Source: Rubripirellula reticaptiva (GTDB lineage: Bacteria; Planctomycetota; Planctomycetia; Pirellulales; Pirellulaceae). From it: a DNA stretch of 64,000 nucleotides. The stretch spans positions 1,612,001-1,676,000 of the forward strand of contig NZ_SJPX01000001.1 of assembly GCF_007860175.1 (NCBI RefSeq). The letters are read 5' to 3'. The notes beneath the pieces were generated by a model. That model did no database searches. It saw only the letters and a list, made by a program, of their open reading frames with translations, and was not told the DNA's origin. Positions within the stretch are counted from its first letter, which is position 1; the number at the start of each line of letters is the position of its first letter. Both the position numbers and the translations under genes were made by a program. Shown here in pieces: positions 1 to 64,000 of this stretch.

Positions 1-406
1 GGTGCTGCAGTCGGGACTGGGCGAGATCGGGTACGTTGATGCGGCATCTGGTGGATACGAATCGGTTGCGTCGCTTCCGGGGTTCACCCGGGGCTTATCG
101 TTTGTCGGGCCGTTGGCGTTCATCGGGTTGTCGCAAATCCGAGAGTCGGCTGTGTTTGGCGGCATCCCGATTGCCGATCGCGAGCTTGCCGACCGAGTCT
201 GCGGCGTTTGGGTCGTCAATATTGAAAGCGGCGAGACGGTGGGCTTTGTGAAATTCGAAGACGCGGTGCAGGAGATCTTTGCGGTCGAAGTTTTGCCGGC
301 GCGTTACCCCGAACTAGTTAACGATGACAAAGATCTGATTGCGGGTTCATTCGAGTTGCCCGACGCAATGCTTGCCGACGTACCACCGGATCTTCACAGC
401 GAATGA
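1..406 (+). CDS. TIGR03032/DUF4915-like protein, C-terminal part (5' end outside window)
   Basis: Only the last ~134 codons are present; the gene enters from the left edge and stops with TGA at 404-406. The segment GLSFVGPLAFIGLSQIRES followed by a VCGVWVVN...GETVGFVKF stretch matches what I remember of the C-terminal half of the TIGR03032 (DUF4915) family, beta-propeller-like proteins of unknown function often found near glycosyl or sulfate-related genes. No catalytic residue can be assigned. The family call is by recall of conserved phrases, not by a search. It converges on the cytochrome gene that begins at 3994 on the other strand, and the two are separated by a strong hairpin at 449-481. 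Confidence 0.6.
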   Translation, partial: VLQSGLGEIGYVDAASGGYESVASLPGFTRGLSFVGPLAFIGLSQIRESAVFGGIPIADRELADRVCGVWVVNIESGETVGFVKFEDAVQEIFAVEVLPARYPELVNDDKDLIAGSFELPDAMLADVPPDLHSE

Positions 407-440
407 AGCTCGATTGAACGATTCGCTCTTGAGTCATTTC

Positions 441-481
441 AAAAAAATCCTCGCTCTCGGACACTGGGCCCGAGAGCGAGG
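441..481 (-). terminator. Rho-independent terminator of the cytochrome/ThuA gene
   Basis: A perfect 12-bp inverted repeat (cctcgctctcgg at 449-460 against ccgagagcgagg at 470-481) encloses a 9-nt loop. Read on the minus strand the stem is followed by a run of seven T (plus-strand A at 441-447), the classic layout of an intrinsic terminator for the minus-strand gene ending at 533. On the plus strand there is no T run, so for the gene ending at 406 it would act as a hairpin only. Confidence 0.85.
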
Positions 482-532
482 CAGGTTCGATTCAATCAAT
501 CGTGGCAAACAGCTTTGCGGAAACGCACCGGA

Positions 533-3500
533 CTACTTTGCACTGGCGGTTTTCTTCAATTCATAGTCGATCGGTTTCTTGCCCGGGATGAATTTGCTGA
601 AACCGAAGGGCGTTGGTTTGTAATCGCCAACGATCGAGACATCAAAGTCTGGCTTGATTGCGTCTTCCATGCCCAGGCACCAGAAGGCCGCGTTGACCAA
701 CATGCGGCGAACGCCTTCGCTTGGCAAATCGTCGGCTGATCCCATGGTCGTGGCGAACACTCGTCCGCCTTTGTAGGTGCGAGTCCATGCAACTGGCATC
801 ATGGGATCGTTTCGCTTGTCAGCAACCGCATCGTCGTTTGCGTTCATGCCCTTTAAAATCTGTCCTTTGATGATCACGTGCCCATCGCCCGATAGCGGCA
901 ACGTGACTGCGTAAACGTCCGTCGGTCCCCAGATGTCGCCCGCAGCGATACCACGTGCGATTGGGTGTTTGGCGTCCGCGACGATTCCTCGCGTCGATTC
1001 GACACCGTGATTGCCATGGTGTGCGACCCAAGTTTCACCGAAGACTTGTTTGCCAAAACCGCCTGTGAAGTTGTCGGTCTTGTTGTTCCACGAATGCTTG
1101 GCGTACTTGCGATCCGCCGGTACATCGAACGCATGAGTCGATGTTCGCATTCCGATCAGCGGTCGGCCGGCTTCGACATAGTCGTCGATCATCTTCATCT
1201 GGTCATCGGGCAGGTTGCGAAATCGCAATCCCATGATCACGAGGTCCGCCGATGCGAGTGATTCAAGTCCAGGAATGTTGGAAACATGGTCCGGGTTGAT
1301 CTCGCCCGTCGCCGGGTCGATCGCAAACAGAACCGTGCACTTGAATCCCAAGTGTTGGGACAAGATTTTCCCCAGCTGAGGTAACGCTTCTTCGCTTCGA
1401 TACTCATGATCGCCCGACACCAAAACAATGTGCTTTCCGGCACCGGGGCCTTCACCGCCAGCAAACGTTAGCCATTGCTTGTCAGGGTTCTTTTTGCCGC
1501 CATTGGCTGCAGCGACCGACTGATAGACGGGATGGTCCGCCCGTCCGCCGGCACGCAGGTAGGCAATCAGGTCAACAATTTCTTCTTCGGTGAATGTGTC
1601 CAGCAATCCGGATGGCATCATACTGGTGGTTGCCGGTCGAGTTTCCTCGACCGAATCACGCATAACCTTGGTTTGTGCGGATGGATCCAGCATGTTGGTC
1701 ATCACGGCTAATTCCTTGCCTCGCATGTTGACGACCCGGCCAACGATCACTCGACCATCATCAGTCAAGAACTGAGTCGCTCCGTATTGGTCGCTAATCA
1801 CCTTGCTGGGTTCGATCATTGAAACCAGCAAGTCACGAGTGTTGAAACGTCCACCGGCCGCTGTCAGGTCAGGCCCCAGGATTCCGCCTTGAACGCCCAT
1901 TCGGTGACATTTGTAGCACTGTGCTTCGCCAAAAATCTCTTTGCCTCGCTCGAAATTTGGAATGTGTGATTCGTCGCTTGCTGCGGCAAGCAGGTCGTCC
2001 ACCTTCCATTGTTTGACCAAATCACGCGGCGCCTTTGCGGCTTCCTTTTCTGTTGTAGCTGGTGGATCAATGACCGACGCAAACGCGACTTTCTGTTTTT
2101 CGGAAAGTCCTTGGACAGCTTCTTTTTTGATGTTGTCGATGAAGCCGCCGAACGACATGCCACCGCGTGCTGACTGAATGTTGCTGAACCAAGTGAAGTA
2201 CTGGCGACGCAGATCTGGGTTCCAGCCTTTCTTCATATTGCGAAGTGCCATCGCATAATAAATCTGATTTTCTTGGCTGGGCGATGCCTTCATTTCCGAA
2301 ACGATTTTTGCGGTCGAATCTGGTGCACCAAGATAGATCAATACCTGCGACAGTTCGCGATCAAGTTCGTTTTCGCCGGTTGGGAATTGGTTTCCAATCT
2401 TTGCCAAAACTGGTTTTGCTTCGTCGGGCGTGATTCCACCCAATCGAATCGCGACCAGGCCGAATGCGCGAAGCCAGTCAACTTTTTGACTTGTTGGCAG
2501 CGAAGACCAATCCAGTTCCGATAGCGCAGCCAAAGCAGCGGGCTTGTCAGAATCTTTTCCATTGCGAGTCAGAGCGATGACGCCAAGAATTCGAGCTTCA
2601 GCGTTTTCGAGCGACGTTACTTTGTCACGCCACTGTTCGATCGGTTGGTGTTCCAACGCGATTCTTGCCGCACAGCGAATAGCTCGATCTGAATGAGCAA
2701 GGTGTTCCAGAATCATCGGCAACTTATCGGTTGCCGGCGGGCCGACGTGCAACGATTCGAGTGAGTGTCGGACACCACGCAAACGGGCTGCTTTGGCGTC
2801 AACGGAATCCGCCGGTTCATCGTCAAGTTCACCGGTGTACTTGATTCGATAAAGACCGCTCTGCGTTTGTCGGCCGCCAATTGTGAAGTACATCGATCCG
2901 TCCACGGGATGGATCAAAATGTCGGTGACGGGCAAGGGAGCAGCGGTCGTGAACGTCTTGTACGATCCTGTGTATGAGCTGCCGTCAGGAGTCAGTTCGA
3001 CCGCGTGGATGTTTCCATAGCTCCAATCGCAAATGAAGAGGCTGTTTTGGTACTTCTTTGGAAATTTGGCGCCGTAGCCAAAGCAGATGCCAGTGGGCGA
3101 TCCAGGGCCAATATCAACGGCGGCACCAAACGAATCCGGGTAATAAGAAGGCCATTTTCCCGTGCCGTTTCGCCATCCGAAGTCCACGCCGCTGATGACA
3201 TGGTTGATGCGAGTCGGTCGGTACCAGGGCGTGCCGACGTCCCATTCCATGTCCGCGTCGTACGCGAAAAGTTCGCCTTGTTTGTTCAACGCGATGTCGT
3301 ATTCGTTTCGGAAACCAGTCGCCATCAGTTCAATGTCGCTGGCGTCTGGATTAAACGACAGGATGAATCCGCCGGGCGCCATCCGGTCGGCGTTGTGTCC
3401 TCGTGCATCGGGCATTCGACCGAGCAAGTGATCTTCGTCCCAGTTCTTCGGTGCGCGGCTACGGGCGATGTTGTCGGGAAGCGTTGTGTTGTTGCCGGCA

Positions 3501-3994
3501 CACATGATGATCCGCTCGCCATCCGGCGTCAGGATCATCGCATGCGGCCCGTGCTCCGATCCACCATTGAGCGGCAAGATATGCTCTTTCTTGTCGTATT
3601 GGTCATCACCGTTGGTGTCCGTCAATCGCCAAACACCTGACGGAAAGTTCCGGGAGTTGACGTTCGCGTAGAGCGAACCGAACGCACACAACAAACCTTG
3701 AGCGCCTTCGAATTCGATCGTTAGCTTTTCGACTTTTGGTTGGTCGCCGCTAACGTCGATCCGGTACAAGCCGCCGTCTTGGTCGCAAGCGATCAAACGG
3801 CCTTTAGGGTCAACAGTCAGACTGACCCACGAACCTTCTGTTTCGCCGGGGACTTCGTAGACTAAGTCGACTTCAAATCCTTCGGGCAAGCTAAACTGGT
3901 CAGCCGGCGTGACACCTAGGCCGCCAGCAACGCCGGTTGGCGTCATCAAGACCAATGTGGTGATGCAAAAGAAGAATAGCGATAGGGATCGCAT
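533..3994 (-). CDS. Planctomycete membrane-bound dehydrogenase/cytochrome c fused to a ThuA-like domain
   Basis: This 1153-residue exported protein starts with a signal peptide (MRSLSLFFFCITTLVLM, ending near residue 24). Residues ~25-420 resemble the PVC-type propeller dehydrogenase domain (TIGR02604 type), followed by a helical, HEAT-like region. A heme c site CYKCH lies at about 693-697 within a planctomycete heme-binding domain (TIGR02603 type). From about residue 853 (HIVLVSGDHEYRS) to ~1090 there is a ThuA/trehalose-utilisation-like glutamine-amidotransferase-fold domain. The ATG at 3994 was chosen over an upstream in-frame start because it begins the signal peptide. It is probably a periplasmic redox or sugar-processing enzyme of unknown substrate. 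It is transcribed divergently from the PEPCK-like gene and ends before a strong terminator. Confidence 0.85.
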   Translation of the reverse strand: MRSLSLFFFCITTLVLMTPTGVAGGLGVTPADQFSLPEGFEVDLVYEVPGETEGSWVSLTVDPKGRLIACDQDGGLYRIDVSGDQPKVEKLTIEFEGAQGLLCAFGSLYANVNSRNFPSGVWRLTDTNGDDQYDKKEHILPLNGGSEHGPHAMILTPDGERIIMCAGNNTTLPDNIARSRAPKNWDEDHLLGRMPDARGHNADRMAPGGFILSFNPDASDIELMATGFRNEYDIALNKQGELFAYDADMEWDVGTPWYRPTRINHVISGVDFGWRNGTGKWPSYYPDSFGAAVDIGPGSPTGICFGYGAKFPKKYQNSLFICDWSYGNIHAVELTPDGSSYTGSYKTFTTAAPLPVTDILIHPVDGSMYFTIGGRQTQSGLYRIKYTGELDDEPADSVDAKAARLRGVRHSLESLHVGPPATDKLPMILEHLAHSDRAIRCAARIALEHQPIEQWRDKVTSLENAEARILGVIALTRNGKDSDKPAALAALSELDWSSLPTSQKVDWLRAFGLVAIRLGGITPDEAKPVLAKIGNQFPTGENELDRELSQVLIYLGAPDSTAKIVSEMKASPSQENQIYYAMALRNMKKGWNPDLRRQYFTWFSNIQSARGGMSFGGFIDNIKKEAVQGLSEKQKVAFASVIDPPATTEKEAAKAPRDLVKQWKVDDLLAAASDESHIPNFERGKEIFGEAQCYKCHRMGVQGGILGPDLTAAGGRFNTRDLLVSMIEPSKVISDQYGATQFLTDDGRVIVGRVVNMRGKELAVMTNMLDPSAQTKVMRDSVEETRPATTSMMPSGLLDTFTEEEIVDLIAYLRAGGRADHPVYQSVAAANGGKKNPDKQWLTFAGGEGPGAGKHIVLVSGDHEYRSEEALPQLGKILSQHLGFKCTVLFAIDPATGEINPDHVSNIPGLESLASADLVIMGLRFRNLPDDQMKMIDDYVEAGRPLIGMRTSTHAFDVPADRKYAKHSWNNKTDNFTGGFGKQVFGETWVAHHGNHGVESTRGIVADAKHPIARGIAAGDIWGPTDVYAVTLPLSGDGHVIIKGQILKGMNANDDAVADKRNDPMMPVAWTRTYKGGRVFATTMGSADDLPSEGVRRMLVNAAFWCLGMEDAIKPDFDVSIVGDYKPTPFGFSKFIPGKKPIDYELKKTASAK

Positions 3995-4199
3995 GAGGAA
4001 CGAACCTTTTTTTCGAGGAGGGAGGGTTGGGTATCGGAGGCGAGGTCTCCGATGATAACGACCTAGGGGCGGATCTTCCAACGCAGGGGAAGTGGATTTC
4101 GTTTCGGCGAAGTCATCACAGACGCGGCGGATTGCCAATTTGCTATGCTATCGGCTTCTAAAACGACCGTTTTTGATGCGTCTCAGGGAGTTACACGCC
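3995..4199. promoter_or_regulatory. Divergent intergenic region with a hairpin
   Basis: About 205 bp separate the start codons of the minus-strand cytochrome gene and the plus-strand PEPCK-like gene, so both promoters should lie here. A 7-bp inverted repeat (atcggag at 4033-4039, ctccgat at 4047-4053) could be an operator or an mRNA leader hairpin of the minus-strand gene. The plus-strand gene has a good ribosome site, CAGGGAG at 4184-4190, 9 nt before the ATG. No clear -35/-10 pair could be assigned. Confidence 0.4.
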
Positions 4200-7100
4200 A
4201 TGCCATTTCAAAACCAAAATTCCGCGATATTACAACGAAGCGTTGGGTGGGACGCCGAACTGTCGGCCAGCACTTCCGAACGGGAACGTTTGCACAGCTA
4301 TATCGCGTTTCAAATGGCGTCTGCTGGACTGTCGCCGCCTGATGATGATCCCGAATCGGATTCAATGGCAGCGTTTTCAGCCGGCATTTTGGATTCGCTT
4401 AAAGAAAAGAACCGCTTGTTGGCTGAACACCGGGCGCCAGTCGATGGTCGAATCGAATCGTTTTTGCAGGACTATTTTCGCGACGAAGTTGGCGATTCAG
4501 CGCTGCGATTGCCAAGCCGTTCGTTGACGCTCGATCGTCACGGCATGGCTCGCGAACTGAGTTTGCCGATTGGCGGCGACCATTACAAGAACGAGTTGGT
4601 CGAAACGCACCGCTGTCTCAACGGGGTTCTGAATAATCCCAGACACGATCGTCGCACGACGGCGGGCACGTTCCACGTCGCTGAAGGTGGGTTGCCGATC
4701 CCCGGTGACAAGCGAGCGGTGCCGAAGAATGTGTTCGTGAATTTGTTTCGAGCCGCAATGAATCCGCCCGAATCACTGATGGAGTTGCCTTATTCGTCCG
4801 ATTCAGCAACGCCGGCTCACACTTGGGTTTCGCTGTTGCTGCGCCCGATGGTTTGCCCGGCCGTCCCCGGATACTGCGAATCGAAGTCGCTTGAAGTCCG
4901 GTTCTTTGCGCCGGGAACGCTGGTCAGCAATTTGGATTTTGTTGAATCTATCTTTGGTAACGCTGGCGATCCGTTGATTTCCGCCAATGACGCCAGCTTG
5001 GACGTGCACGGTTGGAGCGGGCATACCGGTTGCGTGATCCTGGCGACGCACTTGACATCGTTGACGAAAAAAGAACTCGGTTTGCCGTCTTATGAAGAGG
5101 CCACGGACCGTCAACGACGCGATTCGATGTGCTGGAAGGACGAGAACGAGAAGTACAACGATGGCGGCGCGTTCAAGCTAACCTGCCGTGACGCGTCGGG
5201 CGTGATGGTGACGTTGATCGCGGATAACTATTACGGTTACTGCAAGAAAGAAGTGAAGACGCAGATTAGCTTTGCTACCAACTTGATGGGCAATACCGAA
5301 GAGGAGCACGCCGGTGGTGCACTTGCGTTTGCTTCATATTCACTTGGGGAAGAATTCCAAGTCAACAGTCGCCGATACAACGGTCGGGCGTTTGACGACG
5401 TCGCAGCCCAGTACCGTTCGTTCATTGATGTTCAACCTGAAGGTTACGGCATCGATCGATCGGATCCTTCGGTCATCTACATTCCAGAATCGGGACGAGC
5501 GACGTTATCCGAAAAGTGCATCAAGTGGACCAAGGACGGCGTCGAGCAACGGATTCCGCTGTTGCCGCGGAATGTCTACATCGCACCGAGTGGATACAAA
5601 ATTCAGCTTGAAAAGCACCCTGCCGCTCCGTCATGGCGATTGATAGGAACGGTTGGCGAAGGCATTTTCTGCCACAAACCTTGCACGGTCAGTGGCGGTG
5701 GCAAGAGTGAGATCAGCAAGAGTCTTCGTGACTACATGTTGTACGGTCCGATTTTTGTCGCGGATCATGAAAAAGATTTTGCCAAGTTGGACGAAATCTT
5801 TGACCGCAACTACCAAGATCGCTGGGACCCCAATACCGACGACAAGCCCGTTTACTCGGATCGTCCAAGTCGCAGCGTGCTAGACCCAAGTCGCAGCCTT
5901 GGCAGCATGATTCAGTTGTTGACGCCTCAGCCGAACTTTAGTGCCGAATACAACGAATGGCTTGCTGGAATTCCGGATCACGTTTATGCGTTAGCTTTGA
6001 TCATCAAGCGATTCATCAAGCCAGGCATGGAAGAAGACTGGAAGAGCCACTTTGGTGTCGACATCGTCAATGGATCGGCCGGGCACGAGCTTAAGATCGG
6101 CGATCGGTCGCTGGTGGGGACGTACCTGCGGATCGGATTGGACGAACAGCGTTGGCGAACATTCAAGCTGCGCCAGGACTTCATTGCGGCCGCCAAAGTC
6201 CAGCGCGAAGACGACATTAGTTGCAGCGTCGTCGTGCCGGCTGGTGCTGTTGGCCAAGTTGGTGCGGGTGTCCCGGTCGCCGGCAGTTATAAGTTTGTTG
6301 AGAACTGCGAATACCGATTGTTCCAGCGACCCGATGACGCGATTCACCGTGGATTGGATAAGCAGACAGAGATCGATCTGTCGAAGCCTGGCAGCTTCAT
6401 CAGTAACTTCCAAGCGTTGCCGGTCGAGATGGCTCGAGAATTGGTCGAAGACGCGATCGAGTTTGATAAATACAGTCAACCGATCAAGGACATGCTGTTG
6501 CAAGCGGCCAAGCGTGAAGATGGCTTCGTCGTTAGCACCGCCCACCCGCGAGTGCTAGCGGATGGTTCGCGAACAACGAATCCACGCTACCTGCAGAATC
6601 GGCCTGACATGGTCAACTCGCGTGATACCTATGTCGCGATGCGAGGCATGCAGTTGCACCGTGGATTGCCCGATGGTGCGACCGCGCACGCGCCGGTCGG
6701 TTCGGTGCTGAGCGGTCGTCGTAACAATCCACCTGAGCAAGAAAAAGGGATTCGGTCGTTGGCGGTCTATTCGCCACTGCACTACCAAGAGTTGCCCGAA
6801 TTGGTGATGGATTACGTTTGCTCGTTGACTGGAAAAAGCCCTAGCACAACGGGTGCGGGCAGTGAAGGCGCGCTAACCAAGGGGCCCTTCAATGCGTTGA
6901 TGCCATCAATCGATCTGAACTCGATGGTCGTATCGATGATCCTGACGGAATTAGCTGGTTTTAGTACTCCGGCCGGACACATTGGTCCTAAGTTCGCGAT
7001 CGGACACGACATTTCGTTGTTGATCCCCGAAGTCTGGTGCCGCATGGGACCAGAGGAGCGTGATCCGATCGCGTTGATCAAAGCGAAGATGTTGGAAAAG

Positions 7101-7751
7101 GTTGACGACTTTGAAGTCGGTGGCGTAACGATCCCAGCCAGTCGCCTGGGCTATCGGATCACTCGCAAGTTTGTACGCACCTACTTGGGGCGAATCTTTG
7201 ATAACCCCGGCAAGGTGTTCCCCGATGAACTGCTGAAACCCGAACTGCAAGATAGCGAGTCGTTTGCTGACGGTGTTCTGCACATCGCCGAAGCTCAGAA
7301 GCGAGTCGCCCTGCAGTACATGTCCGATGGTGGCTACGAGCTAGCGTGTCCGCCGTTGCAAGCCGTGCTGAGCATCATGGCGTACGGCGAGTACGAAGGT
7401 AAATCCATCGCGGATCCCGAAGTTCGAAACCTTTTCAATCGCGATGCGATGCTGGAAAGTGATTGGTACAAGCGACGGTTGACGACCAAACGCAATCGTG
7501 ACTTGGATCACTGGAAGTCGTTCGAGACTCGGTTGAAAGCGGTCATCGAGGAGCTATCGCAAGGTGAAATGTCGATGGCTGAAAAGGCCGAAACCGAGCA
7601 AATGAACAAGCGCCTGCAGTTTGTTCGTGACCAGATCAACGAAGTCTCGTCGCCAAATTACGAGCACTCGTTGATCGGAACGCTTGGGGCTGACCCGATG
7701 CAGCCGTCATTGACAGACAAGGCGATGATCAACAAGTTGGCCGGCGTCTGA
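4200..7751 (+). CDS. Probable PPi-type phosphoenolpyruvate carboxykinase (diphosphate)
   Basis: A 1183-residue cytoplasmic protein without signal peptide or membrane segment. I read it as the large (~130 kDa) PPi-dependent PEP carboxykinase family (EC 4.1.1.38) known from Entamoeba and propionibacteria, which interconverts PEP + CO2 + Pi and oxaloacetate + PPi. Visible support is the unusual length, a phosphate-binding-like loop SGGGKSEISKS at about residues 498-508 preceded by FCHKPCTV, and highly conserved-looking blocks (GHTGCVI; DNYYGYCKKEVKTQISFATN). The start at 4200 has a Shine-Dalgarno (GGGAG) 9 nt upstream; an upstream in-frame extension lacks one. The assignment rests on recall of the family, not on a search, and the protein could be a paralog of unknown activity. 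It stands alone, facing nagB head-on with an 8-bp gap. Confidence 0.55.
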   Translation: MPFQNQNSAILQRSVGWDAELSASTSERERLHSYIAFQMASAGLSPPDDDPESDSMAAFSAGILDSLKEKNRLLAEHRAPVDGRIESFLQDYFRDEVGDSALRLPSRSLTLDRHGMARELSLPIGGDHYKNELVETHRCLNGVLNNPRHDRRTTAGTFHVAEGGLPIPGDKRAVPKNVFVNLFRAAMNPPESLMELPYSSDSATPAHTWVSLLLRPMVCPAVPGYCESKSLEVRFFAPGTLVSNLDFVESIFGNAGDPLISANDASLDVHGWSGHTGCVILATHLTSLTKKELGLPSYEEATDRQRRDSMCWKDENEKYNDGGAFKLTCRDASGVMVTLIADNYYGYCKKEVKTQISFATNLMGNTEEEHAGGALAFASYSLGEEFQVNSRRYNGRAFDDVAAQYRSFIDVQPEGYGIDRSDPSVIYIPESGRATLSEKCIKWTKDGVEQRIPLLPRNVYIAPSGYKIQLEKHPAAPSWRLIGTVGEGIFCHKPCTVSGGGKSEISKSLRDYMLYGPIFVADHEKDFAKLDEIFDRNYQDRWDPNTDDKPVYSDRPSRSVLDPSRSLGSMIQLLTPQPNFSAEYNEWLAGIPDHVYALALIIKRFIKPGMEEDWKSHFGVDIVNGSAGHELKIGDRSLVGTYLRIGLDEQRWRTFKLRQDFIAAAKVQREDDISCSVVVPAGAVGQVGAGVPVAGSYKFVENCEYRLFQRPDDAIHRGLDKQTEIDLSKPGSFISNFQALPVEMARELVEDAIEFDKYSQPIKDMLLQAAKREDGFVVSTAHPRVLADGSRTTNPRYLQNRPDMVNSRDTYVAMRGMQLHRGLPDGATAHAPVGSVLSGRRNNPPEQEKGIRSLAVYSPLHYQELPELVMDYVCSLTGKSPSTTGAGSEGALTKGPFNALMPSIDLNSMVVSMILTELAGFSTPAGHIGPKFAIGHDISLLIPEVWCRMGPEERDPIALIKAKMLEKVDDFEVGGVTIPASRLGYRITRKFVRTYLGRIFDNPGKVFPDELLKPELQDSESFADGVLHIAEAQKRVALQYMSDGGYELACPPLQAVLSIMAYGEYEGKSIADPEVRNLFNRDAMLESDWYKRRLTTKRNRDLDHWKSFETRLKAVIEELSQGEMSMAEKAETEQMNKRLQFVRDQINEVSSPNYEHSLIGTLGADPMQPSLTDKAMINKLAGV

Positions 7752-7759
7752 TTTGCCGT

Positions 7760-8509
7760 TTATGTCTTCGGCGTCAGGCCGGACCCAGCGGCCTGGTCCA
7801 CCACGAATATGACATTCGGGTGGGATTGCAATAGCGACGCGGGGCAGTCGATGGTCATCGGGCCTTCGATTGCCTCGGCGACCGCTTTTGCTTTGCCAGC
7901 GCCGGTCGCGATCAACACGATTTGTTTGGCTTCCAGGATGGTTCCGATGCCCATCGTGATCGCGGTCGTCGGGACGTCGGCGATTGATGGGAAGAATCGC
8001 GAATTGGATTCAATGGTTTGCCGAGTTAGCGAGACTTCGCGTGTGCGGCTGTCGGCGGCTGATCCGGGTTCGTTGAATGCGATGTGTCCGTTGGTGCCAA
8101 TGCCAAGCAATTGGATTTCGATTCCACCCGCTTCGGTAATTTTTAGTTCGTAGTTGGCGACGTGTTTGGCAACGTCCGGGCATTTGCCGTCCGGCACGAA
8201 CGTATTTGATGGGCGGATATCGATCAGGTCGAATAATTGTGACTGCATGAAGTGGCGAAAGCTCTGCGGGTGGTCCGCGTCGAGCCCGATGTATTCGTCC
8301 AAGTTGAACGAAGTGGCTTGGGCAAAGCTAAATTCGCCACCGCGTGATCGTTCAACCAGTCGCTGATAGCAGCCAATCGGGCTGCTGCCGGTGGCAAGTC
8401 CGAGCACGATCTTGGGGTTTGACTTGATTGCGGCTGCGAAAACATCGGCCGTGTACTCGGCGACATCCGCGGCGGTTTTGACAGTTACGATCTTTGGTGA
8501 GTTTTTCAT
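7760..8509 (-). CDS. nagB: Glucosamine-6-phosphate deaminase
   Basis: A 249-residue enzyme that converts glucosamine 6-phosphate to fructose 6-phosphate and ammonia in the cytoplasm, feeding amino sugars into glycolysis. The phosphate loop LGLATGSSPIG is near residue 36, the catalytic Asp is at 71 in NLDEYIGL, and the ring-opening His142/Glu147 lie in GIGTNGHIAFNEPG. An Asn precedes the GH pair where the E. coli enzyme has Asp, as in Bacillus-type short NagB proteins. Length matches that short class. The ATG overlaps the stop of the upstream HD-domain gene (ATGA at 8506-8509 on the minus strand), so the two are probably translated together. No nagA or GlcNAc transporter is adjacent. Confidence 0.93.
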   Translation of the reverse strand: MKNSPKIVTVKTAADVAEYTADVFAAAIKSNPKIVLGLATGSSPIGCYQRLVERSRGGEFSFAQATSFNLDEYIGLDADHPQSFRHFMQSQLFDLIDIRPSNTFVPDGKCPDVAKHVANYELKITEAGGIEIQLLGIGTNGHIAFNEPGSAADSRTREVSLTRQTIESNSRFFPSIADVPTTAITMGIGTILEAKQIVLIATGAGKAKAVAEAIEGPMTIDCPASLLQSHPNVIFVVDQAAGSGLTPKT

Positions 8510-9870
8510 GCTATTTCGTCTTCAAGCGTGTTGATTGTTGTCATCACCAAGTCAGTCAGTTGCGGTAGGCTCAGTTTCGCAGCGATCGTATCGCGCACTT
8601 CGTCTCGCAAGAATACTCGCACTCGCTTGACGTGATTGTCGAACTGGCGATGGGCAAGTGCTGCGGTCACCGGCGAGACGTCGCCCAGCGGTCGAGCGGT
8701 TCCGTCGCGTGCAACCACGTCGATATTGATGTCGACTTCTAGTTTCACTGGCGGCGCGTCCACGAGGACATCGACCGCATGCACGACGGTCGAACAGGTG
8801 CTTGAAAGTTGCCCGGCTAACCGTTCGGCCAGAGCGACCAGCCACCAGTAAGGTTTGCGAGCGAGTCGCGAGTGAACTTCATCGCCGTCGATCACGTTGA
8901 ACTCAGCAGCTCGCTTGTAAAGTCGACGACGAGCACCAAAAAGGCCGTCTGCCAGTGGTTCGGCGACGCTGCCTTCAGCGGCCCGTCGCAGGTTGGCGGT
9001 CCACGCCGCGTCGTCCATCCTTAGCGTCGATTCGAGGTCCAAGCGGTGTTGCAGCAAGAACACGCACCGCTGCAGCATCGCGGTGGCCGATCGCACGGTG
9101 TGATGCCAGTACACTTCGCTGAACATGATGTAACGCGAAAATACCATCATTTCTGCCGCGGTTCGGCCTTTGTCACTGATCGCAAGCTTTCCCGTTTGGG
9201 GATGGATGCTCATCGATGCAATCAAGCGGCCGGAATCAAAGTTGCGGCCATACGGAACGCCGGCGTGCAGGCTGTCGCGTTCCAAATAATCCAGTTTGTC
9301 GACATCGATGGGGCCGCTCAGGCAACTTGCTAGGAAACGATGCCCAGGGAGGTGCAATCCGGGGCTTTGTGATGCCGAAGCTTCCTTTTTAGGACAAAGT
9401 AAACCTAGCAGGTCAGCAACGTCACAGTTCCAGTCTTGTTCGATACACTCCGTTAATTCGGATCGCTGGATCCAGTCACCGATGCGAGTTTCGTGTTCGC
9501 CCAAGCCGCTCAATCTCATGTCTTCGATTGGGTGGCAAAACGGCCAGTGGCCAACGTCATGCAGCAAGGCGGCTAGCACGAATGATTCTGCCATTGGGAC
9601 GTCGACCATCGCATTGAAGTTGGCATCGCCAGCAAATCGCGTCAGAACTCGCAGCGCGTTGTCGTAAACGCCAAGTGAATGCTCGAGTCGCGAATGAGTG
9701 GCGCCGGGATAGACCAATGCGACCATGCCGAGCTGGCTGATCGATGCTAGTCGTCGCACCGGAGCGGTGTCCAGGATGCGGCGGACACGTGCCGACATGG
9801 GCACGTCTTGAGCCGGCGGGATTCGAACAAGCGAACCGGTTTGGAACAGCGAGGTCAGTTCAGGAAGCAT
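8506..9870 (-). CDS. HD-domain phosphohydrolase (COG1078/dGTPase-like)
   Basis: A 454-residue cytoplasmic metal-dependent phosphohydrolase. The HD metal site is complete: His64 in RLEHSLGVYDNALR, His104-Asp105 in ALLHDVGHWPFCH, and a late Asp in GPIDVDKLDYLERDS, the arrangement seen in the COG1078/SAMHD1-like branch that often acts on (d)NTPs. Substrate cannot be told from sequence. I start at the ATG at 9870; an in-frame TTG at 9936 would add 22 residues (CQTQLLPPFGLSLDR...) that do not look like part of the fold. Its stop overlaps the nagB start by 4 nt, implying an HD-nagB operon. Confidence 0.85.
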   Translation of the reverse strand: MLPELTSLFQTGSLVRIPPAQDVPMSARVRRILDTAPVRRLASISQLGMVALVYPGATHSRLEHSLGVYDNALRVLTRFAGDANFNAMVDVPMAESFVLAALLHDVGHWPFCHPIEDMRLSGLGEHETRIGDWIQRSELTECIEQDWNCDVADLLGLLCPKKEASASQSPGLHLPGHRFLASCLSGPIDVDKLDYLERDSLHAGVPYGRNFDSGRLIASMSIHPQTGKLAISDKGRTAAEMMVFSRYIMFSEVYWHHTVRSATAMLQRCVFLLQHRLDLESTLRMDDAAWTANLRRAAEGSVAEPLADGLFGARRRLYKRAAEFNVIDGDEVHSRLARKPYWWLVALAERLAGQLSSTCSTVVHAVDVLVDAPPVKLEVDINIDVVARDGTARPLGDVSPVTAALAHRQFDNHVKRVRVFLRDEVRDTIAAKLSLPQLTDLVMTTINTLEDEIA

Positions 9871-9964
9871 GCGATCGAGGCTAAGTCCGAAAGGTGGCAG
9901 TAGCTGCGTTTGGCAGCCGAAAGCAGGCCTGCGCAAACCGGCCGCGTAATTGTGGCGACGCTGG

Positions 9965-10660
9965 TTACGGGACCGGGGTACCGGTCGCCAGTACGGCGCC
10001 GCTTAGTAAGGCCAGCAAAAGTGTGGCGATCAAATACAAGCCGACATGAGCTAAGCCGCTGGCGAATTCTAGTTCGAATGTTCCCACTGAAATCAGAGCT
10101 CCGATGATCAGCATGGCCGAGAATATGATGCCGAACCACATGAAGGACATGTCGGACGGCGATTCGAAGTCAGCGACGTAAGCGGGCACAAACGCGTACA
10201 GCAACCACAGGGCTGAAAACAAAACGGATCCGATCAGGACTCGGTTACGAAGTTCGGCACCGACGTAGGGGGCAAGTTCAGAATCGCGGACGAACGTGTA
10301 CCCGGCCCACACCAGCGGCGGTGCGACTGCCAAAGCACCAATGGCAAGAATGACCACCGAAACGCCGCCGGTGACTCTCAATCCAATCGCGATCCCAATC
10401 GCCGCCAAGATAGCGCCGGCCGTGATCAGCAATCCTTTGCGGGTGACATCGGTTTCGCTGCGTTTGAGTGGCTTGAGGACACTTTCGCCGCTGCGAGTTT
10501 TAGGGGCACCGTCGTCAGGTGCGTGAATGACGACTTGTTCGTCCAGCTCGGGCACCCGAATCTGGTTCTTACAGGCCGGGCAGGGGCCGGTCTTGCCAGC
10601 GAACTTGTCACTGACCTGGAACCGCTTCAAACACTTCGGACAGGTGACTTGGATCGGCAT
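9965..10660 (-). CDS. Zinc-ribbon membrane protein
   Basis: A 231-residue protein with an N-terminal zinc ribbon (CPKC at residues ~8-11 and CPAC at ~27-30, typical of planctomycete 'CPxC' ribbons), a short charged linker and about five hydrophobic segments between residues ~78 and ~225. No enzymatic motif is visible. It is probably an inner-membrane protein with a cytoplasmic metal-binding head. It lies upstream of the HD gene on the same strand with ~95 bp between and is divergent from trmL. Function unknown. Confidence 0.75.
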   Translation of the reverse strand: MPIQVTCPKCLKRFQVSDKFAGKTGPCPACKNQIRVPELDEQVVIHAPDDGAPKTRSGESVLKPLKRSETDVTRKGLLITAGAILAAIGIAIGLRVTGGVSVVILAIGALAVAPPLVWAGYTFVRDSELAPYVGAELRNRVLIGSVLFSALWLLYAFVPAYVADFESPSDMSFMWFGIIFSAMLIIGALISVGTFELEFASGLAHVGLYLIATLLLALLSGAVLATGTPVP

Positions 10661-10877
10661 GGTAGAGAATGAGTCGGTTGCAGGCGGCGAGTTACAGGTG
10701 TCAGAAATTTCGGGCGTCAGAGATCAAAATCTTTGTGATCAAAATCTCCGTGAGATAATACCAGACATCGGATTTGTTATTGTAGGTGCTCTCAGAAACA
10801 TCACGCTTGCCATGGCAGTGCCGAATTTCTGATGTCGAATGACCTTTTGTTTCCAGTCCTCCAAGCCCTTTTTCTTG
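10661..10877. repeat. Divergent intergenic region with a 15-bp tandem repeat
   Basis: Between the zinc-ribbon gene and trmL lies a 15-bp unit in two adjacent copies, gatcaaaatctttgt (10722-10736) and gatcaaaatctccgt (10737-10751), differing at two positions. An imperfect inverted pair (tcagaaatttcgg near 10701-10713 and ccgaatttctga near 10822-10833) flanks it. The region must carry the two divergent promoters; the repeats may be operators, but no regulator gene is adjacent. Confidence 0.5.
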
Positions 10878-11342
10878 ATGCCTACCGCTCACGTTGTTCT
10901 TTACCAGCCCGAAATTCCGGGGAATACTGGCAACATTGGTCGCACCTGCGTCGCTGCGGATGCAAAGCTTTGGATCGTTCGGCCCGCCGCGTTTCAGTTT
11001 GACGATGCACGCGTCCGCCGGGCTGGGCTGGATTACTGGCAGCACCTCGACCTTGGTGACGCCGATAATTGGGAACATTTGGTTGAGCAACTCGCACCGC
11101 GACGGTTTTTCTTTCTATCGCGTTTCGCCAAGCGGACTGTTTGGGACGCCGATTTTCAGCCCGACGACGTGCTGGTGTTTGGGTGCGAGACATCGGGGTT
11201 GCCCGACACGATTTTGGATCCTGATGACCCGCAGGCGCTAAGTTTGCCGACATCGCGTCACGTCCGCAGTCTAAATTTGGCGACCACGGTTGGCATTGTT
11301 GTGTACGAACACCAACGCCAGATTCGGCTGGGACAATCATGA
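10878..11342 (+). CDS. trmL: tRNA (cytidine(34)-2'-O)-methyltransferase
   Basis: A 154-residue SPOUT-class enzyme that transfers a methyl group from SAM to the wobble 2'-OH of tRNA-Leu isoacceptors. All three family motifs are present: PGNTGNIGRTC near residue 15, FGCETSGLPD near 101, and the knot-forming LNLATTVGIVVYE near 130. The length is that of stand-alone TrmL. The ATG at 10878 starts the family core (MPTAHVVLYQPEIPGN); 13 upstream in-frame codons add nothing recognisable. Its stop overlaps the next start (ATGA, 11339-11342). Confidence 0.92.
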   Translation: MPTAHVVLYQPEIPGNTGNIGRTCVAADAKLWIVRPAAFQFDDARVRRAGLDYWQHLDLGDADNWEHLVEQLAPRRFFFLSRFAKRTVWDADFQPDDVLVFGCETSGLPDTILDPDDPQALSLPTSRHVRSLNLATTVGIVVYEHQRQIRLGQS

Positions 11343-11692
11343 ACACACAGCCAATAATCCGACGTCGCCCGCCCCAGATCAGCCTCGGTTTCATGATGCT
11401 GATGATGGTGGTTTTTGCCGTGATGTCGGCTGGCTTGCTGTACGCCGCGCGCGTTCCGGCCGTTCAGGATGAACTGAGTGTTCTGATGACGGGTAAGTCA
11501 CCCGCCGCTGGGCATGGAGTAAGCAGGATGCCGCACATCGTATTTATCATGTTCACCTTCACATCGCCCCTGCTGCTCGCTGGCGTCTTGTCGACTGCCA
11601 TGGGGGTGATGCGTTGGTTGGATCGTCGCAAATCCAAGCCGACCGTTACAACGACACGAACCGTCATGCTGGACAACGTCACCGAAGATTGA
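11339..11692 (+). CDS. Small two-helix membrane protein
   Basis: A 117-residue protein with two clear membrane segments (about residues 17-36 and 66-90) separated by a short loop, and a basic cytoplasmic tail (RWLDRRKSKP). It is translationally coupled to trmL by a 4-nt overlap. I do not recognise a family. The coupling to a tRNA methylase is probably only operonic convenience. Confidence 0.65.
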   Translation: MNTQPIIRRRPPQISLGFMMLMMVVFAVMSAGLLYAARVPAVQDELSVLMTGKSPAAGHGVSRMPHIVFIMFTFTSPLLLAGVLSTAMGVMRWLDRRKSKPTVTTTRTVMLDNVTED

Positions 11693-11841
11693 TCACTTCG
11701 AGATTTTTGCTTTCCCGATTGGTTCTTTGTTCGTTTGGTGCCGTCAAAATCGCTGTTCTCGAAGCAGGCTGCGACTTAGTTCGAAATAAAATATCTGGTT
11801 TCGCTGAAAGTCCTTTTCCCGTTTTTTGAAGGCAACTACTG

Positions 11842-12468
11842 ATGTTCTTGAGTTCTCGATTTCGGATTCGTTTTTCGAGTTCGGACGGTAAAGTATTGCC
11901 GCTGATGATGTTAGTTGTATTACTGGCGACGGCTTGTTCGTCGGGCTGTTCCAAGGCTGAAATGAAGCAGGCGTTGGAAGAAGCCAAAGTAAAAACACAG
12001 GACCTAGCCGCTTCGACTCAAAAGGCGGTCGAAAAGCACTTGCCGTCTTCGGGCGAAATCACGCTGCGCACGACGCCGGCAACCAAGACGACTGGTCGGG
12101 CAACGTTGGAAGTGATTGCTATCGGAAATGGGCGGCCCAATGTTGTGCAAGTGACTAGCTATGACCCGGCTAATTCGTCCAAAGACTATCCGGCGATTTT
12201 GTTGCATGGCACCACCGACGCGTCCAGCGTGTCGGCGCTAGCGGGCAAGACTGTGTCATGTGATGTTTACTTGCATGCGTCGCGAACATCGGCGGTTGCG
12301 ATGACGGGACCGGGCCAATCGGCACAGTTGACGTTTACGTCCATCAATTCGGACGATCAAACGATCAAGGCGACGATTGGGGCGGTGCAGTTGGTCACAT
12401 CGGACGGAAAGGCGGTGTCGGTCCAAGGCGGCGACTTGCTTGCGGTTGTTCGTGAAGGAGGAAACTGA
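11842..12468 (+). CDS. Predicted lipoprotein of unknown function
   Basis: A 208-residue exported protein with a hydrophobic segment ending in two possible lipidation cysteines (Cys32 in LLATAC, Cys36 in SSGC). A helical stretch (residues ~38-65, AEMKQALEEAKVKTQ...) follows, then a beta-rich domain of ~130 residues (GEITLRTTPA...). The start has GAAGG 10 nt upstream. Its last codons contain the AAGGAGG ribosome site of the next gene, which begins 2 nt after the stop, so the two are almost certainly co-expressed. No family recognised. Confidence 0.7.
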   Translation: MFLSSRFRIRFSSSDGKVLPLMMLVVLLATACSSGCSKAEMKQALEEAKVKTQDLAASTQKAVEKHLPSSGEITLRTTPATKTTGRATLEVIAIGNGRPNVVQVTSYDPANSSKDYPAILLHGTTDASSVSALAGKTVSCDVYLHASRTSAVAMTGPGQSAQLTFTSINSDDQTIKATIGAVQLVTSDGKAVSVQGGDLLAVVREGGN

Positions 12469-12469
12469 G

Positions 12470-14281
12470 ATGGGGATCAATATTTCGAGTTTTGCAGCAG
12501 CGTCGGCGATTGTTCTGTTCTCCGTTTTGGGGATGTCGCTTTCTTGGGCGAGTCCAACGGATAAGAAGGCAGATGGTGGTCTCGACACGCATGGGACGAT
12601 CAATGGTGCGAGCGAGTTGGCGGCTCGTGCGTATGCGGTCTGTGAAAAGGCTGATGCGCTGGTTAGCCAGCTTGACTCGATGAAGGACAACCCCGACAAG
12701 TGGTCTGGGAAGGCAATCAGCGACATGTCGGGGCAGTTGTTTCAGGCCGATCGCGACGCCAAGCATTTGACTTTGATGGGCGAGCCTGCCGGGGCTGACC
12801 TAGCGATTCAAGTTAGTTTGTTGACGAAGTATCTGCATGATTTTGCCGTCGCGATTCGTAGCACTCGACAGGGTCAGAAACTTCGTCAGGAATTCGACGT
12901 TAAGCTGACTCGTGCGAAGCCGAAGTTGCAGAAATTCATTGAAAAGGCGCAAGGGTTTTTTCAGGCCGAAAATTATGAGACCTTCAACAAGGGTATGGAA
13001 GCCAAGGGAGTCGAGTTGACGTCGCAGTTGGCGTTCTTTACTTCCAAGGAAGCCGAGCGGTACGTTCTGAATTACTACTCGGTTCTGTCGCAAGGAACCA
13101 CGAAAGTGTCCGATGTGCGACGCGATCAATACGTAGCCCAAGCAAAGAAAGCGGCTAGTGTTCAAGCGGTGCCGGCTAGCGAGTTTGCCAGTCAAGCCAG
13201 ACGCGTCGTCAGCGAAATTGGCACATCGGCAAAGGCTGCGTTAGCCGATGGTGCAATCGGCGACGCCAGTGAAGCAATGGCTTACTTGGTGTCCAAGTGG
13301 GAGTCCGCTTCGGCGGGACTGATTCGCGCATCCGCGATCGATTTCGCGTTTCGGCTTAGCGATGGAAGTCAGATCGACGGCGAAATGAGCCAGTTGAAGT
13401 CCGACGCACAGCAAGCGATCGTGCAATTGATCGACGCAGCCGCATCGTCGGCGCAGGCGAGTAGCGTTCGGACGCTGCACGCCAAAATGATCGACCAAAT
13501 CAGTGTGGTTCACCGGCGAATGGGAAACGGCAGTGGCCAATGGGTCGCCGAATGTGACGCGGCATTGATCAAGTTGGCGTCGAAGGAAGCCGGCTTTGCC
13601 GAACAGGTAGCTGCGTATCGCCGTGCCACTGCGGAACCGCTCAGTTGGCGACAATTGTTTTCGGCCCAGCAATCCAAGCAGGTGCAAGCAACAGTTAAAA
13701 CGGCCACCGGATTGATGGCTGAGAAAACCGAAGTCCAATCGTCGCTGCGCCCCAGTTACCATCGTAGCGTCCCAGGTCCGAAAACAATCGCGCCGACTCG
13801 ATTAGCCGAGCCCAGTTCGTGGATCATGGACGAAGCCGGGGCGCGGTTGATGGGGCAGCGAGTTTTCGAACCGATGGCGCGGCGATTGTCGCCGACCAGC
13901 AAAGTCGGCATGGTCCCGTATGCGGGCAACCACTACGCCGCGGTCGCGTTGCCGGTTGCTGCCGATGAACAAGCCAGTGATTTGAAAGCGTCGCTAGCGA
14001 TTGCCGGTTCGCAACCGCCGCTAACGATCGAAGCTGCAGACGCGATTTCGCGATCGGTTCTGGGCGACTATGAAGGTTTTGTTGCTGAAGTCAAAGGCGT
14101 CACGATGGAGTCGCCGATCACGCGATTCATCACGTTACCGGATCTGGCTTACTTGCTGGTGCCGCTAGGTGAGTTGCCTGATCTAGAGAATCAGAGTCAG
14201 GCGATGCAGGAAATTTGTTGGCGGCTGGACCTGCAGCCACTGTGGGCCGATGCCAAGAACTTCACTGTCAAGTCGCAGTAG
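12470..14281 (+). CDS. Secreted or periplasmic helical protein of unknown function
   Basis: A 603-residue protein with an N-terminal signal peptide (MGINISSFAAASAIVLFSVL, cleavage near residue 27). Residues ~45-330 are mostly alpha-helical with many Ala/Lys/Gln, while the C-terminal ~170 residues look globular and mixed. The ATG at 12470 is preceded by a perfect AAGGAGG at 12455-12461, one of the strongest ribosome sites of the window; an upstream in-frame extension inside the lipoprotein gene is rejected. No domain family recognised. Partnered with the upstream lipoprotein; both probably act in the periplasm. Confidence 0.75.
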   Translation: MGINISSFAAASAIVLFSVLGMSLSWASPTDKKADGGLDTHGTINGASELAARAYAVCEKADALVSQLDSMKDNPDKWSGKAISDMSGQLFQADRDAKHLTLMGEPAGADLAIQVSLLTKYLHDFAVAIRSTRQGQKLRQEFDVKLTRAKPKLQKFIEKAQGFFQAENYETFNKGMEAKGVELTSQLAFFTSKEAERYVLNYYSVLSQGTTKVSDVRRDQYVAQAKKAASVQAVPASEFASQARRVVSEIGTSAKAALADGAIGDASEAMAYLVSKWESASAGLIRASAIDFAFRLSDGSQIDGEMSQLKSDAQQAIVQLIDAAASSAQASSVRTLHAKMIDQISVVHRRMGNGSGQWVAECDAALIKLASKEAGFAEQVAAYRRATAEPLSWRQLFSAQQSKQVQATVKTATGLMAEKTEVQSSLRPSYHRSVPGPKTIAPTRLAEPSSWIMDEAGARLMGQRVFEPMARRLSPTSKVGMVPYAGNHYAAVALPVAADEQASDLKASLAIAGSQPPLTIEAADAISRSVLGDYEGFVAEVKGVTMESPITRFITLPDLAYLLVPLGELPDLENQSQAMQEICWRLDLQPLWADAKNFTVKSQ

Positions 14282-14347
14282 TTCAATTGTTTTTGTCATC
14301 GAATCAGGTTCGCTACGATCATGTCGTTCAATCATGAACGCCTGTCA

Positions 14348-14899
14348 ATGAAATCGATTTTTATTCTTGCTGTCGTCGTTCTGGGAACGGCGAGGCCAGC
14401 GTGTGCCACCATTCAAGCCAATGACAGTGTCGTTATTGGAGGCAACACTTGTGGAGTCTTTCAGCTACCCATGTCGGAACTGTGGTATTACCCCGATGAA
14501 GAACCCGCGGGACGCAAGCCGATCCCGAAATTCGAAATGCGTGATACTGCGAACTCGCGAGGCTACCGGGCAAAGTTTGCCATCTCTCGAGGTAGGCTTT
14601 TCTTGAACTCCATCGAAGGAACGATCGACGGCAGAGAGGTTTTAAATGACGAGATTATTCCGAAACGATTTCCGATTCACGATCGTTAGTACACAGGCTC
14701 CATCTTCATTTCGGTCGGTAACTTTGACAAAGTCTCCCATGAGTTTGAACACGTCATTGAGTTTGTGATCGAAAAAGGAAGAGTTGTTCCCTCTCGGAAC
14801 TTGCCGTCCACCAAAATACCCATGACACTGAATGGTTTGGCGCCCACCGAGACGGCCACCAAAGAACGCGAAGCCCTCGACTCTGATGCAGGCCGCTAA
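14348..14899 (+). pseudogene. Secreted-protein gene interrupted by an in-frame TAG
   Basis: The first part (113 codons from the ATG at 14348) encodes a signal peptide (MKSIFILAVVVLGTARPACA) and a domain ending ...FPIHDR before TAG at 14687-14689. The same frame stays open for a further 69 codons to TAA at 14897-14899 and reads as normal protein (YTGSIFISVGNFDKV..., ...HVIEFVIEKGRVVPS). Together they make a ~183-residue secreted protein. A single base change is the simplest explanation. Either the product is truncated to 113 residues, or the stop is read through, or it is a sequencing error. No family recognised. Two more damaged genes lie within 2 kb. Confidence 0.65.
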
Positions 14900-14950
14900 A
14901 CGAAGCTGTTGAGTTGCCTATTTGCAGTTTTTTTAACCCAAGCAATTCGC

Positions 14951-15526
14951 ATGGAATACACACGAAGCTGGATTCGAGATTTAAGTGTTTCCGTTTTTGC
15001 ATTGTTTTTCGTCACATTGATCTGTGCCCTTCTCGCCTATTCGGCGATCTCGATCGAATCGCTAGTGACGCGGCGGATTGCCTTGATCATTGTTTTTGTA
15101 CTCTTTGCCGCGAATGCGTTTGTCTGGCTTTGGGGGATCTTTTGGATCGCTGTTCGGCGTCAATCGTTTCGTTGTCGTGTCACGTCCAACTTTGTTGAGT
15201 GCGTTTGCCCGATACCGACTCGCGGTTCGTCATTCAAGCTGCCACTGAACGAACTGGCGAGCGTTAGCCTGTCCGCGAGGGAAGGTGAAGGCGAGCGTTG
15301 CACGTTGACCTCGCACGACGGCGTAAAATACGATTTGACTTATTGGTACGGCAATCCAGTATGGCGAGTGGTTGACGCCATTGCTGAGCAAGATCCAGAG
15401 ATCACGGTGCTCGATTTTGGTGCACGACGTTTACCATTGGATCCAACGGTGAATGCATCACAAAATGCGTCGTCAAGTCGCTGCAATCGCTATCTGTTTC
15501 GTTCTTGGGTTAGCCGCCGCGGCTGA
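14951..15526 (+). CDS. Two-helix membrane protein with C-terminal PH-like domain
   Basis: A 191-residue protein with two hydrophobic segments (about residues 13-34 and 47-70) followed by a soluble ~110-residue domain with beta-strand pattern, reminiscent of small bacterial PH-like membrane proteins. Start at ATG 14951. The last ~25 codons overlap the signal-peptide region of the next gene, and TGA-ATG in another frame at 15450-15455 suggests that the ancestral stop may have been there; the tail (NASSSRCNRYLFRSW) may therefore be acquired. No function assigned. Confidence 0.55.
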   Translation: MEYTRSWIRDLSVSVFALFFVTLICALLAYSAISIESLVTRRIALIIVFVLFAANAFVWLWGIFWIAVRRQSFRCRVTSNFVECVCPIPTRGSSFKLPLNELASVSLSAREGEGERCTLTSHDGVKYDLTYWYGNPVWRVVDAIAEQDPEITVLDFGARRLPLDPTVNASQNASSSRCNRYLFRSWVSRRG

Positions 15527-16093
15527 CGAACCCGTTCGGGACTGGTCACCGGTTCCCGGTGAACTGCGAGGGCGATGGTTTGTCACAGGCTGTCAGCGCG
15601 GAGCCAAGCCGTACAGATCAACGCTCGTTGCTGATGGCGCTACCGTCGACGAATATTACTTCTGGCCTTCGAGCATGATGCGGCAAACGCCGGTTCTCTG
15701 CCACCGGCAAAGCACTTGTTGATTCTGCCACCCGGTCACAGGTGTGTATGACTGTTCTTCCATGACGGAATTCCGGCTGCGGTTATCACACGGGCCGACG
15801 ATTCGAGTTCGGCTCTGCTCAGATATCCCGATTGCACGAAAGAATGTTTACCGGACACGCTGTCTCTTCCCGACGCAGATTCGCTGATCGGGGTACGTTG
15901 GGCAATAGACGGACAGATAATGGCGGCAACGGAGGATGCAGAGACGGCACGGGTTTATCATCGCGAGAACGGTTCTTGGGAACGTCTGACGAGTGCCAAA
16001 GAGGAGTCGGACGCGTTGCTTTTTAATACCTCCTTTACGATCATTCGTGATGAGACCCCAGTCGTTACGTGGGAATGTTTCCGTCCACACTGA
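15465..16093 (+). pseudogene. Frameshifted gene for a secreted protein
   Basis: The 5' part encodes a signal peptide and mature start (MRRQVAAIAICFVLGLAAAA, then DEPVRDWSPVPGELRGRW) but leaves frame and stops at 15720-15722. Another frame then reads as convincing protein: SLPPAKHLLILPPGHRCV, a TGA at 15749-15751, and 113 open codons (LFFHDGIPAAVITRADD ... VTWECFRPH) to TGA at 16091-16093. At least one frameshift (around 15660-15700) and one in-frame stop are needed to join them. An ATG at 15453 is an alternative start. The complete product would be ~210 residues and exported. Family unknown. Confidence 0.65.
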
Positions 16094-16115
16094 GGCCTGG
16101 TTTAGGTGCAAAGAT

Positions 16116-16556
16116 ATGAAGCCGCTGCAGATGATTCGAGTCATGATTCCGGTGCTTGGCATCTGTATGCTGATTGGGTCCGCGATCTTTGCGATTGAAA
16201 TTTGTTCGTTCATTTACCATGCGAAGTCGACCATCGGCACGATCACCACTTCGGAACAGAGGACAACAGACGAAAAGCAAACGCAATATCGTCCCACATT
16301 CACTTTCGAGGTCGCCGGACACCGTCACACGACAACGTCAACTGCGTTTGTTTCACCCTCGCCGGGTGGCGTCGGTGACCAAGTTCGGATTTTGTATGAC
16401 GAACGAAATCCACTGCGAGCGCGGATCGATACGTTTGCCTATACGTGGGCGGTTCCATCCATCTTGTTCTGTTTGGCCATGATCTTCGGATTTGCTCATG
16501 TTACGGTAAGCTGGATTTTGCGAAAAAATATGCCCCAGCGCGAGGAGTCCCGTTAG
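16116..16556 (+). CDS. DUF3592 membrane protein
   Basis: A 146-residue membrane protein with one N-terminal helix (~residues 7-30), an exposed beta domain and a second helix (~107-130). The middle has the DUF3592 signature: a GTITTSE turn after the first helix, a YRPTFTFEVAGHRHT strand pair and VGDQVRILYDERNP. Family function is unknown; members sit in the cytoplasmic membrane. It lies between two broken genes but is itself intact. Start at ATG 16116, without a strong ribosome site. Confidence 0.75.
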   Translation: MKPLQMIRVMIPVLGICMLIGSAIFAIEICSFIYHAKSTIGTITTSEQRTTDEKQTQYRPTFTFEVAGHRHTTTSTAFVSPSPGGVGDQVRILYDERNPLRARIDTFAYTWAVPSILFCLAMIFGFAHVTVSWILRKNMPQREESR

Positions 16557-16592
16557 CTTCGGTCTGTTTTTAAACAAGCTAGGTTTGACCCA

Positions 16593-16825
16593 ATGGTCAG
16601 CAATTCCACTTCGCTTTTCTGTGCATTGATCAGCGAGTTCTGATCAGCACGTTCTTTCTTGTCGGATGCTCGACACCAGCCTCTGACGCCTCACCCGAAT
16701 CGGTACGTGATCCTTTAGGAATCGAGCGCTCGGTCGATGATTGCTATGCGCCAAATCGCGACCAAGAAGTGGCGGTCAAAGAACCTGATGCCGATGTCTC
16801 GGGCGCGAACAGCGATAGCAGATGA
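16593..16825 (+). pseudogene. Small lipoprotein gene disrupted by a 14-bp tandem duplication
   Basis: Two adjacent 14-bp units, tgatcagcgagttc (16627-16640) and tgatcagcacgttc (16641-16654), shift the frame and bring TGA into phase at 16641-16643. Removing one unit gives an uninterrupted 72-residue lipoprotein from ATG 16593: signal peptide MVSNSTSLFCALISTFFLVG, lipidation Cys21, then an acidic tail ending ...VSGANSDSR with TGA at 16823-16825. 233 minus 14 nt is exactly 73 codons. The two copies differ at two bases, so this is not a simple assembly stutter. As it stands, translation yields only a 16-residue peptide. Confidence 0.7.
16626..16654 (+). repeat. 14-bp imperfect tandem duplication
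   Basis: Two head-to-tail 14-bp units (12 of 14 identical) inside the signal-peptide part of the small lipoprotein gene. Each contains the palindrome TGATCA. Loss or gain of one unit switches the downstream reading frame, as slipped-strand or recombination-driven phase variation would. Confidence 0.8.
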
Positions 16826-16846
16826 GCCAGTTCGCGTTCCTTCAGA

Positions 16847-18340
16847 CTACCAGGGGCTGCGGCGATTGCCACTGCTGCTGCTGCTGCCGCCCCATGAACT
16901 GTCTAGCGAACCACCGCGGTAACGGTCTCGACTGCTGTGCCGACGGCCGGCGCGGCGGGCGTGTTCTTGCAATGCTCCGCCGGCGGCGTGAGCCATCGCG
17001 TTGATCAGGATTTGGGTCATCGGATGTGTGGCCACCGCGGTGATTTGTTCCATCGCCGTCGGTCCCCAACGTTGGGCGCTGCGGACTTCGTTCCACAGCG
17101 TGTCAGCGCTGCCAGCATCAATGGCGCGGTTCAAGTGCATCGGAATGTCGAGCGACCCGACGAACTGAGAGCGAGCCGAATCGAATCCTGCCGAACGGAA
17201 CTGTTGGATCAAGCGACCGAGGTCTTCCAAGAACGATTGGATCCGCCGCACTTCGTCCTCGTGTTGCTGAGCGGCTTCGGAAAATGATCCCGCCTTGGCT
17301 TCGACATTCATCAACTGGGCCACGATTTGGTCATCGGTAAGGTCAACGGTCGAGCTCGCTCGGCGTTTAAGATCACGTGAATCGATCTGTTGCAACATCC
17401 CACGAAACAGCTCGATCGCTTCGCGATAATAGGTGCCGCGACTATCATCCGCCGCGGTTAGGTGTGACTGAGTCTTATCGGTTTGCTGCTGAAGGTTTTC
17501 GAGAATCGTGATATGCGAATCGCGATATTTCTGTAGCTCGGTGAACTGCGAGAGCTTCTCGGGCAACCCCAGTTCGTCGGCAACCGTATCGCGGCGTCGT
17601 TGCAGTTCGCCCATCACGGTATCCAGCGCGCTGCGGTCACCGGCGATGATTGTACGCATCTGCTCAGGCGTCTTGCGTAGAAAGTCATAGCCCTGTTTCG
17701 ACGTATTGAAATCGACCATCTTGGCGACCCATCGATCCATCCGCCGCGTGAATCCACGGTGGCCATACGCTTGCGTGCCGTAGCCGCGATCACGCAGGTA
17801 GGTGAATAGCTTGCTGTTTTCGTATGCCGGCAATTTGCGAGCTGCGTCTTGTTCGATTTCCGCTAAGTTCGCCTCGGCGCGTTCCAACGCGGCTTCGGCA
17901 ACGGCAGCTCGGTCGGCAAGGCTGACGAACTGCGAGTCCTGTTGCAATCGTGCTTCGACCTCGGATCCGATTTGCGTTTGAACGTCTAACAGGTCATCAA
18001 GTTGGCGGTTGATTTCCAGCAGCTTTGCATCTTCGGTTTGACGCTTGACGGTCAACGACGAGAGTTCGCTTTGCAGGCGATCACATTCTTGTTGCTTGCG
18101 GCGAAAGACTTGTGACATCGCCGGTTGGATTTCGACCCAAGTTGATCGAATTGCTTCGGGTGTTAGTTCGGGCAGGTAAAATTCCGCCAACTTGACCAGC
18201 GACTCGCCTCGGTTTTTGTCCCATTGGTCGCGCTGCTGGTTAGCTTTGCCGATTTGCAATCGGACGGATTCCAGGCGAGCTTGCGTTTGGGTGTATGCGT
18301 CCATCAGTTGTTGATGAACGACGGGACCAGAGATCGGCAT
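16847..18340 (-). CDS. Large coiled-coil protein of unknown function
   Basis: A 497-residue soluble protein made mostly of long helices: coiled-coil heptads at about residues 12-40 and 85-170 and further helices to ~395. The C-terminus holds a hydrophobic patch (~MTQILINAMAHAAGGAL) followed by a disordered Arg/Gly/Ser tail (GSLDSSWGGSSSSSGNRR). No signal peptide. It is transcribed ~80 bp downstream of the DUF6384-like gene on the same strand, and both are divergent from the helical gene at 19121. It does not match a family I can name; a structural or membrane-associated scaffold is possible. Confidence 0.7.
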   Translation of the reverse strand: MPISGPVVHQQLMDAYTQTQARLESVRLQIGKANQQRDQWDKNRGESLVKLAEFYLPELTPEAIRSTWVEIQPAMSQVFRRKQQECDRLQSELSSLTVKRQTEDAKLLEINRQLDDLLDVQTQIGSEVEARLQQDSQFVSLADRAAVAEAALERAEANLAEIEQDAARKLPAYENSKLFTYLRDRGYGTQAYGHRGFTRRMDRWVAKMVDFNTSKQGYDFLRKTPEQMRTIIAGDRSALDTVMGELQRRRDTVADELGLPEKLSQFTELQKYRDSHITILENLQQQTDKTQSHLTAADDSRGTYYREAIELFRGMLQQIDSRDLKRRASSTVDLTDDQIVAQLMNVEAKAGSFSEAAQQHEDEVRRIQSFLEDLGRLIQQFRSAGFDSARSQFVGSLDIPMHLNRAIDAGSADTLWNEVRSAQRWGPTAMEQITAVATHPMTQILINAMAHAAGGALQEHARRAGRRHSSRDRYRGGSLDSSWGGSSSSSGNRRSPW

Positions 18341-18420
18341 CGGGTAACGTGACCGGAAGAAGAAAGTGAAACTTGAGTGACAGCGAAACTAGATGGGCAG
18401 CGAACTTTACGACGAGCGAA

Positions 18421-18858
18421 TTAGGTGAACAGGAACCAGTAGGCGCCAATGACCGTCGCTGTCGCAGCAGCGCCGGCCATGATTCGGTTTCGCCAGATCC
18501 AACAATGGGCCATGAACCGATTCAGTCCAGGTTCGGGCTCCTGGAACACATGCAAGGTGTCCATGTACTGGCGGATCGCTGCATCGATTTCTGCTTCGGT
18601 TACTGAGTCGCCGGAAAGCTTGGCGGTGCGAAGCAGTTTCTCGCGTAGTCCCGCGCGAAGATCGTCGCGGCGGAACATTTCTTCGGCCGATTCACGGCGG
18701 TCCCGCATCTCGCGCGCGACATCCATCACTCGCAGCGTTTCTTGTAGCGAAAGATTCTCTAGCGGTGACTGAAAATCCTGTGAATCGTTCATCAATGACG
18801 AACCAGCAGTCGCGGGAGTGTTTGCAGTCGCTTGGGCGTTGGCAGAGGCCGGAGGCAT
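18421..18858 (-). CDS. DUF6384-like tail-anchored protein
   Basis: A 145-residue protein with a low-complexity N-terminus (PASANAQATANTPATAG), a helical middle (LSLQETLRVMDVAREMRDRR...) and one C-terminal membrane helix (~residues 124-143, AGAAATATVIGAYWFLFT), i.e. tail-anchored. The middle resembles DUF6384, a family of unknown function; this is recall only. The ATG at 18858 is used; an internal ATG at 18792 would remove the low-complexity part and is a real alternative, since neither has a clear ribosome site. Likely co-transcribed with the coiled-coil gene downstream. Confidence 0.6.
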   Translation of the reverse strand: MPPASANAQATANTPATAGSSLMNDSQDFQSPLENLSLQETLRVMDVAREMRDRRESAEEMFRRDDLRAGLREKLLRTAKLSGDSVTEAEIDAAIRQYMDTLHVFQEPEPGLNRFMAHCWIWRNRIMAGAAATATVIGAYWFLFT

Positions 18859-19120
18859 GGCGGCAGAGGCTTCGGTGGATGAGTTTGGGCGAATGAACCG
18901 TAATCGTCGGGCTGCATGAAAGTTTAACCCGCTGAGCCCATTCTATTAAATCGGCCGCGTTTGCGGAGATTGGGTTGCCAATTTGAGGGGGCGAATGTGG
19001 TTCTCGACCAAGCGGCCGGTGATTGCAGTCCGGCCTGTCAGGCGCTAATCTTACGGGTGAACGATTGATAAGCAGTTTTCGCCGAAAACGCACGCCTCTT
19101 TCTCGGAGACTTCCTCGGCT
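18859..19120. promoter_or_regulatory. Divergent intergenic region of the helical-protein module
   Basis: 262 bp separate the divergent starts at 18858 (minus) and 19121 (plus). No small gene, repeat or clear -35/-10 element could be singled out. Shared control of the three helical proteins from here is likely but unproven. Confidence 0.35.
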
Positions 19121-20365
19121 ATGTCAGACCAAGCACAAGCTTCAGCCCCCGATCCGTCCCAATCCAGCTCGGCCATCCAGTCGCCCGCTGAAGCTCGCGA
19201 CATGAAGTCGATGAAAGAGTACTTGGACCGGGCCGTGACGGTGCTGAAGAAATTTGGCGTCGATAGTAAGAACACCGCTCCCCAAGAATTGATCGGTTTG
19301 CTCGAAGAGGTCAAGCACTTGGACGAAGCCAAAGTACTGGCGATCGCCGAAGTGATCCAGCACATGAGTTCGTTTAATCAACTGGTGCGAGAAAACGTCG
19401 AGAGCATCAAGATCGGTAACCGCTACATGGACATCACGCAGATGTTCGATTCGGTCCGTGAAGACAGCAAGCGGCTGATCATGCAATTGGACGACGGCAA
19501 AATCAGTGGCACCGAAAAAGTGTCGAACTGGTGGATGAAGATTCGTCGCGGCACGCCAAATGATCGCTTTGAACAGATCGTTGAAACCTACAGCGAGGTG
19601 GCCAAGGACACCAAGCAGGCGCTCAAGAGCGAAGAAGCGATCATGGAAGGTTACATCGACTTCCGATTCGCACTGAAGGAAGCGGAAGTCTTGGCTCGTG
19701 AAATCCTGGACAAGCAAATGCCGATCCTCGATCAATCCAAAGACGATTTGGCGTCCACCCAAGCGGCGCTCGACAATTACACGGGCACCGACGAGGGCGG
19801 CAAGAGCCAATTGGAGCTTAGGCGTGACGAAGCTCGCTACAAGTTCGAAAAGGAAGATGAGACTTATCAGTTGCTGAAGGATATCGCCGAGAACTTAGAA
19901 ATCGGCTACGACGTCGGCGAAACCCTGATTAGCAAGCTGAAGCAGACTCACGACGTGAAAGAACGCGTCTATCGTCGCGCAGTGACGTTCTTCACGACGA
20001 ACGAGCACGTCTTCACGATTCTGGGAACGGTCTACACCAGCCAGCACGGTTTGCACGAAGTTACTCAAGCAACCGAAGCGATGAAGGAAGGCGTCAATAA
20101 GGGACTCGAAGACGTTGCCACGCTTGGACGTGAACTCGAACGTGCCGCCCTTCGCGCCGGATACGGAAGCACGATCAATCCCGAGTCGGTCCAGAAGTTG
20201 GTCGACGCGATCAGCGGCTTCCAAATCGAATCGCTGGAAATGATCGCCGTGTTGCGGAAAGAATCAGAGGAAAGTACCAAGGCGATTCGGAAGTCGGTCG
20301 AAGAAGGCAAGAAGAAGTATCAGGAGACTCTTGCGAAGCACGCCCGCGGCGAAAAGCTTAGCTAA
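19121..20365 (+). CDS. Helical protein, possibly TelA-like (toxic anion resistance fold)
   Basis: A 414-residue soluble, almost wholly helical protein. The pattern (an N-terminal variable part, a long helical pair around residues 100-260, then TVYTSQHGLHEVTQATEAM and a C-terminal helix ESLEMIAVLRKESEE) resembles the TelA/toxic anion resistance family of similar length, but the match is distant and from memory. There is no signal peptide and no catalytic motif. It is followed 35 bp later by a strong terminator, so it is expressed alone on this strand, and is divergent from the DUF6384-like and coiled-coil genes. Confidence 0.55.
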   Translation: MSDQAQASAPDPSQSSSAIQSPAEARDMKSMKEYLDRAVTVLKKFGVDSKNTAPQELIGLLEEVKHLDEAKVLAIAEVIQHMSSFNQLVRENVESIKIGNRYMDITQMFDSVREDSKRLIMQLDDGKISGTEKVSNWWMKIRRGTPNDRFEQIVETYSEVAKDTKQALKSEEAIMEGYIDFRFALKEAEVLAREILDKQMPILDQSKDDLASTQAALDNYTGTDEGGKSQLELRRDEARYKFEKEDETYQLLKDIAENLEIGYDVGETLISKLKQTHDVKERVYRRAVTFFTTNEHVFTILGTVYTSQHGLHEVTQATEAMKEGVNKGLEDVATLGRELERAALRAGYGSTINPESVQKLVDAISGFQIESLEMIAVLRKESEESTKAIRKSVEEGKKKYQETLAKHARGEKLS

Positions 20366-20400
20366 GTCAACATTCTGGTTGCCGGTTCATTACATTGTGC

Positions 20401-20436
20401 GTTGCCTCGGAAGGTTATTCCGAGGCAACGTTTTTT
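20401..20436 (+). terminator. Rho-independent terminator after the TelA-like gene
   Basis: A perfect 12-bp stem (gttgcctcggaa at 20401-20412, ttccgaggcaac at 20418-20429) with a 5-nt loop and, one G later, six T at 20431-20436. It separates the helical-protein gene from the catabolic operon starting at 20472, which therefore needs its own promoter, possibly downstream of or within this short gap. Confidence 0.93.
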
Positions 20437-20471
20437 ATGCACCGATTTTCAACATCGCCAGGAGACGTCAA

Positions 20472-22016
20472 GTGACTTCACGCCTACATCGACTCGTCGG
20501 ATTGATTCTGTGGTTGCTCGTTGTCGCGGCGACTAGCCTCACGGTTCTCGCTCTCACTGCGCCCGCTCATGCAGCCGATCCGCCCAATGTGTTGTTTCTG
20601 ATTTGCGATGATTTGAACTGTGATATCGGCTGTTACGGCCACGATCTGGTGAAGACGCCGAACATTGATCGGCTTGCCGCCAGTGGTGTGAAGTTCGATC
20701 GTGCGTATTGCCAGTATCCGCTTTGCGGTCCCAGTCGCGCTTCGTTCATGACGGGGCTGTATCCAGCGCAGAATTTGGTCACTGGCAATGCGATCTACAT
20801 TCGCGAGCGAGTTCCAAACGTCAAGACGATGGCGCAGATGTTTCGTGACGCGGGATACACGTCGACGCGAATTGGAAAGATTTTTCACTACAACGTCCCC
20901 ATGCACATTGGCACCTCGGGGCATGATGATCCCGAGTCGTGGGATTACACGATCAATCCACGCGGGCGTGATCGAAATCAACATGACAAAATCTTTACAT
21001 TGAAACCGGGCCAATTCGGTGGCACTCTCAGTTGGCTGGCGGACGAGGGCGATGATGCTGAGCAAACCGACGGGATTGCGGCAACCGAATCTGTACAAAT
21101 GTTACGTAAGTATGCTGCCGACAAGACGCCGTTCTTTTTAGCCGTTGGGATGTATCGTCCGCACACGCCATACGTCGCGCCGAAAAAGTACTTTGACATG
21201 TACCCGGTCGATAAGATCGAAATTCCTCAGGTGCCGGAGGACTATTTCGATACGTTGCCGGAACCGGCTAGAAACACGTTGACGCGAAAGAAAGATCAAC
21301 TGAACCTGGATCCGGTGTTAGCACGCCAGGCAATTCAAGCTTACTACGCGTCAATTACTTTTGCCGATGCGCAGATCGGACGCGTGCTCGACGCGCTCGA
21401 CGAAACTGGTCTGGATCGCAACACCATCGTCGTGTTTACGTCGGACCATGGCTATCACATGGGGCAGCACGGTTACTATCAAAAGCTGACGCTGTTCGAA
21501 GACGCGACTCATGTTCCACTGGTGATGGCCGGTCCTGGCATCGCCAAAGGACAGTCATCGAAGTCGATGGCAGAAATGGTCGACTTCTATCCAACACTGG
21601 CCGAATTGACGGGACTAAAACCGCCAGCCGCGATCTCGGGAATCAGTTTGGCCGACACGTTGGCTGATCCAACCAAAGTCTCACGAGCATCGGCGCTAAC
21701 GCATCTGCAAAATGGTTACTCGCTTCGCACGGCCGATTTTCGGTATACCGAATGGGGGCAAGACGGTGCTGAAGGCAACGAACTTTACGACCACCGAAAC
21801 GATTCGGCGGAAATGCACAACTTGGCTCAGGATCCCAATCAAATCGAAACGGTGTCGGCATTATCAAAACAATTGCGCGAGCGAATTGAAACCGCAACGG
21901 TACCACCGGTCGGAATCAAGCAAGTCACGCCGGGAAACAGAATGCCAGTGAAGGTTTCGGCTAAGAAATCAGTGAAGAAGCCAGCAAACGTACCAGCAAA
22001 AGTGGATGCCAAATGA
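20472..22016 (+). CDS. Secreted sulfatase (iduronate-2-sulfatase-like)
   Basis: A 514-residue type I sulfatase with a signal peptide ending near residue 34 (APAHA). It has the formylglycine motif C85-G-P-S-R89, metal-binding Asp46-Asp47 in LFLICDDLNCD, and TSDHGYHMGQHG. Such enzymes hydrolyse sulfate esters of polysaccharides or other organics outside the cytoplasm; the DDLN start and overall arrangement are those of the iduronate-2-sulfatase-like group, but the substrate is unknown. The GTG at 20472 is chosen because AGGAG lies 7 nt upstream and it opens the signal peptide; upstream in-frame codons run into the terminator. Its stop overlaps the MFS start (ATGA), placing it first in the catabolic operon. 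Confidence 0.92.
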   Translation: MTSRLHRLVGLILWLLVVAATSLTVLALTAPAHAADPPNVLFLICDDLNCDIGCYGHDLVKTPNIDRLAASGVKFDRAYCQYPLCGPSRASFMTGLYPAQNLVTGNAIYIRERVPNVKTMAQMFRDAGYTSTRIGKIFHYNVPMHIGTSGHDDPESWDYTINPRGRDRNQHDKIFTLKPGQFGGTLSWLADEGDDAEQTDGIAATESVQMLRKYAADKTPFFLAVGMYRPHTPYVAPKKYFDMYPVDKIEIPQVPEDYFDTLPEPARNTLTRKKDQLNLDPVLARQAIQAYYASITFADAQIGRVLDALDETGLDRNTIVVFTSDHGYHMGQHGYYQKLTLFEDATHVPLVMAGPGIAKGQSSKSMAEMVDFYPTLAELTGLKPPAAISGISLADTLADPTKVSRASALTHLQNGYSLRTADFRYTEWGQDGAEGNELYDHRNDSAEMHNLAQDPNQIETVSALSKQLRERIETATVPPVGIKQVTPGNRMPVKVSAKKSVKKPANVPAKVDAK

Positions 22017-23404
22017 ATTCTGATGTTGCATCTCGCCAACGTTTTTGGCTCGTGTTTTTGTTGTTCCTGCATACGGTCAACACTTACATGGACCGAGTTT
22101 GTATCTCCGCCGCGAAGGGCGCGATGCAGAAGGACATTTCTGGTCTCGACGACCAGATGATGGGGTATGTGTTTGGCATCTTTGCGATCGGCTACGCCCT
22201 GTTTCAAATTCCGGCTGGTTGGTTTAGCGACCGCGCGGGGCCCCGGATGGCGTTGACGATCGTCGTCATCATCTGGAGCATTTTTACGGCGATGACTGGC
22301 GCCGTCTTTACGGCGATTAGCTTGCTGGCGGTGCGGTTTCTTTTTGGTATGGGCGAGGCCGGTGCGTATCCGGGGGCAACGCGAGCACTTTACAGTTGGT
22401 TGCCTGCCAAAGAGCGCGGGCTCGGCCAAGGTATCTTTCATTCTGGTGCTCGCATCGGTGCCGCTGCGTCCTTGGTGGTGATGCCATGGTTGGTGGGACT
22501 GATCGGTTGGCGAATGACGTTTGTCGCCAATGCGGCAATCGGGTTGGTGTGGGGGGCAGTGTGGTGGTTCTGGTATCGAGACGATCCGTCCAAGCATTCC
22601 GGTGTGAACCAGCAAGAAGTCGAGTTGATCCGAGCTGGTATTGCTGAAGAAGCGGCAACGGAATCGAAGTTGCCCTACATTCAAGTTGTGACTTCGGCCA
22701 ACGTGCTGTTGGCGATGTTTCAGTATGCCGCAAGCAACATCACGTTCTTCATTAGCATCACCTGGTTGCGTCCCTATTTGGTGAAGACGTGGGGCGAAGA
22801 ATACGGATATTTGTCGGCACTGCCGCTATTGTGCGGGGCGGTCGCGCTGTGGGTTTCAGGTTATGCGGTGACTCACTTGCACCGTCGAGGGATGCCTGTG
22901 ATGTCGCGTCGATTGCCAGCAACGATTGGGTATGCGATGGGTGCGATCGGGTTGATCCTTTGCACACAAACAGCCGATTCGAATTCGGTCTGGATCTTTA
23001 TCGCCAGCTTTTCGTTGGCGACATTCGGGGTTGAAATGACGCTTAGCCCAAGTTGGGCGTTTTGCATGGACATCGGCGGCTCGCGATCCGGTGCGGTTTC
23101 GGCGGCCATGAATATGGTCGGTAATCTGGGGGCGGCGGTCAGTGCGGTAGCGTTCCCTTACTTCGTTGCCAACGTGACGATTCCGATGGTCGCGGAGACG
23201 CCGGGAACAGCAAACTCGTTCTTTGTCTTTGCCGCGGTCATGAATGTTTTGGCTTTGATCGCATGGCAGTTCATGAATCCTCGGCGAGAACTGAAGGAAG
23301 TGTCGCCGGCCGCAATGAAGACGAGATTGGCTTTCTTCGTGGCGCTGATTGCTTTGGTGATCACGGTGTTGGTTTACGTTAACTTTTTGATGCCCAAAGG
23401 GTAA
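22013..23404 (+). CDS. MFS transporter, organic-anion (ACS) type
   Basis: A 463-residue major facilitator protein with 12 predicted membrane helices and the family loop motif GWFSDRAGPRMAL between helices 2 and 3, and RFLFGMGEAGAYPGATR in helix 4, typical of the anion:cation symporter subfamily (hexuronate, glucarate, tartrate and related carriers). It probably imports the sugar acid used by the downstream enzymes. Coupled to the sulfatase by a 4-nt overlap and followed 8 bp later by the cyclase gene. Confidence 0.88.
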   Translation: MNSDVASRQRFWLVFLLFLHTVNTYMDRVCISAAKGAMQKDISGLDDQMMGYVFGIFAIGYALFQIPAGWFSDRAGPRMALTIVVIIWSIFTAMTGAVFTAISLLAVRFLFGMGEAGAYPGATRALYSWLPAKERGLGQGIFHSGARIGAAASLVVMPWLVGLIGWRMTFVANAAIGLVWGAVWWFWYRDDPSKHSGVNQQEVELIRAGIAEEAATESKLPYIQVVTSANVLLAMFQYAASNITFFISITWLRPYLVKTWGEEYGYLSALPLLCGAVALWVSGYAVTHLHRRGMPVMSRRLPATIGYAMGAIGLILCTQTADSNSVWIFIASFSLATFGVEMTLSPSWAFCMDIGGSRSGAVSAAMNMVGNLGAAVSAVAFPYFVANVTIPMVAETPGTANSFFVFAAVMNVLALIAWQFMNPRRELKEVSPAAMKTRLAFFVALIALVITVLVYVNFLMPKG

Positions 23405-23412
23405 ACGCATTG

Positions 23413-24054
23413 ATGCGAGTGATTGATCTAAGTTTGCCAGTTGATAACCATTTAGCAGGTGTCAACATTGCGACTGCGAAACGACTAGAAGTCGATGGCT
23501 GGAATGCGACGACGCTTTCGTTGTATTCGCATTGCGGGACACATATGGATGCCCCCTGCCATTTCTTACCAGGTGGCGCGACTCTGGACCAACAGGACTT
23601 GAGTGTCTGTGTCGGTTCGGCGTTGGTCGTGAACGTAGCCCCCGCGGCACCTAAGCAGTTGATTCAGATCGCTGATTTGGGCGACCTAGAGCAGGCAATC
23701 AAGCCGGGGGCGCGGTTGCTGTTTCGTACTGATTGGTACAAGCGTTTTGGTACGGACGAGTATCGGAATTCGTTGCCGCGGATCTCGACCGAATTGGCGC
23801 GGTGGCTTGTTGAACATCAGGTCGCAATGATCGGTGTCGAGCCCCCATCGGTTGCCGATGTGAATTCGATCGACGAAGTGACCGAAGTTCATGAGATCCT
23901 GTTTCAAGGCAATGTGTTGATCGTAGAAGGCTTGGCGAATCTTGATCAGATTCAGTCAACGGTTGTCGATTTCATTGCCCTGCCGATGAAGATCACCGGT
24001 GGCGATGGTTCGCCAGTTCGCGCCATTGCTATTGAAAGGTCCAGCGATGATTGA
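23413..24054 (+). CDS. Cyclase-family (kynurenine formamidase-like) hydrolase
   Basis: A 213-residue protein of the metal-dependent cyclase/KynB-like family. The signature HCGTHMDAPCHF occupies about residues 40-51, with further conserved GVEPPSVAD and GNVLIVEGL. Members hydrolyse amides, lactones or cyclise intermediates; in a sugar-acid operon a lactonase or isomerase-like role is plausible, but this is inference. The ATG at 23413 directly follows an in-frame TTG; the ATG is preferred. Its 3' end overlaps the kinase gene by 8 nt. Confidence 0.85.
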   Translation: MRVIDLSLPVDNHLAGVNIATAKRLEVDGWNATTLSLYSHCGTHMDAPCHFLPGGATLDQQDLSVCVGSALVVNVAPAAPKQLIQIADLGDLEQAIKPGARLLFRTDWYKRFGTDEYRNSLPRISTELARWLVEHQVAMIGVEPPSVADVNSIDEVTEVHEILFQGNVLIVEGLANLDQIQSTVVDFIALPMKITGGDGSPVRAIAIERSSDD

Positions 24055-25357
24055 ATCGAAAAAGCTGAACACTCGGACGCCATTTTTAGGTTGCATCGCA
24101 GACGATGTGACGGGCGCCACTGATTTGGCAATCAACTTGGTCCAAGGGGGCATGCGAGTCGTTCAGATGCTAGGCGTGCCATCGGGAGAGGCAGCGGACC
24201 AGTTTCGCGACGTCGATGCGATTGTCGTCGCGCTGAAAACACGATCGATTCCGAAGGAGAACGCGATTGACCAGTCCATTAAATCAGCTCGTTGGTTGCA
24301 ACGAGTTGGTGTTGATCGATTCTTCTTCAAATATTGCTCAACCTTTGATTCAACCAACCATGGCAACATTGGCCCGGTCGCAGAAGCATTGATGGAAGAA
24401 TTGAACGTAAGTCAAACGATCTTTTGTCCTGCGTTCCCACGTGCGGGGCGTACTGTTTATCGCGGGCACCTGTTCGTTGGCGATCAGTTGCTGAACGAAT
24501 CTGGGATGCAAAACCATCCGCTCAACCCGATGACGGATCCAAACCTTGTGCGTTTCTTGACCAAGCAGTCGACTAAAAATGTTGGTTTGTTGTCAGCCGA
24601 TACAATTCGAACTTCGTCCGATGCTTGTAGCGATCGATTGGCGAATCTGTCGTGTGACGGCGTGTCGTTGGTCATCGCGGATGCGGGTAATGACTCGGAT
24701 TTGGCGACGGTTGCTGACGCGGTAGCACCAATGCGTCTGGTGACCGGCGGTTCGGGGTTGGCCCGATTCTTGCCGCAAGCCTATCGAACAGCAGGAGATT
24801 TGAAGTCATCCGAATCGACGGCCGAGATGCCAAAGGTCAGTGGACGAAGTTTGATTCTGGCGGGTAGCTGTTCGATCGCCACGAATGCTCAGGTTCAAGC
24901 GATGCAGCCGAACTGTTCGACGTGGTTCATTGACGTTCCAGCGATTGTTGCGGATTCACAGAGTGAACTGGATCGATTGAAAGCGTGGGCAATGGCGACC
25001 GAACGTGATGCAACCTTGATGGTGGCGTCCACTTCGACGCCGGATGTCGTGGCCAAGTTGCAAAAACAGTTTGGTGCCGAATCGGTTGCGACGAAGATCG
25101 AAAGTTTCCTGGGTGCTGTCGCTAAGATGTTGGTCGCCCAGATGAATGTTCGGCAATTGGTGTTGGCAGGTGGCGAAACCTCCGGTGCAATTGTCGGTGC
25201 GCTTGGTGTGCATTCGCTGCGGATCGGACCTGAAATTTGCGTGGGGGTGCCTTGGACCGAAACGATTGGGCATGAACCTGCATTGGCCTTGGCGTTAAAG
25301 TCGGGCAACTTTGGCAGTGAAAATTTCTTTTTGCTCGCGCTGGAGATGTTGTCATGA
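24047..25357 (+). CDS. otnK: Four-carbon acid sugar kinase (3-oxo-tetronate kinase-like)
   Basis: A 436-residue DUF1537 kinase. Family motifs are clear: GCIADDVTGATDLA near the N-terminus, KYCSTFDST, CPAFPRAGRTVYRGHLFVGD, HPLNPMTDPNLVR and GGSGLA. OtnK phosphorylates 3-oxo-tetronate (from threonate or erythronate) at the 4-OH with ATP. The next gene encodes the matching decarboxylase, which supports the OtnK rather than DtnK or Pdx-linked assignment. Starts inside the end of the cyclase gene (8-nt overlap), and its stop overlaps the aldolase start by 4 nt. Confidence 0.9.
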   Translation: MIESKKLNTRTPFLGCIADDVTGATDLAINLVQGGMRVVQMLGVPSGEAADQFRDVDAIVVALKTRSIPKENAIDQSIKSARWLQRVGVDRFFFKYCSTFDSTNHGNIGPVAEALMEELNVSQTIFCPAFPRAGRTVYRGHLFVGDQLLNESGMQNHPLNPMTDPNLVRFLTKQSTKNVGLLSADTIRTSSDACSDRLANLSCDGVSLVIADAGNDSDLATVADAVAPMRLVTGGSGLARFLPQAYRTAGDLKSSESTAEMPKVSGRSLILAGSCSIATNAQVQAMQPNCSTWFIDVPAIVADSQSELDRLKAWAMATERDATLMVASTSTPDVVAKLQKQFGAESVATKIESFLGAVAKMLVAQMNVRQLVLAGGETSGAIVGALGVHSLRIGPEICVGVPWTETIGHEPALALALKSGNFGSENFFLLALEMLS

Positions 25358-25989
25358 ATGAACGTGAACTTCGCGACCGTATCGCCCTGCACGGCAAGTC
25401 GATTTTCGATCGTGGGCTGACGGCTGGCAGTTCGGGGAACATTAGCGTCTTGGTTTCTGACGGAATGCTGATCACGCCGACCAATTCTTGCCTGGGCCGA
25501 CTTGATCCCGACCGGATCACCAAACTAGATCGTAGTGGCGACCGGGTGTCGGGGGACGCCCCATCGAAGGAAGCGTTTTTGCACCATTCGATGTATCAGT
25601 CGCGGCCGAACGAACGAGCGATCGTTCATTTGCACTCGATCCATTCGGTCGCCGTGTCTTGTTTAGCCGGAATTGACGAAGCGAATGTGTTGCCGCCGAT
25701 CACGGCGTACTACGTGATGCGAGTGGGGACGTTGCCACTGGTGCCCTATTTTGCACCAGGCGATGAAAAACTGGCGGCTGCGGTCCAGCGAGCGGCAGTG
25801 GCCGCGCACGCTGTTTTATTGTCAAATCACGGTCCCGTTGTGTCAGGCAAAGATCTTGATTCGGCGGTAAATGCCACGGAAGAGCTTGAGGAAACGGCCA
25901 AGTTGTTTCTGATGCTTCGTGGCGAAGCGACTCGATATTTAACGCCCGACCAAGTCGGCGAACTGAATCAACGTTTTGGGAAGAAATAG
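25354..25989 (+). CDS. otnC: Class II aldolase-family decarboxylase (3-oxo-tetronate 4-phosphate decarboxylase-like)
   Basis: A 211-residue class II aldolase/adducin-family enzyme. The Zn-binding and phosphate motifs are present: TAGSSGNIS near residue 24, the HLHSIHS histidines near 92, and SNHGPVV. In the OtnK/OtnC pathway this enzyme decarboxylates 3-oxo-tetronate 4-phosphate to dihydroxyacetone phosphate. The context (kinase immediately upstream with ATGA overlap) makes that role likely. The gene's TAG stop shares its last base with the GTG start of the following dehydrogenase. Confidence 0.88.
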   Translation: MNERELRDRIALHGKSIFDRGLTAGSSGNISVLVSDGMLITPTNSCLGRLDPDRITKLDRSGDRVSGDAPSKEAFLHHSMYQSRPNERAIVHLHSIHSVAVSCLAGIDEANVLPPITAYYVMRVGTLPLVPYFAPGDEKLAAAVQRAAVAAHAVLLSNHGPVVSGKDLDSAVNATEELEETAKLFLMLRGEATRYLTPDQVGELNQRFGKK

Positions 25990-27098
25990 TGACGGCCTAT
26001 CAAATTGCTCTTCTGCCGGGTGACGGAATCGGACCAGAATGCATGGAAGCAACGCGTATCGTGTTGGACCGAATGGTTCGTGACATCGACGGGCTCGACT
26101 TGGCGTTCACGTCGCATCGGGCTGGCGCGGAACTGTACCGCGAAACAGGCGAGACATTGCCTGCGGCCGTGCTGGACGATTGTTTGGCGGCCGACGCGGT
26201 GTTGTTGTCGGCAATTGGACTGCCCGATGTTCGTTCGCCCGATGGGACCGAAGTTCAGCCGACCATGATGGTGGGGCTGCGGCGTGCATTGCAAGTTCAT
26301 TCGGCTGTGCGCCCGGTCAAGCTGTACCCTGGTGCCCCGTGCGCGCTCAAGGACACAGGGCCCGGCATCGACTTCATTGTCATTCGCGAAAACCTGGAAG
26401 GCCTTTTTGCGTCGTTTGGTGGTGGGGCGAAGGTTGGCGATGAAGTGGCGACCGATACCATGGTGATCACTCGCAAGGGAACGTCGCAAGTTTCGGACTT
26501 TGCGTTCCGTCTGGCTCAGCGACGCAACGGTCGCGCTAGCGATGGCAAGAAGATGGTCACGTGCGTGGACAAGGCGAATGTGTTTCGCAGCATGGCGTTT
26601 TTCCGCGAAGTTTTCTTCGATGTCGCCAAGAACTATTCGGATATCGAGGCGGGAGCCGTCTATGTCGATGCAATGAGTCTGTATATGGTGCAAAACCCGT
26701 GGGACTTCGATGTTCTGGTGATGGAGAACCAGTTTGGTGACATCCTATCGGACTTGGGTGCCGGCTTGGTGGGTGGATTGGGGTTGGGGCCGTCGGCCGA
26801 AATTGGCGAGACGCACGGGTTGTTTCAACCATCACACGGGACCGCACCCCAATTGGCCGGAAAGAACGTAGCAAACCCAATGGCGACGATCCTGTCGGCG
26901 GCCATGATGCTGGATTGGCTGGGCGACAAGCACGGCGATGACGTTTGCTTGGCTGCCGCCGTTTTGTTGGAAGAAGCCGTCGCGATGGTTCTGGCTGATG
27001 GAACGGTGCGGACGCCGGATATCGGTGGCAAGTCGTCAACGACCGAAGTGGCTCACGCGATCGCCGCTGCGATCTCGAGCAAGGTCGCGAAGGTTTAG
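25989..27098 (+). CDS. Isocitrate/isopropylmalate-family dehydrogenase
   Basis: A 369-residue NAD(P)-dependent oxidative decarboxylase-fold enzyme. Visible are the N-terminal LLPGDGIGPE, the metal-binding MENQFGDILSDLGAG block, the KANVF Lys motif and the C-terminal GTAPQLAGKNVANPMAT. The substrate loop reads VIRENLEGLFASFGGG instead of the isocitrate-type RENTEGEYS or the IPMDH type, so leucine or TCA roles are unlikely; a tartrate- or sugar-acid-type substrate fits the operon. GTG start at 25989 overlaps the upstream stop. Its last 63 nt overlap a convergent small gene on the minus strand. Confidence 0.88.
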   Translation: MTAYQIALLPGDGIGPECMEATRIVLDRMVRDIDGLDLAFTSHRAGAELYRETGETLPAAVLDDCLAADAVLLSAIGLPDVRSPDGTEVQPTMMVGLRRALQVHSAVRPVKLYPGAPCALKDTGPGIDFIVIRENLEGLFASFGGGAKVGDEVATDTMVITRKGTSQVSDFAFRLAQRRNGRASDGKKMVTCVDKANVFRSMAFFREVFFDVAKNYSDIEAGAVYVDAMSLYMVQNPWDFDVLVMENQFGDILSDLGAGLVGGLGLGPSAEIGETHGLFQPSHGTAPQLAGKNVANPMATILSAAMMLDWLGDKHGDDVCLAAAVLLEEAVAMVLADGTVRTPDIGGKSSTTEVAHAIAAAISSKVAKV

Positions 27099-27323
27099 CT
27101 TTTGCAGGATCGGCTGCATCGCATCCAGCTCGGTATAGTACATCGCGCTTGGATCGATGCCTTTGGATTCGAGCCAGTCGATCCGTTCGCTGACCGCGGC
27201 ACGCCGCCCGATCCACGGTAAAACGGCCAACCAAATGATTGCGATGACTAGCAAACAGCTTGCCAATTTGATCGCAGGCTTCATGCTCATCGCCGCCTTA
27301 ATATTCGTTGCTTTGACGGTCAT
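27036..27323 (-). CDS. Small membrane-anchored protein coupled to the YeiH-type exporter
   Basis: A 95-residue protein with one N-terminal membrane helix (~residues 17-37, [20 protein letters not shown]) and a soluble tail ([15 protein letters not shown]...). The ATG at 27323 overlaps the stop of the exporter gene by 4 nt (ATGA), which is strong evidence that this is a real, co-translated gene. Its last ~63 nt overlap the 3' end of the plus-strand dehydrogenase. No family recognised; an accessory subunit of the exporter is a reasonable guess. Confidence 0.65.
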
Positions 27324-28744
27324 GGCAGGTACTGATCGATTTGGTCTCGGAAGACAACCCGAAACATCAGATAGGCCATTGCCAGGGTCAAGACCAGGTT
27401 CAGTGTCTGACCACAAGCGTAAAGAATTAGCGGTTTGCCGCCCTTCAAGTGCGGGGCCAGTTCGCGGAAGTTTGTTTGCAGGCCGATGCTGACGAACGCC
27501 AAACAGAACAGCCAGCCGCGAATCGTTTTGGTCGAGCCACCGATCATGGCGTCGACTAATTCGGGGCCACCGGCAAGCTTGCTGTACAGCAGCGAGAAAA
27601 TGACAGATGCAGCGACGAAGCCGAGAACAAATTTGGGGAATCGGTACCAAATTTCCATCGCGTTTGGGCGAGCGCCGGAGGGGTCTTTTTCGACGCAAGT
27701 CACCCAGTAGATTGCCACGCCGAATGCGGTCACCCCGATCAAAATGTTCTGGATCATCTTGACCGTCGCGGCGACTTCGAGAGCTCGATCCCCTAGCACC
27801 GCACCGGCTGCCGCAACCGCGCCGGTCGCGTCGATTGTTCCACCCAGCCAGGCGCCACCGAGGACTTCGTCCATGCCGACCGCTTTGATGAAGGCGGGCA
27901 TCACGATCATCATGATGACGGTGAAGGACAGCGACATTCCGATCGCGAGTGACAGTTCTTCTTTTTTTGCTTTGCAGGCGGCCGCGGTTGCGATCGCAGC
28001 CGATACACCACATACCGACATGTCGGCCGAGATGACCATGTTGAGTGACGGCGATTGAATCTTTAGCACCTTCTGTCCAAAGATAAACGTGCTGATCAAC
28101 ACGATTGGCGTGACGACCCAGGCGACAAAGATTCCCGGCAAACCAAGCACCAACAAGCGGCTCATCAGGACTTCGGCACCCAACAACACCAAGCCCGTCT
28201 TGATGTAGAACTCAGTCAGAATCGCTGGATTCAGTATCTTGGGCGTCCCGATGGTGTTGCTGATGACCAATCCGACCAGCAACGCCCACAGTGCGTATTC
28301 AAGGTTGTAGGCCTTGACCACGCTTTGACTCGACAGAACGTACGCAAATGCGGCGAGCAAGAAGATTGCTGGAAAGGCCAACAAGAACTTGAAGGCTGCC
28401 TTTTGACGGATCCCAGCGGCGATCGCGAAAAGGCCGCCGATCAATACGAAGGACCCTAAGATGCCGATTATTTTTTGTGGGCCATCTTTATAGATCGCAT
28501 CGATCGGGTTGTCTTTCCATGATCCCGGTTTGTCGATCCACTGAGCGATCGGGTTGAATATTTCAATGGTCTGTTCCGCTTCGGCTATCGTTTCCAAGTT
28601 AACAGGCCGCCCCATCCAAACGGCGCCAAACGAAACGAGTAGGATCAAACCTCCGCACCAAATGGCCCACCAATCTTCGGCTGTTTTCATCTCCGACAGA
28701 GTGCTTCGACTTGGCGGAACGGGTAGGTGTTCGTCTTGAGACAT
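27320..28744 (-). CDS. YeiH/UPF0324-family putative sulfate/anion exporter
   Basis: A 474-residue inner-membrane protein with about eleven hydrophobic segments. The conserved family core is present: [44 protein letters not shown] and [19 protein letters not shown]. The family (Cons_hypoth698) is annotated as a putative sulfate exporter, though few members are characterised. An N-terminal extension with an extra helix and a ~50-residue periplasmic insert is larger than in E. coli YeiH (~350 residues). It is adjacent to the sulfatase operon on the opposite strand and overlaps the small membrane protein downstream. Confidence 0.85.
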
Positions 28745-28828
28745 CAGTCGGCTCGGTCCAATGGAGGTGGGAGGGGGCGTAGCAGAGGGAGCAGGATTCA
28801 GCGGCGGAAATCTGGATAGCCAAGACGG

Positions 28829-31135
28829 CTATTCCACGTCAAAAAGAAACGGCTCGCATTCGACGGGTTTTGGCGTGTCCGAAAACTCTTCGACGATCAA
28901 GAACTGGCCCGTCGCGACATCACGAAACGTTTGATGAGAACCCGAGGCCGGCCAATCGATTTCGATCGTGTCGATCACAGTGGCTTTGCCGACGCCAATT
29001 TCCTGTCGCAGCGGATTGCCACCGAAACTGCTTCCGGTGTTGACCCACCGATGGATGTGGCGAGTTTCGCCATCGTCTTTGAACGTCAGATGAATGTGGG
29101 CACCGACGGCTGAACGCGTGGATTGTTTGCCGACCAAACGCAACTTGATCCATTCGTTGCCAAAGCCCGGATTCATGAACAGTGCGTTTCGAAATGCATC
29201 CCCGGAATACGCACCACCTAATTCAGTGAACACATCTTGATCACCGTCGTGATCGAAGTCGGCAAACGCAATCGCGTGACCTTTTTGTAGGTGCGAAAAA
29301 CCACCAGGAATCGAAACGTCGGTAAACCGTTTTCCACCACGATTGTGATACATCACGTTGGGCATCAATCCTTCGAAGCCAGGAAAGCCGGTCGCCAAAT
29401 AGAAGTCCAAGAAACCGTCGTTGTCCAAGTCGCCGTAATTAGATCCCATCGTAACAGTGATGTTCCCTAACCCAACCTCTTGCGTCACATCGGTGAATCG
29501 GCCCGCGCCATCGCCTTGGTAAAGTGCGTCCGGCGGCGCGTCATTCGGCAAGGCGAAGTAGTCCAACGCAACAAACTCAATGCTCTCTTGGTAATGAGGT
29601 GCGAATAGGTCTAGCTTTCCGTCGTTGTTGAAGTCCCAAAACCATGTCGAGAAGCTCGGCAGTGGCCCCGCCACACCGGCCGACTCGGTCACATCCGTGA
29701 ATCGACCGTCGCCGTCGTTGTGATACAGCACGTTGGGTTGGGTGGCGTTGGACACGTACAAATCGGGAAGCCCGTCCGCGTCGTAGTCGCCCCACGCAAC
29801 GCCTTTGGTGAAGCTGCGATTATCGATACCGGCCACGTTGGCGATGTCGACGAAGTGTCCGTCGCCGTCGTTTTGAAAAAGTTGGTTGGCGTGCATTTCG
29901 TTTCCGATGCAAACGTCAAGATCGCCGTCGTTATCAAAGTCGCTCCACGCAGCCGTTTGCGTCGGAAAGTTTTCGTCGGCCAAACCGGCTTCGACGGTCA
30001 CATCTTCGAATCGGCCTGTGCCGTCATTGCGAAGCAGCGAATTGGGATGTCGCCCCGATTCCCGAAGCCATGCGCCACGCAGCACAAGGATGTCGATGTC
30101 ACCGTCGCCGTCGTAATCTGCTTGGGCAATGTTCAACCCGCCGAAGATACCCACCAGATTTGCTAGCTCGGTCGTTTCCTTGAATTTCCCGTTGCCCATG
30201 TTTTGAAACATACGAAGCTGGCCGTCGGTGTTCCAACATGAAACGACGATGTCCAACCAATGGTCGCCGTTGAAGTCTTCGACCGCGACACCGCCGGCAA
30301 GCGAAAGAGTGTCGACCCCCACGGCCGTGGCGATGTTCCGGAAACGAGGAAAATTGGGTTCGTCCGAAACCAACCGACTCGGTGGAATCCGAAACCGCTC
30401 TGGCACACCATCGGGATAAGTCCCCAACGTCATGTGTGCCACGCACAATAGCCATCGACACGCGACATCGTCGGGAGCGATTTCCAAAGCAGCGTTCAAG
30501 TTTTCGATCGCTATCGTCGCGCCTTCGGTTTGCAAGTGAACGCCCTTTCCACGAATCGGAAACAAGCATCCTTCGCCGTCTTGGCAAAACACACAGTTCT
30601 CGTTCTCTGCTTTTCGCATCGCTGCTAAAGCCTTGGCGAAATAGATTGTCGTTTGCAGGTCCTCTGGTACACCCGATGGTGACTTCTCGGCAAACTCGAT
30701 CAACATCGGATCGGTTAGCGCCAATGTTGCCAGCGCTGCGTCGGCTTCCCCGGCTAACGTTTGTTCGGACCCCAGTTCGAACAGGCTTTGCAGTCGTCCA
30801 AAGAAATTGCCTTCCTTGGTCGAAGCTGCCACACGTTTCGCTGCTGCGCGTTTGGCGCTGTCGCCGAAGTATTCCAAATCAGCCACATTTTCGTGCAACT
30901 GAGCCAACCGTTTCACCATCGCCGCGTGCCCCGGTTCGGGGCCGGCGGTGTTCTTGGGCGGCGTGATGATCGGCGCCGGCTTGGGTTTGCGATTTGCGTT
31001 CGATTCACTCGTTCTTGCCGCATCGTTGTCGTCGCGCGTCGAACAGCTGACGATGGACGCGATCAACCAGATAAACGCGACGATGCGAATCGCTTCGACC
31101 GCAGACGTGTGACGACGAAAGAGATGAATTTGCAT
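28829..31135 (-). CDS. CRTAC1/FG-GAP repeat lipoprotein
   Basis: A 768-residue lipoprotein: signal peptide with lipidation Cys31 (LIASIVSC), a helical TPR-like region of ~230 residues, then at least five FG-GAP/VCBS repeats forming a predicted beta-propeller (repeated D-x-D-x-D-G loops such as DYDGDGDIDILVLRG, DFDNDGDLDVCIGN, DYDADGLPDLYVSN, DLDNDGFLDFYLATG) and a C-terminal ASPIC/UnbV-like domain. The loops bind calcium in this family. Such proteins are abundant in planctomycetes and of unknown role. Start at ATG 31135 because it opens the lipoprotein signal; an upstream in-frame start would bury it. Confidence 0.87.
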   Translation of the reverse strand: MQIHLFRRHTSAVEAIRIVAFIWLIASIVSCSTRDDNDAARTSESNANRKPKPAPIITPPKNTAGPEPGHAAMVKRLAQLHENVADLEYFGDSAKRAAAKRVAASTKEGNFFGRLQSLFELGSEQTLAGEADAALATLALTDPMLIEFAEKSPSGVPEDLQTTIYFAKALAAMRKAENENCVFCQDGEGCLFPIRGKGVHLQTEGATIAIENLNAALEIAPDDVACRWLLCVAHMTLGTYPDGVPERFRIPPSRLVSDEPNFPRFRNIATAVGVDTLSLAGGVAVEDFNGDHWLDIVVSCWNTDGQLRMFQNMGNGKFKETTELANLVGIFGGLNIAQADYDGDGDIDILVLRGAWLRESGRHPNSLLRNDGTGRFEDVTVEAGLADENFPTQTAAWSDFDNDGDLDVCIGNEMHANQLFQNDGDGHFVDIANVAGIDNRSFTKGVAWGDYDADGLPDLYVSNATQPNVLYHNDGDGRFTDVTESAGVAGPLPSFSTWFWDFNNDGKLDLFAPHYQESIEFVALDYFALPNDAPPDALYQGDGAGRFTDVTQEVGLGNITVTMGSNYGDLDNDGFLDFYLATGFPGFEGLMPNVMYHNRGGKRFTDVSIPGGFSHLQKGHAIAFADFDHDGDQDVFTELGGAYSGDAFRNALFMNPGFGNEWIKLRLVGKQSTRSAVGAHIHLTFKDDGETRHIHRWVNTGSSFGGNPLRQEIGVGKATVIDTIEIDWPASGSHQTFRDVATGQFLIVEEFSDTPKPVECEPFLFDVE

Positions 31136-31359
31136 GGAAAGGACCGTTTGATCTGATTCAACTTGAGGGACATGGGTCAACCGACCAGATGCATCGCCTT
31201 GAACTGTCTCTTGGGTCGAGTCTTTGCGAGCTAGTGCTTCAACCGCGTTATAACTTGGGTTTAACAATCGTCGCCGGACTCGCCAGAGTTCGGTTTTTCG
31301 TCAGACACACTAAATTCTAGCAAATCCAGATACACCGCAAATTTTGCGGACACATCCTA
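31136..31359. other. Intergenic region with a short palindrome
   Basis: About 225 bp between the lipoprotein start and the rhodanese stop (both minus strand). A palindrome ccgcaaa-t-tttgcgg at 31335-31349 lies 10 bp beyond the rhodanese stop; without a T run it is not a convincing terminator but could be an operator or mRNA 3' end. The lipoprotein promoter should lie here. Confidence 0.4.
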
Positions 31360-31704
31360 CTAATATCGAGGAACTCCTGTATCGATTTGCAAACTCCAAT
31401 CATCGATGCCACCGGCTAAGTTTTGGACTCGGCCGAAGCCTTCAGCCTGCAACACCTTCGTGACATGTAGGCTGCGGCCGCCGTGATGGCAGTGGACGAC
31501 AATGTGATCGTTTCGATGCATGTCGAGCTCGTCAAGCCGTGACGGCAACTCGCTCATTGGCAGCAGTAGGCTACCGTCGATTTTGGCGAAATCGTATTCG
31601 TCTTGTTCGCGAACGTCTAACAGAACGAACGTTTCGCCACGCTCTTTCATCGCTGCCAAAGTGGCGACGTCGATTTCGAGAGGTAGGTCGTTTGAATCAG
31701 CCAT
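31360..31704 (-). CDS. Single-domain rhodanese (sulfurtransferase-like)
   Basis: A 114-residue cytoplasmic rhodanese. The active-site loop C72-HHGGRS matches the GlpE/YgaP-type loop, and LLDVREQDEYDFAKIDGSLLLPM is the conserved N-terminal block. Members transfer sulfane sulfur through the cysteine. It lies 23 bp downstream of hisG on the same strand and may be co-transcribed; no functional link to histidine synthesis is evident. Confidence 0.9.
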   Translation of the reverse strand: MADSNDLPLEIDVATLAAMKERGETFVLLDVREQDEYDFAKIDGSLLLPMSELPSRLDELDMHRNDHIVVHCHHGGRSLHVTKVLQAEGFGRVQNLAGGIDDWSLQIDTGVPRY

Positions 31705-31727
31705 GAAGTCTTTTTCGGGTTGGGCGT

Positions 31728-32588
31728 TTACAAACGGCAGTTCAGAATCGGTGTTTCAATGATCGCAGACGCGCCAGCGGATTCTAGGCTTTCCATCGTG
31801 TCAATGATGTCCTTTCGCCGAACCATCACACGGACGCTGCACCAAGCTGGATCTTCCAGCGAGTTGACCGTGGGCGAATCGTAGCCCGGTGTGATCAGTT
31901 CCGCGCCGGCAAGTTTGTCGCGGGGAATGTTGTATTCCAGCGACGAGTAATCGCGAGCGATGACAACTCCTTCGAGGCGACGGACGACGCGGTCGGCGGT
32001 CTCGCTGTCGTAGACCCGGTTGTTTTGAATCAGAACCGTTTCGTAGGATCCGATGTCTTCCAAGACTCGCAATCGATTGGCCGCTAACGTGCTTCCGGTT
32101 TCGACCAAGTCGACGATCGCATCGGCAACACCAAGTTGGATCATGACTTCGACGGAACCCGATAGCGATACTAGATGTGCTTCGGCGCTGTGCGCGGCCA
32201 GATACGTTCTTGTCACGTTGGGAAAGCTTGTGGCAATGCGCTTTTTGTCCAAATCGGTGGCAGATTTGAAGTCAGCGTCGTCTGGAACGCAGATCGCCAG
32301 GCGACACCGCCCAACGCCTAGCTTCATCCGTACTTTGACGTCCACCGCAGCTTCTTCGACTAAGTCACTGCCCGTGATTCCCATGTCGATTGCACCTTCG
32401 GCGCAAAGCGTCGGGATGTCGTCGGTGCGCAGAAAGATGATATCGATCGGCAGGCCGCTGACACGTGCGAATAGGCCGCGATATTGACGACGGAAATTCA
32501 GGCCAGCTTGGTCAAGCAATTCGCCGGCGATTTCGCTCAGCCGACCTTTGCTAGGTATGCCGATTCGCAGGTTTCGATCAGGTTCCAT
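31728..32588 (-). CDS. hisG: ATP phosphoribosyltransferase, long form
   Basis: A 286-residue enzyme catalysing the first step of histidine synthesis (ATP + PRPP to phosphoribosyl-ATP). N-terminal LRIGIPSKGRLSE, TDDIPTLCAEGAIDMGITGSD and the PRPP-binding DAIVDLVETGSTLAAN are present. The length includes the C-terminal ACT-like regulatory domain, so HisZ should not be required and histidine feedback is expected. It lies directly downstream of hisE (81 bp), giving a hisE-hisG pair. Confidence 0.95.
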   Translation of the reverse strand: MEPDRNLRIGIPSKGRLSEIAGELLDQAGLNFRRQYRGLFARVSGLPIDIIFLRTDDIPTLCAEGAIDMGITGSDLVEEAAVDVKVRMKLGVGRCRLAICVPDDADFKSATDLDKKRIATSFPNVTRTYLAAHSAEAHLVSLSGSVEVMIQLGVADAIVDLVETGSTLAANRLRVLEDIGSYETVLIQNNRVYDSETADRVVRRLEGVVIARDYSSLEYNIPRDKLAGAELITPGYDSPTVNSLEDPAWCSVRVMVRRKDIIDTMESLESAGASAIIETPILNCRL

Positions 32589-32669
32589 GGATATGTTGCT
32601 TCGGAAGGTTGGGTGATTCAGAGGTGTTGAATTAGGTCGGGGTTCCGGTTCGATTGCCGCACTACTCGC

Positions 32670-33050
32670 CTATTCGGCAGATTTGGGGCCGCGACTGGCT
32701 TTTTCAACCAATCCCGAGGTGCCTTCGCGGCGAGCAAGTTCAGCGGCCACTTCGGCAATGTCGACGCCACGCCATGCCATCAAAACCATGGCATGGTAGA
32801 TCAAGTCGCCTGCTTCGTAGACAAAATGCTCGCGTCCCTCGTCGCCGGCTTCGTCGGACGCTTCGATCATTTCGTCCGCTTCTTCGCGAATTTTTCCGCC
32901 AATTTTCGCAGGGCCGCCGTCAAGAAGTTTGGTGGTATACGAACCAGCGGGTCGCTCGGATGCTCGCGTCGCGAGCGTGTCCATCAATCGCGACAACGGC
33001 TCCAGCGGGTGGGGCGGGTCGAGGGGACGAGGTGGCGAAGATAACGGCAT
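32670..33050 (-). CDS. hisE: Phosphoribosyl-ATP diphosphatase
   Basis: A 126-residue MazG-like enzyme for the second step of histidine synthesis, hydrolysing phosphoribosyl-ATP to phosphoribosyl-AMP and PPi. The conserved helices are visible: GSYTTKLLDGGPAKIGGKI, REEADEMIEA and FVYEAGDLIYHAMVLM. An ~18-residue proline-rich N-terminus (PLSSPPRPLDPPHPLEPL) precedes the core. The ATG at 33050 has AGGA nearby upstream; a much longer in-frame extension is rejected as non-conserved. HisI is not fused. Confidence 0.92.
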   Translation of the reverse strand: MPLSSPPRPLDPPHPLEPLSRLMDTLATRASERPAGSYTTKLLDGGPAKIGGKIREEADEMIEASDEAGDEGREHFVYEAGDLIYHAMVLMAWRGVDIAEVAAELARREGTSGLVEKASRGPKSAE

Positions 33051-33426
33051 CGGGTTTCCTGCGGTACGATCGGCGGGCAAGCAGCCACGATGGTAAACCG
33101 CCGGTGTGCTGTTGCCAACGGACGGAGGCGTGAATGTCGGTCTGTCCGACTCCCGATCGGCCAGCGAAAGCCCCTGTTTCGCCAAATTAACTCGTTCGGT
33201 GAGCAGCCTTCGCCGCGGTGGGACTGAAGCGAAACCATACCAATTCTGTCTTGTGTCAGCCCCCTAAAAATGCAACCGTGCTGGCTGTACCACTTCATTT
33301 TCATTCAGCTGTACCACTTCCATTCACTTGTACCACGTTAATCAACGGGGCAAGTGTTCAAATGGCTGACGACGGTGATCCTACCGTGACTTGATCGGTC
33401 GCTGCCTCCAGCGAGAACCTCTACTG
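33051..33426. promoter_or_regulatory. Divergent intergenic region with three TGTACCAC repeats
   Basis: 376 bp between hisE (minus) and the glycosyltransferase (plus). Three direct copies of TGTACCAC occur at 33286-33293, 33310-33317 and 33329-33336, spaced 24 and 19 bp and separated by AT-rich CATTCA-like spacers. They lie ~90-140 bp upstream of the glycosyltransferase start and could be binding sites for a regulator of the glycan locus, though no function is proven. No gene is seen in this stretch. Confidence 0.5.
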
Positions 33427-34374
33427 ATGACGTTACCACGTTTCGCCATTGTGACCCCGTCGTTCAATCAGGCCAATTTCCTTGAACAGACGATTCGCAG
33501 CGTCATCGATCAAGAGGGACGCGGAGTAAGCTTCGAGATCGACTATGCCGTCATCGATGGCGGCAGCACTGACCATTCTGCCGACGTGATACAGAAGTAC
33601 GAATCCGAGCTGGCGTTTTGGTGCAGTGAAAAAGATCGCGGACAAACGCACGCGATCAACAAGGGGTTCGAGCGAGTCAGCGGCACCATTCACGCCTACA
33701 TCAACAGCGACGACTATTACCTTCCCGGGGCGTTCGCCAAAGTCGCCAAGGCGTTTGCCAGTGATGATCAGGCCGATCTTGTTCACGGCATTTGTCAAAA
33801 AGTGGATGCGGCAGGCAGTGTGTTCAAGGAACAAATCTCGAACATCACCTCGCTCAGCGAAATGGTCAACCTTTGGGACTTCTGGCTGCGTCCCAAAGAG
33901 AACTGGAACTTCATTCAGCCCGAAGTGTTTTGGGCAGACCGACTGGCCAAGCGGCTGGGCAAGTTCGACGAGTCGCTGCACTTCACGATGGATTTCAATT
34001 ACTGGCTGCGCGGCTTCGATGCAGGCATGAAAGTGCGACCACTGAATGCACCACTGGCTGCTTTTCGTGTCCACGAAGCCCAGAAAACGTCGCAGCGTGA
34101 CGCCAGCATTCGGGAGTTGCTGCGAGGCATCGAGCCGTATCTGCTTGCCGACGACGATCGGATCCCAGCAGACCTGCGAACTCGATTGAATCAGTTGGCA
34201 GCCCTGAGTCATTGCCAGATCGAACACGCCCAAGCGACACCGACTAAACAGGTTGCCCAGTTGCTTCGTTTGGCCACCATGAACCCGAGCCTTTGCCAGT
34301 CAAAGCACTTTTGGAAGCAGTTCCGCCGCAGCAGCCGACGTGCACTGGTGCCGAGTCGTTACCGAGCTGCCTGA
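33427..34374 (+). CDS. Glycosyltransferase family 2
   Basis: A 315-residue GT-A-fold enzyme. FAIVTPSFNQANFLEQTI is the N-terminal nucleotide-binding strand, YAVIDGGSTDHS and SEKDRGQTHAINKG are typical, and the metal-binding motif is in YINSDDYYLPG. It transfers a sugar from a nucleotide donor, probably to a surface glycan. The ATG at 33427 is preferred to an upstream TTG at 33391. First gene of a locus rich in glycosyl- and methyltransferases; converges on the GT4 gene with 17 bp between. Confidence 0.9.
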   Translation: MTLPRFAIVTPSFNQANFLEQTIRSVIDQEGRGVSFEIDYAVIDGGSTDHSADVIQKYESELAFWCSEKDRGQTHAINKGFERVSGTIHAYINSDDYYLPGAFAKVAKAFASDDQADLVHGICQKVDAAGSVFKEQISNITSLSEMVNLWDFWLRPKENWNFIQPEVFWADRLAKRLGKFDESLHFTMDFNYWLRGFDAGMKVRPLNAPLAAFRVHEAQKTSQRDASIRELLRGIEPYLLADDDRIPADLRTRLNQLAALSHCQIEHAQATPTKQVAQLLRLATMNPSLCQSKHFWKQFRRSSRRALVPSRYRAA

Positions 34375-34391
34375 CCCAAGGTGACCCTGAC

Positions 34392-35642
34392 CTAAGTCGA
34401 GCACAGTCGCTGATACAGATCGATGTGCTGTTGCGTGATTTGTTTAGGCGAGTGCTGGGCGATCGCGAGTTCGCGTCCGGCTGCCCCCATCGCTTCCCTA
34501 GCATGGGCATCGTCGTGCAACCGTATGATGGCATCACAAAGAAGCCCTGGTGATCGAGGAGGCGTCAGCAGTCCTGTTTGGCCGTCGATCACCATCTCGG
34601 GAATGCCGCCCACAGCGGTGCCCACGACCGGAGTCTGGCAGGCCATCGATTCGAGTGCCGTTTGTCCAAACGCTTCTTCGATCGAGGGAAACACGAACAC
34701 ATCCATCGCTGAATAGATCGGCGATTGCTCGGCGCCACCATTCAGTTGCCCTTGATGCAACCACTGAATCGGGATCCTTTGCTGCAGTGTCTTGGAGGGT
34801 GGATGCCCAAAGCTAATTAGCGTTGTTTTCTTCTGAATCGATTCCGGTAACAACGTCATCGCATGCAGCAGGTCGGCAAGTCCTTTTCGTCGATTGCCCA
34901 TCGCAGCACACGCAAAACCGATCACGAAGCGGTCGGCGGGAATGCCAATCGCAATTTTCGATTTATGTTTGTCCAGCGGCGAATAGTTTTCGATCGGCAA
35001 CGGCAAGTAGATCGTTTCTTTGATTGCTGTCTTAGGAAGCACATCGGTCGACGCCGACTGTTGCAGATTCCAACGACTGTTGCCAACAACGGCCAGCTTT
35101 AAATTGCTGATTGCATCTCGCTTGATCTGCCGGCACTCGTATTCCAGATCCAACATTCCCGTCGCGGCATCGACATCACCTTGGTAGTGAAATCCACCCA
35201 GGTACGGATTCTGGTCGTGCAGCGTCCAAACAACCGGTATATCGATTTGGCCGAAGAACGTACGATAGTCGACCACGTCGCCCGTCCAATGAACGTGCAA
35301 CACGTCGGCGCTAGCGAGCACCGGGCTTAGGTCGACGTTGACGAGGGCAGCGGGAGGCGAAAACGCTTCGTAATCTGCGTTCCCTTTTGACGCTGTTTTG
35401 ATTCTGGCCTGCCAGCCGTTTTCAGTTGCGATGTGCAGCCGTGAGGCCCATTTTGATTTTCGACGGTCCCATTTGCTAGGTCTTGGAACCGGTAAGTGAA
35501 TGATCGCCTGGGACGGCGAGCTTTCGCCATCGCAGACCGCAAACACGTGGCTGTCAATGTCGGCCTGACGCAGCCCCCCATGGATCCGCTGCAGCGCGCT
35601 TGCCCCGCCGTGCATGAACGCGGTTAAGTGAGCGATACGCAT
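34392..35642 (-). CDS. Glycosyltransferase family 4 (GT-B)
   Basis: A 416-residue GT-B enzyme. The N-terminus MRIAHLTAFMHGGASALQRI is a typical acceptor domain start; the donor domain has GFACAAMGNRRKGL and the retaining E-x7-E motif in EEAFGQTALESM, followed by TPVVGTAVGGIPEMV. Likely adds a sugar to a lipid- or polysaccharide-linked acceptor at the cytoplasmic membrane. Only 3 bp separate it from the methyltransferase gene upstream (35646-36494), so these are one minus-strand transcription unit with the gene at 36559. Confidence 0.9.
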   Translation of the reverse strand: MRIAHLTAFMHGGASALQRIHGGLRQADIDSHVFAVCDGESSPSQAIIHLPVPRPSKWDRRKSKWASRLHIATENGWQARIKTASKGNADYEAFSPPAALVNVDLSPVLASADVLHVHWTGDVVDYRTFFGQIDIPVVWTLHDQNPYLGGFHYQGDVDAATGMLDLEYECRQIKRDAISNLKLAVVGNSRWNLQQSASTDVLPKTAIKETIYLPLPIENYSPLDKHKSKIAIGIPADRFVIGFACAAMGNRRKGLADLLHAMTLLPESIQKKTTLISFGHPPSKTLQQRIPIQWLHQGQLNGGAEQSPIYSAMDVFVFPSIEEAFGQTALESMACQTPVVGTAVGGIPEMVIDGQTGLLTPPRSPGLLCDAIIRLHDDAHAREAMGAAGRELAIAQHSPKQITQQHIDLYQRLCST

Positions 35643-35645
35643 CGA

Positions 35646-36494
35646 CTAAGCTGCTTTTCGCCGAGTGGCAAAAATCCATTTTTGCTCGGCCATCCGGCCT
35701 TCGGACACCAACGCCTCTTGTACATACGCACTGCAACGGTCTCGGACGGACGCTGGCAGCAGCGATTGTTTAGTAACCAAGTCGCGGTCGGTTACGACCT
35801 CTTCAATCTCATGAGTTTTTTGGAAAGCGAGTTTAAGTCGATCGGTGGTCCCTTCGACCAAATGGTCATGAGACTCAATCAGCCAATCCGCCTTGGATAA
35901 TTCGTCTTCCGATAAACTATCGACGACTTGGTTTTCAAAACCTTCGCAGTCGACAACGACCAGTGAGTCCGACTGCAACTCATTTCGAAATGCGTCTGCA
36001 TCGAAACCGCCAAACAGTTTCAAACGGTCTTCATCAATTCCGTTCGCCGTAGCATTGGCCTGGCAAAGTTTCTTGGCCTCGTCCTCGGTATCAAACCCAA
36101 CCAGTTGCGCCTCGGGAAAATGTCGACCTAAGCCAACCAGATAAAAACCTTCGGCGAAACCGACATCGACAACCTGTCGGTAGCTTGTGTTTTGCTTGAT
36201 CGCTTCAAAGCACGGTCGCAATTCCGATTCGTACGTCCCAAGCAACTTCGGCCACAACGAACTTCCTACGGCGGCTTCGCGCGCGTAACGCAGGCCCGCA
36301 AATGGTCCGGCGATCACAGTTCGGTCATTCAACAGATCAGCGCACTGCGCCCGCGCTCTTTTATGAATCACCGGATAACGTTGGCGATGGAAGAAATCGT
36401 GATTGGGCAGCCGCTGCGCCATGCTCCACAACAAGTCGCTCTTCATCATCACGCGGGTCGATCGGCAAGCAATCTTTCGGAATACGTTCTTCAT
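35646..36494 (-). CDS. SAM-dependent methyltransferase in glycan locus
   Basis: A 282-residue Rossmann methyltransferase. The SAM-binding glycine motif is in VVDVGFAEGFYLVGLG (~residue 109), an acidic strand end VGFDTED follows, and SLVVVDCEGFE marks motif IV; it is FkbM-like but with a longer N-terminus. Expected to methylate a sugar hydroxyl. It sits between two glycosyltransferase genes on the same strand (3 bp and 64 bp gaps). Confidence 0.8.
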   Translation of the reverse strand: MKNVFRKIACRSTRVMMKSDLLWSMAQRLPNHDFFHRQRYPVIHKRARAQCADLLNDRTVIAGPFAGLRYAREAAVGSSLWPKLLGTYESELRPCFEAIKQNTSYRQVVDVGFAEGFYLVGLGRHFPEAQLVGFDTEDEAKKLCQANATANGIDEDRLKLFGGFDADAFRNELQSDSLVVVDCEGFENQVVDSLSEDELSKADWLIESHDHLVEGTTDRLKLAFQKTHEIEEVVTDRDLVTKQSLLPASVRDRCSAYVQEALVSEGRMAEQKWIFATRRKAA

Positions 36495-36558
36495 TTAGAA
36501 ACTTTCTTGACCATACACTTACATTGGAAATTGAATCAGCTTGTCAGTGAGACAGTGC

Positions 36559-37482
36559 TCAAGCAGCCGTTCGTTTTCCAAATAGAGTCTTCCGTGAAAA
36601 CAGACGGCGACGTTTGGTCCGGCTTCGTTGCCAGGGACCGCTGTAAAGGATCTCGTCGGTATAACGGTCCGCTTCGGCGTGCCGAAATACTTCGTCGCTG
36701 TGATTGAGTTCGCCGAGCGGAGAGGTGGGAAGATGTGCGTAGGCTGTGTTGACGCTGGTGTGCGTCGCATCTCGATCGAAACCGATGTTGCTGACCAAGT
36801 TCTGGTTTGGCAACACCGTCAATCCATTTTGCAGCCAGCAAGCCAGTGTCCATGGGAACGCCCACGAATCGACGCTGCCGTCTTGCACTGCGTCGAACAT
36901 GTGTTGCCAATACGCAATCTGTTGTTCACCCTCGCAGAAATGACTCAGTTGATTGGATTCTCGGATCTCGGGCCAGCGAGTCATTTTGAGGTCGAAGTGC
37001 TGCCAAGCACGCCGCCATGTCGCCCATCCCCAGCAATGTGGGTAACGCGAGAAGTAGTAGCTGTGGTTGGTGCGAGAATTTCCGTTTTGAAAGTTGTCGC
37101 CACTGATCGCCATGATCCGTTGATCGTGCCGATAACGGTCCAATAGCGTTTCGCAGTAAGGGAAAAATGTCGGCTCGACAATGCAGTCGTCTTCCAGCGT
37201 GATCAGGGTTTCGTGATCTTTCAAAACCTCGGTGATTGCCGAACTGATGCGGCGACCACAGCCCATGTTTTCGTCGGCGTACAACCGATGAACCTTGCAG
37301 GGCCAGTCGATATCTTCGGTAATCGCTCTCGCCTGCAATGTTCGTTCGGCTTCACCTTCGTGCCCTTGCCGAGGCGCATCGGCAGCAACATACAGAACCG
37401 AAGGTGCAAGCGCACGTATCTGTTCAAAAGACCGCTGCGTATGATCAGGACGGTTGAAGATGATGTACAGAATCGGCGACAT
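36559..37482 (-). CDS. GT-A glycosyltransferase (HpnA/HlpA-like nucleotide-diphospho-sugar transferase)
   Basis: A 307-residue enzyme beginning SPILYIIFNRPDHTQRSFEQ, a signature of a GT2-like clade. The DxD-type metal site is LITLEDDCIVEP; RYPHCWGWATWRRAW is conserved in the group. It probably acts on cell-surface glycans. Transcribed upstream of the methyltransferase and GT4 genes as the first gene of a three-gene minus-strand unit; its promoter must lie in 37483-37744. Confidence 0.82.
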   Translation of the reverse strand: MSPILYIIFNRPDHTQRSFEQIRALAPSVLYVAADAPRQGHEGEAERTLQARAITEDIDWPCKVHRLYADENMGCGRRISSAITEVLKDHETLITLEDDCIVEPTFFPYCETLLDRYRHDQRIMAISGDNFQNGNSRTNHSYYFSRYPHCWGWATWRRAWQHFDLKMTRWPEIRESNQLSHFCEGEQQIAYWQHMFDAVQDGSVDSWAFPWTLACWLQNGLTVLPNQNLVSNIGFDRDATHTSVNTAYAHLPTSPLGELNHSDEVFRHAEADRYTDEILYSGPWQRSRTKRRRLFSRKTLFGKRTAA

Positions 37483-37744
37483 GCTTGATCACGCAGCGGA
37501 AGTGAATTGACAGATGATCTGTTTCAGCAACGAATTCTCAGAAGCGAGGTAGGCCCAAAACCGATCACAGTGACTGGCGATACCAAAGAAGCGAAAAACG
37601 ATCAACGCCAACCAGGCGATATTGACTGCGGTGATCTGAATTTCCTATTGAAAGCAGGAACCTTGACATGCTGCCGCGAAGATTCGCGTTGGCGCGAGTG
37701 TTCTGAACGAAAATGGACCCCCAGCGGCTTTAGGAAACTACGCC

Positions 37745-38416
37745 ATGATCATCGATCTTCGACGCGAATTACGCCGATACGGAATCAAGCCGGACCACGT
37801 GCTGCACGTTGGCGCTCACGAAGGCCAAGAAGATGGCATCTATCGTAAAATGAAGGCAACGCCGGTTTACGTCGAAGCGAATCCAGAAGTGTTTTCTCGC
37901 TTGCGTGAGAATCTGCCAGATCGCGAGTGTCACATGGTTGCAATTTCGGATCACGAAGGCACGGCTGAGTTTCACGTCACTTCAGCTGACCAAAGTAGCT
38001 CGCTGCTTTCGTTGGCCAAACACTCGGAAATTTATCCAGACATTGTTGAAACGAAGACTTTTCAAGTTCAGTGCACAACCATCGACAAACTGCTGGAAGG
38101 CCGGGCGGAATCCTTCGACGTGCTAAGTCTCGATATTCAGGGAGCAGAATTACTGGCGTTGAAGGGAGCCAGCGAACTTTTGCAAACGGTGTCTGCGATC
38201 ATGACCGAGGTCAATCGCGAGGAAATGTACCACGGTTGTGTTCAGATCGAAGAACTTGACAACTACTTAGATCAGTTTGGCTTCACCCGCGTGAAAGTCA
38301 CTTTTCCCTACCATGAGTCGTGGGGAGACGCACTCTATCTTAAAAACGCAATTGCAAGTCGTTCAGGGATCACAAAACTGATGCGACGTTTCTTTCCAGT
38401 TTCTCGTGCTGCGTAG
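37745..38416 (+). CDS. FkbM-family methyltransferase (1)
   Basis: A 223-residue FkbM-type O-methyltransferase. The SAM site VLHVGAHEGQEDGIY, the VYVEANPEVF acidic strand, and FDVLSLDIQGAELLALKGA (motif IV) are all present. It likely methylates a sugar of the locus's glycan. Stands alone on the plus strand, converging on the second FkbM gene at 38507. No strong ribosome site. Confidence 0.88.
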   Translation: MIIDLRRELRRYGIKPDHVLHVGAHEGQEDGIYRKMKATPVYVEANPEVFSRLRENLPDRECHMVAISDHEGTAEFHVTSADQSSSLLSLAKHSEIYPDIVETKTFQVQCTTIDKLLEGRAESFDVLSLDIQGAELLALKGASELLQTVSAIMTEVNREEMYHGCVQIEELDNYLDQFGFTRVKVTFPYHESWGDALYLKNAIASRSGITKLMRRFFPVSRAA

Positions 38417-38506
38417 CTGTCGTTCGGAGAATGAATGCTTGTCGCGCGGCTCGGCTTTTCAAAGTTATCGATTAGAGAGAATCGAACTGAGCCTATGCAG
38501 ATTCTG

Positions 38507-39232
38507 CTACGCAGCCTTCACACACGCTGCAACCCGCGTGTCTTTGAAAAAGACGGTATGACGAGTACGACTGCACGGCTGATAATCGTTGGCCATCATC
38601 AGTTTGGCCGAGTCCGATTGCAAAACACTCTCGAAATACTCGCCGTAAATCTCCACCAACACGAAAGTTGGTCGAAATCGATCCCAGTCGTTGGATTGAA
38701 TCACTTCGAAGTCAAAACCCTCAACATCAATCGATACGAAATCAATTGCTTGTCGCGAATCAATGTGGCGTTCGAGAATATCGTCGAGGCGGCAAACACT
38801 TACTTGGCGTTGGTCGATGATGTTGTAGGTCGTGTTGGCATCGCGGTCGTTGGATAGGGTCTCGTCAAAGCCGTTCAACGCCGGTTCGTCAAACATGTAG
38901 TAGGTTAGGCTGCCAGGCGTCTGCGCAATCGCGGCTTCGACTGCAACATCATCAGGACGAACCGAAAGAAACTGGGCTGCAAATCCAGGCCTTGGATCGA
39001 TACTGATACCCCGCCACCCAAGGTCATAAAACAACCGCGTGTTAGAGAATCGGGATGGATGGTGTGCACCGACATCGACGTAGAACCCCTCTCGGTTTAC
39101 AGCATCATCAATCAGCCGCAGCAAGACGAGATCTTCGCCCTCTTGAGCATATGATTTTTGCCAGTAGCAAGAATCTTTTTCACTTTTCCAAGGTAAACGC
39201 TTTTTGATTGATCGAGCTAGTTTTTTCACCAT
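38507..39232 (-). CDS. FkbM-family methyltransferase (2)
   Basis: A 241-residue FkbM-type methyltransferase of a different branch from its neighbour: it starts SYAQEGEDLVLLRLI and has FYVDVGAHHPSRFSNT and IDFVSIDVEGFDFEVI. The N-terminus is basic (KKLARSIKKRLPWK). Role inferred as O-methylation of a glycan. Convergent with the first FkbM gene; the 410 bp upstream hold no convincing gene. Confidence 0.88.
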   Translation of the reverse strand: MVKKLARSIKKRLPWKSEKDSCYWQKSYAQEGEDLVLLRLIDDAVNREGFYVDVGAHHPSRFSNTRLFYDLGWRGISIDPRPGFAAQFLSVRPDDVAVEAAIAQTPGSLTYYMFDEPALNGFDETLSNDRDANTTYNIIDQRQVSVCRLDDILERHIDSRQAIDFVSIDVEGFDFEVIQSNDWDRFRPTFVLVEIYGEYFESVLQSDSAKLMMANDYQPCSRTRHTVFFKDTRVAACVKAA

Positions 39233-39642
39233 GGGTACCTTGTTCAGTGGGAACGTTTCATTTGACGGTGGCTAACGCAGCAGAACCCTACAGATTTTCT
39301 GTACCAAGCCAATGGTCTCTGCGTCAAGTTTGAACACGTCCCCACACTGGGTGCCTGGTTGCTGAGTGGTTGGTCGTAAACACTGGTCGAAAGCTGTGGC
39401 ATGTAGTTTGGCTAAGCCGAATTTGTTCGGCGAATCCGTTAACCGGAAATGAAGAATCAAGAAGGGAATCGATTCCTTGGCTTCCTCCACAACTGGCTTT
39501 CGCCAATCATCGCGAAAAATCATTGCAAACGTCACAACAACGCGAGAATTCGTGAGAACCAGTGCTGGGAAATTTGCTCTAGGGGGTTTCTGAACTACAC
39601 TGTCGAGCAAGATTTCCCTCTCATTCCGCATGGTTTGCTCTC
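39233..39642. other. Gene-poor upstream region of the LEPR surface protein
   Basis: 410 bp between the FkbM gene (minus) and the 1246-residue surface-protein gene (plus). Open frames on both strands exist (for example 39272-39631 minus) but have no recognisable domain, signal or ribosome site and I do not call them. Promoters of the two divergent genes should be here; no repeat or hairpin stood out. Confidence 0.35.
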
Positions 39643-42600
39643 ATGTTTCGCCGCTCAAAGTCGTCTGCCTCTCACCCCTCTTTTCGCTCGCGTAAGTGGC
39701 TGGTGAACGAGCTGGAGCCCCGCCTGATGTTGGCTGCCGACGCAGCCGTGGCTGTTTGTCACGCAGGGGCCGGCGAAGTCGCCGCGCCAAGCCTGGCGGG
39801 CGGACAGACTCAGGCATCCAGCAGCCAGCACTTGGTCATCGTTGACTCGGGAGTTCAGGACGTGGCTGCATTGTTGGAAGCCGTTCCTGCGGATGCTTCG
39901 ATCGTGATGATCAGTCAAGCGGAAAGTGGAGTCGACCAAATCACGGCGGCCATTGCATCGCATCAAGGTTTGAAATCAATCCACCTATTGAGCCACGGAA
40001 GCGAAGGAAAGCTACAGCTCGGAAACGAAACACTGTCGTCCGCAAACTTGGGTCAGTATCAGAATCAAATCAAATCCTGGCGGAACTCAATCGTTGCTGG
40101 CGGTGACTTAGTGATCTACGGCTGTGATGTTGCCAGCGGATCGCAAGGCGTCTCATTCTTGGCTCAGCTTGCATCGATGTCAGGTGCCGACGTTGCCGCG
40201 TCGAACGATCGCACGGGTGCAGCCACATCAGACCATTTCGCCGATTGGGATTTGGAATACCAACTCGGAAGTATTGAAACGGCCGGTCTGTTGATCTCGA
40301 ACCGCTTGGGTGGGTTTACAGGTCAATTGGCGATTGAGATTTTTGCCGCTGGTTCGACCGGTGACGAGCTGATGGAACTGGAAATCAACGGCCAGGTCGT
40401 TGACACATGGTTCGTCCAAGGCACCGATGCAGAGAACGGGCAGTTCTACTCCTATGTTTCCGATGTCGATGGAGTCGACATCAATGATGTCCGCATCAAT
40501 TACGTCAACGATCTTTACGACCCGGCCAATGGCATTGACCGTAACCTTCGTGTTGACCGCGTGGTAGTCGACGGTTTTAACTACGAAGCCGAGGCCCCGT
40601 CGGTGTTTGCCACAGGTGTTTGGGATGGAAGCCAAATCACTTCCGGCAACTTGCAAACTGAGTACCTTCGCGCGAACGGGTACTTCCAATTTTCGGGTGA
40701 TGCACCGACCGGCGGAAACGGATCGGTGATCGAAGTGTCGCTTCGCGGGCTGTCCGGTGGCGAGTCGGCGCAGCTGTTGGTGGACGGTTCAGTCTTGCAA
40801 ACTTTCAGCGGCCTATCCACCAACACCCAAGTGTTTTCAGCTCAAGCCGATGGAACGGTGACCGCCGATCGCGTGCGTGTTGCGTTCATCAATGACCAAT
40901 ACACGCCGGGCGGAATCGATCTGAATCTTGAAGTCGACTTCATTCGCGTCGATGGACAAGTTTTCCAGACCGAAGCCGCGACGACCTATTCGACGGGCAC
41001 ATGGTTGCAAGAAGACGGAATCCAGCCTGGTTTCCGTCAAAGCGAAGTGCTTCACACAAATGGTTATTTCCAGTATCTGGCGTCGAGTGGTCCAGTCGGC
41101 AACGCAGGTAGCTTCTCGTTGGTGACTAGTGAGATTGTGACTGTTGAAGGTCAGAGTTCGATCACGTTGGAAGTCCTCCGTCTCGGTGGCAGCGATGGTA
41201 CCGCGTCGGTTGATTACTTGACCGCAGCAGATAGTGCGACCGCGGGTGAGGATTTCCAAGCCACCAGCGGACGATTATTCTTTGCCGATGGTGAAACCGT
41301 AAAGCAATTCACGGTGAACATCCTCGACGATGGCATTGCCGAATCGACTGAATCATTCAGCGTGCGAATCGATAATCCAATTGGCGCCGACTTGCTTGCT
41401 CCGAGAACTTCGATCGTCACGATCTTGGATGATGATTCGGGTCTTCCCCGATTCGAGTCGTTCACCTCAGCAACCGATTTGGCTCTAAACGGTTCGGCTT
41501 CGATTAATGGAACTCAGCTTCAGCTAACCAGCACGGGGACCCGGCAAGCCGGAACCGCCTTTTATAATTCGCCAATCTCGGTGAGTGGCAACACATCGTT
41601 TCAGTCCAGCTTTACATTCCAAATGGGCGGCGGTGCGGGTATCAACGGTGCGGATGGAATGACCTTTTTGTTGCAAAACTCGGCTGCCGGACTGAATTCT
41701 CTTGGGCGTGCCGGTGGATATCTGGGTTATGACACGATCGGTCAAAGCGTTGCCATTGAGTTCGACAACTACAACAACGGTGGCGACATTGCGGCCAATA
41801 CGGTCGCCGTCGTGATCAACGGAGACACGCGGAATGCGTTCGCGGAAGTTGTCTCGCCATTTGATCTCAATAACAACACGCTTTATCACGCTTGGGTCGA
41901 ATACAACGGCGAGACAAACACGCTTGCCGTTTTTGTTTCACCCACGGAAGACAAGCCAGTCTTCGCCGTGTTGAAGACCAATATCGAACTAGATTCCATT
42001 GTTGGGAACCAAGCCTACGTTGGTTTTTCCGCAGGCAACTACGATCTGACGAACTACCACCGAGTTGGTTCTTGGAATTTCTCGCTTGATAAGCCGCAGG
42101 GCGACCCGCCGGTAAACCCAACTGGCAACGTCGTGGAGCAAGACTTGATCACGGGGCTGGATCAACCTCTCGCCCTCGATTGGTCGCCAGATGGACGTAA
42201 CATTTACATCGCCGAAAAGGCAGGTGTCATTAAGGTTGCACGTGATGGATCCAGCAGTGCAAGTGTGGTCTTAGACATTTCTGCCAAAGTGAATGATGTT
42301 CAGGATCGCGGTTTGATCGATTTTACGTTGGATCCGAACTTTCAATCCAACGGATTTGTCTACCTGCTTTATACGTATGATCCACCTGAAGTGTTTGACA
42401 ATGTAGGCGACGCGAATGCAGGGCCTGATGGGCGTGGTAACCGCGCGGGCCGATTGTCTCGGTTCACACTTGACGCTTCCACTGGATTCACGTCGGTGGT
42501 TTCGGGTAGTGAATTGGTACTGCTCGGAACAAACAGCACCTGGGATAACTTCAATGGCTTTGTGGACAGCACTGTAAGTCTGAACGAGCCGCAGGGTGGT

Positions 42601-43383
42601 CGTGAAAACGGCCAGTACATTGAAGACTTTATCGTCAGCGACAGTCGTTCTCACACGGTCGGTAGCCTTCAGTTCGCTAGTGACGGAAATCTGTTTGTGT
42701 CGCTTGGCGACGGAGCGAGTTTCAACCAAACGGACCCTCGTGCTTTGCGAGTTCAAAGTCTGTCGAGTCTGGCTGGAAAGGTGCTTCGGATTGATCCCTC
42801 CACCGGCCAAGGTGTTTCCGACAACCCGTTCTACGATGGCAACCCGAATTCGAATCAGTCTCGCATTTACCAACTTGGACTCCGCAATCCATGGCGATTG
42901 ACGTTGGACGAGCGGACAGACCAATTGTTCATTGGCGAGACCGGGCTGGGCAATTATGAAGAAATCAACACCGGTGTCGCCGGCACCAACTTTGGCTGGC
43001 CTTACTATGAAGGCGCGCAAGGTACCAACAGTCGTACCCCTGGTTACAGTAGCTTGCCGCAGGCGCAGGATTTCTATCAAAATGGAACCGCTAAGCCTGC
43101 CTCGATCGCGCTGGCTCACCAAGCCGGTTCAAATGTCATCGTCCTTGGCGACATTGTTTACAACTCGGATCTTGGGCTGCAGTACGAAGGCGATTTGTTC
43201 TACAACGACATGTACCGCGGTATCGTTCGACATGCCAATGTGGGGCCCGATGGCCAACTAAGCGGCGTCGAGGTGTTCACCACGGGAGCCGAATTCATTG
43301 TGGACATTCAGCAGGGAGCGGATGGTTCGCTTTACTATGCCAACCTGGTTGAAGGCACCGTCGGCAAGTGGCAGATTGTTTAA
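39643..43383 (+). CDS. LEPR-type mosaic surface protein: DUF4347, two CBM60-like, Calx-beta, L-type lectin and sugar dehydrogenase domains
   Basis: A 1246-residue exported protein. The planctomycete N-terminal motif LEPRLMLAADA is at residues 24-34. Then: DUF4347 (~64-225, LLSHGSEGKLQLG, IYGCDVASG); two CBM60-like carbohydrate-binding repeats (~228-335 and ~345-480, with INYVNDLYDPANGIDRNL and FINDQYTPGGIDLNLEV); a Calx-beta domain (~490-598); an L-type lectin-like domain (~600-815); and a C-terminal PQQ-type glucose/sorbosone dehydrogenase-like propeller (~829-1246, LGLRNPWRLTLDE, NFGWPYYEG). It is probably an extracellular, glycan-binding oxidoreductase. No C-terminal anchor is visible. It follows the glycan locus but is not co-oriented with it. 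Confidence 0.88.
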   Translation: MFRRSKSSASHPSFRSRKWLVNELEPRLMLAADAAVAVCHAGAGEVAAPSLAGGQTQASSSQHLVIVDSGVQDVAALLEAVPADASIVMISQAESGVDQITAAIASHQGLKSIHLLSHGSEGKLQLGNETLSSANLGQYQNQIKSWRNSIVAGGDLVIYGCDVASGSQGVSFLAQLASMSGADVAASNDRTGAATSDHFADWDLEYQLGSIETAGLLISNRLGGFTGQLAIEIFAAGSTGDELMELEINGQVVDTWFVQGTDAENGQFYSYVSDVDGVDINDVRINYVNDLYDPANGIDRNLRVDRVVVDGFNYEAEAPSVFATGVWDGSQITSGNLQTEYLRANGYFQFSGDAPTGGNGSVIEVSLRGLSGGESAQLLVDGSVLQTFSGLSTNTQVFSAQADGTVTADRVRVAFINDQYTPGGIDLNLEVDFIRVDGQVFQTEAATTYSTGTWLQEDGIQPGFRQSEVLHTNGYFQYLASSGPVGNAGSFSLVTSEIVTVEGQSSITLEVLRLGGSDGTASVDYLTAADSATAGEDFQATSGRLFFADGETVKQFTVNILDDGIAESTESFSVRIDNPIGADLLAPRTSIVTILDDDSGLPRFESFTSATDLALNGSASINGTQLQLTSTGTRQAGTAFYNSPISVSGNTSFQSSFTFQMGGGAGINGADGMTFLLQNSAAGLNSLGRAGGYLGYDTIGQSVAIEFDNYNNGGDIAANTVAVVINGDTRNAFAEVVSPFDLNNNTLYHAWVEYNGETNTLAVFVSPTEDKPVFAVLKTNIELDSIVGNQAYVGFSAGNYDLTNYHRVGSWNFSLDKPQGDPPVNPTGNVVEQDLITGLDQPLALDWSPDGRNIYIAEKAGVIKVARDGSSSASVVLDISAKVNDVQDRGLIDFTLDPNFQSNGFVYLLYTYDPPEVFDNVGDANAGPDGRGNRAGRLSRFTLDASTGFTSVVSGSELVLLGTNSTWDNFNGFVDSTVSLNEPQGGRENGQYIEDFIVSDSRSHTVGSLQFASDGNLFVSLGDGASFNQTDPRALRVQSLSSLAGKVLRIDPSTGQGVSDNPFYDGNPNSNQSRIYQLGLRNPWRLTLDERTDQLFIGETGLGNYEEINTGVAGTNFGWPYYEGAQGTNSRTPGYSSLPQAQDFYQNGTAKPASIALAHQAGSNVIVLGDIVYNSDLGLQYEGDLFYNDMYRGIVRHANVGPDGQLSGVEVFTTGAEFIVDIQQGADGSLYYANLVEGTVGKWQIV

Positions 43384-43418
43384 TGTTGATTTGATCATGT
43401 AACGCTATACTGCGTCGC

Positions 43419-43862
43419 ATGACTCAAAAAGACATTCAGCAAATCTTGGAGGCCGCCGTCTCCGGTAGCCTCGGCACGCTTACTGACGACGCAACTCCGT
43501 TTGTTTCCTTGGTGACAGTCGCTGTCACCGGGCCTCGTTCGGTGGCAATGTTGTTGTCAGGATTGGCCGTTCATACCAAGAACTTGATGCGAAACCAAGC
43601 AGCGTCGCTGTTGCTGGTTTCGCTAGGTGGCGAATCAGGTGATCCGCTGGCGGGTGCGCGTGTGACGTTGACGGGAACGGTTCGAAAACTGTCACGCGAG
43701 GAAGATGGTGAAGTTCGCGGCGTATTCCTGGCGAAACATCCCGAAGCGGCCATGTATGCGGATTTTGGTGACTTTTCATTTTTTGTTTTGGATATTGATC
43801 AAGCTCACCTTGTCGCTGGCTTTGGAAAAATTGTTACTGTAAGTGGCGTCGAACTGAATTGA
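43419..43862 (+). CDS. HugZ/pyridoxamine-phosphate-oxidase-fold protein, short form
   Basis: A 147-residue split-barrel (FMN-binding-like) protein. LLLVSLGGESGDPLAGARVTLTG, FLAKHPEAAMYADFGDFSF and HLVAGFGK are hallmarks of the HugZ-like heme oxygenase/PPOX group. It lacks the C-terminal DUF2470 domain of longer HugZ proteins, so heme oxygenase activity is uncertain; a flavin- or heme-binding role is likely. Only 35 bp follow the surface-protein gene, and the next gene starts 26 bp after it. Confidence 0.85.
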   Translation: MTQKDIQQILEAAVSGSLGTLTDDATPFVSLVTVAVTGPRSVAMLLSGLAVHTKNLMRNQAASLLLVSLGGESGDPLAGARVTLTGTVRKLSREEDGEVRGVFLAKHPEAAMYADFGDFSFFVLDIDQAHLVAGFGKIVTVSGVELN

Positions 43863-43887
43863 ATTTCATTCCTGTTGAGGTCACTTG

Positions 43888-44304
43888 ATGAATCGGTCCA
43901 AAGAAAACGAGTCCAGCGATTTGCCAGAACTTCCCGATGACGAGCCTGCCGCTGCGCCAATCGACGAGCCAATCGTTGAGCCGGGGCAAGCCGATTCCAA
44001 TCGAACAAATCAAATCACCAACGAAGTCGATCGCGACAAGATCGCTCAGTTTGTCACCACCATTCGAAACGCCGAAGAACAGGTCGGTCAACACATCATC
44101 GCCGCGTTACAGCATGACAATACCGTGGCTGTGATCACAACCGTTGCGGTCGGCCCTGATGGAAATCAGCGTGTGATCTCGGCGGCTCTGAATCCGGATC
44201 GATTGAAGCAAGTGCAAGAAATCCTGATGCAAGCCGAAGAAGAACGCGAGGATGAAGAACCGTGCGTCGGTTTCCACTGTTTGGTGAAACCTAAGTTGTC
44301 CTAA
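43888..44304 (+). CDS. Small acidic protein of unknown function
   Basis: A 138-residue protein with a disordered, acidic N-terminal half (SSDLPELPDDEPAAAP...) and a helical C-terminal domain (RDKIAQFVTTIRNAEEQVGQH...). No signal peptide. ATG at 43888 follows an in-frame TTG. A GAGG-type ribosome site lies upstream. It probably belongs to the same transcription unit as the HugZ-like gene. No family recognised. Confidence 0.6.
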   Translation: MNRSKENESSDLPELPDDEPAAAPIDEPIVEPGQADSNRTNQITNEVDRDKIAQFVTTIRNAEEQVGQHIIAALQHDNTVAVITTVAVGPDGNQRVISAALNPDRLKQVQEILMQAEEEREDEEPCVGFHCLVKPKLS

Positions 44305-44314
44305 GGGACGCGAC

Positions 44315-44974
44315 CTAAGGCCGGATCACGATCAACTTATCCGCGACCGTCTCGCTTAGCACGGTCGTGTTCTTGTCGATTTCAACTGTCGTCGTTGCGG
44401 CGAGCGGGGCGTGTTCGACAACGCAGCCGACGGCGGAAAGTTCCAGGCCGGATGCGGTCAAGAATCGCAGGAATTCACTTGATTGGTCGACCACTCTGAC
44501 CAATCGAAAGGGCTCGCCCGCCGGCCACTGGGTTAGAGTTTGCCCAGCATCGGATTGAAGCGTGCCGTCGCTGCGTGGGATGGGGTCGCCGTGCGGATCG
44601 GCGCCCGGATATCCCAAGTGTGCATCGATTCGATCGACCAAGCGATCACTGACCGCATGTTCCATGTGCTCGGCTTCTTCGTGGACTTCGTCCCATGGCA
44701 TGCTAAGCGTTTGCGACAAGAACAACTCGATCAAACGATGGCGTCGAACCACACGTAGCGCCAACTGCGTTCCGCTGAGCGTCAACCGAACGCCTTCATA
44801 CGGCGCGTACTCGACCAAGTTTGCATCGCGCAGCGTTTTCAACATCGCTGTGACACTTCCTGGCGATACCGATAATTGACTGGCAATCGCTCCGGTCGCA
44901 ACTGATTCTTTATCAGGTTGTCCGCCAAGCTGGTAAATCGCTTTGATGTAGTTTTCAGTTGTCAGGCTTGGCAT
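44315..44974 (-). CDS. DtxR/MntR-family metal-dependent repressor
   Basis: A 219-residue regulator: N-terminal winged helix (TTENYIKAIYQLGGQ ... SVSPGSVTAMLKTLRDANLVEY), a helical metal-binding/dimerisation domain (HRLIELFLSQTL, EVHEEAEHMEHAVSDRLVDRID) and a C-terminal FeoA/SH3-like domain (~140-219). It binds Fe(II) or Mn(II) and represses uptake genes in this family; no target operator is visible nearby. The ATG at 44974 has GAGGAAG upstream. It follows glutamate dehydrogenase by 13 bp, an unusual partner. Confidence 0.9.
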   Translation of the reverse strand: MPSLTTENYIKAIYQLGGQPDKESVATGAIASQLSVSPGSVTAMLKTLRDANLVEYAPYEGVRLTLSGTQLALRVVRRHRLIELFLSQTLSMPWDEVHEEAEHMEHAVSDRLVDRIDAHLGYPGADPHGDPIPRSDGTLQSDAGQTLTQWPAGEPFRLVRVVDQSSEFLRFLTASGLELSAVGCVVEHAPLAATTTVEIDKNTTVLSETVADKLIVIRP

Positions 44975-44987
44975 TGATGGAACTTCC

Positions 44988-46232
44988 TCACGAAGCGAAT
45001 CCGGACAATTCGGCCGACTGACGAACGCGTGTGATTCCAATGATGTAAGCCGCCGTTCGCAATGACACTTTGCGTTCCTGCGCGGTCTGCCATACGTTTT
45101 CGAAGGCTTGGTTCATGGTGTGGTCTAGTTCTTGGCGAACACGATCGAGTGTCCAGCGATAGTGTTGGCGGTTCTGGACCCATTCAAAGTAACTCACCGT
45201 AACGCCGCCCGCGTTGGCCAGGATATCGGGCAGGATCGTAACGCCGCGTTCGGCTAAGATTTTGTCGGCGTCAGGGTACACCGGGCCATTTGCCGCTTCA
45301 ATGATCACAGTTGCTTTGATCTTGTTAACATTGTCTTTTGTGATCACGCCACCTAGGGCGGCTGGGATTAGCACGTGGACATCGTCCAGTTCCAGCAGCG
45401 CGTTGACGGGTAAGCACTGGCATTGCTGGTAGCCTTCAAGCAAGCCGCGAGGATGCCCGATTTTGTGATGCAGCAGGCTTTGGATGTCCAGCCCATTGGG
45501 GTCGTAGTAGGTTCCCGAAACATCGCTGACCGCGACGATTGGAAACTGGGCATCGCATAGAAATTTGGAAGCATGCGAGCCAACGTTTCCGAAACCTTGG
45601 ATCGCAATGTTGGTGCGCTCAGCCTTTTGTCCAAGACGCTTGCACAGCTTAACGGTCAGAGCGCCAACTCCGCGGCCGGTTGCTTCTTCGCGTCCTTTGG
45701 CACCGTACTCTTCGACAGGTTTGCCGGTGATGACTGCCGGATTAAATCCGTGGTATTTTTCCCATTGATTTCGGAACCACGCCATCACGCGGTGGTCGGT
45801 GCCCATGTCGGGTGCGGGGATGTCTTTGTCGGGGCCGACGATGTCGTGAATCTGGTCAACAAAGGCTCGAGTTAAACGTTCCAATTCTCGCGGCGACAAT
45901 TCCGAAGGGTCGACGCCAATGCCGCCTTTCGCACCGCCATATGGCAAGTTTACGACAGCGGTTTTCCAAGTCATCAAACTGGCTAGAGCGCGAGTTTCGT
46001 CCAGGTCCACGTCGGGGTGGTAGCGGAGTCCACCTTTCATCGGACCGCGGTGGTTGTCATGTTGAACCCGAAATCCAACGTAGTTAGCAAGACGCCCGTT
46101 GTCTCGCTCGATCGTGACGCGCACTTGCACTTCGCGTCGAGGCGTTAGCAACGTTTCTCGCATTTCTGCGCTGATGTTGAGGTGTTCCGCGGCGACGTCA
46201 AAGAAATGCTGGGTCGCCTTAAAAGCTCGCAT
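44988..46232 (-). CDS. gdhA: Glutamate dehydrogenase (Glu/Leu/Phe/Val family)
   Basis: A 414-residue hexameric-type glutamate dehydrogenase interconverting glutamate and 2-oxoglutarate + ammonia. GPMKGGLRYHP, Lys90 in TWKTAVVNLPYGGAKGG with catalytic Lys102, and PAPDMGTDHRVMAWF are diagnostic. The dinucleotide fold has AIQGFGNVGSHASK and VAVSDVSG; the Asp at the end of the second strand suggests NAD preference, which is inference. Length fits the small bacterial class. Co-transcribed with the DtxR-type gene downstream (13 bp). Confidence 0.95.
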   Translation of the reverse strand: MRAFKATQHFFDVAAEHLNISAEMRETLLTPRREVQVRVTIERDNGRLANYVGFRVQHDNHRGPMKGGLRYHPDVDLDETRALASLMTWKTAVVNLPYGGAKGGIGVDPSELSPRELERLTRAFVDQIHDIVGPDKDIPAPDMGTDHRVMAWFRNQWEKYHGFNPAVITGKPVEEYGAKGREEATGRGVGALTVKLCKRLGQKAERTNIAIQGFGNVGSHASKFLCDAQFPIVAVSDVSGTYYDPNGLDIQSLLHHKIGHPRGLLEGYQQCQCLPVNALLELDDVHVLIPAALGGVITKDNVNKIKATVIIEAANGPVYPDADKILAERGVTILPDILANAGGVTVSYFEWVQNRQHYRWTLDRVRQELDHTMNQAFENVWQTAQERKVSLRTAAYIIGITRVRQSAELSGFAS

Positions 46233-46361
46233 TGGTTCGCGTTCCAGATTAGAGATGGCGGTGACCCAATCGATAGGCCAAGAGGTTTAGCGGCGAAGGG
46301 CCAGCGGCAGTGATTTAGCAGCAACGAGCGCCGCTTCGCAAGCTTACCCAGAATATCCGAT

Positions 46362-47930
46362 TTAGGCAGCGCTGCGTGCTGACGAAATTGCTTCCGCCGA
46401 GTCGGCGATCCAGCGGCGAACATCAGATAGTTTTGGCGCGTCGGCGCCGCGTAGATATCGGCGGCCGCTAGAGGTCATCGCAAACTGGGCGACTTCTTGA
46501 TGAAGCTCGCCTGCTTTGCAAACCGCGACGGCACTGGCCGAATTGTACTGAGCACCGGCAAGCATTTGGCATTCACGTGCCAGCAGTTCTGGGATCTCGC
46601 ACATTAGTTTGGCTTGCCACTGCCACTGAGTCACGGTTTCGGTCGTGATCCAGTAGGTCAACATTTCGGCCGCCATCTTGGCTGCTGATTCATCTAAGAA
46701 TTCGCCGACTGTGTGGATGCCAACCGACGCAAAACGCTGAGCCGTTTTGGGACCGATCGACGGAGCGTTGACGAGTGGATCTTGCCTCGATAGTCGGCAT
46801 CGATCATTTACCGGCTGGTGTGTGACTGGTGTATCGACGCTGCGTGGTACGAATGGAATGGTCGCGGGATAATCTTGGTGCGAAGGTTCCAAGTCTGCTT
46901 CGCTGGTCGTTGCGACGACAATCTCGTTGGTTTCGTTGGCGGCTTGTATAGCAGCGGCCTGAATTTTTTTGGCAGCCAGGCGACGTGCACGTCGGCTTTC
47001 TCGGGAAGCCATTTCGGTTCGGTAGACATCTATCACTCGGTGAACAATGTCCACATCGGCGGGCAAGTTCTTTTGCAACGTGCCGGTTCGGCGAAACTCG
47101 CTGATCAGGCGTCCGACGGCGTCTTGTTCGATTCGGTTCTCAATTCGCTTGAGCCAAGCTCGCGCCGGAGTGCGAATGACCGCGAGTGCGGTGCTTGCCG
47201 ATAGAGATGCTTTGGCGATTGGTTGTCCCATTGCTGACTCGGCATCACGCGCGGCGCGTTCAAGCACTCTTGCCCAGCCGGTGATGGCCAAACCAAAGAG
47301 TTCCGAAAGTGCGCGCTGAGCAACCAGCCCAAGTCCGTCGGGCGGATGAGCTCGGCCGCGTTCAAGATCGTACGTATCCAGCAACGGAAAGTAACTTCGG
47401 TTGGCAAATTTGGCGCCGTGCAAAATTGCCTCGCCGAGCCAGCCGATATTGTTCGATAAGTTGAAGACCGTTCGAGCTGGGTCGTCTCGCCACACGGTCA
47501 GAATTGATTCATACGATCGCGTGACGCTCCATTCAATCGGTCGATGCAGGACCTTTTCACGTTCGCATTGCTGCGTGTGCAGGGGCATCATCGGATCGGT
47601 GAAGTAGTGGCTCAGTACGCCAGCCGCGTGGGCTGCGTCACTGTAGCGGCCCGCACGTAAGTGATTCTGAAGTTTGTCATACCACAGGTGGGCAACGCGC
47701 GGCGCACCACCCCAGTAACCGTCGGTGACATGGACCACATGGTTTTGAAAGTCACGAAACCGCGTGTCCGGATCCTTTGCGCCTCGCAGGTATCGATCGT
47801 GGTGTCGAAGCAGCACGCGTGCGAGTCGTTGGCCAGCGTCAGTTTGCACCAACGGTAGCGCATCGATTGCAAAAAAGTGATGGGTGCTGCGACAATGGGC
47901 GGCGCGTAGGATCAAAAACAACGGGTTCAT
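46362..47930 (-). CDS. Zinc-dependent phospholipase C-like protein fused to a helix-hairpin-helix domain
   Basis: A 522-residue protein. The N-terminal ~230 residues resemble the zinc-dependent phospholipase C fold: HHFFAIDAL near residue 15, HHDRYLRGAKDPDTRF, FQNHVVHVTDG and HAAGVLSHYFTDPMMPLHT supply the His/Asp metal ligands. The C-terminal part has an HhH/DUF4332 segment (NAPSIGPKTAQRFASVGIHT, ~395-420). No signal peptide is evident, which is odd for a phospholipase. The ATG at 47930 starts the fold; upstream in-frame codons overlap the neighbouring gene. Preceded 13 bp upstream by a small partner gene. Confidence 0.75.
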   Translation of the reverse strand: MNPLFLILRAAHCRSTHHFFAIDALPLVQTDAGQRLARVLLRHHDRYLRGAKDPDTRFRDFQNHVVHVTDGYWGGAPRVAHLWYDKLQNHLRAGRYSDAAHAAGVLSHYFTDPMMPLHTQQCEREKVLHRPIEWSVTRSYESILTVWRDDPARTVFNLSNNIGWLGEAILHGAKFANRSYFPLLDTYDLERGRAHPPDGLGLVAQRALSELFGLAITGWARVLERAARDAESAMGQPIAKASLSASTALAVIRTPARAWLKRIENRIEQDAVGRLISEFRRTGTLQKNLPADVDIVHRVIDVYRTEMASRESRRARRLAAKKIQAAAIQAANETNEIVVATTSEADLEPSHQDYPATIPFVPRSVDTPVTHQPVNDRCRLSRQDPLVNAPSIGPKTAQRFASVGIHTVGEFLDESAAKMAAEMLTYWITTETVTQWQWQAKLMCEIPELLARECQMLAGAQYNSASAVAVCKAGELHQEVAQFAMTSSGRRYLRGADAPKLSDVRRWIADSAEAISSARSAA

Positions 47931-47943
47931 GACACCACCCTCG

Positions 47944-48240
47944 TTAGGCGGCTTGGGATTGGCTCGAAATCGCAGCATCCACATCGACGCGATAGGCCGC
48001 GGCTTGTCGAGACAATCTCGCCCGCAGCGACTCGTCGCCTCTTAGTACCGACGACGCGGTCGTCATCCGTTGTTGGAAGACGTCAAACGTCAGCGGCCGA
48101 AAGGTGGCGTGACCTGTTGGCGGCGCGGCCGCACCATAGGCAGCCGTTCGGCGCCACTTCCAGTCCGCGCGAGCGATTCCTAGGTACACCGCGTAGAGTT
48201 GCGTTACGCTTAATTTCGAAAGATCTTGTAGTCCGGTCAT
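47944..48240 (-). CDS. Small conserved-looking helical protein upstream of the PLC-like gene
   Basis: A 98-residue soluble protein (GLQDLSKLSVTQLYAVYLG..., RPLTFDVFQQRMTTASSVL) with no signal peptide or membrane helix and even amino-acid composition. The ATG at 48240 is preferred; longer in-frame starts give Arg-rich tails. Its stop lies 13 bp before the phospholipase-like gene, suggesting an operon. Family unknown. Confidence 0.55.
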   Translation of the reverse strand: MTGLQDLSKLSVTQLYAVYLGIARADWKWRRTAAYGAAAPPTGHATFRPLTFDVFQQRMTTASSVLRGDESLRARLSRQAAAYRVDVDAAISSQSQAA

Positions 48241-48387
48241 CACCACGGTTGCATCCCCACAGCACAAACGAATTAGGGTTTGCGACGGACGCAACCATCG
48301 CGGCCGTCTGCGTGGCAAGTGTGCCGATCCGCGGGCGTCGGTGGCAAGAGAGATTTTTTAATGCTAGGTGAGCCAAACGTGTCGGTA

Positions 48388-49053
48388 TTAACGCGGCTTC
48401 GAGCGAACGATCTCTCGAGTCCGTGACACGAGCGAGAAAGTTTCTTCGGGGCGTGGATCCGGCGCGACGCTGGTGAAGTAGTCTTGGTCGATGCCCAAAA
48501 TCTTGCGACGTTTCTGAGAAACGCCAGGGTCCGAGTCCAGGAAGCTTTCCGCCATTTCAAAATCGCGGTCCCACAAGATCGCAATCGACAGAAGGTCGAC
48601 GACATCTTCGAAAGCCGTCAAGTCGATTGAGTCGCGACCTGGCAAATCGACCGATACCGATTCTGGCATTGATTGATAGGCGGCCAAAGTGAGCGATCGC
48701 CATTCCGTTTGCGGCGGAACCGAATCGCCGAACAAGTCAATCTCGATCGCAATCTGGTCACGCACTTCAACAAAAATAGCCGCCACGGTGGCTTCGGCTA
48801 AAGCCGACAGTTGCATTGGCGAATCGGTTTCGGTCAACAAATGCTCAGCCACTTCGTGTAGCAAACCGATTCGCTGACAGACCGTCAATTGATCAAACAC
48901 ATCGATTCCCGAATCGCAATCCGGGATCACTTCGTCAACGCAGTCAACGTCAACATGAACCAGCAACGCATCGATCATCGTGTCGATTGCGGCGCCGACC
49001 AACGCGCTTTCAGCGCCTCGCAAGGTTCGATCACCTCGGCTGGTATGCCACAT
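48388..49053 (-). CDS. Hypothetical acidic cytoplasmic protein
   Basis: A 221-residue, strongly acidic soluble protein with Asp/Glu-rich helices and no signal, membrane segment or motif that I recognise. The ATG at 49053 has AAGGGA upstream at a normal distance and is chosen over longer frames that add Arg-rich residues. It is the third gene of a minus-strand run with the small helical protein and the phospholipase-like gene (147-bp gap). No function proposed. Confidence 0.65.
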   Translation of the reverse strand: MWHTSRGDRTLRGAESALVGAAIDTMIDALLVHVDVDCVDEVIPDCDSGIDVFDQLTVCQRIGLLHEVAEHLLTETDSPMQLSALAEATVAAIFVEVRDQIAIEIDLFGDSVPPQTEWRSLTLAAYQSMPESVSVDLPGRDSIDLTAFEDVVDLLSIAILWDRDFEMAESFLDSDPGVSQKRRKILGIDQDYFTSVAPDPRPEETFSLVSRTREIVRSKPR

Positions 49054-49219
49054 AAAATTCCCTTTTCCCCGAACATGCAGTTCGCGTCGAAAATATCGAC
49101 GCGTCCACAATAATGCCTGCAACCCTTTAGAGGCCGACATCATAATCGAGGAATCGCGACGTGGTACGCCGCGGCGAAAATTTCATTTTTTTCAGTCGTA
49201 AGTCGTTCGCTAGAAACAA

Positions 49220-50209
49220 CTACGCAGCGCGTGTGATCGGATTCGCGGTGCCCGAATCGTGCAATTCGCGGCGTGCCGGACGAACGCGAGGCCGGGTTAC
49301 GGATTCTTCTTCGTTGCGGCTGATATGGACATCCAACTGTGGGAACGGAATTGAAATGCCGGCGCCGTCAAGTTGACGCTTGACTTGCGCTGTGAGCGTT
49401 TCGTGAATTGGCCAGTAATTCTTTGAAGCAACCCAGGCACGCACTTTCCAGTTGACACTGCTAGCACCAAGATCGCTGAGGATGACTTGCGCGCCACGCC
49501 CTTCGCCTTGAACAACGGCTTCGGAAATTTGTGAGACAGCGGCTTCCAATGCGGCGCGAGTTTGGTCGAGGTCGGCGTTGTAATCGACGCCCACTAGTAC
49601 TTCGACTCGGCGATGTTGGTGATACGAAATGTTTTCGATCGTGCCGCCTGAAATCGAACTATTCGGAACGATGATGCGGCGGTTGTCGGGCGTATCAAGC
49701 GTCGTGGTGAACAAGTCGATCTCGTTGACCTTTCCCATCACGCCGCCAGCATTGACGACGTCGCCAACTTTGAACGGGCGAAACACCAACATCAAGACAC
49801 CACAAGCAAAGTTGCTAAGGGTTCCCTGAAATGCCAAGCCTACGGCAAAGCCGGCGGCGGCCAACATCGCGGCCAATCCGCCAAGCGGTGCACCCAGTTT
49901 TGACAGTACCGCACCAGTAACGCCAAACATGACGCAATAGAAAACCATCTTGCCGATGAATCGGCCAAGTGTTTCGTCGACGCGGCGGCAAACGGGACGG
50001 CTTACCAAACCCGAAATGTATTTTGCAGCGAGGTAGCCAAGAAAAATCACCCCTAATCCGATGGCGGCCCAACCGAGGGCGGGTGCCAGGTGGGTCGCGG
50101 CGTAATCCGTCGCCCCTGCGACATCGCCACTACTTAGCTTGTTCCACGCTTCTTCCGTTGCGGTCAAGATCTCGGGATTCCGGGCAGGCATTTCGGTTGT
50201 TTCAGCCAC
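49220..50209 (-). CDS. mscS: MscS-family small-conductance mechanosensitive channel
   Basis: A 329-residue inner-membrane channel that opens on membrane tension to release solutes after osmotic downshock. Three membrane segments (~residues 45-68, 84-105, 112-145) end in the pore helix GLAAMLAAAGFAVGLAFQG; the MscS beta-domain signature FRPFKVGDVV and IIVPNSSI follow, then the alpha/beta vestibule. Length is close to E. coli MscS (286) with a ~30-residue N-terminal addition and an Arg-rich C-terminal tail. Stands alone, with ~185 bp upstream. Confidence 0.93.
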   Translation of the reverse strand: MAETTEMPARNPEILTATEEAWNKLSSGDVAGATDYAATHLAPALGWAAIGLGVIFLGYLAAKYISGLVSRPVCRRVDETLGRFIGKMVFYCVMFGVTGAVLSKLGAPLGGLAAMLAAAGFAVGLAFQGTLSNFACGVLMLVFRPFKVGDVVNAGGVMGKVNEIDLFTTTLDTPDNRRIIVPNSSISGGTIENISYHQHRRVEVLVGVDYNADLDQTRAALEAAVSQISEAVVQGEGRGAQVILSDLGASSVNWKVRAWVASKNYWPIHETLTAQVKRQLDGAGISIPFPQLDVHISRNEEESVTRPRVRPARRELHDSGTANPITRAA

Positions 50210-50395
50210 TTCAAAGTCCTTCTTGAATGGGCAAAATCGATAATCAGCATCATGCTGCGTTGAGTTCGTGTGACCCCTGTATAGAAAAACAGTATCCGAG
50301 TTAGCAAGGCAGATCCGGCTGCGGGAATCAGAGTGTCAATGACGGAAAATGGATGCGGCGGTGGAATGGCGTTACGATAAGGCTTGATTTCCTGT

Positions 50396-51694
50396 TTACC
50401 TGGAATCGCCTGCTTCGGTGCCGACTTTGATTTGGTGCACCTGGGGGTTGTTTTCTTGCGGAGCCTTGTCCGGATCTTGGTACTTTGCGACATCAAAGTG
50501 CTTGGCGTAGGTGCCAAAATCGTTGAACGCATATTTTTTGGCCCATCGGTACACGAAGCTGCGTTCGCGAATCTCGTCGCCTTGCTGGTACTGGCTTCGC
50601 CGTGGCGTCACCTTGTTGAGTTCCGCGATCACGGATTTGCGGGCCGTCGTGTCACGCGCGCCGTGCTTTTCGGCTAGCTGAACCAGCAAGTCAGGACGTT
50701 CCATGATCACACAGCCGCGGGTGTGCTGGGCGGTCAGTTCGCGAAAGTCTTTCAAGAACTCGGACTTGTTCATCGTTTCAGCAAGCGGGCGGTCATCGTG
50801 AATCGATTCGGTGGCAAGTTGGATCACGGGACACGGTTCGATATCGCCCCACGGTCCAATGTGGTGAGTGAATCCGGTGACGGCTGGACACAGTGCGTTG
50901 CCAGCGTCGTCGTGGTAAGCATCGATCACGACGATCGGTTTGGTCGCGCGAGTGTCGACGACGAACTGTCGAACTCGGCGCTGCTCGTCACTCGATAACG
51001 CCAAGTCTTGATTGGGTTCCGGTCCGACGGGGCGATAGATGTGGTACCAACAGTACATCACACCCATTTCAATCAGCCGATCGACCCATTCGTTGCGTAC
51101 CAGGTCATCGATGTTCGACTTGCAAACACTCGTACAGACGCCGACTAACAGCTTGTGCCGCAGAGCGGTTTCCAAACCTTTCATCGTTTTGTTTAACACG
51201 CCGTCGCTGCCGCGGCGAGTGTCGCTGATGATTTCGCTGCCTTCGACACTGATCAGTGGTGTTACGTTGCCGAGCCGGCGCAGTTCAGCGGCGACTTCAT
51301 CGGTGATAAAGTGGCCGTTGGTGAAAACTTGGAAGTAGACGTCAGGATTGGCGGCAAAGATTTTTAACAAGTCTTTGTGCATGAACGGCTCACCGCCCAG
51401 GATGCCAAAGAATCGATTGCCCATCGCCTTGGCTTCGGCGATCGTTTTGTTAGCGGCTTCGAGTTCGATCTTATGCTGCTTGGACGCCACGTCGACCCAG
51501 CATCCCTGGCAACGAAGATTGCAGCTATTGATCACCGACAGGTACAAAAACGGCGGAAAGAACTCGCCTCGTTTGAGTCGTCGCTTGTGCTTATGCACGC
51601 TCATCAGTCCGCCCAGACCCAGGGTCCAGACAGCTTTCATCAGCAGCCGTTTGTCGGTTTCGACCAGAAATCGGCGAGCCAGTTTGAGATACAT
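50396..51694 (-). CDS. Radical SAM protein with SPASM-like C-terminus
   Basis: A 432-residue radical SAM enzyme. The [4Fe-4S] site is Cys58-x3-Cys62-x2-Cys65 in INSCNLRCQGCWVD; GILGGEPFMHKDLL is the SAM-contacting GGE motif. Further cysteines later in the chain (GVCTSVCKSN; GNALCPAVTG; IEPCPVIQ; TRGCVIM) could ligate auxiliary clusters. The substrate is unknown; it may act on a peptide, cofactor or lipid. It is preceded upstream by a 250-bp region with several hairpins (51695-51944). Confidence 0.85.
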   Translation of the reverse strand: MYLKLARRFLVETDKRLLMKAVWTLGLGGLMSVHKHKRRLKRGEFFPPFLYLSVINSCNLRCQGCWVDVASKQHKIELEAANKTIAEAKAMGNRFFGILGGEPFMHKDLLKIFAANPDVYFQVFTNGHFITDEVAAELRRLGNVTPLISVEGSEIISDTRRGSDGVLNKTMKGLETALRHKLLVGVCTSVCKSNIDDLVRNEWVDRLIEMGVMYCWYHIYRPVGPEPNQDLALSSDEQRRVRQFVVDTRATKPIVVIDAYHDDAGNALCPAVTGFTHHIGPWGDIEPCPVIQLATESIHDDRPLAETMNKSEFLKDFRELTAQHTRGCVIMERPDLLVQLAEKHGARDTTARKSVIAELNKVTPRRSQYQQGDEIRERSFVYRWAKKYAFNDFGTYAKHFDVAKYQDPDKAPQENNPQVHQIKVGTEAGDSR

Positions 51695-51944
51695 TGGCGG
51701 GTGGGGTGTAGAAGTGGTGGCGAATGAGACCGAAACAGTCTCTTCAAGCCTAACCGGGTTGCCTAGTCAAGGGAAACCACCGCCGATGTCCGAGACGCAA
51801 TGTCGGTGATCGACGGTCTTGACAGTGCCACGACGGGGGCCTTTGGCGGGGGCCCTGGCCAGGTACGGCTTGCAAGCCGAAACGGGCAGGAAAGTCCTGC
51901 GAGAAAGGAAGCTTTCGCGTTCGGTCCGCTTCGGTTTGCCGTGT
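51695..51944 (-). ncRNA. Hairpin-rich leader or intergenic structured RNA candidate
   Basis: Between the CvpA-like stop and the radical SAM start (both minus strand) several inverted repeats cluster: the 14-bp palindrome cggcttgcaagccg (51866-51879), gcagga-aag-tcctgc (about 51886-51900), gcga-g-aaag with ctttcgc (about 51899-51918), and gagac with gtctc nearer the start codon (about 51726-51742). Such density is unlike the rest of the window's spacers. It may be a structured 5' leader of the radical SAM mRNA, a terminator system for the CvpA-like gene, or a small RNA. No T run follows the stems on either strand, and no known riboswitch core was recognised. Confidence 0.35.
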
Positions 51945-52988
51945 CTAGGGGACCATTCCCGGGGTGGGGATCGCTTTCTGGATCGCCCTGGTGGCTTGTT
52001 CCAAGAATCCCGGTTGGTCGACCAACTCCATCACGGCCGGGTGATTGAGTAGCTTCATTGCCATCGATGGTGTCATCGATTGACCGGAGTCGATGATTTC
52101 GCGGACTTCTGGGTCCGAATTCAGTTGGTTGACCAATTTTCGAACTTCCGGTTTTTGACGCAGTTCTTGGATCTCCGGTGTATCGAGCAGTTCTTGCATT
52201 TTGGCTGGGTTGCCAAGCACGGTGGCGGTGCGGCCGAATTCCTCGACTTTGTTGAGTTGAGGAATCATCGCCAGCGGGTTGTAATTGACCAAGTATGGGC
52301 CGATTACGCTTTGCCGAGTGGCTTCGGCAGTCGATAAAATGACTTTGGATGCGATCTGTCCGCGAGTGTCGGCGGGGTCGCGAATTCCGGCTCGTTTCAA
52401 CTCGATCGGTTCCATCACCAGAATCCCGCCGATGAAACAAGCCAAGCCGACGACACCTTGCGCGATGCCAAGCATGAAACCGAACCGACGATTCCAGCGG
52501 TCCAGTGCCCGGCGGCGGCGTACCATTGATCCTAGAATGAACCACAGGCAGAACATCACGAACAAGCCGATCGCTAGACCGACGACGCCGATACTGAGGA
52601 AACGATTGGCCAAACCGCTCAGTCCAAACCACTGAGAAAAACGGTAGGCGTTTTCCATTCCTATCGCGGGTGCAAACGCAACCGCGGCAGCGACGGCCAC
52701 CATCGATGCGAAGATCGAAAAGACACCAGTGCGGTATCCGGCAAACGCGCTGAATCCGGCAATTGCCGTCATGGCTGCAGCGATGTAGTCACCTTGGAAT
52801 CCGAAATAGGTGGCTGGTCCAAAAAATACCGCCGTCCAAAACAAACGTGCTCGCCAGGAAAGATTGCTGGTTTCTGGCAGAACGTCGTCGGGGTCGGGAA
52901 AGTACTGGATGGTTTGCATCAAATAGGGCTCGGCTTTGCGGGGCTGGGCGTTGTTTGGCGCAGCGCTGAACTGGTAGGCGGTTCGCAT
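51945..52988 (-). CDS. CvpA-like membrane protein
   Basis: A 347-residue inner-membrane protein with four or five hydrophobic segments between residues ~45 and ~195, arranged as in the CvpA (colicin V production) family, followed by a ~150-residue soluble tail of short helical repeats rich in Glu/Val (LDTPEIQELRQKPEVRKLV, LLNHPAVMELVDQ). The ATG at 52988 is used; ATG 52919 is an alternative. CvpA proteins influence envelope stress and secretion, but mechanism is unknown. The tail is longer than in classical CvpA (~160 residues). Confidence 0.7.
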   Translation of the reverse strand: MRTAYQFSAAPNNAQPRKAEPYLMQTIQYFPDPDDVLPETSNLSWRARLFWTAVFFGPATYFGFQGDYIAAAMTAIAGFSAFAGYRTGVFSIFASMVAVAAAVAFAPAIGMENAYRFSQWFGLSGLANRFLSIGVVGLAIGLFVMFCLWFILGSMVRRRRALDRWNRRFGFMLGIAQGVVGLACFIGGILVMEPIELKRAGIRDPADTRGQIASKVILSTAEATRQSVIGPYLVNYNPLAMIPQLNKVEEFGRTATVLGNPAKMQELLDTPEIQELRQKPEVRKLVNQLNSDPEVREIIDSGQSMTPSMAMKLLNHPAVMELVDQPGFLEQATRAIQKAIPTPGMVP

Positions 52989-53197
52989 CAACGCTACCCC
53001 GCTGGTTGGTGCGAGGTCACCGTAGGCGTCGCAGTGAACGGGGCTTTGGTAACGAATGGCAGTGCCCGTGCCGGTTGTGCGGGTTGTCGCGTCAGTGCGG
53101 GTTTTTCGACATCATTCGATCCGGCTTCGTATTGCCAGTCAAAACGGTCGAAGCAATCAATGGACACGATGCACCCATGGATGGATGAATCTGAACG

Positions 53198-53899
53198 ATG
53201 AAGATCTCAAACGTAAACTTTTTCAACTCGGCTTGGTCGAGTCCCTTTTCCACGCCGCCCGTTCGATGGGCTGCATCGTTGTTGGTGATGGCCGCGATGG
53301 CGTCAACGGCTCCCGCGGCTGAAAAAGATGTCGCGGAGAAAGATGGCGATAAAAAGACGTCCAACTCGACCAAGCAAATCGACGACGACCTGGGCTTTGC
53401 GGCCGAACGGGACGCGCTGCCCAAAGTTGTCAATGGCCGGTTCGTGATTCCGCCATTGGCGGCTCGGTCGACAGACTTTGCTGATGTCGGCAATGGCAAA
53501 ACACCCGACGGCTTTCGCGCGGCAGAGGATCGGCCGCTTCAGTTGTTGCCTGAGTCGGGTGCCGATCGCGGAGGAGACTGGGCTTGGTCGTTAGCCGACT
53601 GGGCGGCACCGAATACGTACTCTTATCCTCGGTATTTCGAGGATCGGATGCTAGAACGACATGGCCACGAGCGATTCGGGTACGCCCAGCCGCTTGCCAG
53701 TGGAGTGCGATTCTTCGCCACGATGCCAATGTTGCCGTATTTGATGGCGATCCAGCATCCCTGCGATTGCGAGTACACCCTGGGCTATTATCGCCCCGGA
53801 TCGTGTGCCCCGCGGACTCTGCAGCGTCCACCCTGGGATCGCAGAGCGGTTATTGCCGAAACGGCCGCTGTCGCGGTGGGCATCATCGCGATCCCTTAA
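53198..53899 (+). CDS. Secreted protein of unknown function
   Basis: A 233-residue exported protein with a signal peptide (residues ~1-41, AASLLVMAAMASTAPA). The mature part begins acidic (EKDVAEKDGDKKTSNS) and continues into a Pro/Tyr-rich region (NTYSYPRYFEDRMLERHG; HPCDCEYTLGYYRPG) with one CxC. A hydrophobic stretch at the C-terminus (AETAAVAVGIIAIP) is short. No family recognised; similar Tyr/Pro-rich secreted proteins are common in planctomycetes. Confidence 0.65.
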   Translation: MKISNVNFFNSAWSSPFSTPPVRWAASLLVMAAMASTAPAAEKDVAEKDGDKKTSNSTKQIDDDLGFAAERDALPKVVNGRFVIPPLAARSTDFADVGNGKTPDGFRAAEDRPLQLLPESGADRGGDWAWSLADWAAPNTYSYPRYFEDRMLERHGHERFGYAQPLASGVRFFATMPMLPYLMAIQHPCDCEYTLGYYRPGSCAPRTLQRPPWDRRAVIAETAAVAVGIIAIP

Positions 53900-53996
53900 G
53901 ACAGGACTTTCGTCCCCATGGCGGCTCGGCTAAAGTGACGTGTTCGCTGTCGACATTGAATTGTCGATTCCCGTCTCAACGAAATCCAACGCCGCC

Positions 53997-54563
53997 ATGA
54001 TGTTTTACGCTCTGACCTTGATTGTCGCTGCCAGCCGCTTTTTGCCACACCCACCAAACGTGGCGTGTGTCGGGGCGTTGGGACTATTTGCGGGCTGCTA
54101 TTTGGCTGGGCGGCGAGCATTTTTGGTGCCCGCGGTCGTGCTGTTGATCAGCGACATCGTCGGTCATGCACTGCAGATCCCGGGCATGGGTTTCTACTCG
54201 CCCGTCGCCATGTTGGGCGTCTACGGCGGTGCAACTTTGGGCGTGATGGTGGGGCGTTGGGTGTCCCGTGCGAATCAGGCGTCTGATCAGTCGGGCTTGG
54301 GTGCCAAGATTGCTCGGATTTGTGGTGGCTCGCTCGCTGCGTCGACGCTCTTCTTCGTGACCAGCAACCTGGGTGTCTGGATGGCCGGATGGTACACGAT
54401 GACCATCGGTGGTTTGTTCGCTTGTTACGCCGCTGCCATCCCGTTCTTCGGTTACACGATTGCGGGTGACTTGGTTTTCACCGCTGTCTTGTTCGGTGCC
54501 TATCAGTTCTCGGTGAATTCAGTGACCGTTCGCCAGCAATTGGTTCCTGTCAAAGTTCGCTAG
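53997..54563 (+). CDS. DUF6580-type multi-pass membrane protein
   Basis: A 188-residue protein with five hydrophobic segments spread over its length and conserved SRFLPHPPNVACVGALGLFAG at the N-terminus, a hallmark of the DUF6580 putative transport family (ECF-transporter S-component-like fold). Substrate unknown. The ATG at 53997 (or the adjacent one at 54000) opens the first helix; an upstream GTG would add a hydrophilic leader and is rejected. Stands on the plus strand, converging on the gene that ends at 54608. Confidence 0.75.
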   Translation: MMFYALTLIVAASRFLPHPPNVACVGALGLFAGCYLAGRRAFLVPAVVLLISDIVGHALQIPGMGFYSPVAMLGVYGGATLGVMVGRWVSRANQASDQSGLGAKIARICGGSLAASTLFFVTSNLGVWMAGWYTMTIGGLFACYAAAIPFFGYTIAGDLVFTAVLFGAYQFSVNSVTVRQQLVPVKVR

Positions 54564-54607
54564 TCGAGCCGTTGTGCTGCGAACCACTTTCGATTCGGAA
54601 ACACAGA

Positions 54608-55471
54608 TCACTTCATGGGTGTCTTAACCGCACCCATCGTGAACCAATCGGACAGTGAGATTCGCAAGTCGTCGCGTTTCTTGCCAATCGATTTGTTGAG
54701 CTTGGCAACCAGCTTTTCGTCCTGTTTTTGGACGAAGCGTTCGACCAAAACTTCTTGCATGATTTCGCCCCATGCTTCGGCCGCATCGCCGCCGATGTGG
54801 CTAACACGGTCCACCTCGAACGATTCAAGCTTCAAATTTGCTTGCTCGATCACTGGATCAATGACCAAGTCGGGCGGTATCTTTCGATAGTCGGGATAGA
54901 AGCCGATCGTGGCCGAAGAAGTCATGCGGACCTTCATCTTCCCCGTCACCGTGACGCTGAATAACTGGATGCCTAGATTGTGACGCTGGACGCGTGCGCT
55001 GAAATGCACCGGAGCAACGATGGTGGAGTCGATCTTCCATCGTTCTTGCCCCGATACCGGGTCGATGACGGGGGTCACCGCGTCGATCGTGACGTCAACG
55101 TTTCGCGCTGCGCCGGGCTTCGGCATCGTGACTTCGTACCGGATCCATCGCCCATGGTCGACATCGCGAAATTTGCGGTGCGTTTTTAGTTTCAGGCCGT
55201 CCATCTTCATCGACACGCCTGCCCAAACTCGTTTGGTGTCGCCCCATCCTTTGTCGCCATCAAAGGTCCGCGGCAATTCTACTAGCGCTTTGTCGACGAG
55301 CCACTGGACCGACGCTTTCGCGCTCGCAGTATCGATCGGCATCGAGACTGACGCGGCGCTGACCGTTTGCCCAGCAACCGGGTCGTCCGCGACACCCGAG
55401 GCCGCTTGTGCCGCGCATAAAAACGCGGCAGTAGCCCACGCCAGGGCACTGCCGCGTCGAATTTGAATCAC
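54608..55471 (-). CDS. Secreted protein of unknown function
   Basis: A 287-residue exported protein. The signal peptide (RRGSALAWATAAFLCAAQAA) begins just after the GTG at 55471, which is 11 bp beyond the stop of the upstream CAP gene and is therefore the natural start; any start further upstream would lie inside that gene. The mature part is beta-rich in the middle (WKIDSTIVAPVHFSARVQRH) with a helical C-terminus. No domain recognised. Likely co-expressed with the CAP-domain gene. Confidence 0.65.
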   Translation of the reverse strand: MIQIRRGSALAWATAAFLCAAQAASGVADDPVAGQTVSAASVSMPIDTASAKASVQWLVDKALVELPRTFDGDKGWGDTKRVWAGVSMKMDGLKLKTHRKFRDVDHGRWIRYEVTMPKPGAARNVDVTIDAVTPVIDPVSGQERWKIDSTIVAPVHFSARVQRHNLGIQLFSVTVTGKMKVRMTSSATIGFYPDYRKIPPDLVIDPVIEQANLKLESFEVDRVSHIGGDAAEAWGEIMQEVLVERFVQKQDEKLVAKLNKSIGKKRDDLRISLSDWFTMGAVKTPMK

Positions 55472-55482
55472 TGCGATCGGGA

Positions 55483-56076
55483 TTAGCGATAGACGACCGC
55501 GAAGTACACGCCGTCGCGTCCGGTTGCCATGGCGGCTCCGGCGTACTGCATTCTGGTATCGCTGGTGAAGCATGCCGACACTCCCGACGGCGAATACGAA
55601 CTGGACCAACCCACACCCTCGTAGGTTCCGGGCGAAAACGATCCCGGCGGATGGCTCTTCAAGCCCATCGAGGCCATTTCTTGTGCTCGCCGTTCGGCAA
55701 CAGCTTGCAACGACCTATCGTATCGCAGGGCACCGACGCCCTGTCGAGATCGCTGTGCGTTCAAGGCCGCCAAAACATTGCTGACGCCGCCTCTTGCTCG
55801 CATCGCCGACGACGAAGCCATCGGTGCGGGCGAGTTGGACGAGGTCGGCTGGACCATCGACGGAGTTTGACCGCCAGCGGTAACCGCAGAATTCGCAGTC
55901 GGGGCTTGGCCAGCGTGCATTTTGCCACACTTGGCGCAGAAGTAGCTGGCGCCTGACGAAACAGGCATCGACATGGCGGGTGACGAAACGATCGGGTACT
56001 GAGCCGAGGCGATGTTGCCGCTGGCAACTATCATCCCAATCGACAAAACAGCTGCAATACAAGCAAACTTACGCAT
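55483..56076 (-). CDS. Secreted CAP (SCP/PR-1-like) domain protein
   Basis: A 197-residue exported protein: signal peptide (MRKFACIAAVLSIGMIVASG), a CAKCGKMH Cys motif near residue 47, a low-complexity Ala/Ser/Pro/Thr linker (~57-95), then a small CAP domain (~100-197) with LNAQRSRQGVGALRYD and AERRAQEMASMGLKSH. The His pair of classical CAP proteins is only partly present. Role unknown. ATG at 56076 with GGAGAG upstream; longer frames add non-signal sequence. The next gene starts 11 bp after its stop. Confidence 0.85.
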   Translation of the reverse strand: MRKFACIAAVLSIGMIVASGNIASAQYPIVSSPAMSMPVSSGASYFCAKCGKMHAGQAPTANSAVTAGGQTPSMVQPTSSNSPAPMASSSAMRARGGVSNVLAALNAQRSRQGVGALRYDRSLQAVAERRAQEMASMGLKSHPPGSFSPGTYEGVGWSSSYSPSGVSACFTSDTRMQYAGAAMATGRDGVYFAVVYR

Positions 56077-56346
56077 TGAGTCTCTCCGACGAACTAACAG
56101 ACAAGGAATCGCCACAAGCAAACGGATGCCAGAGCGAATGTTGGTCGCAAGGATGAAGAAGTTGCGGATTAGGTAAAGGGGGTTTACCTGGAAGTTTGCG
56201 AAGAAGATTTGGGCGATGCCGTTTGGCACAGTCGATAACCAAGACGGCACCAAGACTTACGAGCGGCTTGGATGAAATTCCCAAGAAGCAGAAAACTTTG
56301 CCAGAACAAAAGCTTGGGTAGCCTGGGTTGTTTGGCGTGTTTCTGT

Positions 56347-56862
56347 TTAGGTGGCGTCGAGTTGGTAGGTCCAACGGACTGTTGACGCATTGGGGCCAGA
56401 ATTTTTCGGGTCGGGAGCGTTCGAGTCGGCTGCTGCTCGGACGATTCCGGGCTCAATCGCTTCAAAATCGCCGTTACTGACAGACAAACCGAAGCTGTTG
56501 GACGTTTGGTAGGTGCTGCCGAGCGAGCCGGCTTGGCCGCGACATTGGCACGCCAAATCAAACTTAAGCGATGAATCACCAGCTTTTTCCACGCTGATGC
56601 TCCAGTGACCCTGACCAGCGGCACCAACGCCCAGGATTACGGCTGACCCGCCGATTTCTTCCAGCGAGAGTTGCTGGATCGGTGGCGATGGTGGCCAATC
56701 TGTCTCGCCGTCTCCATCGACGCTGTCGCCAGCGTGAATGCCATCGACAAAAACGCTTTGGACAAAACGGTCGGCCCGCCATTGAAACACAACGTTCAAC
56801 CGCCCGTCGGCGGATGAAAGAGAGACATCAGCCGGCACGCCCGATTTTTCTTTCACGCTCAT
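56347..56862 (-). CDS. Hypothetical protein translationally coupled to hisH
   Basis: A 171-residue soluble protein without signal peptide, rich in beta-strand pattern (GRLNVVFQWRADRFVQSVFVD..., GHWSISVEKAG, LACQCRG). The ATG at 56862 shares one base with the TGA of hisH (TGATG). I do not recognise a family; a generic beta-sandwich is possible. Its tight coupling to hisH is consistent across planctomycetes only if confirmed by comparison. Confidence 0.6.
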   Translation of the reverse strand: MSVKEKSGVPADVSLSSADGRLNVVFQWRADRFVQSVFVDGIHAGDSVDGDGETDWPPSPPIQQLSLEEIGGSAVILGVGAAGQGHWSISVEKAGDSSLKFDLACQCRGQAGSLGSTYQTSNSFGLSVSNGDFEAIEPGIVRAAADSNAPDPKNSGPNASTVRWTYQLDAT

Positions 56863-57503
56863 CAAACGCTTGCCTCGGCATTCATGGTCATCCCGTTAAA
56901 CGACGCCAGCAGTTTCAGTCCGTTGTCCTGGCTTTTTTCAGGGTGAAACTGAGTCGCAATCACGTTTCCGCGGCGAATTGCGGCACAGAACGGCCCGCCG
57001 TAATCGCATGTTAACGCGACCACCGATGGATCCGTCGGCCGAACGTAATACGAGTGAACAAAGTAGAAGTGGCTGTCGTTCTCAATGCCTTCGGTCAGAG
57101 GGTTTGCGTCTCCGGTCGGAGCTTTCTTGGTAACCGTGTTCCAGCCCATGTGCGGGACTTTGAAGTTGCTCGGCAAGTCGAAACGAACCACATCACCAGC
57201 CAGAATGCCCAGCCCTTCGTGCTCGCCATGCTCAAGGCCACGTTCAAACAGCAACTGCAGTCCCAAGCAGATCCCCAGAAATGGTCGACCGGAGTCGACA
57301 AAGTCGATGATCGGCGAGGCGAGGTCGCGCCGCCGAATCTCGGCCATGGCGTCACCAAACGCGCCGACACCGGGCAAAACAAGCTTTTCGGCACTGGCAA
57401 TTTCTGCTGGGTCCGAGCTGATCTTCGCCTCGCCACCCACTTTCTCGATGGCTTTTTGGACACTTCGCAGATTGCCCATCTGGTAGTCAACGATCGTAAT
57501 CAT
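56862..57503 (-). CDS. hisH: Imidazole glycerol phosphate synthase, glutaminase subunit
   Basis: A 213-residue class I amidotransferase that supplies ammonia to HisF in histidine biosynthesis. The nucleophile Cys79 in [13 protein letters not shown], and His187/Glu189 in TQFHPEKS, complete the triad; [13 protein letters not shown] forms the oxyanion strand. Length is normal. It is 24 kb from hisG/hisE and has no other his gene beside it; instead a 171-residue hypothetical is coupled to its stop. Confidence 0.95.
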
Positions 57504-57674
57504 GGCGTGGCAGAAACGAATGCAAGTGGAATGGAATTAAGGCTGGCTTTGCAGTCACGGCGAGGTCACAGGAGTGACACGTCAACTTACCCGAAAGTAA
57601 TCACAAAATAACCCCGTTTTGGATTGCTCCCTTCAGCCGACGCGGTTGGCGATCGCGTAGGGGATACGGTTCAA

Positions 57675-57992
57675 TCATTCAGGGACTTTGGTGCTGGCAA
57701 TGATCGAATCCGGATCCGATTGAAAATGGTCTAAGCATCCGTTGCTGCACAGTTTCGCCTGATAGCCATGAACTTCGGCCGTGAATTCGTCTTTGCCGTC
57801 CATGCCAAGATTGCAGACATAGCATTTGCCAATGACGTGATCTTCGGTGCCGTCAAGCCGATCGGCGGCGGCTAGCGAAGCGAGGGTTGCTTGGTCCGGT
57901 GCTAGAGTTTCGGCCGTTGGTTCGTTCTTGCTGCCACAACCGGCCGCGCTGATTAGTACGGCCATCAGGGTGAGGATAGTGAATCGTTGCAT
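57675..57992 (-). CDS. TRASH/YHS-like cysteine-containing lipoprotein
   Basis: A 105-residue lipoprotein: SAAGC lipobox with Cys19, a short linker, then a small domain with KCYVCNLGMDG and KLCSNGCLDHFQSD, i.e. a CxxC plus CxxxC arrangement like TRASH/YHS metal-binding proteins (Cu or other soft metals). It is the third gene of a minus-strand set with DUF1559 and DUF4198 proteins. A periplasmic metal-sensing or -trafficking role is inferred. Confidence 0.75.
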   Translation of the reverse strand: MQRFTILTLMAVLISAAGCGSKNEPTAETLAPDQATLASLAAADRLDGTEDHVIGKCYVCNLGMDGKDEFTAEVHGYQAKLCSNGCLDHFQSDPDSIIASTKVPE

Positions 57993-58071
57993 TGTTTTCT
58001 CGAGTGTTAAAAATTCGGGTGGGAATGATTTGAAAATGAAGCAGAGCTCGTCGGCAGTTGCTGGCCGCTGG

Positions 58072-58878
58072 TCAGTTGTTGATCAGTCGCTTGGAATTGG
58101 CGACCTGCACAGTAATTGTAGACGAGTAGCTGGTAAATTCGTACTCGTCCGATTTCTCGTCCTCGGCTGTGTGATGAGCAACGATCAAGTAGCGGTTTCC
58201 CGATTGAGGAACAAAGCTGACTTTGCCATCGCTGTCGCTATGAGTTTCGTATTCGGCATCGAACTCGCCGGACAATTCGATACCCTCGGGTATGAAGCTG
58301 ACCACGACGTCGGCCAGCGGTTTGCCCTGATGTAAAACGCAAGCAGTGATCGGATTCCCTACTGCTGCGTCATTGATCGGGCATGATTCAAGCACCAGTT
58401 CGAACGGCAATCCTAAAGGTTCGTCGTGAGTGTGTTCATCGGCAGCGGCGGAGTCCAAGGAATCGGAAACCAGGAAATAAGTCTTGGCGGTGCGAATTCC
58501 ACGAACCGATTTGCCATGGTTCATTACTCGGTCAAGCGACTCGACAACGCAATGAACGCCCGGCTGCGTGGCGTCGATCCGGGTTCTCCAGCAGCCTTCC
58601 TTTTCGGCGGACGCGGTCGTGTACAGTTGGCTGCGAATGTCGGTCTTCGTTCCATCCGGTGCGATGTGGTCGACCGAGACCCAGTCCAGGTCGATACGCC
58701 CGGCTAACTTAAAATCACGATGATGGTTGCCGTGATTGCCAAGGCACGCATCAATATTGATGTATTCGCCAGTGCGCACCACGGGGGTGTTGGTTTGTAG
58801 CCAAAGGTCGTGCGCGGATGCTGTTGTACACACAGTTACCAGCACAAGCAGTGACATGAATTCAGCGCGGTAAAGCAT
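58072..58878 (-). CDS. DUF4198 periplasmic protein
   Basis: A 268-residue exported protein: signal peptide ending ASA before HDLWLQTNTPVVR, the DUF4198 N-terminal motif (AHDLWL). A DEHTHDEPLG acidic-His stretch and a C-terminal Ig-like carboxypeptidase-regulatory-type domain (GKPLADVVVSFIPEG, DSDGKVSFVPQSG) follow. Relatives occur beside nickel/cobalt and copper uptake genes. The ATG at 58878 is preferred since it opens the signal; a longer frame is possible. Located between the DUF1559 and TRASH-like genes. Confidence 0.8.
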   Translation of the reverse strand: MLYRAEFMSLLVLVTVCTTASAHDLWLQTNTPVVRTGEYINIDACLGNHGNHHRDFKLAGRIDLDWVSVDHIAPDGTKTDIRSQLYTTASAEKEGCWRTRIDATQPGVHCVVESLDRVMNHGKSVRGIRTAKTYFLVSDSLDSAAADEHTHDEPLGLPFELVLESCPINDAAVGNPITACVLHQGKPLADVVVSFIPEGIELSGEFDAEYETHSDSDGKVSFVPQSGNRYLIVAHHTAEDEKSDEYEFTSYSSTITVQVANSKRLINN

Positions 58879-58943
58879 CGAGATCTCTTTCAGTTGAAAT
58901 GGGAAATTCGAAATGGTGAAATGGTTGATTGTTGAAACGCGAT

Positions 58944-60038
58944 TCAATGTTCATTGATGACTTCATGTCCGTTTCGCGTTCCCAGGGAACGCCAGACTTC
59001 TAAGTCGATGCTTTCGTTGACGAAGTTGACGCTACCGTCACAGCGGGCCATGTGGACGCCGCCGGGATGATTGCTTCGTGCACCAAACACTCCCCAACCA
59101 CAACTTTGCATGTCGGGGATTCCGCTTTGCGGTGGGTGATAGTGGGTGTACCCGGTCCAGTATTCGCGGCCATTGATCCAGCCTGCACCGCGTTGCCCGG
59201 ACCATCCGCGATGCAGACTGCTGGCACGTGTGTAGGCTTCCATTTGATTAGGATCGGCGGGCAAAATGTACCCGGTCATTCCTGGTACTGCCGGCGGCAT
59301 TGATCGGCTGATGAATGCACAGGTGACGTTGAACATCGTTCGTCGCCGCAGCATGTCATTGGCCGGTTCGGTTGGCGACTGTTCCAAGACGCCTAACAGG
59401 TGTTCCGAGAACGCGGCTGTGTTGCTAAGCCCGTCCGTGATGGCTTCAAATCCGACTTTGGAATTGATCCACAAGACGCCATCGGTGGGCACTCGCGTGT
59501 CATACAAAGTGCCGACGCCTGTGCCGGTGTTCATGGCATAGTTGGTGCCGGAATAGGGCTGCGTCGGACCGTTGCCTGAGAGCGATGTGACGAAGAATGT
59601 TCGATCCTGTGATTCGCTGGGGCACGACAGCGTGGGAATGGCCGTCGCCGCCGCCGTGTCGTGTGGCGACACCAACGTTCCCGGACAGCAGCCGACATTT
59701 AGCGGCCGATCAAAATGGATCATGTCCAGGACGTTGCCCTCTTCATAAAAAGGAGCCATCTGAGCAAAGATCGAAAAGTTTCCGGACGTACCTGAGCCGA
59801 TTGTGTAGTTCGCGGGCAGTTTGCGATGCGTGCTTTCGTAGTTGTGCATCGCCAAAGTGATTTGCTTCAGGTTGTTGCTGCACTGCATTCGCCGAGCAGC
59901 TTCGCGAGCTGACTGAACAGCGGGCAACAACAGTCCAACAAGAATGCCGATGATGGCGATCACGACCAACAGTTCAACCAGGGTGAAGCCATGCCGTTGA
60001 TGGAAAGTTCTAATAGAGGCGGGAATTGAGAGGTTCAT
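58944..60038 (-). CDS. DUF1559 pseudopilin-like protein
   Basis: A 364-residue member of the planctomycete-expanded DUF1559 family. The type II/IV prepilin-type N-terminus HGFTLVELLVVIAIIGILVG is followed by SAREAARRMQCSNNLKQI, and the C-terminal HPGGVHMARCDGSVNFV is the conserved H-x-DG box. Such proteins are processed by prepilin peptidase and sit at the cell surface; function is unclear. ATG at 60038 starts the leader peptide; the 92-codon in-frame extension upstream is rejected because it lacks any homologous look and includes an inverted-repeat region. Confidence 0.92.
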   Translation of the reverse strand: MNLSIPASIRTFHQRHGFTLVELLVVIAIIGILVGLLLPAVQSAREAARRMQCSNNLKQITLAMHNYESTHRKLPANYTIGSGTSGNFSIFAQMAPFYEEGNVLDMIHFDRPLNVGCCPGTLVSPHDTAAATAIPTLSCPSESQDRTFFVTSLSGNGPTQPYSGTNYAMNTGTGVGTLYDTRVPTDGVLWINSKVGFEAITDGLSNTAAFSEHLLGVLEQSPTEPANDMLRRRTMFNVTCAFISRSMPPAVPGMTGYILPADPNQMEAYTRASSLHRGWSGQRGAGWINGREYWTGYTHYHPPQSGIPDMQSCGWGVFGARSNHPGGVHMARCDGSVNFVNESIDLEVWRSLGTRNGHEVINEH

Positions 60039-60391
60039 TCGGTTTGTTTGTGCTAAGGAAGTTGGTTCAGTGCGCACCGATATCCAGGTCGCGGCAATCT
60101 TCTGCAGCGAACGGTGCAAGGTGCTTTGCGAAATGAAAGAGACATTGCGGTTGCGAGATGCCGGTCGCCGCCGCGCCAGCGATGAAGGCCACACTGGTGT
60201 GAGGAGCGAGCCTTCATGCACTAACGCGGTAGCGGTGATTTCTGCGCAAGCACGGCTCGACCTAAATGGCAGCACCGATGCGCGCAGCAACGATCCGTAT
60301 CGCAAACAGTTCAATCAATAAGAGACCTCGCCCGACTGACAACACTTTGCATCAAGTGCATCGAATCAGTGTGCGAGGTGCATCAAGCCGA
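60039..60391. other. Spacer with one copy of a 17-bp inverted repeat
   Basis: 353 bp upstream of the DUF1559 gene with no gene. It contains gtgaggagcgagccttc at 60199-60215, whose exact reverse complement lies at 61052-61068, flanking the cysteine-rich gene between. This copy also has a local 8-bp stem (atgaaggc/gccttcat). The DUF1559 promoter must lie here. Confidence 0.55.
60199..60215 (+). repeat. 17-bp inverted repeat, left copy
   Basis: The sequence gtgaggagcgagccttc is an exact 17-bp match to the reverse complement of 61052-61068. Such motifs recur in pirellulacean genomes as I recall, so these are likely two copies of a dispersed REP-like element that happen to flank the Cys-rich gene. 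Confidence 0.75.
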
Positions 60392-61021
60392 CTACGGAAT
60401 CGGCGGATCAGGGCAGGTGCTATTCGGCAAAGGTTGATCGTTGTGGATTAGTAAGCAATACAGCAAGATCGGTTCGATCGCGGCTGTAACAGCAGCGCGT
60501 GATTCAAGGTTCACGCAGGAATAGATTGTCCACAGTAGATCGAAACCGCGGCAAAGGGCGGCGTCTTCAAGACGGACCAAACGCATCGATGAGGACGCGT
60601 CGGTTCGGGCATGGTCAGTTGATCGTTTTGTCGGGACCGCATGGCACGTTGCCGAAGTTGATGAAGAGGCAGACACACATCCGCAGCAAGATTTCGCGGT
60701 TTTTTCGGAGTTCGCAGCGGCCGGCACCATGCCGAGAAGGCTCGTTTCGCTGGCGCGTGCGACAAGGAAGTCGGGCGGCTGGACGTGGTTTGCCGCGGCC
60801 CACTTCAGCTTCTCGGTGTCGCTGTGGCAGCAGCATTTATCCCAACAAAAATCTGCGGTCGAGCAGCCGCAGGCACAGTCTTCGCATGGAAAACGGCCGT
60901 GCTTCGGCGTCGGCGGAGACGCGATCGGCAGTCCAAACAATCCGCACGTCAACACAACCAACAGCAGTGTGCTGATGGCTCGTCGCGGGACGACCGGTCG
61001 TGCTTGACGAAGTAAAAACAA
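60392..61021 (-). CDS. Cysteine-rich membrane-anchored protein
   Basis: A 209-residue protein with an N-terminal helix (ISTLLLVVLTCGLFGLPIA) and then a very Cys-dense motif CEDCACGCSTADFCWDKCCC followed by HSDTEKLKWAAANHVQPPDF, a block I have seen in many planctomycete hypotheticals. More cysteines follow (CCGCVSASSS). A metal- or redox-binding surface role is likely. No ATG is available at the right place, so I use TTG at 61021, which directly opens the signal segment. Flanked by the 17-bp inverted repeats. Confidence 0.7.
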   Translation of the reverse strand: MFLLRQARPVVPRRAISTLLLVVLTCGLFGLPIASPPTPKHGRFPCEDCACGCSTADFCWDKCCCHSDTEKLKWAAANHVQPPDFLVARASETSLLGMVPAAANSEKTAKSCCGCVSASSSTSATCHAVPTKRSTDHARTDASSSMRLVRLEDAALCRGFDLLWTIYSCVNLESRAAVTAAIEPILLYCLLIHNDQPLPNSTCPDPPIP

Positions 61022-61051
61022 AGTGGCTAACTAGCCCATTGGCGTGCCGTC

Positions 61052-61068
61052 GAAGGCTCGCTCCTCAC
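61052..61068 (-). repeat. 17-bp inverted repeat, right copy
   Basis: Exact reverse complement of 60199-60215 (gaaggctcgctcctcac on the plus strand). It lies 31 bp upstream of the Cys-rich gene's start, between that gene and the Kelch gene. Confidence 0.75.
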
Positions 61069-61160
61069 GCCTCCAATTCTAGGTGGTGTTGGTGCTCGCG
61101 TAAATCGGCAATCGAATAGGTGCGACTTGGTGCCGCAATTGCAATCACCGTTTCAGTCGG

Positions 61161-62159
61161 TCAGTTTGACTCGTTCAATTTCAAGCGTTCAGTGGTGGTA
61201 AGTTCGGGGCTGCCACCTCGGTTGCCGCTTCCCGATGCGGTGTAGAGGCTGTCGCCGATCACAACCAGTCCCGTGCCATGTCGGCCTCGGCCGAGTGGCG
61301 GATACGTCGACCAGGAATCCGACGCTGGGTCGAAGACTTCGATCTCGTCATGTGCCTTTTTTTCGTTGCCGCTCTCTCCGCCGCCGACGACCAGCTTGCC
61401 GCCGATTGCGACGACGCTGTTTCCGGCTCGCGGCGTCGGCAGCTTCGGTGTCTGATCCGCTGGCAGCCACGATTCAGTCTTGAAGTCGAACACATCGATG
61501 ATCGGCTGAGTGCGTGAGAAGACTTCACCAGTAGCTTGCGATGTGTCGCGTCCACCTGCGGCGTACAGTCGATCACCAATCACTGCGGCTTGAAAGTGAT
61601 CGCGGGTGTGGGGACTGTCGGGCAAGATTTCCCAGTGACCTGTTTTCGGATCGTATCGGTCGAGCCAATTGCGGCAACCATCGATGTGTCCGTTTGTGAT
61701 GCCGCCAATCAGATAGATCATGCCATCGTGATAGACCGCACCGGCGCCACCCCGGCGTCGCGACTCGGGGATCGAATGGACAAAGTCAAATCGATCTTCC
61801 TTCGGAAAGTAGACGACGATCTTTTCGAGCGGTGTTTCTTTCGGATAGGGCCCCGTCATCGCGCCCATCAAGTAGATGCGGTCATCGACCACGACGCCCT
61901 GAAAATGGTGCAGCTCCATCGGGGTCGGCGACTTTGCCGTCCATGTATTCGTTGCTGGATCAAACACGTCCACCGGATTGATGCGACGTCCGCCCAGCAA
62001 GAACAACTTGCCATCAAATCCCACCAGCGCCGCTTCGTGACGTGCGGTCGGTTGGCCATTGGTGGAAATGGTTTCCCAGCTTGGTGCAGGACTGGGCTCA
62101 GCGCCGCGGGCGATCGTCGTCAAGCAAAGCAGCACGGTGGGCAAGAAAATGAAACGCAT
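61161..62159 (-). CDS. Secreted Kelch-repeat beta-propeller protein
   Basis: A 332-residue exported protein with a signal peptide (MRFIFLPTVLLCLTTIARGA) and about six Kelch blades (repeated GG pairs: LFLLGGRRINPVDVFDP; IYLIGGITNG; LYAAGGRDTSQ; LVVGGGESGNE; LYTASGSGNRGG). It probably forms a beta-propeller for protein or glycan binding in the periplasm or outside. ATG at 62159. No partner in operon evident; 83 bp separate it from the DUF2071 gene upstream. Confidence 0.9.
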   Translation of the reverse strand: MRFIFLPTVLLCLTTIARGAEPSPAPSWETISTNGQPTARHEAALVGFDGKLFLLGGRRINPVDVFDPATNTWTAKSPTPMELHHFQGVVVDDRIYLMGAMTGPYPKETPLEKIVVYFPKEDRFDFVHSIPESRRRGGAGAVYHDGMIYLIGGITNGHIDGCRNWLDRYDPKTGHWEILPDSPHTRDHFQAAVIGDRLYAAGGRDTSQATGEVFSRTQPIIDVFDFKTESWLPADQTPKLPTPRAGNSVVAIGGKLVVGGGESGNEKKAHDEIEVFDPASDSWSTYPPLGRGRHGTGLVVIGDSLYTASGSGNRGGSPELTTTERLKLNESN

Positions 62160-62242
62160 GGGATGGTGAGGACTCTGTTGAAAGTGGTGTTACGGGTCTT
62201 GGTTCATCGCCTTGTCCAATACCGACAATCATGTCGATAGTA

Positions 62243-62971
62243 CTAGCATCGCGTGGGCCGCCAAGCTTGGACGTCGACGGGCGCGGCGAACAACAAGTGT
62301 GGTTCGGCTTGAAAGTCAAAATTGGTTGCGTTCCCCATTGTGTTCTGCCGGAGTTGCCAGCTTGCGTTCCGTAATTGCCAAGGTGGATGAAAGATCTCGC
62401 CACGATAGATCGCATCACGCTTGTTGGCGCTGTACAGGCAATACCGCGCCGTCAGCCAGTGCTCGAGTGTCCCCGGTTCTGCATGGAACACGTCACCGAG
62501 AGGCCGATACGTTGCGTCGAAAATTGCGGCTGGTTCGCGTCGGTGAGTTCGGTCTGAACGATACGTGATTTCACCGTTGCTCGCTTTTGTCGCAATCGAC
62601 ATGTTGGCGTCCATGTAAGGCAGATTGAACGTTTTCCTTGCAATGCGAACCGCGACCGGATTGGCGGCATCGAGGGAATAGAACCAGACTCCTGGTTTGC
62701 CGTCTTTGATCACATAGGTTCGGACATTCAGTTCAAGAAAGCGACTCAGCCACGGGACTGCGGGACATCCTCGTGGCGCGACATCGGACATCTGAAACGG
62801 TACCACTCCCACCCACGCTTGCCCGCCGAAAGTGTCGACTTCTAATCCCGCCGGCAACTTGCTCGCAATCAGATCAGCATCGATCGGCCAGTGGGCGAAC
62901 AGCAACTCGGACCACTGCATGCGCATGATCCACGGCGACGACGGCAGTGGCCAAGTTCGGTCATCGTTCAT
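62243..62971 (-). CDS. DUF2071 (YqjF-like) protein
   Basis: A 242-residue cytoplasmic protein. The DUF2071 hallmark blocks are WSELLFAHWPIDADLIASKLP, AWVGVVPFQM, ELNVRTYV, GVWFYSLDAANPVAV and NLPYMDANM. The family (acetoacetate decarboxylase-like fold) has no firm function. The ATG at 62971 is used instead of a TTG three codons upstream. Located between the Kelch gene and the RND pump. Confidence 0.85.
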   Translation of the reverse strand: MNDDRTWPLPSSPWIMRMQWSELLFAHWPIDADLIASKLPAGLEVDTFGGQAWVGVVPFQMSDVAPRGCPAVPWLSRFLELNVRTYVIKDGKPGVWFYSLDAANPVAVRIARKTFNLPYMDANMSIATKASNGEITYRSDRTHRREPAAIFDATYRPLGDVFHAEPGTLEHWLTARYCLYSANKRDAIYRGEIFHPPWQLRNASWQLRQNTMGNATNFDFQAEPHLLFAAPVDVQAWRPTRC

Positions 62972-63078
62972 TAAACACAAACCGGATGGAGTTCAGGAAT
63001 ACGGCGTATCAGTTTGCTGATTGAATTGGAATGCAGGCACTCGGCCCGCCGTACTAACCGTAATTTCCGTTCTTTCGA

Positions 63079-64000
63079 TCACCGGTTGGCAACTGGCGCC
63101 CAGTACCATCGCGCTGCCGCTTTGGTGTGTCTGCCCACGTCGGCTCCGATCAGAACCACGCAAGGCACCATGTACAAGGTGATCACCGTTGCAAACAGGA
63201 CTCCAAAGGCAAGCGATACCGCCATCGGGATCAAGAATTGGGCTTGGATCGACTCGTCCATCATCAAGGGCAGCAGACCCATGAATGTTGTGATCGAGGT
63301 TAAGAAGATGGGACGAAACCGTTTGCCGCCTGCTTCGAGTGCCGCATCATGCAGCGACACACCACTTGCTTGGCGTCGATTGATGTAGTCGACCATAACG
63401 AGCGTGTCGTTGACTGCGATGCCAGCGAGCGCCAGCATGCCAAAAATCGAAAGGTACGATGGCGTCAGGTCCAGCAGGATGTGGCCTACCAGTGCGCCGA
63501 TGATTGCGAAGGGAACCGCCAGCAAGACATAGATAGGCTGTACCAATGACTTTAACGCAATCGCCAGCAATCCGTAAAGCGTCAACATCAGCAGCGTCGC
63601 GCCGACGATCGTTTGCCGTTTCGTCTTCTCGGCTTCGGCGACGTAGCCAAGGAACTGGTACGAGAGGCCATTTTTTAGGCACATCGCATCGAGTTTGGGA
63701 GCTAGTTCCTTTGAAATGCCGACCACGTCAACGGTCTCGTCGACTGGTTGAGCGCCCAATCGAATGATTTCTGCGCGCTCGTTACGCTCGACGTGCGATG
63801 GCGCTTTCACAAGATTGATCTCAGCGATCGTTTCCAGTGGTACCTCGGCGCCGCGCGGTGTCCGAATTCTCATGCGATCAAGCGTGTGTAGCGATTGCCT
63901 CGCCTCAAGCGGCAATCGTACCATCACGCGAACGTCGTCGACTCCGCGTTGCAGTCGCTGAGCTTCCTCGCCAAAGAATGCTTGGCGAATTTGGCTAGCC
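63079..64000 (-). CDS. RND efflux permease (AcrB/HAE1 family), C-terminal part
   Basis: The last ~307 codons of an RND-family inner-membrane pump that continues past the right edge. At the edge the reading is ...AFFGEEAQRLQRGVDDVRVM, a HAE1 phrase. Then GYVAEAEKTKRQTIVG, the helix block LLLAVPFAIIGALVGHILLDL, GIAVNDTLVMVDYINR and ITLYMVPCVVLI identify the C-terminal membrane half. It exports small molecules with a periplasmic adaptor and an outer-membrane channel; whether the substrate is an organic or a metal cannot be told from this part. The next plus-strand direction region holds no adaptor gene. Confidence 0.9.
   Translation of the reverse strand, partial: ASQIRQAFFGEEAQRLQRGVDDVRVMVRLPLEARQSLHTLDRMRIRTPRGAEVPLETIAEINLVKAPSHVERNERAEIIRLGAQPVDETVDVVGISKELAPKLDAMCLKNGLSYQFLGYVAEAEKTKRQTIVGATLLMLTLYGLLAIALKSLVQPIYVLLAVPFAIIGALVGHILLDLTPSYLSIFGMLALAGIAVNDTLVMVDYINRRQASGVSLHDAALEAGGKRFRPIFLTSITTFMGLLPLMMDESIQAQFLIPMAVSLAFGVLFATVITLYMVPCVVLIGADVGRHTKAAARWYWAPVANR

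What the first reader, a model, noticed from the sequence alone, without database searches (positions are those of the whole stretch)
46362..48240. Zinc phospholipase C-like fold fused to an HhH domain, with a coupled 98-residue protein
Seen: PLC-type metal ligands in the N-terminal half, a DUF4332/HhH-like segment near the C-terminus, no signal peptide, and a tightly preceding small gene. Known: zinc PLCs are secreted; HhH segments bind DNA. Inference: a cytoplasmic hydrolase acting near DNA, possibly a nuclease or defence-like effector with a partner. Speculative.
Basis: inference. Interest (0 to 1): 0.5.

Follow-up and report, generated by a model that had tools for sequence, protein, structure and literature searches.

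The report
Cytoplasmic phospholipase-like enzyme with degron-like tail
This bacterial gene encodes an uncharacterised enzyme that looks like secreted zinc phospholipases but seems to stay inside the cell, carries a helical module resembling those of DNA-repair proteins, and ends in a conserved tag that probably marks it for rapid destruction.

Summary
Window 46362-47930(-) encodes 522 residues: a zinc-PLC-fold domain, a helical arm, a disordered linker and a DUF4332/HhH module. The PLC metal-ligand positions are all kept in 72 of 74 aligned relatives (two have Asp for the last Glu). The model (pLDDT 91) matches Bacillus PLC (Z 19.7) better than S1/P1 nucleases (Z at most 14.4). No aligned member has a signal-like N-terminus. 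The small gene is real: 11 of 83 PLC loci carry it directly upstream, in several different neighbourhoods. Defence is not supported: no PADLOC hit, housekeeping neighbours. The DNA idea is weakened: the HhH module is missing or degenerate in several lineages and net acidic. New here: 70 of 86 family members end in (Ala/Ser)-Ala, against 3 of 121 unrelated neighbouring ORFs; the tail survives loss of the HhH module and also ends the partner protein (11 of 11). That is the ClpXP degron pattern. Best reading: a cytoplasmic, probably short-lived PLC-type phosphodiesterase of Planctomycetia and Alphaproteobacteria; substrate unknown, phospholipid modestly favoured over nucleic acid. New variant of a known kind.

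The parts
46362..47930 (-). PLC-like/DUF4332 protein, 522 aa, start ATG at 47930
   Evidence: conserved start in relatives
47226..47930 (-). residues 1-235: zinc-PLC-fold domain with ligand positions H17, D55, H64/H67, H108, D112, H118, H129, E133
   Evidence: residues 9-233 match 1ah7 at Z 19.7
46926..47225 (-). residues 236-335: two long helices, net charge +9 here, not part of the PLC match; P255, E278, G283 almost invariant
46800..46919 (-). residues 338-377: predicted disordered linker, variable in length among relatives
   Evidence: pLDDT under 50
46398..46796 (-). residues 379-511: DUF4332, first half HhH fold with hairpin PSIGPKTA
   Evidence: residues 380-447 match RAD51C N-terminal domain at Z 8.9 and the polymerase iota HhH at Z 7.7
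46365..46373 (-). last three residues (Ser-Ala-Ala), conserved C-terminal tail of the (Ala/Ser)-Ala type
47944..48246 (-). small partner gene: 100 aa from the conserved GTG, 98 aa from ATG 48240; all-helical; also ends in Ala-Ala

Best explanation
A cytoplasmic zinc phosphodiesterase of the phospholipase C branch. Shown by computation: PLC fold with the full side-chain ligand set, no signal peptide, HhH (DUF4332) module on a flexible linker, conserved (Ala/Ser)-Ala carboxy terminus, and in some Planctomycetes a 100-residue helical partner with the same kind of terminus encoded just upstream. Inferred: zinc ions activate water to cut a phosphodiester, as in Bacillus PLC; the substrate is most likely the head group of a membrane phospholipid reached from the inside (phospholipid turnover or remodelling); the HhH module is an accessory tether to DNA or to a partner protein; ClpXP recognises the terminal Ala-Ala, so that enzyme and partner are short-lived and a potentially membrane-damaging enzyme is kept low until needed.
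For: Ligands invariant in 74 of 74 except E133D in 2. Pfam Zn_dep_PLPC in 73 of 74; no S1-P1 nuclease family among the 12 families listed. Fold Z 19.7 to 1ah7 over 213 residues, 3.1 A; S1/P1-type nucleases 13.2-14.4. Cytoplasmic start. Tail: 70 of 86 end in [AS]A against 3 of 121 and 1 of 29 unrelated ORFs and at most 2 per set in the neighbouring gene families except rpoD; kept as Ala-Ala in 6 of 8 members without DUF4332, the other two ending IA and VA; partner protein 11 of 11. The genome has clpX with the GYVG and RKH loops and a tmRNA tag ending FALAA. [quoted passage not shown] Intracellular PLC activity exists: PlcP (passages, PMC3972451). Strain JC639, whose name is on the record of L089, has phosphatidylcholine as a major lipid (passages, PMC12254169; same strain assumed from the name).
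Against: No activity, lipid or half-life was measured. PLC and S1/P1 nucleases share fold and ligands, so the substrate class is not settled. DUF4332 is present in 65 of 74, which fits DNA better than lipid. Genomic neighbours are neither lipid nor phosphate-starvation genes. The N-terminal Trp ligand of secreted PLC (recalled) has no counterpart. The tail is not universal: 16 of 86 do not end in [AS]A, and RpoD in four loci also ends in AA, so the motif alone does not prove a degron. L022, outside the 74, has Gln at the H118 position.
Confidence: 0.42

Rival explanations
1. A DNA- or RNA-directed nuclease of the PLC/S1-P1 superfamily: the HhH module holds the enzyme on nucleic acid and the zinc site cuts phosphodiesters; the protein is a short-lived repair factor, like the large DUF4332 protein that shares both module and tail.
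For: HhH fold of residues 380-447; DUF4332 in 65 of 74; a 1,471-residue protein with a GSGKT motif and two DUF4332 copies in the same genome ends in Arg-Ala-Ala, and 14 of 14 further large DUF4332 proteins end in Ala-Ala; RecN, an SMC-like repair protein, is degraded by ClpXP through its C terminus (passages, PMC10714372).
Against: Sequence and fold nearer PLC than S1/P1; last ligand is Glu in 72 of 74, as in PLC (recalled; nucleases have Asp); HhH half net acidic; HhH module absent in 8 of 83 rows and without the hairpin Gly in 6 more; no DNA-repair neighbours seen.
Confidence: 0.3
2. The enzyme acts on a soluble phosphodiester or phosphomonoester (nucleotide, cyclic dinucleotide, glycerophosphodiester) and the HhH module is a protein-protein adaptor.
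For: Cytoplasmic; the superfamily is versatile: SmNuc1 of the S1/P1 type is listed with a product of c-di-GMP cleavage (entry title 9emg); HhH half acidic.
Against: No direct evidence; no signalling genes among the neighbours annotated.
Confidence: 0.2
3. A toxin or defence effector with the small protein as its immunity or partner.
For: Small gene tightly upstream, overlapping in L069; Het-C toxins are thought to share this fold (section 27 of PMC3482391).
Against: PADLOC none; housekeeping synteny; partner found in only 11 of 83 loci, so most enzymes lack it; an orphan partner exists in G313 without the enzyme.
Confidence: 0.05

Closest known systems
Zinc-dependent phospholipase C (PF00882; Bacillus cereus PLC, 1ah7)
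   Same: All-helical fold, ligand order and the spacings H-x3-D-x5-H and H-x3-E (Bacillus numbering recalled)
   Different: No signal peptide, no counterpart of the N-terminal Trp ligand, extra helical arm, linker and DUF4332, Ala-Ala terminus
S1/P1-type nucleases, including SmNuc1
   Same: Same fold superfamily and metal-site plan
   Different: Lower fold score (Z 13.2-14.4 against 19.7), no Pfam match to them, Glu instead of Asp at the last ligand (recalled)
DUF4332 (PF14229) proteins
   Same: The C-terminal module, over the family's cut-off
   Different: Fused to a PLC-fold enzyme; no such fusion turned up in the papers searched; DUF4332 proteins sampled outside the class do not end in Ala-Ala
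Intracellular phospholipase C PlcP of rhizobia
   Same: Would do the same job: cut phospholipid head groups from inside
   Different: Recalled to be a calcineurin-like metallophosphoesterase, another fold; homology not tested
Het-C domain
   Same: Proposed in print to share the PLC / S1-P1 fold (PMC3482391 section 27)
   Different: Toxin and incompatibility context; no Het-C match among the families listed here
ClpXP substrates with an Ala-Ala terminus (ssrA tag, RecN)
   Same: Ala-Ala conserved at the very end
   Different: Degradation not measured here

Membership tests
Zinc-dependent phospholipase C (PF00882) | Profile match | tested here: met
   24.2 bits, under the 26.8 cut-off, for the lone protein; 27.0 bits, over it, in the genome search; 73 of 74 members at E 0.01 or better
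Zinc-dependent phospholipase C (PF00882) | Eight side-chain metal ligands (mapping to Bacillus PLC numbers recalled) | tested here: met
   H17, D55, H64/H67, H108, D112, H118, H129 in 74 of 74; E133 in 72 of 74, Asp in 2
Zinc-dependent phospholipase C (PF00882) | Fold | tested here: met
   Z 19.7, 213 residues, 3.1 A to 1ah7
Zinc-dependent phospholipase C (PF00882) | Secreted, with mature N-terminal Trp as ligand (recalled) | tested here: not met
   No signal-like segment in 74 of 74; starts Met-Asn-Pro-Leu. So it is a PLC-fold relative, not a classical secreted PLC
Zinc-dependent phospholipase C (PF00882) | Phospholipid hydrolysis | not testable with these tools
   needs an assay
S1/P1 nuclease | Closest fold and profile | tested here: inconclusive
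   Same superfamily, Z at most 14.4; no profile match among the families listed
DUF4332 / HhH | Profile above cut-off and HhH fold | tested here: met
   49.9 bits against 23.2; HhH fold at Z 6-9
DUF4332 / HhH | DNA binding | not testable with these tools
   net charge of residues 379-447 is -1 here, median -2 over 66 rows, which does not favour it
ClpXP Ala-Ala degron substrate | Conserved C-terminal Ala-Ala | tested here: met
   70 of 86 in the wider form [AS]A, controls
ClpXP Ala-Ala degron substrate | Degradation by ClpXP | not testable with these tools
   clpX with GYVG and RKH loops is present
Anti-phage defence system | Match to a known defence protein or a defence neighbourhood | tested here: not met
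   PADLOC none for both proteins; housekeeping neighbours

The most novel reading that the evidence does not exclude
A proteolysis-controlled set of proteins in Planctomycetes: the PLC-fold enzyme, its small partner and the large two-DUF4332 GSGKT protein all carry the same terminal Ala-Ala tag, retained even when the HhH module is lost. The enzyme would be a cytoplasmic PLC-fold phosphodiesterase working at DNA, held there by HhH, switched on by stabilisation and removed by ClpXP.
Probability: 0.15. Interest if true: 0.75.

Novelty: new variant of a known kind. Interest (0 to 1): 0.48.

Why it matters
PLC-fold zinc enzymes are known as secreted lipases and nucleases. A family that is built to stay in the cytoplasm, keeps the complete metal site across two phyla and carries a terminal tag of the degron type raises a simple testable question: what phosphodiester does it cut inside the cell, and why must the enzyme be short-lived? 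The tail also gives a sequence-only way to look for proteolysis-controlled proteins in Planctomycetes, where little is known about regulated degradation (recalled).

Tried and rejected
Signal peptide from another start: rejected. Assembly or frame artefact: rejected, the fused architecture recurs in 65 of 74 relatives. Defence system: rejected (neighbours). Partner strictly dependent on the enzyme: rejected, G313 has the partner but no enzyme match. Partner homology: no Pfam, NCBIfam or PADLOC match and no solved-structure sequence match; Foldseek gave 0 matches at E 0.001 and the second look at most Z 3.2, first to DinB-like folds (fold name recalled), which is noise level. Tail as a general property of DUF4332: rejected, 10 of 12 DUF4332 proteins sampled in the phylum lack it and the two with it are from the same class. 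Tail as local composition: rejected by neighbouring families and unrelated ORFs.

Rows dropped: weak matches set aside are G024 (38% over 40 residues), G456 (stop inside) and G464 (E 6.7e-4). The 74-row alignment is the window plus 73 of the 80 named loci; seven (L104, L123, L125, L128, L130, L134, L135) were left out as near-copies or cut by a contig end. In the tail count L125 was left out and 13 identical rows removed (99 to 86). My Alphaproteobacteria set of 27 was made from record titles and includes L119, titled only 'bacterium'.

Papers: DUF4332 gave one paper, unrelated by its title (listing only); 'zinc dependent phospholipase C' with 'helix-hairpin-helix' none; PF00882 none; Planctomycetes with zinc-dependent phospholipase C one, of which I saw passages and section 27. 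A search on C-terminal alanine with CtrA found none. The first alignment was wrong because minus-strand loci had not been turned; one search replaced it. A hairpin count by pattern was too strict; the column count replaced it (G in 61 of the 67 rows with a letter there, one of them a misaligned row without the domain).

Full report
What is there. The window's minus strand has two genes 13 nt apart: a small gene (47944-48240, 98 aa) and a 522-aa gene (46362-47930). The longer protein has a zinc-PLC-like N-terminal domain and a C-terminal DUF4332, which contains an HhH motif. A model made from 74 sequences has mean pLDDT 91.2, with only residues 338-377 below 50. Residues 9-233 superpose on Bacillus cereus PLC (1ah7, Z 19.7, 3.1 A, 213 residues); other PLC-type structures follow at 16.9-19.5 and S1/P1-type nucleases at 13.2-14.4; residues 380-447 match the RAD51C N-terminal domain (Z 8.9 and 8.7) and the HhH of polymerase iota (Z 7.7). 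Z values of 7 to 9 for a small helical domain are not decisive alone, but the profile match to DUF4332 is independent.

Metal site and location. In 74 aligned sequences H17, D55, H64, H67, H108, D112, H118 and H129 never vary and E133 is Asp in two. The spacings H-x3-D-x5-H and H-x3-E equal those recalled for Bacillus PLC. One relative outside this set, L022, has Gln at the H118 position. The conserved start lies about 16 residues before H17; many relatives have a stop within a few codons upstream, and no member of the 74 has a signal-like hydrophobic stretch. So the family begins near the point at which secreted PLCs begin after signal removal (recalled), and is cytoplasmic as far as sequence can tell.

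Distribution. Of 40 genomes (the window's own and its relatives) 26 have some match and 20 a match to the PLC domain; the other six match DUF4332 only. Of 296 genomes of the order 49 have a match, one of them weak; of 392 of the phylum 22, of which 16 are strong. In named genomes 186 relatives were found and 80 kept: Rhodopirellula, Rubripirellula, Roseimaritima and other Planctomycetes, and Alphaproteobacteria such as Hyphomicrobium, Methyloligella, Rhodomicrobium and Henriciella. In ten genomes holding such loci, nearly all alphaproteobacterial by title, there is one DUF4332 match in eight and a second, short one in two.

Neighbourhood. In the genus the order is kept: radical SAM, MscS, a 251-aa protein without Pfam match, the PLC gene, glutamate dehydrogenase, DtxR-type repressor. 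In many Hyphomicrobium-type loci it lies between a DUF4159 gene with its neighbours and thiC. These neighbours do not indicate a pathway, and nothing looks like a defence island.

The small partner. A profile of the window protein and its two nearest relatives, run on the upstream 900 nt of 83 PLC loci, found 11 members (the three seeds and eight more at E 2.1e-14 or better; the next best E was 0.25). Outer contexts differ: MscS and the 251-aa gene in the window group, rpoD upstream in L063, L064, L067 and L082, others in L065, L081 and L087. In L069 the two genes overlap as TGATG. Two of the enzymes with a partner (L082, L087) lack DUF4332, so the partner goes with the PLC part. The partner is modelled as four helices (pLDDT 84), has no Pfam match, and has invariant residues such as Y18, D28, R32, H46 and F49-R50-P51-L52. 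It is not strictly tied to the enzyme: of five strong partner genes in 296 genomes, four lie beside a PLC gene and one, in G313, is in a genome with no PLC match.

The tail. Of 86 non-identical family members 77 end in Ala and 70 in (Ala/Ser)-Ala. Of ORFs of 200 aa or more in the same and related loci, 25 of 363 (Planctomycetes and others) and 11 of 107 (Alphaproteobacteria) do so; of those not belonging to a shared gene family, 3 of 121 and 1 of 29. Among the neighbouring gene families with ten or more members the counts are 2 of 17, 0 of 15, 1 of 14, 0 of 14, 0 of 14, 1 of 12, 0 of 12 and 0 of 12; the one family that shares the ending is rpoD, 4 of 4. All 11 partner proteins end in Ala-Ala or Ser-Ala. 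The eight enzymes without DUF4332 all end in Ala, six in Ala-Ala. The parsimony count on a quick tree of 83 rows is six changes of DUF4332 state and four of partner state, so the tail has outlived repeated domain loss. The large DUF4332 protein of this genome, with a GSGKT motif and no ATPase family in Pfam, also ends in Arg-Ala-Ala; 14 of 14 further large DUF4332 proteins in relatives end in Ala-Ala, while of six short DUF4332 proteins five end in Ala and two in Ala-Ala. In a wider sample of 12 DUF4332 proteins of the phylum only the two from the same class end in Ala-Ala. The genome's own tmRNA tag is ANESFALAA and its ClpX has the GYVG and RKH loops. Terminal Ala-Ala is reported as the main ClpXP determinant of the ssrA tag (PMC7652416, passages) and RecN is degraded through signals in its C terminus (PMC10714372, passages). 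A degron is therefore the simplest reading of the tail, but this is inference.

Substrate. For lipid: closer to PLC in sequence and fold; Glu as last ligand; HhH dispensable and acidic; phosphatidylcholine is a major lipid of strain JC639 (PMC12254169, passages), whose name is on the record of L089; and intracellular PLC activity exists in rhizobia (PMC3972451, passages). For nucleic acid: DUF4332 in 65 of 74, cytoplasmic place, module and tail shared with a large GSGKT protein. I favour lipid modestly (about 0.4 to 0.3), with soluble phosphoesters at 0.2.

Verdict. None of the four phrase searches on this family returned a description of it, in a library of open papers only.

Noticed in passing
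L172:3245-7660 (-), that is G000:C4 about 698744-703159: 1,471-residue protein with a GSGKT motif near its start and two DUF4332 copies, ending in Arg-Ala-Ala; 14 of 14 further large DUF4332 proteins in relatives end in Ala-Ala.
   Followed up: partly
L169:7495-7947 (G313): Orphan copy of the small partner gene in a genome without a PLC-domain match; also ends in Ala-Ala.
   Followed up: partly
L063, L064, L067, L082 (rpoD upstream of the PLC pair): RpoD-type sigma factor ends in Leu-Asn-Pro-Ala-Ala in 4 of 4.
   Followed up: no
window 48388-49143 (-): 251-aa protein without Pfam match, kept beside the PLC gene in 15 loci and ending in Pro-Arg in all 15.
   Followed up: no
upstream of the small gene in L063, L064, L065, L067, L069, L082: Conserved CAAGGA(T/C)GCT a few bases before the start, looking like an extended ribosome-binding site.
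   Followed up: no
window 49220-50209 (-): MscS-type channel ends in Arg-Ala-Ala here, but only 1 of the 14 members of its family (this one) ends in [AS]A.
   Followed up: yes
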